Virus record (IMG/VR): IMGVR_UViG_3300006754_004062
Span: 1 to 20,122 of that record
DNA length: 20,122 nt
Direction: 5' to 3' (one strand)
Origin: a virus
Shown piece by piece: positions 1-20,122 of the stretch (the first letter of the stretch is position 1; each line of letters opens with the position of its first letter). The notes beneath the pieces were generated by a model. It was not told the DNA's origin, made no database searches, and was given only the letters and a program-made list of their open reading frames with translations. The position numbers were made by a program, and so were the translations under genes.

Positions 1-156
1 AATATAATTAAAGAACGAGTTGAGCAACATAAGGAAAGTATATATATTATTTCACATAGAAAGGAATCAGTAAAAGCAGCCACTGGTGACGTTATAGTTT
101 TAGAAAAGAAAAATAGCATCACTAATAGAGTGGATTTAACTAACAATTTAATATAA
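1..156 (+). CDS. 46: gp46-like recombination nuclease subunit, C-terminal end only
   Basis: This is the last 51 codons of a gene that begins before the window. The segment IYIISHRKES followed by a short beta strand (GDVIVLEKKN) is what the end of an SMC/Rad50/SbcC-type ABC ATPase looks like: the histidine would be the H-loop that senses the ATP gamma phosphate. In T4-like phages gp46 pairs with gp47 to resect DNA ends for recombination-dependent replication. The T4-like genes that follow support the assignment. Only the tail is visible, so Walker motifs and the coiled coil cannot be checked. A different phage ABC ATPase is possible but less likely. Confidence 0.6.
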   Translation, partial: NIIKERVEQHKESIYIISHRKESVKAATGDVIVLEKKNSITNRVDLTNNLI

Positions 157-159
157 ATT
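152..159 (+). promoter_or_regulatory. AT box before the first glycosyltransferase (weak)
   Basis: TATAAATT overlaps the stop codon of the gp46-like gene and lies six bases before the next ATG. It resembles both a sigma70 -10 box and the T4 late promoter core TATAAATA (7 of 8 bases). No convincing -35 box is seen. In such AT-rich DNA this may be chance. It is listed because its distance to the start codon matches the two better promoters at gp43 and at 4111. Confidence 0.2.
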
Positions 160-165
160 TTTGTA

Positions 166-1398
166 ATGATTACACCGTCTCAGTATACAACAAACCGATT
201 ACCATTCTCACCGGTGTCAATAAACAATCCGCTCGTAAATGCTCTACCTATCCCACCCCAAACAGCGACGAGCCAGACTGGTCATAAGGCGCCAGATTTA
301 CCACGCGCTCTAAATTTTTATGCCGACTATTCTGGCTGTGGTCATTGGAGGATGATATGGCCTGAGTTACTACTTAATTGTTATGGTAACAGGGTAAACG
401 TGCAAGGAGGTACTGTAATGATAGGAGATAAAAATTTTTATAGAGGAGTCAAAACAGTTCGCATACAAAGACAAGCTACAGACGCTCAATTTAGTTATAT
501 AAAATGGTTAAAAGAACTATCGAAGGAGCTTAACTTTAAAATTATATATGAAATTGACGATATAATTTTTAAGGAAGATATTCCTAATTATAATAAATTT
601 AAATTTGCCTTCGACGATCCAAATATCAGAAAAACAAGCATGGAGATTATGCAAATGTGTGATGAAATTACCGTTACAAATAAATTCATGCAAAAATATT
701 ATAGAGAAAAAACAGGCAATAATAATGTTACAGTAATACCTAATTTTATTCCTAAATTCTGGATGGACCGATTTTTTGATTTTAATACTATACGTGAAAA
801 TTATCAAAAATATAAAAGCAAACCTCGGATTGTTTATTGCGGAAGTGGTGCGCATTTTGACGTTGATAACAAAGTCGGACAACGAGACGACTTCCATCAC
901 ATCATTGATACAATAAGAAAAACTGTAGATAAATTTACATGGGTTTTTGTAGGAGGATTTCCTCTATCTCTTAGAGATTTAGTTCATACAAAAAAAATTG
1001 AATACTGGACATGGACAAATCTTGTCGATTATCCAGAATATATTAATAGCTTTAATCCAACTCTTTTTTACGCACCGTTAGAAGATAGTATTTTTAATAA
1101 AGCTAAGAGTAATTTAAAATTTATTGAATCTTGTGCTTTCGGAATACCATGTATTTGTCAGGATTTATGTACATATGAAACCGCATTTCATAAATTTAAA
1201 ACTGGGGATGACTTAGTAAATAAAATAGAATACTTAACTAAAGATTATAAAAAATATATTAAGGAAGTTAAAAAGGCTCGTGATTATATGAAGAATAAAT
1301 GGATGGAAGATAATATTGATTTCTATACTGAACTTTACTCATTTCCATATGGAGATAAACGCCGAAAATTAATTAATCTAAAAAACGAAATCAGTTGA
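166..1398 (+). CDS. GT-B fold glycosyltransferase (family 1/4 type)
   Basis: A 410-residue cytoplasmic protein without signal peptide or membrane segment. The first ~46 residues are rich in Pro, Thr and Asn and look disordered. The first Rossmann half follows, with YADYSGCGHWR near 52-62 and EIDD at 129-132 after a beta strand. The second half begins near residue 220 (PRIVYCGSG) and contains KSNLKFIE at 314-321, which sits where GT-B enzymes carry the E-x7-E-like nucleotide-sugar binding segment, followed by GIPCICQD. This fits a retaining glycosyltransferase of the GT1/GT4 group. The donor and acceptor are unknown; the nucleotide-sugar genes at 14975-16883 could supply a donor (inference). 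The start is the only ATG near the domain, nine bases after the previous stop, with no Shine-Dalgarno. The 5' end of the gene looks richer in G and C than the rest. Confidence 0.72.
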   Translation: MITPSQYTTNRLPFSPVSINNPLVNALPIPPQTATSQTGHKAPDLPRALNFYADYSGCGHWRMIWPELLLNCYGNRVNVQGGTVMIGDKNFYRGVKTVRIQRQATDAQFSYIKWLKELSKELNFKIIYEIDDIIFKEDIPNYNKFKFAFDDPNIRKTSMEIMQMCDEITVTNKFMQKYYREKTGNNNVTVIPNFIPKFWMDRFFDFNTIRENYQKYKSKPRIVYCGSGAHFDVDNKVGQRDDFHHIIDTIRKTVDKFTWVFVGGFPLSLRDLVHTKKIEYWTWTNLVDYPEYINSFNPTLFYAPLEDSIFNKAKSNLKFIESCAFGIPCICQDLCTYETAFHKFKTGDDLVNKIEYLTKDYKKYIKEVKKARDYMKNKWMEDNIDFYTELYSFPYGDKRRKLINLKNEIS

Positions 1399-1423
1399 TT
1401 TTTTTCTTAATTCCTATTATACT
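1395..1423 (+). promoter_or_regulatory. Sigma70-like promoter for gp43, predicted leaderless
   Basis: TTGATT (1395-1400), a 17-base spacer, then TATACT (1418-1423). The hexamers match the sigma70 consensus at 4/6 and 5/6 with ideal spacing. The -35 box overlaps the stop codon of the upstream glycosyltransferase. Six bases separate the -10 box from the GTG start of gp43, so transcription would begin at or next to the start codon. This is a sequence match only; host sigma preference is unknown. Confidence 0.45.
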
Positions 1424-1429
1424 AAGCGC

Positions 1430-4087
1430 GTGTATAGAAATTTAGCATACATACCAAACCAGCGTGTAATGCGGCTCTACACATGGGATGAGGAGGGAAA
1501 TAGAATTGAAACTGATTGCCCATATCAGCCATATTTCTATTGTGAGACAAATTCAAACCGTCAAGATGCAATATCATTATACGGTACAAAATTACGCAGG
1601 ATTGCTTCTAACAGTGAACTAGATAGAAGAAGAAAAATTGAAGATCTTAATGATCATAAAATTTATGAAAATATTTCCCCGTACCAGCAATTTTTAGTTG
1701 ATAGATTTTGGCAAATAAACGAAACAGATAATTTTAGTAAATTTCCACTAAAAATATGGTTCTTTGATATTGAAACATATTCCCCGGATGAGTTTCCAAA
1801 ACCGGAAGAAGCGAGTCATATGGTCAATGTAATCACAGTCTACGATACTGTAGAAAAAATGTATTTTACATGGGGAATTAACAAATATAAACCAAAAACA
1901 GATGATGTAAAATATGTACATTGCAAGAATGAAACAGACTTATTACAAAAATTTTTAGACTTTTATTGTAAAGAACGTCCAGATATTTTATCAGGGTGGG
2001 CTAGTGAGACTTTTGATATTCCATATGTAATTAACCGAGTTAGAAATGTACTAGGAGAAGATACTACGCGCCTATTTTCACCTGTTCATGATGAAATTAT
2101 GAAGCCAATTTATCAACGAGTGTATCGCGGTAATTTTGGTAAGCAAACATCGAAATACGTGGTTGAGGGGGTATCAATGTTAGATTATCTCGATGTGTAT
2201 AAAACCTTCAGTCCGGGGATGAAGGACAGTTATAAGCTAGATAACATAGCTCACATAGAACTAGGAGAGAACAAGGTAGATATAGGAGAAACTAACCTTG
2301 CGACACTGTCTATTGACAATTGGGACAAGTTTGTAGACTATAACATCCACGATGTGAGACTGTTAGTAAAGCTTGAAGCTAAGCTTATGTATATGGACTT
2401 AGCAAGAATGCTGTCATACATAGGGCTAACACCATTTAACGCTGCTCTCGGTACTATTAGCACTGTAAACGGTAGGGCCATTGTCGAAGCAAGAAAGTCA
2501 GACCCGCCACGTGTCATTCCAACTTTTATAAAAGATGCCGATCAATCTGGGAAATACGAAGGTGCATATGTAAGTGAACCAAAACGTGGGTTTCAGGAGA
2601 ATATTATATCATTTGATGCTAATTCCCTATACCCTAGTGTCATGATAACTCTTAACTTAAGCCCAGAAACTAAAGTAGGAAGCATTGTTGGTACTGATAA
2701 CGGTAAAGTATATATAAAGACAGTAAATAACAAAGATATTGAGATGTCTTACGGGGATTTTAACAAGTGGTGCACTAAAAATGAAATAGCAGTCACGAGA
2801 GCAAAAAAGCTTTTTTCACAAAAAGTGAAAGGAATTTTTCCGCGTATTACAGAGCACTTCTATAAAAGAAGATCACAGAAAAAAGAACAATGGAATAAAG
2901 CTCGTGAAAAAAAACACCAATTATCTCTCCAACTTAAAAAAGAGAAAAATAAAGACAACAAGATTAAATTGGAGAAAAAAATTACAAACACACAATATAA
3001 GATTGATCAACTTTGGATTGGGCAATTTACATTAAAAATTCTTATTAACCGTATTTATGGGTATTTTGGTAATAAAAACTCTGCTATGGCGGATGGAGAT
3101 ATTGCACGGTCAATTACATTAACTGGTCGTGACGTCATAAAACAAAGTAATATTATTTTAAGAAATTATATTAAAAGAAAAACTAATTTAACTGATAAAG
3201 ATATCGAAAAATCCGATCCAATCCTGTATAATGACACAGATAGTTTATATTGTACTATTACTCCTTTACTCGATCATATGGGAGTATCTTTACATGAGGA
3301 CAATAATATTAATGAAGAGGTATATAATCTTGTTCAAGATATAGAAGACGATTTAAACGTGCATATTAAAAAATGGGCAAAAGAAACACTACTAACTAAT
3401 GATCCTAGGTTTGTTTTTAAAAGAGAGTCGATTTGTGATAGAGGATTATTTTTACAAAAAAAACGATACGTACTACATAAATTAGACGACGAAGGAATTG
3501 TATGTAATAAATTTAAATATACTGGTGTTGAGGTGGTTCGAACCACAATGCCCGGGCCAATCAAGCCATATGTTAAAAAAATTATCGAACATATGATTAC
3601 GACCGAAAATCAAAAATCTACAAATGAAATCTTTGAAGAGACATATGAAATTTTTAAGTCATTACCTATAAAAGACATTGCGTTTGTTATGGGAGTAAGA
3701 GATTACGAAAAATACAGTATTCACACAAAAGATTGGAAAGTGAAAAAGGGAACTCCAATTCACGTCAAGTCGTCTATATATTATAATAAACTTTTAGATT
3801 ACTATAATATTTCAAGTAAACATGAAAATATTAGCTCCGGTGATAAAATTCGATATTTCTATACAATAACTCCTAATAAGTTTGGCATAAGTTCATTAGG
3901 ATTTAAATATGATTTACCTAAAGAATTTAAAAAAGACTTTAAAATTGACTATGAGAAAATGTTTGAAAAAATTGTCTATAGTGTAATAGACAGATTTTAT
4001 GAAAATGTAAATTGGAAGTCTTTTCGTCCCGGTCAAGCTGTAAATACAGATCTATTTGATTTCTTTAAAATTGACCTTGCAAATTAA
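1430..4087 (+). CDS. 43: T4-type family B DNA polymerase gp43
   Basis: The replicative polymerase, 885 residues against 898 in T4. The N-terminal 3'-5' exonuclease shows Exo I FFDIET (D113, E115), Exo II GWASETFDIPY and Exo III YNIHDVRLL. Polymerase motif A is FDANSLYPSV (D396), motif B is KILINRIYGYFGN and motif C is YNDTDSLY (D602, D604). A Lys-rich helical stretch between A and B corresponds to the fingers. The C-terminus contains DLFDFF close to the end, resembling the clamp-binding tail of T4 gp43, so it probably docks on the gp45-like clamp encoded at 13669. The start is GTG. No ATG gives a better N-terminus, because the next one (residue 14) would remove the first beta strand. All catalytic acids are present, so the enzyme should be active. 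It is followed by a small gene and uvsX, as in marine T4-like phages. Confidence 0.97.
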   Translation: MYRNLAYIPNQRVMRLYTWDEEGNRIETDCPYQPYFYCETNSNRQDAISLYGTKLRRIASNSELDRRRKIEDLNDHKIYENISPYQQFLVDRFWQINETDNFSKFPLKIWFFDIETYSPDEFPKPEEASHMVNVITVYDTVEKMYFTWGINKYKPKTDDVKYVHCKNETDLLQKFLDFYCKERPDILSGWASETFDIPYVINRVRNVLGEDTTRLFSPVHDEIMKPIYQRVYRGNFGKQTSKYVVEGVSMLDYLDVYKTFSPGMKDSYKLDNIAHIELGENKVDIGETNLATLSIDNWDKFVDYNIHDVRLLVKLEAKLMYMDLARMLSYIGLTPFNAALGTISTVNGRAIVEARKSDPPRVIPTFIKDADQSGKYEGAYVSEPKRGFQENIISFDANSLYPSVMITLNLSPETKVGSIVGTDNGKVYIKTVNNKDIEMSYGDFNKWCTKNEIAVTRAKKLFSQKVKGIFPRITEHFYKRRSQKKEQWNKAREKKHQLSLQLKKEKNKDNKIKLEKKITNTQYKIDQLWIGQFTLKILINRIYGYFGNKNSAMADGDIARSITLTGRDVIKQSNIILRNYIKRKTNLTDKDIEKSDPILYNDTDSLYCTITPLLDHMGVSLHEDNNINEEVYNLVQDIEDDLNVHIKKWAKETLLTNDPRFVFKRESICDRGLFLQKKRYVLHKLDDEGIVCNKFKYTGVEVVRTTMPGPIKPYVKKIIEHMITTENQKSTNEIFEETYEIFKSLPIKDIAFVMGVRDYEKYSIHTKDWKVKKGTPIHVKSSIYYNKLLDYYNISSKHENISSGDKIRYFYTITPNKFGISSLGFKYDLPKEFKKDFKIDYEKMFEKIVYSVIDRFYENVNWKSFRPGQAVNTDLFDFFKIDLAN

Positions 4088-4104
4088 AATATAGTTAATA
4101 TAAT
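4077..4104 (+). promoter_or_regulatory. Sigma70-like promoter before the small gene and uvsX, predicted leaderless
   Basis: TTGCAA (4077-4082), a 16-base spacer, then a perfect TATAAT (4099-4104). The -35 box overlaps the last codons of gp43. Six bases lie between the -10 box and the ATG at 4111, the same spacing as at gp43, so the transcript would be leaderless. It could provide separate expression of the small protein and UvsX. Confidence 0.45.
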
Positions 4105-4110
4105 ATTTGT

Positions 4111-4470
4111 ATGGATGTTATTACATATATCGACAGTATTGGTAGGACTTGTTTTGGAGAATTAGTTGAAAAGAAAGAATCAAATATACGAGTAAAGGCT
4201 CCCGCAATGATCATGGTTACGCCTAATGATGCGCAAAACATGAAAGTAGATGTTATGCCTTTATTTTTTACCGAATTTTCGTCTGGAGAACCACCTATCT
4301 TCAACTATACTAATGATCAGTATACTGAGGTTGAGGTTATTATTTCTCCAAAAATCCTAGAACATTATAGTAATAAGATTAATGTAAAGACCATTCCAGA
4401 ACCAAACCCAGAACCTCCTGTAGACGTCTTAGAGGAAAATGTACCGGAAGTAACATTATTCGAGGAATAA
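4111..4470 (+). CDS. Small protein between gp43 and uvsX, possibly Sm-like fold
   Basis: A 119-residue protein of unknown function. Residues ~1-60 read as short beta strands with a glycine turn (YIDSIGRTCFGELVEK, then NIRVKAPAMIMV), reminiscent of an Sm/LSm-like or OB-like small barrel; this is inference from pattern only. The last ~30 residues are acidic and Pro-rich (PEPNPEPP) and end in VTLFEE, which looks like a flexible tail. From memory of cyanophage gene order, a small protein of similar size sits between gp43 and uvsX, which would make a role with one of them plausible. It starts just after a promoter-like sequence and stops one base before the uvsX start. Confidence 0.7.
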   Translation: MDVITYIDSIGRTCFGELVEKKESNIRVKAPAMIMVTPNDAQNMKVDVMPLFFTEFSSGEPPIFNYTNDQYTEVEVIISPKILEHYSNKINVKTIPEPNPEPPVDVLEENVPEVTLFEE

Positions 4471-4471
4471 T

Positions 4472-5587
4472 ATGTCAAAATATGCTGAAAAAGCGTATGA
4501 TACATCTCTCGTGGATAAGGCGTTCGCTAAATTACAGAAGCTTAATAGAAACGCAACCACTCTAGAAGAAAATACACTGAGTAATGTAACTGAATGGGTT
4601 GATACTGGATGCTTAGTATTAAATTCTATTTTATCTGGTTCACTATATGGTGGTGTTCCCAAAGGAAGAATAACAATTTTTGCTGGAGAACCTCAATGTG
4701 GTAAAACTTTTATTTTAAATAAAATTCTTGCCAAAGCTCAAAAAAAAGGAATGGTACCTGTAATATTTGATACTGAGGTTGCTATTGAAAAAGAAGGAGC
4801 TGAAAACGTAGGTCTTGATGTTTCAAATGTAAAATATGTTCCGGTGGATACTGTTGAAAACTGTCGTAATCAACTCGTTACATTTTTAGACGGAGTTGAA
4901 GAAGAACCAAAACTTCACGGAAAATTTATTATATCGATTGATTCTCTTGGAAATTTAGCATCCTCAAAAGAAATTGCTGATGCTGAGGCTAATAAGGGAG
5001 CCATGGACATGGGACTCCGGGCTAAGCAGCTTAAATCCATGATGCGTATTATTACATATAAGGCTGCCGTAACTGGCACAACCATTATATGTAGTAATCA
5101 CACATATGCTGATCCTGGTGCACTCCATCCTACCTTAGTCAAGCAACAAGCTGGTGGTTCGGGTCCTATGTACATGGCTTCTTTATTAGTCCAAATGGCC
5201 GCAAAGAAAGAAAGAACAGATGCTTCAAATGACAGCGACGAAGCATTAACAGAAAGTAGAAATTACTCAGGAGTTACTCTTCGAATGCTTACTGTAAAAA
5301 ATAGATTCATACCAGCGTTTTTACAAGCAGAAGCATATTTAAATTTCAAAACCGGATTAGAAAAATATTCTGGCTTAAAAGATGTAGCTGTTGCTCATAA
5401 CATTATTCAACAAAATGGCTCTACATATAGCATGGGAGATAAAAAATTAGGATATTATAAAAATTGGCGCAACGATGAAAAACTGTGGAATTCTATCTTA
5501 CCTAATATAGAATCATCTATAAATGAAAAATACCGATATGGTAAATCATTAGATGAAACTGCTATATTAGAGCAACAAGATGAGTAA
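4472..5587 (+). CDS. uvsX: UvsX RecA-like recombinase
   Basis: A 371-residue strand-exchange protein (T4 UvsX has 391). Walker A is GEPQCGKT (72-79). Walker B is FIISID followed by SLGNLAS (152-163), a segment also found in T4 UvsX. NHTYADPG (209-216) corresponds to the NHTYE region, and a GGSGPMY segment follows the putative DNA-binding loop. It forms filaments on gp32-coated single strands and drives recombination-dependent replication with gp46/47 and gp41. The C-terminus is acidic and Gln-rich. This is one of the few genes with a clear Shine-Dalgarno-like sequence (GAGGAA before the ATG). It overlaps the following glycosyltransferase by 8 bases, which suggests translational coupling. Confidence 0.96.
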   Translation: MSKYAEKAYDTSLVDKAFAKLQKLNRNATTLEENTLSNVTEWVDTGCLVLNSILSGSLYGGVPKGRITIFAGEPQCGKTFILNKILAKAQKKGMVPVIFDTEVAIEKEGAENVGLDVSNVKYVPVDTVENCRNQLVTFLDGVEEEPKLHGKFIISIDSLGNLASSKEIADAEANKGAMDMGLRAKQLKSMMRIITYKAAVTGTTIICSNHTYADPGALHPTLVKQQAGGSGPMYMASLLVQMAAKKERTDASNDSDEALTESRNYSGVTLRMLTVKNRFIPAFLQAEAYLNFKTGLEKYSGLKDVAVAHNIIQQNGSTYSMGDKKLGYYKNWRNDEKLWNSILPNIESSINEKYRYGKSLDETAILEQQDE

Positions 5588-6368
5588 AATAAATATCTGT
5601 TTTTGTAGTGATAAGAAATTAATTGACTATATACCGGTTGTAATAAATTCAATTATAAGCAAAAACAAAAAACATGAAATCGCGGTTCATCTTATTCATA
5701 ATATACAAAATAGAAGTAGAATAGATAAGTTAAATAAATGGGTTTCACATTTTGATAACTTCTCATTTCAAGAGTATTTTAAAAAATGGAGTCGTGAGTA
5801 TACAGGATTAGATCATGTCTCTGAAGCGACAATGTTAAGATTGTTTATACCAGAACTTATCAATGAAGATAAAATTTTATACTTAGATATTGATATAATT
5901 GTAAATTTAGATTTAATGGAAATTTACAAAATAGATACAAAAGATATCGGTATTGCATTGAAACCGTGTCCTTCAGATAAAGTAGTAGATAATATAAGCA
6001 TTATACGATATAAAAATAAAAAACTGTCAGGAAACTGCGGAATTATAATGATGAATTTAGAGGTGCTCCGAAAAAATAAATTTACTCAAACATGTTTAGA
6101 GTTACATAAGAAAAATGACGACAGACATGATCAATGGATAATAAATGAATATTGCCAGGGAAATTATATAGAGCTCGAGCCAAGGTTTAATGTTTATCAT
6201 CGCCGGGATAGTCATTTAATGGAACAACACGAAGATTATCTTTTACATTATAATGAGCACGTGAAGCCTTATCATACAAAAAGAGATTGCGGTAAATACC
6301 AATACCTATGGGATGAGCAATATAAAAAATTACAACCTAAAACTATTAAGTTAGAATTTAATGAGTAA
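5580..6368 (+). CDS. GT8-family glycosyltransferase (GT-A fold)
   Basis: A 262-residue retaining glycosyltransferase resembling LgtC and glycogenin-type GT8 enzymes. The N-terminus NICFCSD starts the nucleotide-binding fold. The metal-binding DxD motif is YLDIDIIVNLD (D103, D105). GNCGIIMMNL (151-160) matches the conserved GT8 segment after DxD. DQWIINEY (184-191) and the HYNEHVKPYH signature (223-232) complete the family pattern. Family members transfer glucose or galactose from UDP-sugars; donor and acceptor here are unknown. No membrane segment is seen. It overlaps uvsX by 8 bases and queC by 8, so it is locked into the same transcript as the deazaguanine cassette. Confidence 0.85.
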   Translation: MSKINICFCSDKKLIDYIPVVINSIISKNKKHEIAVHLIHNIQNRSRIDKLNKWVSHFDNFSFQEYFKKWSREYTGLDHVSEATMLRLFIPELINEDKILYLDIDIIVNLDLMEIYKIDTKDIGIALKPCPSDKVVDNISIIRYKNKKLSGNCGIIMMNLEVLRKNKFTQTCLELHKKNDDRHDQWIINEYCQGNYIELEPRFNVYHRRDSHLMEQHEDYLLHYNEHVKPYHTKRDCGKYQYLWDEQYKKLQPKTIKLEFNE

Positions 6369-7047
6369 AGTAGTAGTACCAATTTCAGGTGGTTTAGATA
6401 GTTCTCTATTATTAAATATTGCAGACTTTCAAAAAGATGAAATTTATGCAATAAGCTATAATTATGGTCAAAAACACGAGAAAGAACTTTTATATGCCGA
6501 AAAGCAAATACAATATTATAACACTATTAAAGATCACAAAATAATTGATCTTAAATTCCTTAAAACTATTGCTCCTACCTCCTCTCTTACAAATGATAAT
6601 ATATCAGTTGCGCAAGCGCGGAATGTTCTAGGTGATGCTCAAACAGTAAATTATGTTCCTTTTAGAAATATGCTAATGTTATCTATTGCATGTTCATATG
6701 CTGAAGCAGTAGGTGCTAATACTGTTTTTCATGGAGCAGCCTTGGTTGATAGTCAAGCTGGGTATTGGGATGGTAGTATTGAATTTCTTAATAGTATAAA
6801 CGAATTAACCTCTCTTAATAGAAAAAATAGAATTGAAATAGAAGCTCCATTAATTGATTTATCAAAAGCAGAAATTATAAAATTAGGAATAGATAATTGT
6901 CTTCATTTCGAAGACACTTGGACTTGTTACGAAGGTAAAGATAAAGCTTGTGGTTATTGTACCGCATGTAGTTCTCGTATACAAGGATTTTTAGACAACA
7001 AAATGAAAGACCCAATAGAATATGAGCGAACAGACATTCCATGGTGA
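6361..7047 (+). CDS. queC: QueC-like 7-cyano-7-deazaguanine synthase
   Basis: QueC converts 7-carboxy-7-deazaguanine to preQ0 using ATP and ammonia. This 228-residue protein has full family length. The PP-loop is SGGLDSS (9-15), with NYGQKHEKEL following at ~34-43 and VPFRNMLMLSIA at 99-110. The zinc site is complete: C189, C197, C200 and C203 in TWTCYEGKDKACGYCTAC. In phages queC feeds 7-deazaguanine DNA modification, where DpdA inserts the base; no dpdA, folE, queD or queE is in this window, so the pathway must continue elsewhere or rely on the host. It overlaps the GMP reductase homologue by 26 bases. A tRNA queuosine role is possible but less likely for a phage replication locus. Confidence 0.92.
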   Translation: MSKVVVPISGGLDSSLLLNIADFQKDEIYAISYNYGQKHEKELLYAEKQIQYYNTIKDHKIIDLKFLKTIAPTSSLTNDNISVAQARNVLGDAQTVNYVPFRNMLMLSIACSYAEAVGANTVFHGAALVDSQAGYWDGSIEFLNSINELTSLNRKNRIEIEAPLIDLSKAEIIKLGIDNCLHFEDTWTCYEGKDKACGYCTACSSRIQGFLDNKMKDPIEYERTDIPW

Positions 7048-7978
7048 ACTAGATTATTCCGATGTACTTTTAGTACCGAAGTATAGTTTTTTAGGCTCTA
7101 GAAAAGAAGCCGATACAACATTTAAATTAGGTAAATGGAAATTTTCATTACCAATTGTTCCATCTAATATGGAAACAGTAATAAATCTCAATTTATGCCA
7201 ACAATTAGATCGAGATAATTATTTTTATATAAAGCACCGGTTTCAAGATATGTTTGAAACAGTACGAAAACTTAATGACTACCGTTGTAAATGTGTGAGT
7301 GTTAGTATAGGAGTAAATGAAGAGTCGTATCAATATTTACAATCAATTATAGATAATAATTATAAAATTGACATTATCACAATTGACGTAGCTCACGGTC
7401 ACCATGTTAAAGTCACAGCAATGATAAAATACATTAAAAAATATTTTGAAAAAGATATAATAATTATTGCTGGTAACGTAGGTACAGCTGAAGGATTTAA
7501 GCAATTACAAGACTCTGGAGCAGATGTAGTTAAAGTCGGTATCGGGTCTGGAGTTATATGTACAACTAGATTTAAAACAGGGTTCGGAACACCTATGTTC
7601 TCAACATTACTTAAAATTGCTCCACATAAAAAATCAGCTAAGATTATGGCTGATGGAGGCTGTAAGCATTTTGGTGATATTGCAAAGGCATTAGTAGCAG
7701 GTGCTGATTGTGTTATGTCTGGTTCTTTTTTTGCGCCATGTGCAGATTCACCTGCGAAAGTCGTTCGAGGTGCAAAAGAATATTACGGCAGTACCTCATA
7801 TAAACAAAAAGGAGATAGATTACACTTTGTTGAAGGTAAACAAGTCGACTTAGAGCTTGCACCAGAATACGAAGTACGACTACAAGAAATACAACAAGCA
7901 CTTAGAAGCTCTATTTCTTATGCAGGTGGTAAAGATTTAAGTTGCTTTTCGGATGTAAAGTTCATACAATTAAAGTGA
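7022..7978 (+). CDS. guaC: GMP reductase homologue (IMPDH/GMPR family)
   Basis: A 318-residue TIM-barrel enzyme without the CBS domains of typical IMP dehydrogenases. GMP reductase converts GMP to IMP and ammonia with NADPH. The barrel begins with DYSDVLLVP; IVPSNMETV, AGNVGTAEG and MADGGCKHFGDIAKALVAGAD are the usual family segments. The catalytic loop is GIGSGVICTTR, with C180 and T182 in the positions of the GMPR cysteine and threonine. E271 in VEGK matches the GMPR catalytic glutamate region, and the tail (IQQALRSSISYAGGKDL) also looks like GMPR. All key residues appear intact, so it should be catalytically competent, but the true substrate could be another purine or a deazapurine. It lies between queC (26-base overlap) and a glutamine amidotransferase (1-base gap), an arrangement I do not recognise. 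Confidence 0.83.
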   Translation: MSEQTFHGELDYSDVLLVPKYSFLGSRKEADTTFKLGKWKFSLPIVPSNMETVINLNLCQQLDRDNYFYIKHRFQDMFETVRKLNDYRCKCVSVSIGVNEESYQYLQSIIDNNYKIDIITIDVAHGHHVKVTAMIKYIKKYFEKDIIIIAGNVGTAEGFKQLQDSGADVVKVGIGSGVICTTRFKTGFGTPMFSTLLKIAPHKKSAKIMADGGCKHFGDIAKALVAGADCVMSGSFFAPCADSPAKVVRGAKEYYGSTSYKQKGDRLHFVEGKQVDLELAPEYEVRLQEIQQALRSSISYAGGKDLSCFSDVKFIQLK

Positions 7979-7979
7979 T

Positions 7980-8618
7980 ATGTGTGGAATCTTTGGGTCA
8001 ACTGATGTTAAAACTTTTAGAGAATTATATACAAAAAACACCGAAAGAGGTAATTTTGTACGCAGTATAACAATGGTGTTCCCTGGAGGGATGAAAGATA
8101 ACATTCAGGTAGCAATAAAACACGAACAAGATTTCGATAAACCTATAAAAGAAAATCCTTTTTGTATATATTATCTAGGGCACGTACAATCTCCTACATC
8201 AAAAATTAGAACATTCAATACTGATACCTCTCACCCATTTATATATAAAAATACATATTTAGCGCATAACGGAGTATTACAAAATTTTAATGAATTAACA
8301 GAAAAATATGAACTTAAAGGTAAAGCAAATAAGGTAGATAGTAGTGTAATATTACCGTTGATATATATGTCTGGTATTAAAAATGCACTATCAGAGCTTA
8401 AAGGTACATTTGGATGTTGGATGTATGAGCCAAACATGGGCAGATTACAGGTTTTTAGATCTGGATCTACATTATTTACAGATGATACGTCATTTAGTTC
8501 AGCACAAATACCTGACTGGAAATCTGCGACGGAAGGAACAATATATGAATTTAATTTTAGTAAAAATAAATTTTTAGAAAAACAAAAATTTGAATTAAAT
8601 TCTCCATTCTTTATATGA
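7980..8618 (+). CDS. Class II glutamine amidotransferase, stand-alone
   Basis: A 212-residue Ntn-hydrolase domain. Cys2 right after the initiator Met is the nucleophile (MCGIFG). AHNGVLQNF (95-103) supplies the oxyanion Asn/Gly pair, and VDSS (119-122) carries the substrate-binding Asp. LGHVQSPTS (66-74) is the GHxR segment, but glutamine replaces the usual arginine that holds the glutamine substrate. The protein ends after the amidotransferase domain, so it would supply ammonia to a partner. The best candidate is QueC, since Gat-QueC fusions are known from archaea and some phages for archaeosine-type products. It follows the GMPR homologue by 1 base and overlaps the next glycosyltransferase by 4 (ATGA). 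Confidence 0.82.
   Translation: MCGIFGSTDVKTFRELYTKNTERGNFVRSITMVFPGGMKDNIQVAIKHEQDFDKPIKENPFCIYYLGHVQSPTSKIRTFNTDTSHPFIYKNTYLAHNGVLQNFNELTEKYELKGKANKVDSSVILPLIYMSGIKNALSELKGTFGCWMYEPNMGRLQVFRSGSTLFTDDTSFSSAQIPDWKSATEGTIYEFNFSKNKFLEKQKFELNSPFFI
8036..8054. repeat. 19-base direct repeat, copy 1
   Basis: The sequence aaacaccgaaagaggtaat lies in the amidotransferase gene. It recurs exactly 1000 bases downstream in the following gene but in another reading frame (here KNTERGN, there QTPKEVI). See the second copy. Confidence 0.5.
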
Positions 8619-9316
8619 AAACTTTAATAGCAGTTGCAACTCAATCTGATGAATCTAGTTTTAAAACTACAAGATTATCTAAAAGTTTAACTCATCACGA
8701 AGAAAACACTATAACTACTTTTGACTTACAACCTACGTATAAAAACACCAGTGGGTTGTGTGCCGTTTATAACAACTACCTCATCCCGGAAAATTTAAAA
8801 AAATATGATTGTATTTTATTCGTACACGATGATATATTTATTGATAGTATAAACTTCTTAGTAGAAATTCGTAATTTATTTAAGAAAGGATTTGATGTAG
8901 TCGGTCTTGCTGGTGGTAGCAAATTACAAGTCATAAAACCGTGTTTATGGCATTTATTATGTAAGAGAGAAACCTTGTCTGGAATAGTATCACATTATCA
9001 TAATAATACAGACTATAGTCCTACAATCTTTGGACAAACACCGAAAGAGGTAATATTATTAGATGGTGTATTTTTAGCTGTCCGAACTAAATCAATCGCA
9101 AAACAAAAAATAAAATTTGATACTAAAATAAAAGGATTTCATCATTATGATTTAAAGTTTTGTTTAGATTGTCATTTAGCTGGGTTGCGCTTAACTACTG
9201 CCCCTATTCATGTTGTTCACGAATCACCTGGTCTAACTAACCACACAGAAGAGTATAGCAAATCAGAAGACTACTTCTATAATACTCTGTTAGAACATGC
9301 TAACAAACGAAAGTAA
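8615..9316 (+). CDS. Glycosyltransferase, StrF-like / family 2-like GT-A domain
   Basis: A 233-residue protein resembling the StrF-domain glycosyltransferases (Pfam Glyco_tranf_2_5 type). CILFVHDDIFID (HDD at 71-73) corresponds to the DxD metal site. DVVGLAGGS (94-102) and LLDGVFLAVR are typical family segments, and HHYDLKFCLDCHLAGLRL followed by PIHVVHES forms the C-terminal active-site region. No membrane segment. Donor and acceptor are unknown. It overlaps the amidotransferase by 4 bases and gp41 by 20, so expression is coupled to both. It is the third glycosyltransferase of the window and not similar in pattern to the other two. Confidence 0.75.
   Translation: MKTLIAVATQSDESSFKTTRLSKSLTHHEENTITTFDLQPTYKNTSGLCAVYNNYLIPENLKKYDCILFVHDDIFIDSINFLVEIRNLFKKGFDVVGLAGGSKLQVIKPCLWHLLCKRETLSGIVSHYHNNTDYSPTIFGQTPKEVILLDGVFLAVRTKSIAKQKIKFDTKIKGFHHYDLKFCLDCHLAGLRLTTAPIHVVHESPGLTNHTEEYSKSEDYFYNTLLEHANKRK
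9036..9054. repeat. 19-base direct repeat, copy 2
   Basis: Exact second copy of the 19-base sequence found in the amidotransferase gene, read in a different frame inside the StrF-like glycosyltransferase gene. A chance match of this length is unlikely but not impossible in an AT-rich 20 kb window. Confidence 0.5.
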
Positions 9317-10643
9317 TTATTTAGACATAGATTTAGAATATTTAGAAAAGGTAGTTTTTAAAAACTGCCTTGAAGATGAAATGTATCTAAACTCTATTAT
9401 TGATAATCTTAATTATAAATTCTTCAAAAATAAAGACTTTCAGCAAATAGTTAAAATAATACAGGCTCTATATAAAAGAAATAACAGACGACCGACAAAT
9501 ACAGAATTAGAAATATATTTAAATACCTCCGAGCTTAAAGGTCATTATCAAGCAAGTAAGAAAATTATTGACACTTTAGAAGTAGATTTATCAAACGATA
9601 TTTTATACTCTTATACAGAAAAGTTCTTGCAAGAGCAAGCTGTATTTAATACATTTTTAGAAATCGTTGATAATAAAGAGAGAGATGTAAAAAGTATTCA
9701 TGACAAATTTTCAAAAGCATGTAATATTTCTCTCACTACAAACATAGGTCATAATTATTTTAAAGATGTTGAGCAACATATTATTGATTTAACAACCCGC
9801 GAAGAAACGATCAAAACCGGTTGGGATTGGTTAGATACTAGGTTAGGAGGAGGGTTTTTAGAGCTAGGACGTAGTATGTATATTTTTGCTGGACCGACAA
9901 ATGTAGGTAAATCTATATTTTTAAGTAATATAGCAAGTAATGCCGCTGCTGCCGATAAAAATGTATTAGTAGTTTCTCTTGAGATGTCTGAAATGATTTA
10001 TTGTAAGAGAATTACATCAAAACTTACAGGCCTTCCGATAAATCATTTAGATGAACATATAGAAACATTAAAAGAAAAAGTAGGGAAGTTTAAAATGACG
10101 CACCCTAGAGCAAATATAATAATTAAAGAATTTGCTCCTAGCTCCATTACACCGCCGCAACTTGAAGGGTTTATTAAGAAATTAATTAATAAGAAATTTA
10201 AACCTGATATTATAGTACTAGATTATTTAAATCTCTTAGCAAGTACATACGGTAATAATTCATATGAACGTGTTAAAAGTATTTCCGAACAAGTAAGAGC
10301 AATGTCATATACTTTTGAATGTCCAATTATATCTGCGACACAAGTAAATAGAACAGGGTATGGTAATACTACTAGTGCTCCTGGATTAGAGGCTATTGGA
10401 GAAAGTTATGGATTAGGAGCAACAGCAGATGTTATTGTAAGTATTTGGAGGACAGAAGAAGATGAAGAAGATAATGCGCTACATATGGGCATTATTAAAA
10501 ATAGATTTGGTTCTAATACAGGTAGTACTCGAATCTCTATAGATTACAATACTCTTACTCTTATGGAGAACAATGATTTAAACATTAATGAAGATGTTAA
10601 TACTGCGGAAAATGACGCTGTACAATTCGGAAGAGTAATGTAA
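9297..10643 (+). CDS. 41: gp41 replicative DNA helicase (DnaB-like)
   Basis: A 448-residue hexameric 5'-3' helicase of the primosome (T4 gp41 has 475). Residues 1-140 form the helical N-terminal domain that interacts with primase. The RecA-like ATPase follows: TGWDWLDTRLGGG (174-186), Walker A GPTNVGKS (199-206), the VSLEMSEM segment of DnaB family motif H1a, Walker B DIIVLDYLNL, and SATQVNRTG (motif H3). An acidic tail follows. The ATG lies inside the previous gene (20-base overlap), and the N-terminus from there keeps the full helical domain. It works with gp61 (17931), gp32 and gp43, all encoded nearby. Confidence 0.95.
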   Translation: MLTNESNYLDIDLEYLEKVVFKNCLEDEMYLNSIIDNLNYKFFKNKDFQQIVKIIQALYKRNNRRPTNTELEIYLNTSELKGHYQASKKIIDTLEVDLSNDILYSYTEKFLQEQAVFNTFLEIVDNKERDVKSIHDKFSKACNISLTTNIGHNYFKDVEQHIIDLTTREETIKTGWDWLDTRLGGGFLELGRSMYIFAGPTNVGKSIFLSNIASNAAAADKNVLVVSLEMSEMIYCKRITSKLTGLPINHLDEHIETLKEKVGKFKMTHPRANIIIKEFAPSSITPPQLEGFIKKLINKKFKPDIIVLDYLNLLASTYGNNSYERVKSISEQVRAMSYTFECPIISATQVNRTGYGNTTSAPGLEAIGESYGLGATADVIVSIWRTEEDEEDNALHMGIIKNRFGSNTGSTRISIDYNTLTLMENNDLNINEDVNTAENDAVQFGRVM

Positions 10644-10652
10644 ATATATACA

Positions 10653-11549
10653 ATGTCTAATGAAGAAATAATTTTCACAGACTTAGATTTTGATGGCTGC
10701 TGCAGCTATTTAATCTATACTTGGTTTAAGCGACCCAAGCCAAAAGCTGTAACATTAAAAGTTTCTAATATACGCGAAAAACTTCTAGGATGGCTTACTC
10801 GCAATAAAATTGAAGATTATAAAAGAGTATATTTCTTTGATTTAGATACAACTGAAATAAAAGATCTAATAGATAAGAGTAATGTAATTATCTTTGATCA
10901 TCACAAATCGCATAAAGACGAGTACTCACACGCAAGAGCATATATTGACGTAAATCAAACATCATGCAGCAAGCATTTATATAAAACATTAAGTCACATA
11001 TACCCGGATGTAAATCTAACCGTAGAGCAAAAAAAGTTAATTGCATTTGCTAATGATTACGATTGTTATGAATTAAAATTTCCTGAGAGTAATAAGTTAA
11101 ATTTTTTACTTTGGTATAAAAATGGTGATAAATTACAGAATTTTATTAATGACTTTGAAAATGGTTTTTTTGGATTTACTAATGAACAAAATAAAATAAT
11201 TAGTTATCATTTTTACAAGTTTAAAAAAATGAGAGAAAATATAAACCTATTTCAGGCAAAGCTTTCTATATCCGGTAAAGATTATAATTTTATTAGTACG
11301 TTTGCAAGTGAATATATCAATGATTTAGGGCAATATATAGTTGATGAATATAAATGTGATGTTTGCATGATGATTAATTTAAAAAATAATAGAGTATATT
11401 TACGGAGAAAAAGAGATATAGATTTTAATCTAAGCACATTCGCTAAAAAAATATGTAATGGAGGAGGTCATGAATATGCGGCCGGCGGAATATTAAATGA
11501 TAATGTACTTACTTTAAGTAAACAGTTTGAACCGTTAAATATAAAATAA
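10653..11549 (+). CDS. DHH/DHHA1-family phosphoesterase (NrnA/RecJ-like)
   Basis: A 298-residue manganese-dependent phosphoesterase. FTDLDFDGCCS gives the D-x-D-x-D metal ligands (D10, D12, D14), a further acid lies in FFDLDT (D63, D65), and DHHKSH (82-87) is the DHH motif. GGGHEYAAGG (270-279) is the DHHA1 substrate-binding signature. The size matches nanoRNase/pAp phosphatase or cyclic-dinucleotide phosphodiesterase relatives rather than full RecJ. Possible roles are recycling of short oligonucleotides, removal of nucleotide by-products, or degradation of a host signalling nucleotide; the sequence does not choose between these. It sits 9 bases after gp41 and overlaps the next gene by 1 base (TAATG). 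Confidence 0.85.
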   Translation: MSNEEIIFTDLDFDGCCSYLIYTWFKRPKPKAVTLKVSNIREKLLGWLTRNKIEDYKRVYFFDLDTTEIKDLIDKSNVIIFDHHKSHKDEYSHARAYIDVNQTSCSKHLYKTLSHIYPDVNLTVEQKKLIAFANDYDCYELKFPESNKLNFLLWYKNGDKLQNFINDFENGFFGFTNEQNKIISYHFYKFKKMRENINLFQAKLSISGKDYNFISTFASEYINDLGQYIVDEYKCDVCMMINLKNNRVYLRRKRDIDFNLSTFAKKICNGGGHEYAAGGILNDNVLTLSKQFEPLNIK

Positions 11550-11824
11550 TGGAAACCCCGTATACGATTTTAGAAAAAAAAGACATTATACATCAATTTC
11601 TAACATTATGTAGTTTTGTTTCTATATGTGAAAATAGAAAAATTAACCTTGCAAATGTATTTTTATTAGTATTAAAAGAAGAAAAATATAGACAACTATT
11701 TAAAGAACTATTATTAGTAGATAGTAACTTTCAATTAGTAAAAACCTTCTTACAACACGATCCATATTTATATAAAAGTAAATACATTACTAAATATCTC
11801 AAAAAAAATTCTATAAACCTATGA
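11549..11824 (+). CDS. Unknown 91-residue protein in gp33 position
   Basis: Not recognised. It is a small, probably all-helical, basic protein with regularly spaced Leu, Phe and Lys residues (for example LANVFLLVLKEEKYRQLFKELLLV) and no Cys cluster. In T4 the order is 33-59-32, and this gene occupies the place of gene 33 (late transcription co-activator). I see no sequence similarity to gp33, and the clamp-binding Leu-rich tail of gp33 is absent, so the positional idea is weak. The TAATG junction with the DHH gene and ATGA junction with the next gene indicate coupled translation. Confidence 0.7.
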   Translation: METPYTILEKKDIIHQFLTLCSFVSICENRKINLANVFLLVLKEEKYRQLFKELLLVDSNFQLVKTFLQHDPYLYKSKYITKYLKKNSINL

Positions 11825-12462
11825 TCGAATTGTCAATGTTTGAGCAATCTATATATAATACGTATCTTAAGACTTCAAGAAATAAGAAAGGGTTTACACC
11901 ACGAAAAAAATTCGACAATCTAGACGATAAAAAATACGTATTACTTAAAAAAATATCACTGACATTAAAAAATAAAAAAATAGATCCGAATTTATTTTTC
12001 AGTGCGCCTTATAAATTATATTCAGAGAAATACGTGCCGTTTGAATTTTATAATACGTTTCGAGCTATTTCTACATATAAGACATATATAAAAGAAATAG
12101 AATTAACTATGCCTGATGATCAATTTAATATCACTAAACTAAGAAACAGCTTTAAATTCATCTATGATAAATGCGTAGAACATAAACTAACAAACTGTAG
12201 AGAATATTTAAATATCCAAAAAGGCATATATCCTGATTTTATTTTAGATCTAAAAAAAGACGATATTAGTTATTATTGTTTATTAGCTCTAGATGTATCA
12301 GAGAAAAATATTAATCTTGAAAAAAATATAGTTGAATTTGTATGTGATAGCTTTTATAATACTTTAAGTAGTTTGAGATCGAGATATACGTTTTCGAAAA
12401 AAATCAAACCATTGGGAATAAAATTAATTAAAACAATAAATAAAATATTAAAAATAAAATGA
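11821..12462 (+). CDS. Unknown 213-residue protein in gp59 (helicase loader) position
   Basis: Lys- and Tyr-rich, predicted helical, 213 residues. Visible segments are MFEQSIYNTYLKTSR, a basic patch GFTPRKKF, FFSAPYKLYSEKYVPFEFY and a basic C-terminus (SKKIKPLGIKLIKTINK). T4 gp59 has a similar length (217), is also basic and helical, and lies directly upstream of gene 32 as here. That makes a gp59-like helicase loader the leading hypothesis, but I cannot align the sequence to gp59 by eye with confidence. The basic surface would suit DNA binding. ATGA overlaps occur at both ends. Confidence 0.72.
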   Translation: MIELSMFEQSIYNTYLKTSRNKKGFTPRKKFDNLDDKKYVLLKKISLTLKNKKIDPNLFFSAPYKLYSEKYVPFEFYNTFRAISTYKTYIKEIELTMPDDQFNITKLRNSFKFIYDKCVEHKLTNCREYLNIQKGIYPDFILDLKKDDISYYCLLALDVSEKNINLEKNIVEFVCDSFYNTLSSLRSRYTFSKKIKPLGIKLIKTINKILKIK

Positions 12463-13319
12463 CAACGAATATGTTTGAATCTATTAAAGGAGCGATGGCG
12501 AAGTCCACGCAACAAAATACAACTAGTAATATTATGCGATTAAAGCCGGGTAATACGTATACACTACGATTAGTACCTTTTGTAAAAGATCCTAGTAAGA
12601 CATTTTTTCATTATTACTCACATGGATGGGTTAGTGAAATGACTGGTCAATTTCAAAGTGCAATTAGCCCTCAAACTTGGGGTGATAGAGATCCGATTGC
12701 TGAAGCTCGGTATAGGTTATCACGGACTGGCTCGGAAGAAGAGAAACAAAAAGCTAAATCTTTAAATCGTAAAGAAAATTGGTTAGTTAATGTTTATGTT
12801 GTTAAAGACCCTGACAATCCAGAGAATGAAGGTAAAGTTAAAATTCTTCGATTCGGAAGACAATTACATAAAATTATTATGGAAGCAATGGAAGGAGAAG
12901 ATGCAGATGAATTTGGTGAGCGTATTTTTGATCTTTCAAAAGACGGATGTAATTTTCGAGTCAAAGTAGAGGAACAAGGAGGATATCCAACGTATGTTAG
13001 CTCTCGGTTTCAAACTCCTTCGAAAATTACTGGTGTAGCAGCTGATAGTATTAAAGATATTTACGAGAATACAATCGATCTAGAAAATGTATTTCCTGTC
13101 AAAAGTTACGATGAATTGCAAACAATGCTCAATGAACATTATCATGGTGAAACTGAAGAATCTGTAACAGGAGATACCACAAAAGAATCAACAACTGGTT
13201 CCTCTGATGAAGAGGAAGATGATCTAAATTTTGACGATTTAGAGACATCAGATAAGAAAGACTCTGATCCAGCGGTTGATGATAATAAAGTAAAAGAATT
13301 ACTTGATAGTTTAGACTAA
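12459..13319 (+). CDS. 32: gp32 single-stranded DNA-binding protein, without zinc-finger cysteines
   Basis: A 286-residue gp32 (301 in T4). The N-terminus MFESIKGAMAKSTQQ corresponds to the basic cooperativity region. The OB-fold core includes YTLRLVPFV, TFFHYYSHGW (49-57), WLVNVYVVKDP and FDLSKDGCNFRVKV. The C-terminal ~70 residues are acidic with Ser/Thr/Asp runs (SSDEEEDDLNFDDL), the tail that recruits other replication proteins. T4 gp32 binds zinc through His and three Cys in the core. Here the region 58-110 has no cysteine and the only Cys is C164, so zinc binding is lost. I recall the same in cyanophage gp32 (FFHYFNHGW-type). The ATGA overlap with the upstream gene matches the 59-32 order. 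Confidence 0.93.
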   Translation: MTTNMFESIKGAMAKSTQQNTTSNIMRLKPGNTYTLRLVPFVKDPSKTFFHYYSHGWVSEMTGQFQSAISPQTWGDRDPIAEARYRLSRTGSEEEKQKAKSLNRKENWLVNVYVVKDPDNPENEGKVKILRFGRQLHKIIMEAMEGEDADEFGERIFDLSKDGCNFRVKVEEQGGYPTYVSSRFQTPSKITGVAADSIKDIYENTIDLENVFPVKSYDELQTMLNEHYHGETEESVTGDTTKESTTGSSDEEEDDLNFDDLETSDKKDSDPAVDDNKVKELLDSLD

Positions 13320-13322
13320 AAA

Positions 13323-13691
13323 ATGGAACAAGATGGTGAAATAAAATCATTCATGCATGGATTAAATGCACAAGCCTTTAGTTTAAATAAAGGTATTGTA
13401 CAAAAAAGTGCTACTATGCAAGATATACCTCTATCTAAAGATTGTTATACGCCGGAAAGACCCCAACATAACCCGCAAATACAAGCTGTACCAGCTCAAC
13501 AGGTACACGTTCCACCACAACCTCAAATTAACACAGATCCCGCTCTATTAAATAACCTAATAGAGCGGGTATCTTCTGTTGAAAAGCACATTACTAAATT
13601 TGTAAACTTAATTGAAAAACAAGTTGCGCGAAACGCAAAAGAAATTAATATACGAATCAAATTAAATAATGATTCTACCAGTAAAGAATAA
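13323..13691 (+). CDS. Unknown protein between gp32 and gp45, with coiled-coil C-terminus
   Basis: Function unknown, 122 residues. The N-terminal ~45 residues include MHGLNAQAFSLNKG; then comes a Pro/Gln/Val linker (~46-72, PERPQHNPQI... VPPQPQ), then a helical segment with heptad-like hydrophobics (LLNNLIERVSSVEKHITKFVNLIEKQV), likely a short coiled coil and so oligomeric. It starts three bases after gp32 and overlaps the clamp gene by 23 bases, so it is probably made together with gp32 and the clamp. A strong RNA hairpin is encoded within it (13536-13573). Confidence 0.68.
   Translation: MEQDGEIKSFMHGLNAQAFSLNKGIVQKSATMQDIPLSKDCYTPERPQHNPQIQAVPAQQVHVPPQPQINTDPALLNNLIERVSSVEKHITKFVNLIEKQVARNAKEINIRIKLNNDSTSKE
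13536..13573 (+). repeat. Inverted repeat / strong RNA hairpin inside a coding gene
   Basis: Left arm 13539-13550 (cccgctctatta) and right arm 13558-13569 (taatagagcggg) are perfect complements with a 7-base loop. GAT/ATC can add three more pairs after a one-base bulge. A 12-bp stem with seven G-C pairs stands out in this AT-rich DNA. No T-run follows, so it is not a standard intrinsic terminator. It may act as an mRNA stabiliser, RNase processing site or ribosome brake between the gp32 and gp45 genes. Confidence 0.8.
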
Positions 13692-14400
13692 AGATAATTT
13701 TATTCAAAATTTTCTTAATCCAGTATCGAGATTAAACTCATCTGCGACATTAGATATACACGGCACTATATCTACTATAGTACATAATAATTCTAATATT
13801 TTTCTTAAAGCAGAATATAAAGTCGAATGGGATGATGACCCTGAAGAAGGTACAATATGTCTACCAGATACAATAAAATTAACTAAAATCTTATCTTGTT
13901 TAGATGAAGATGATATACATCTCGAAATAGAAGAAAATTGCATAAAATATAATAGTAATATTAACAGATTTACATATCATTTATTTGATGATAGTTTAAC
14001 TAATAATAGCGCGTTTGATTTTAATAAAATAGACAATATTACATTCGGTACTAATTTCAAATTAACAAAAGAAAAAAATAATTCAATATTAAAAGCACTA
14101 CCGTTTGTAACTGAATCAAGTAAGATATATATTAAAACTGAAAATACAAATGTATATGCTGAACTATCAGATAAAAAACTACAAAACGTAGATAGTTATA
14201 CGACTTTATTAGCAGATGAATATAACGGAGAAGACTTAAATTATGAATTAATTTTAGATATAGAATTATTTAGACTTATATCTACATTAAGTTTCTCGGA
14301 GTCTACCATATATATAAATAATGAATATAAAATGCTTATGATTAAACTAGAACTTGAAAATAGTAACCTCACATTCATTAGTACTAGTTATAAAAATTAA
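13669..14400 (+). CDS. 45: Sliding clamp, gp45-like (divergent)
   Basis: A 243-residue protein compared with 228 for T4 gp45. It reads as repeated beta strands and short helices: NFIQNFLNPVSRLNSSATLDI at the N-terminus (helix plus strand, as in gp45 LLKNFATINSGI), CLPDTIKLTKILSCL near the position of the gp45 IYDLNGFLGILSL element, then a second half starting near residue 125 (GTNFKLTKEKNNSILKALPFV) with IYIKTENTNVYAEL and a closing strand LTFISTSYKN. This two-domain repeat is the processivity-clamp pattern, but residue identity to T4 is low. It would tether gp43 to DNA and, in T4-like phages, also activate late transcription. The start overlaps the upstream gene by 23 bases; the next gene starts through TAATG. 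No clamp loader (gp44/62) is in the window. Confidence 0.66.
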   Translation: MILPVKNKDNFIQNFLNPVSRLNSSATLDIHGTISTIVHNNSNIFLKAEYKVEWDDDPEEGTICLPDTIKLTKILSCLDEDDIHLEIEENCIKYNSNINRFTYHLFDDSLTNNSAFDFNKIDNITFGTNFKLTKEKNNSILKALPFVTESSKIYIKTENTNVYAELSDKKLQNVDSYTTLLADEYNGEDLNYELILDIELFRLISTLSFSESTIYINNEYKMLMIKLELENSNLTFISTSYKN

Positions 14401-14708
14401 TGAAAAATAAAGTTACTACATGCGGTTATTTTATTAAGCGTTTAAGAGATAATGGATATACTGTCAACAGAATTTTTTCAGATTATTCAAGTCAAGATCC
14501 ACGTAGATGGACAATAATGGTTAACCCTGAAATTGCCGCTTTATATATAACTTGTTATGTTAATTATGATTGGAGCGGGGATTTTAAATTTGAATTACAC
14601 GACGGCAATCATTTTAAAAACTTTCAATTAAGAACAGATAGCATGGAAGTAATTATAACTAAATTAATTGAAAAAGATATTACCCCTAATGAAGAAACCA
14701 ACACCTAA
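14400..14708 (+). CDS. Unknown 102-residue protein
   Basis: Not recognised. It begins CGYFIKRLRDNGYTVNRIF, a helix suggesting a small alpha/beta fold, followed by alternating aromatic strands (RRWTIMVNPEIAALYITCYVNYDW, FKFELHDG) and a final helix (SMEVIITKLIEK). No Cys pairs, signal peptide or membrane helix. It starts in the stop codon of the clamp gene (TAATG) and overlaps the next gene by 20 bases, so it is part of the same translationally coupled run. A role linked to replication is suggested only by location. Confidence 0.7.
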   Translation: MKNKVTTCGYFIKRLRDNGYTVNRIFSDYSSQDPRRWTIMVNPEIAALYITCYVNYDWSGDFKFELHDGNHFKNFQLRTDSMEVIITKLIEKDITPNEETNT

Positions 14709-14982
14709 ACGCCGAAATTTCGATAGTTTATTAAAATCAAATATTAATGCAATTGAGTCAACTGATATCAATGAACAGGACATGTCGTCTATTAATGATT
14801 ATTTAATTGAACATTTAAAATCATTTATATTAGTAGGATATGATATCAGAGGTGATAGTGTATTACTTATTTCAGGAAAAACGCCTCAAGATTATGATGC
14901 TATAGAAACTTTACTAAGAAGAGTATCTAGTTTAGATTTCTTCAAAGACATACAAGAACAAACAAATACTAAAAATGAATAA
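14689..14982 (+). CDS. Unknown 97-residue protein
   Basis: Not recognised. I chose the ATG at 14689, giving MKKPTPKRRNF, rather than a TTG 21 bases upstream, because ATG starts in overlaps are the rule here. The N-terminus is basic, the middle (SSINDYLIEHLKSFILVGYDIRGDSVLLISGKTPQDYDAIETLL) reads as helix, two strands with a turn, helix, and the end is polar. The strand pair FILVGYDIRG / SVLLISG suggests a compact alpha/beta domain. It overlaps both neighbours (20 and 8 bases). Confidence 0.65.
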   Translation: MKKPTPKRRNFDSLLKSNINAIESTDINEQDMSSINDYLIEHLKSFILVGYDIRGDSVLLISGKTPQDYDAIETLLRRVSSLDFFKDIQEQTNTKNE

Positions 14983-15895
14983 GATAATTGTTTTAGGAAA
15001 CGGTTATATTGGCCAAAAAGCATACAAACACTTTTTGGATACCTCGGGAGATATACATGACGTAGTTCGTTTATGTCATTACCCGTATACGACCCCCGGA
15101 AAATTAAAAGAAACATTATTTAATAACATATTAAATGAAATTAAAGGATGTGACGCTAAATGGATAATTAATTGTGTCGGATATACTGGAAGTCCAAATG
15201 TAGATGCCTGTGAGGAAAATAAACAGATTTGCTGGGATTTAAATGTAACGTTTCCTACTATTTTAGCTCAATTTTGTAAGCAACATCATATAAAAGTTAT
15301 CAATATCAGCTCTGGCTGCATATATGACGGTCCACAAGACACGCTTTATACAGAAGATGATGAACCAAACTTTGGATTGCTTAACTCTGATAGTAGTTGG
15401 TATAGTAAAACAAAGCATGCAGCAGAATTATGCTTACACAACTTTGATAATGTTTATACATTGAGAATAAGAATGCCAGTTTGCAATGACTTTAATTCAC
15501 AAAAAAATTACTTAAGTAAAATTTTAAAATATAATAATATTCTCGATGAAGTAAACTCTAAAACTGTTATTGAAGATCTACTTCTTGTAATTAATAAAAT
15601 TATTAATATTCATGACCTACCAGGAGGTGTATATAACTGTGTTAATCCTGCACCTCTTTCAACAAAACAAGTTTGTGAAATCTTAGATAAACATGGACTA
15701 TGGAATCCAAATTGGAAATTTATTAATTACGATGAATTAAAACAACATATTGTTGCTAATAGATCTAATTGTATTCTATCAACAGATAAATTAAAAGTAT
15801 ACGGATTAGATATGCCACAGGAGCGAGATGCGTTAATGAGAATATTGAGTGAAAAAGAAACCTACCTCACGAAAGAGCTAGCAGATGAAGGATAA
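14975..15895 (+). CDS. UER1/NRS-ER-like NDP-4-keto-6-deoxyglucose 3,5-epimerase/4-reductase
   Basis: A 306-residue Rossmann enzyme of the extended SDR (RmlD) group. The NAD(P) motif is LGNGYIGQ (7-14), the catalytic pair is in YSKTK (Y143, K147). The sequence follows the plant and fungal bifunctional epimerase-reductase (NRS/ER, RHM C-terminus) rather than bacterial RmlD: GYTGSPNVDACEENK (69-83), SSGCIYDG (112-119), DDEPNF, LRIRMPVCNDF (163-173), NYLSKILKYN (178-187) and VANRSN. C115 and K182 match the Cys and Lys which I recall being needed for epimerisation in the Arabidopsis enzyme. It would therefore do both epimerisation and reduction, making activated L-rhamnose from the product of the neighbouring dehydratase (11-base overlap). 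If the epimerase function were lost it would make a different 6-deoxy sugar. Confidence 0.82.
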   Translation: MNKIIVLGNGYIGQKAYKHFLDTSGDIHDVVRLCHYPYTTPGKLKETLFNNILNEIKGCDAKWIINCVGYTGSPNVDACEENKQICWDLNVTFPTILAQFCKQHHIKVINISSGCIYDGPQDTLYTEDDEPNFGLLNSDSSWYSKTKHAAELCLHNFDNVYTLRIRMPVCNDFNSQKNYLSKILKYNNILDEVNSKTVIEDLLLVINKIINIHDLPGGVYNCVNPAPLSTKQVCEILDKHGLWNPNWKFINYDELKQHIVANRSNCILSTDKLKVYGLDMPQERDALMRILSEKETYLTKELADEG

Positions 15896-16883
15896 AAGTA
15901 TTTTAGTAACAGGTGGCTTAGGATTTATTGGGAGTCACTTCGTCGAATTACTGGATAAAAAATGTAAAAATTGCAAAATAACAATAATAGATAGTTATGC
16001 ATATTGTGTATCTGAAAAAACAGAAGACTATCTATGGGACATGTATAAGAAATCTAGTAATAAATTAGATATAATATATGTAAGCATCTCAGATTTTAAA
16101 TTAGATAAAGAATATGATTATATTGTAAATTTCGCTGCAGAGTCTCATGTAGATAATAGTATCAAAGCTGGCGATATCTTTATAGATAGTAATTATGTAG
16201 GTGTATATGAATTATTAAAACAATTACCCGACAATACAAGGTTTCTTCAAGTAGGTACAGATGAAGTATATGGCAGTTTACAACTTAATTCTGAACCAAG
16301 CGAAGAATATAGTTTATTAGAACCATCGTCAATATATTCAGCAACAAAAGCTGGCGCTGATTTACTAGCATTATCATTTCATAAAACATACAAAAAAGAT
16401 ATTATTATAACAAGATGTACAAATAACTTCGGCCCAAGACAATACACTGAAAAGTTTATACCAGTTGTCATACAAAAAGCTAATAATAACGAACCAATTC
16501 CAGTATATGGAGAGGGTGTTAATATACGTCAATGGATATACGTCAAAGATCATTGCGAAAAACTCTATAACGTATTAACACGTGGGACTGCAGGACAAAT
16601 ATATAATCTTGCGCCTGCCTCAGAATACCATTCAGAAATACCTAATATTGACGTCGTATATCTTGTGTTAAAAATATTAAATACATCAACAAGTTTTATT
16701 AGTTTTGTTGAAGATAGAAAAGGTCATGACATTAGATATAGTTTAAGAGATTCAATGTATCGATCAATGATGATTCAATCAGGAGACCAATTAGAATTCT
16801 CCGTAACTCAGAAAACATTTGAAAATGATTTAAAGCACACTATAATGTGGTATATTGAAAATGCGCACTGGTGGAACAAATAA
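15885..16883 (+). CDS. rmlB: NDP-glucose 4,6-dehydratase (RmlB-like)
   Basis: A 332-residue extended SDR enzyme, close to the usual length. GGLGFIGS (10-17) binds NAD. AAESHVDNS (84-92), GTDEVYGS (T125, D126, E127) and YSATK (Y151, K155) are the catalytic signature of nucleoside-diphosphate-glucose 4,6-dehydratases: Asp and Glu do the dehydration and Tyr/Lys the hydride transfer. RCTNNFGPRQ and RQWIYVKDH are also family-typical, as is the C-terminal DRKGHDIRYS. It converts dTDP- or UDP-glucose to the 4-keto-6-deoxy sugar, which the upstream enzyme can turn into rhamnose. Whether it prefers dTDP or UDP cannot be read here; the UER1-like partner makes UDP worth considering. It overlaps both neighbours. 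Confidence 0.93.
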   Translation: MKDKSILVTGGLGFIGSHFVELLDKKCKNCKITIIDSYAYCVSEKTEDYLWDMYKKSSNKLDIIYVSISDFKLDKEYDYIVNFAAESHVDNSIKAGDIFIDSNYVGVYELLKQLPDNTRFLQVGTDEVYGSLQLNSEPSEEYSLLEPSSIYSATKAGADLLALSFHKTYKKDIIITRCTNNFGPRQYTEKFIPVVIQKANNNEPIPVYGEGVNIRQWIYVKDHCEKLYNVLTRGTAGQIYNLAPASEYHSEIPNIDVVYLVLKILNTSTSFISFVEDRKGHDIRYSLRDSMYRSMMIQSGDQLEFSVTQKTFENDLKHTIMWYIENAHWWNK

Positions 16884-17766
16884 TCTTATAATTGATGGTA
16901 ACAATCTTTTATATCGTATATTCTGGACTAATAATTTTAAATTAGATGAAGATAATAGTCCTGGTCAAATATTCTTATTCCTACGATCTTTAAAATCCTA
17001 TGTTGATAAGTTTAGACCAGAAAACATTTATTGTACCTGGGATAAAAAATTAGAATGGCCTTCTACTAATTTTAGAAATGAAACTATAACTGTAGAATAT
17101 AAAGCGAACAGAGACGATGACAAATTTAAAGATGTACATGAATTCGCTGAAAAAATACAAGAAGTTATTGCTTTATTAGGAGTACATAATATGTATCCGC
17201 TTAGAATGGAAGCTGATGATTTAATGGCATGGCTTTCAACTATCTTAAATGGAACAAAAGTTATAGTAACTACAGATAAAGATTTATTACAAACAATATC
17301 TCAAGATACGAAAGTTTATAGCCCTATTAAAAAGAAAGAAATTACACTACAAAATTTTGAAGAATATACAGGAGTACCCAAGGAACAATATTTAAATTAT
17401 AGAGCAATTACAGGTGATAAATCTGATAATATACCAGGAATTCCTAGATATGGTCTAGCACGATTTAAAAAATTAGATTTAACTAAATTAACAGAACAAC
17501 AACAGGTCATTTACGAGAGAAATTTACAACTAATGGATCTATCAGTTGGATATGATTATTATCCTGATGAAGTACCTGTATATGAAAAACAATTAAAAAA
17601 TAGCAAAAAAACTACAAGTAATTATAATAAATTTCTTGAAGAAGCTAAAAAATTAAATTTATGGTCTATTGTCAGAAACTATACTTCATGGCGAGAATCC
17701 TTTAATAATAACGAAAATATAATAAATATTATTAACAAGGCGATTAAAAATGCAACCAGAAATTAG
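16861..17766 (+). CDS. rnh: T4 RNase H-like 5'-3' exonuclease (FEN family)
   Basis: A 301-residue flap/5' nuclease (T4 RNase H has 305) that removes RNA primers and adjacent DNA from lagging-strand fragments. IIDGNNLLYR holds the first acid (D12), TWD gives D61, EADDLMAW gives E117, D119 and D120, TTDKDLL gives D139 and D141, and GDKSDNIPGIP (185-195) is the last metal pair plus the helix-turn-helix DNA-binding loop. All expected metal ligands are present. I start at the ATG at 16861; a TTG six bases earlier would add only two residues. The start overlaps the dehydratase gene by 23 bases. The C-terminal ~70 residues are Lys/Asn-rich. Confidence 0.93.
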   Translation: MRTGGTNNLIIDGNNLLYRIFWTNNFKLDEDNSPGQIFLFLRSLKSYVDKFRPENIYCTWDKKLEWPSTNFRNETITVEYKANRDDDKFKDVHEFAEKIQEVIALLGVHNMYPLRMEADDLMAWLSTILNGTKVIVTTDKDLLQTISQDTKVYSPIKKKEITLQNFEEYTGVPKEQYLNYRAITGDKSDNIPGIPRYGLARFKKLDLTKLTEQQQVIYERNLQLMDLSVGYDYYPDEVPVYEKQLKNSKKTTSNYNKFLEEAKKLNLWSIVRNYTSWRESFNNNENIINIINKAIKNATRN

Positions 17767-17944
17767 ATACGTTCAAAATCCTCGCACTATTACTGCTCCG
17801 TCTGGAGCTACTGCGGCCCCTGTAATGAGAGAAATTAGAATGGGTAATGAAATCCGTACAGAGGCGCATTATACTGATCCATCGACCGGCCAATTTATTA
17901 CAAAAGTACTAGTCAGTACTCGCCCGGTAGATGAGTCTAAGTGA
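17750..17944 (+). CDS. Unknown 64-residue protein between rnh and gp61
   Basis: A small protein with no recognised family. It contains ITAPSGATAAPVMREIRMGNEIRTEAHYTDPSTGQFITKVLV, which suggests a beta-strand-rich peptide with glycine turns. It overlaps the nuclease gene by 17 bases and the primase gene by 14. Its base composition is less AT-rich than its neighbours, and the overlap pattern at both ends supports it being a real gene. Confidence 0.66.
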   Translation: MQPEIRYVQNPRTITAPSGATAAPVMREIRMGNEIRTEAHYTDPSTGQFITKVLVSTRPVDESK

Positions 17945-18971
17945 AGTAATTCCACAAGAGTATATTGTTGAGAAATTTTATCAGTACGCAGGATACCCTA
18001 AGTACAAAAAATTAACCAATGTATATGAAGGCGGTTGCCCTATATGTAGGGAAGGTAAATCTTGGAATAAAAAAAGACGTCTTTATTATATAGTAAAAGA
18101 AGATCATATTTTTTGCCACAATTGTGGTTGGACTGGCTCTCCAATTAAGTGGGTTCAAGAAGTAACAGGTAAAACATATATTGATATAATTAATGAATGT
18201 AAAGAAATAGATACATTTAATATACCTATAGATACTAAAGAAGATACTCTTACCCCTGAAAAACCACCACCTTCATTACCAGACGATTGTATTAATTTGT
18301 ATGATAACATTCAATGTAATTTTTATAATCACGAACCAATGATAACTCATGCAATTATTACATGTAAAGAGAGAAAACTGTTTACAGCAATTAATAAGCC
18401 TAAAACACTTTGGTTTTGTAGAAATGACTTCGTACACAAAAATAGAATAATTATTCCTTTTTATGATGATAAAAATATCGTCTTCTATCAATCAAGAAAA
18501 TTAAAACAAAATAAAAAAGATACAAAACCAAAATACTTATCAAAGATAGGCGCTGATAAAACAATATTTAATATTGATAAAGTAGACAACAATTTAGATT
18601 ATATTTTTATATTTGAAGGACCAATAGATAGTTTCTTTGTTAAGAACGGAGTCGCTGTTGGTGGTATTAGTAAAGGGAGATCTTGTTTTACTAAAAAACA
18701 AGAACAGCAAATAGGACAAAAACCATTTCATAAACGTATTTGGGTACTTGATAATCAATATTGTGATCAAACCGCAAAACAAAAAACTCGCTCATTACTC
18801 AGTCAAGGTGAAGAATGCTTTATATGGCCTGAAGAATTATTACAATATAAAGACTTTAATGATTTATGTATGAAAATAAACCGCGACGAAATCTCATCAC
18901 AGTTTATAATTAAAAATAGTTATAGTGAATTAAAGGGTAAATTACTATTATCAAGAATTACTGATAAATGA
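17931..18971 (+). CDS. 61: gp61 DNA primase (zinc finger plus TOPRIM)
   Basis: A 346-residue primase (T4 gp61 has 342). The N-terminal zinc ribbon uses C36 and C39 (GGCPICREG) and C62 and C65 (FCHNCGWTG), the usual template-recognition module. The TOPRIM core shows IFEGPIDSFF (E229) and WVLDNQYCD (D274), the metal-binding acids. It lays down RNA primers on the lagging strand together with the gp41 helicase encoded at 9297. The ATG overlaps the preceding small gene by 14 bases. The 3' end overlaps, tail to tail, the 3' end of the minus-strand gene at 18958-19263 by 14 bases. Confidence 0.94.
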   Translation: MSLSEVIPQEYIVEKFYQYAGYPKYKKLTNVYEGGCPICREGKSWNKKRRLYYIVKEDHIFCHNCGWTGSPIKWVQEVTGKTYIDIINECKEIDTFNIPIDTKEDTLTPEKPPPSLPDDCINLYDNIQCNFYNHEPMITHAIITCKERKLFTAINKPKTLWFCRNDFVHKNRIIIPFYDDKNIVFYQSRKLKQNKKDTKPKYLSKIGADKTIFNIDKVDNNLDYIFIFEGPIDSFFVKNGVAVGGISKGRSCFTKKQEQQIGQKPFHKRIWVLDNQYCDQTAKQKTRSLLSQGEECFIWPEELLQYKDFNDLCMKINRDEISSQFIIKNSYSELKGKLLLSRITDK

Positions 18972-19263
18972 TAATATTAACATTATCAGCACCGACTGAA
19001 TTTGTAATTTTGCAAAGCCCTATGTTGTATACTCCTGGTTGCGGTTGCACAAATGGAACCATTGTAGCCTTCCCAGCAGGAGTTGTAACTGTGTCTATCG
19101 TTTGTTCATCATAGCCATCAATAAGAGTAATAGTTACGGTCCCTGTACAAGCTTTAGTAACAATAAAACCATCCCACGCTTCACCTAAGCTATATGTCGT
19201 ATTATTAGTAACACCATACGCCGAAACTGGTTTAGCTACTGTATATGAACCTTTTGAATACAT
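18958..19263 (-). CDS. Unknown 101-residue beta-rich protein, possibly virion
   Basis: Not recognised. The sequence alternates short hydrophobic and Thr/Val strands with Gly/Asp turns (GSYTVAKPVSAYGV, DGFIVTKACTGTVTITLIDGYDEQTI, VNIIIYQ), the look of a small beta-sandwich such as head decoration or fibre-associated proteins. That is inference from pattern. No signal peptide. Its base use is less AT-rich than the replication genes, and it is transcribed on the opposite strand with two other small genes, suggesting a different transcription unit. Its stop overlaps the primase gene tail by 14 bases. Confidence 0.72.
   Translation of the reverse strand: MYSKGSYTVAKPVSAYGVTNNTTYSLGEAWDGFIVTKACTGTVTITLIDGYDEQTIDTVTTPAGKATMVPFVQPQPGVYNIGLCKITNSVGADNVNIIIYQ
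18961..18989. terminator. Inverted-repeat cluster at the convergent junction, possible bidirectional terminator
   Basis: TGATAAT (18969-18975) and ATTATCA (18982-18988) form a 7-bp stem with a 6-base loop, and CTGATAA (18961-18967) can pair instead with TTATCAG (18983-18989). A further TTATCA lies at 18948-18953. The elements sit where the primase gene and the opposing gene end. The stem is A+T-rich and lacks a clear T-run, so terminator function is uncertain. Confidence 0.35.
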
Positions 19264-19274
19264 AATATTTTAAA

Positions 19275-19649
19275 TTATTCTCCCCAACCTGCTGGTCTTG
19301 CGGTCAGATTACGACCTTGTTGCCGACAATATGATTTCCATTTCGAATTTAAATGTGCGGTTGTTTCATCATCAGTCGCGGCTGGTACCGGTGCAGGAGC
19401 TGGTGCAGGAGCTGGTGCAGGAGCTGGTGCGGTAGCAACTGGCTCTTCAAGCGCATTCTCAGCTTCGGCAGCTTCTAATTCCAATATAGCAAACTTGCGA
19501 GCCTTCTTAGCTTCTTGAAATGCTGCCTCAAACGCAGCACTTTCATCTGGATCAGCAGCTTTCCATTGTGTCTTAGCCGCGGCAGTTGCATCAGCTGCCT
19601 CCGCGGCAACTCCTTTTAAGAAATCTATATGTTGTGTACTGTAAGCCAT
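19275..19649 (-). CDS. Unknown Ala-rich protein with a (Pro-Ala) linker
   Basis: A 124-residue protein of unknown function. Residues ~10-68 are an Ala/Glu/Lys-rich helix or coiled coil (AAEAADATAAAKTQWKAA, EAAFQEAKKARKFAILELEAAEAE). Residues ~74-90 are a Pro-Ala repeat, probably an extended rod-like linker. A short C-terminal domain follows with HLNSKWKSYCRQQGRNLTARPAGWG. Such helix-linker-domain layouts are common in structural phage proteins, but no family is recognised. The gene is richer in G and C than its surroundings because of Ala and Pro codons. Its start is preceded by a CATAAATA element. Confidence 0.72.
   Translation of the reverse strand: MAYSTQHIDFLKGVAAEAADATAAAKTQWKAADPDESAAFEAAFQEAKKARKFAILELEAAEAENALEEPVATAPAPAPAPAPAPAPVPAATDDETTAHLNSKWKSYCRQQGRNLTARPAGWGE
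19390..19430. repeat. 12-base tandem repeat coding for Pro-Ala
   Basis: Three full copies and a partial copy of ggtgcaggagct (plus-strand reading) in direct tandem. On the minus strand they encode the repeated Ala-Pro linker of the gene at 19275-19649. Exact nucleotide identity of the copies suggests recent slippage expansion, so length may vary between relatives. Confidence 0.9.
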
Positions 19650-19656
19650 GATATAA

Positions 19657-20061
19657 TTATTTATGTTTTTCTATATAGAGGTTTTTGAAAATTTGATTTA
19701 AACTAGCTAATCTCTCACATACATCAAGTACTTCACTTTTTGTAGCATCAGAAACATCAGCAAAAATAGTACCAACTTTATTATCAGTTCTTAATTTACC
19801 TAACACACTCTCAATCCCACCGTTAAGATACTCTATTACGTCTTCAATATTACCAATCCATTCTTGTAAATCTTCTAGTTCCTGCATTTCGTTTGGGTGC
19901 TGGTCGATTACATCCTCAAACTCATCAGCAGTACTAGGATCATCTAAAGCATTAGTAAAAGACTGTTGATCATCTTCCGGTCCTGCATCGACCGCGGGTA
20001 CTGGATCATCAAATTCATCTTCTTTAAGTAAAGATAAAAATTTATTTTCAAACTTTCCCAT
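19657..20061 (-). CDS. Unknown acidic 134-residue protein, possibly virion or scaffold
   Basis: Not recognised. It starts MGKFENKFLSLLKEDEFDDP, followed by a very acidic, probably disordered region to ~residue 62 and then a helical, possibly coiled-coil C-terminal half (MQELEDLQEWIGNIEDVIEYLNGG, LDVCERLASLNQIFKNLY). Strong acidity and helix content resemble phage prohead-core or scaffold-type proteins, but this is only a resemblance. The ATG is directly preceded by a 21-base palindrome. It ends 7 bases before the next minus-strand gene begins, so the three minus-strand genes probably form one operon. Confidence 0.75.
   Translation of the reverse strand: MGKFENKFLSLLKEDEFDDPVPAVDAGPEDDQQSFTNALDDPSTADEFEDVIDQHPNEMQELEDLQEWIGNIEDVIEYLNGGIESVLGKLRTDNKVGTIFADVSDATKSEVLDVCERLASLNQIFKNLYIEKHK
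19658..19665 (-). promoter_or_regulatory. Late-promoter-like CATAAATA
   Basis: On the minus strand CATAAATA lies 8 bases before the ATG of the Ala-rich gene and overlaps the His-Lys-stop codons of the gene upstream. It differs from the T4 late promoter core TATAAATA at one base and fits the NATAAATA form proposed for cyanophages. AT-rich DNA makes chance matches common. Confidence 0.3.
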
Positions 20062-20062
20062 G

Positions 20063-20083
20063 TAAGTATTTATTAAATACTTA
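20063..20083. promoter_or_regulatory. Palindrome in the divergent intergenic region
   Basis: Two 10-base arms, taagtattta (20063-20072) and taaatactta (20074-20083), are perfect complements around one central base. They fill the gap between the minus-strand start (20061) and the plus-strand start (20083). Each strand shows an AT box followed at once by its start codon: AATAAATA-CTTAC-ATG on minus, ATTAAATA-CTT-ATGATG on plus. This could be a bidirectional late promoter or an operator. Confidence 0.5.
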
Positions 20084-20122
20084 TGATGAAAGGCATACTT
20101 TTCGAAGATTTATATAAGTACA
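20083..20122 (+). CDS. Start of an unknown plus-strand gene, cut by the window edge
   Basis: An open frame begins with two ATG codons in a row and reads MMKGILFEDLYKY to the end of the window without a stop. The gene faces away from the minus-strand genes, and the palindrome between them looks like a shared regulatory region. Thirteen codons are too few to name a family, and the frame could still close shortly after the window. Confidence 0.4.
   Translation, partial: MMKGILFEDLYKY

Follow-up and report, generated by a model that had tools for sequence, protein, structure and literature searches.

The stretch of DNA analyzed here (the window) is a 20-kb viral contig of 20,122 nucleotides with a GC content of 31%, for which a blastn search against cultured phages gave no match. 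It carries three adjoining genes, queC, a GMP reductase gene (GMPR), and a class II glutamine amidotransferase gene (GAT), whose ORF coordinates (Table 1) proved exact on re-check, as did the 26-base overlap of the first two and the 1-base gap between GMPR and GAT that an original prediction had reported. That prediction ended the overlapping run with the trio, at 6361 to 8618, which is correct for the trio itself; the run of overlapping genes extends from the GT8-type glycosyltransferase gene (5580) through to the DnaB helicase gene (10643). The GT8-type gene is confined to the window's own sublineage, being present in the nearest relatives only, and the PF13712 glycosyltransferase holds its position after GAT in every lineage seen. 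Related contigs show the same queC–GMPR–GAT order, their overlaps measuring 26–41 bases and their gaps 1–4 bases, and the trio is kept across a marine T4-like lineage; the arrangement is therefore not due to chance, and the linkage on which the original prediction depended persists in relatives.

Table 1. Features of the queC–GMPR–GAT region in the window.
Feature	Coordinates	Strand	Length and basis
RecA/UvsX-type recombinase, left syntenic anchor of the queC–GAT slot	4472..5587	+	position and family resemblance, synteny
GT8-type glycosyltransferase	5580..6368	+	PF01501 1e-29
queC, 7-cyano-7-deazaguanine (preQ0) synthase	6361..7047	+	228 aa; PF06508, TIGR00364, motifs
queC/GMPR reading-frame overlap, 26 bases	7022..7047	+	ORF coordinates; 26–41 bases kept in the marine clade
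GMP reductase type 2 (Bacillus-type GuaC)	7022..7978	+	318 aa; PF00478, NF003966, C180/T182/E271, 1ypf, viral clade
Stand-alone class II glutamine amidotransferase (GAT)	7980..8618	+	212 aa; PF13522/PF13537, Cys2, HNG, D120
Glycosyltransferase, overlaps GAT	8615..9316	+	PF13712 8e-12; synteny
DnaB-type replicative helicase, right syntenic anchor	9297..10643	+	position and family resemblance, synteny

The original prediction had described a queC with its PP-loop and zinc cysteines, an intact GMPR homologue, and a free-standing class II amidotransferase, and all three assignments held up. QueC matches PF06508 at 3e-58 and scores 172.5 bits against TIGR00364, above the cut-off of 150.3. Of the canonical QueC motif set (PMC13329287), three members are present, namely SGGLDS at residues 9–14 (the PP-loop), YxQxHxxE as Y35-G-Q-K-H-E-K-E42, and VPxRN as VPFRN at 99–103; the zinc cysteines lie at 189, 197, 200, and 203, with a C(x)7 instead of a C(x)8 spacing, and YPDC has become YWDG. 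Judged by score and motifs, the protein is a canonical QueC with an altered YPDC. GMPR matches PF00478 at 7e-58, and its best curated model is NF003966 (type 2), against which it scores 306.7 bits, below the cut-off of 344. Its nearest solved structure is the Bacillus anthracis GMP reductase 1ypf, its catalytic and substrate-loop residues match those of cellular GMP reductases, and C180 and E271 are conserved in all 84 other viral GMPRs, with T182 in 83 of them. In the tree it falls in a virus-specific clade (in a second GMPR tree, row L304_G055, the GMPR of G055, is to be disregarded), and its dN/dS against L003 is about 0.12. GAT matches the PF13522/PF13537 family, and Cys2, R23, HNG (96–98), and D120 are invariant between it and the QueC-linked GATs of Vibrio phages; by its residues, i.e. 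the N-terminal Cys nucleophile C2, H96-N97-G98, and D120, it is a class II enzyme. A scan of GAT loci returned 26 with QueC–GMPR–GAT, 28 with QueC–GAT, 19 with GMPR–GAT and QueC off the contig, 5 truncated, and 2 other; GAT is thus coupled to QueC almost always. No QueC–amidotransferase fusion was seen, the two being separate ORFs in the window and likewise in relatives.

What pathway do these genes serve? No dpdA was found in the 20-kb window, and the link to dpdA therefore rests on relatives. The search that the original prediction had proposed, for folE, queD, queE, and dpdA in trio genomes, found all four on the long trio-bearing relatives (G003, G008, and G009, 115–201 kb), which have FolE, QueD, QueE, a dpdA, a formyltransferase, and QueF, and further carry a small phrog_1485-type protein and an AAA_28 kinase. 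Two other relatives (G002 and G015) have FolE, QueD, and QueE, and there the contig ends inside QueF, before dpdA; the trio of G002 is 91% identical. The dpdA-type protein has a predicted structure with a pLDDT of 91.8, whose best 50 PDB matches are all TGT, and it is homologous to the product annotated as DNA guanine transglycosylase in Flavobacterium phage immuto as well as to a protein encoded by Campylobacter phages CP220/CPt10. A short DpdA subfamily called DpdA3, a name from Cui et al. 2023, is reportedly tied to complete replacement of G. In CP220/CPt10, dG is 100% replaced by dADG (PMC8306585). The PF01702 (TGT) profile detected no DpdA in the trio contigs, the short type being missed by this model, and phmmer searches with DpdA2 and the phage 9g DpdA gave no match in the two trio contigs tested. 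The PF01702 result had first suggested replacement at the nucleotide level, as proposed for Campylobacter phages, an idea that was dropped once the cassette transglycosylase was found. Given FolE, QueD, QueE, QueF, the formyltransferase, and the TGT-fold transglycosylase on relatives, the trio is very probably part of a phage system for 7-deazaguanine DNA modification.

GMPR is the unexpected member of this system, and its distribution is informative. In freshwater relatives it lies within a cassette of the order dpdA–dpdN–GMPR–nmad–kinase–QueF, and their recA–queC–GAT region is without it. A third lineage has a GMPR in the same QueC–GAT slot that is not orthologous but of the E. coli type (type 1); in three such loci (L456, L460, and L463) the enzyme scores above the NF003470 and TIGR01305 cut-offs, and in a fourth (L459) type 1 is assigned from the tree and the length. 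GMPR has therefore been recruited independently and repeatedly, twice into the same QueC–GAT slot. Among distinct QueC–GAT loci with an insert of at least 600 bases, 23 of 25 hold a GMPR, and dpdA lies within the fetched stretch in 25 of the 53 non-trio GMPR loci. Among the GMPR-bearing contigs and phages tested, none of the 10 without this dpdA had QueC. When dpdA contigs were chosen irrespective of GMPR, it was present in 2 of 22, most of these contigs being short. A Gpt-type phosphoribosyltransferase (PRTase) is a further recurrent partner of the system: it occurs in 10 of 12 contigs with both GMPR and dpdA versus 1 of 5 (a weak match) with GMPR and without dpdA, and dpdA lies no more than 10 kb away in 28 of 80 PRTase loci. 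The PRTase query gave no match in cultured phages; immuto has a diverged one.

From family membership, synteny, co-occurrence, the TGT fold, the intact catalytic residues, and the repeated independent recruitment of GMPR, we infer a reaction order, an ammonia transfer, a final base, and a guanine-recycling route, as follows. The trio would form the preQ0-synthase end of a pathway that swaps guanine in phage DNA for a 7-deazaguanine. Phage FolE, QueD, and QueE would convert GTP to CDG, which QueC would convert to preQ0 with ammonia drawn from glutamine by the stand-alone GAT; that GAT supplies QueC in this way seems likely. QueF, known from relatives, would reduce preQ0 to preQ1, and the adjacent formyltransferase may decorate it. 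With QueF and the formyltransferase in the same genomes, and with Vibrio phage 6E351A, which has QueC–GAT and QueF, carrying 15% dPreQ1 in its DNA (PMC12028318), the end product is probably preQ1 or formyl-preQ1, not archaeosine. The DpdA-type transglycosylase would insert the base, with one free guanine leaving per swap; the Gpt-type PRTase, phage-encoded in many relatives and otherwise the host's, would turn this guanine into GMP, and GMPR would convert surplus GMP to IMP. This last step would clear a by-product able to re-enter the exchange and, the genome having 31% GC, would return purine to be used for A nucleotides. We favor this explanation as a whole, with some confidence, and regard the case for GMPR acting in guanine and GMP recycling as evenly balanced. 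Several points count against it: the window itself has no dpdA; GMPR is accessory, and occurs as well in phages where no 7-deazaguanine genes are seen; the window's GMPR scores below the curated equivalog cut-offs; wherever the PRTase returns guanine towards GTP, a loss of GMP to IMP would compete with further preQ0 synthesis; and drift among the early genes of these phages could account for the movement of GMPR from one module to another.

The alternative that survives best is that GMPR is an ordinary auxiliary purine gene, providing IMP and AMP from GMP for an AT-rich phage, and that QueC–GAT alone modifies DNA; GMPR would sit beside queC because both belong to the early replication cluster. 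The 31% GC of the window agrees with this, and so does the presence of GMPR in phages that show no genes for 7-deazaguanine: neither QueC nor this dpdA was found in the cultured GMPR phages Cr30, Mel-JY01, TMA, and RAS14. In two loci (L112 and L117) GMPR lies between DnaB and DHH. Sister contigs, moreover, keep QueC–GAT without GMPR (G071, 119 kb; G072, 75 kb; G073, 71 kb), which makes GMPR accessory. However, an auxiliary role accounts poorly for a GMPR inside the dpdA–QueF cassette of another lineage, for a non-orthologous enzyme inserted into the same QueC–GAT slot, and for the near-exclusive occupation of the large inserts there by GMPR, and we consider it unlikely. A second possibility is that GMPR is an ammonia source, with GMP deamination freeing NH3 beside QueC as a second donor next to GAT. 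In two lineages the gene does have an ammonia user on one side and an ammonia donor on the other, with overlapping frames in the marine clade, but GAT already fills the donor role, freshwater phages have GMPR at a distance from both queC and GAT, nitrogen drawn from GMP is costly, and there is no sign of a channel; this reading is improbable. So, to a similar degree, is the idea that QueC–GAT makes an archaeosine-like amidinated base, or acts in protein deazaguanylation (Cap9/QatC-like), instead of making preQ0 for preQ1. The fused Gat-QueC of phage 9g yields dG+ (PMC6884629), and the YWDG of the window's QueC is a departure in keeping with another role; against this stand QueF and the formyltransferase in the same genomes, the dPreQ1 of 6E351A, the absence of YxQxHxxE and VPxRN from QatC when both are present here, and a window in which no qat or CBASS genes were seen. 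Since Cap9 keeps motifs similar to those of QueC, it is the neighborhood only that speaks against a Cap9 role. The original prediction that QueC and GAT serve a phage DNA base is supported as 7-deazaguanine modification, and its suggested amidated or amidinated base gives way to a probable preQ1-type one. Lastly, the substrate of GMPR might be a deoxynucleotide, or else a 7-deazaguanine nucleotide, e.g. for a 2-desamino (inosine-like) DNA base, as Campylobacter phages with deoxyinosine DNA (PMC8306585) and the sub-cut-off score of the window's enzyme might suggest, but its cellular-type catalytic and substrate-loop residues, the second lineage's enzyme that passes the curated equivalog cut-offs for the E. 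coli GMP reductase, the lack of a PF00478 protein in the dI phage NCTC12673, and the fact that DpdA-type enzymes swap bases and not nucleotides make this very improbable; among the roles first proposed for GMPR, handling of GMP pools and guanine fits best, and action on a deazapurine is disfavored.

The recycling of guanine by PRTase and GMPR, if correct, has several implications. Base exchange by DpdA should free one guanine per modified site, a large purine flux if most guanines are modified, and this flux is, as far as we found, apparently undiscussed; in the openly licensed papers searched, a set without key reviews, no link between GMP reductase and 7-deazaguanine was found. If GMPR and the Gpt-type enzyme handle this flux, a branch that recycles the by-product is added to the system, the two genes become new accessory markers in the search for heavily modified phage genomes, and laboratory systems acquire a testable route to higher modification levels. 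The cassette with the short DpdA that the Pfam TGT model misses is itself widespread in marine and freshwater phages. It is tempting to suggest, tentatively and at slightly less than even confidence, that guanine-swapping phages have repeatedly recruited a recycling arm, a Gpt-type PRTase with either type of GMPR, that drives replacement towards completion.

How does the trio compare with known systems? Cellular GuaC (types 1 and 2) shares the catalytic Cys/Thr/Glu and the substrate loops with the window's GMPR, which differs in belonging to a virus-specific clade, in lying in a phage gene cluster, and in scoring below the type 2 equivalog cut-off. The Gat-QueC fusion of phage 9g and archaea likewise couples an amidotransferase to QueC, but as one protein with dG+ as its product (PMC6884629), whereas the trio consists of separate genes with QueF in relatives' genomes. 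Flavobacterium phage immuto and Campylobacter phages CP220/CPt10 have a homologous short DNA guanine transglycosylase adjoining an AAA_28/NadR-like kinase, and immuto further shares the formyltransferase, QueF, FolE, QueD, QueE, and a Gpt-type phosphoribosyltransferase; in contrast, no GAT was seen beside QueC in these systems, and no PF00478 protein was found in immuto or CP220. Another close system is that of the KVP40-like Vibrio phages (Schizotequatrovirus; nt-1, 6E351A). They differ in that the two genomes tested have no GMPR, in that no formyltransferase cassette was seen there, and in their use of DpdA2, for which the two trio contigs tested gave no match, the trio relatives having the shorter DpdA type. 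They also have FolE, QueF, and a DpdA, and in their annotated genomes QueC is directly followed by a homologous stand-alone class II GAT. The original prediction knew of no described system with exactly this trio, and the trio is indeed new; the separate QueC–GAT pair, being already present in these annotated phages, is not, and the novelty lies in the joining of a GMP reductase to it.

The queC gene, the GMP reductase homologue (GMPR) and the stand-alone class II glutamine amidotransferase (GAT) lie exactly where the original prediction had placed them, with a 26-base queC/GMPR overlap, a 1-base GMPR/GAT gap and intact active-site motifs in all three proteins. The trio sits inside a T4-like replication cluster whose neighbouring genes overlap in one run: B-family polymerase, RecA-type recombinase, GT8 glycosyltransferase, queC, GMPR, GAT, a second glycosyltransferase and DnaB-type helicase, the polymerase, recombinase and helicase being named by resemblance and position.

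The trio and its flanking glycosyltransferase genes in the window
Feature	Position
GT8 glycosyltransferase (between RecA and QueC)	5580-6368
queC	6361-7047
GMP reductase homologue (GMPR)	7022-7978
Class II amidotransferase (GAT)	7980-8618
PF13712 glycosyltransferase	8615-9316

The PF13712 glycosyltransferase directly follows GAT in every lineage seen, marine and freshwater, and might glycosylate the modified base or have a surface-sugar role. The GT8 gene is found only in the nearest relatives (loci L002 and L003) and is missing elsewhere in the trio lineage. Between the window and L003 (9337-10041), QueC has a dS of ~0.93, far above the 0.22-0.37 of GMPR, GAT and RecA, which suggests that queC was swapped by recombination.

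Trio linkage, a point that the original prediction had left to relatives, is kept across a marine lineage (GMPR identity 61-100% in a scan with the window GMPR), in which adjacent reading frames still overlap by 26-41 bases or lie 1-4 bases apart; GMPR is under purifying selection (dN/dS ~0.12, window versus L003). Five trio contigs reach 115-201 kb. Three of them (G003, G008 and G009) encode FolE, QueD, QueE, QueC, GMPR and GAT plus a second cassette of a short dpdA-type gene, a formyltransferase, a small phrog_1485-type protein, an AAA_28 kinase and QueF, so that the folE, queD, queE and dpdA sought in trio genomes are all present. G002, whose GMPR is 91% identical to that of the window, and G015 have FolE, QueD and QueE and stop at the same point within QueF, and the remainder of the cassette therefore lies off contig. 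The ends of these related contigs from one metagenome (L021, L310) both fall 123 bases into QueF, probably an assembly break at a common sequence. As the window is the entire 20,122-base virus record, the same genome cannot be read past its ends, and we infer the dpdA of its own phage from these relatives.

The short dpdA type probably corresponds to what Cui et al. 2023 reportedly call DpdA3, and the formyltransferase to their DpdN. The dpdA-type protein gives no match to the Pfam TGT model; its alignment holds TGT-like blocks (LLDNSIFEL, IGAVQGK, HHLLG, DTSNP), and the 50 best PDB matches to its predicted structure (pLDDT 91.8) are tRNA-guanine transglycosylases (E ~1e-9 to 3e-8). An AAA_28/NadR-like kinase, a core part of the cassette, adjoins the short dpdA at 75 of the 80 loci L129-L208, and QueF adjoins that dpdA at 72 of them. 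Flavobacterium phage immuto encodes a homologue of the dpdA-type protein that is annotated as a DNA guanine transglycosylase, and a further homologue occurs in Campylobacter phages CP220 and CPt10, in whose DNA dADG replaces 100% of dG, according to the statement in PMC8306585 that cites Crippen et al.

Several observations indicate that GMPR belongs to this pathway. First, it moves between modules: freshwater contig G043 retains the polymerase-RecA-QueC-GAT-GT-DnaB synteny without GMPR, which lies instead in the order dpdA-formyltransferase-GMPR-small protein-kinase-QueF. Second, it has been recruited repeatedly, as a type 1 (E. coli-like) GMP reductase, ~35% identical to the window GMPR and placed apart from it in a tree, occupies the same QueC-GAT slot in four loci (L456, L459, L460, L463; the three scanned, L456, L460 and L463, all exceed curated GMP reductase cut-offs). 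Third, dpdA is in the fetched stretch of 25 of 53 non-trio GMPR loci, several being near-copies, and QueC is in 0 of 10 GMPR-bearing contigs or phages without short dpdA. Additionally, 25 distinct loci have at least 600 bases inserted between QueC and GAT, and 23 of these hold a GMPR. GMPR is nonetheless accessory: sister contigs G071, G072 and G073 are without it, it is in just 2 of 22 mostly short dpdA contigs picked regardless of GMPR, and it occurs too in phages where no 7-deazaguanine gene is in view. Marine contigs L112 and L117 carry GMPR in another replication-cluster placement, between DnaB and DHH, without QueC in view.

What, then, would a GMP reductase do here? Chemistry and co-occurrence suggest that it is probably a guanine-recycling branch of the modification system: base exchange into DNA would free guanine, which GMPR would help to deal with, and a guanine phosphoribosyltransferase is then expected as a partner. 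This prediction, prompted by immuto and followed by the contig search for PF00156, held: Gpt/purine phosphoribosyltransferase-type PF00156 proteins are in 10 of 12 contigs with GMPR and dpdA versus 1 of 5 (a weak match) with GMPR and no dpdA. A phosphoribosyltransferase-only scan gave 80 loci, 28 of which have dpdA no more than 10 kb away; more divergent copies adjoin FolE, QueD, QueE, QueC or 9g-type DpdA. These counts pool related sequences and do not represent independent events. Such divergent Gpt-type copies stand among those genes in other phage groups (L382, L386, L388, L390, L393), so the link reaches past this lineage.

Overall, the trio system is a phage 7-deazaguanine DNA modification system with a split QueC-GAT pair and a repeatedly recruited GMP reductase. 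A GAT-only scan of 80 loci gave 26 QueC-GMPR-GAT, 28 QueC-GAT, 19 GMPR-GAT beginning at a contig edge, 5 truncated and 2 other arrangements. Most likely, GAT serves as the ammonia donor for QueC. A link between GMP reductase and 7-deazaguanine was not found in a search of open-licence papers. The QueC-GAT pair is present too in KVP40-like Vibrio phages; the record of Vibrio phage 1.081.O (L037, 155312-155881) holds a second, divergent QueC family member whose match contains one in-frame TAG. In KVP40-like phage 6E351A, whose cluster includes QueF, mass spectrometry found 15% of dG to be dPreQ1 (PMC12028318). Split QueC-GAT with QueF thus goes with preQ1 rather than with archaeosine. Set against such known systems, what is new is the GMP reductase, repeatedly recruited into an established type of phage 7-deazaguanine DNA modification.
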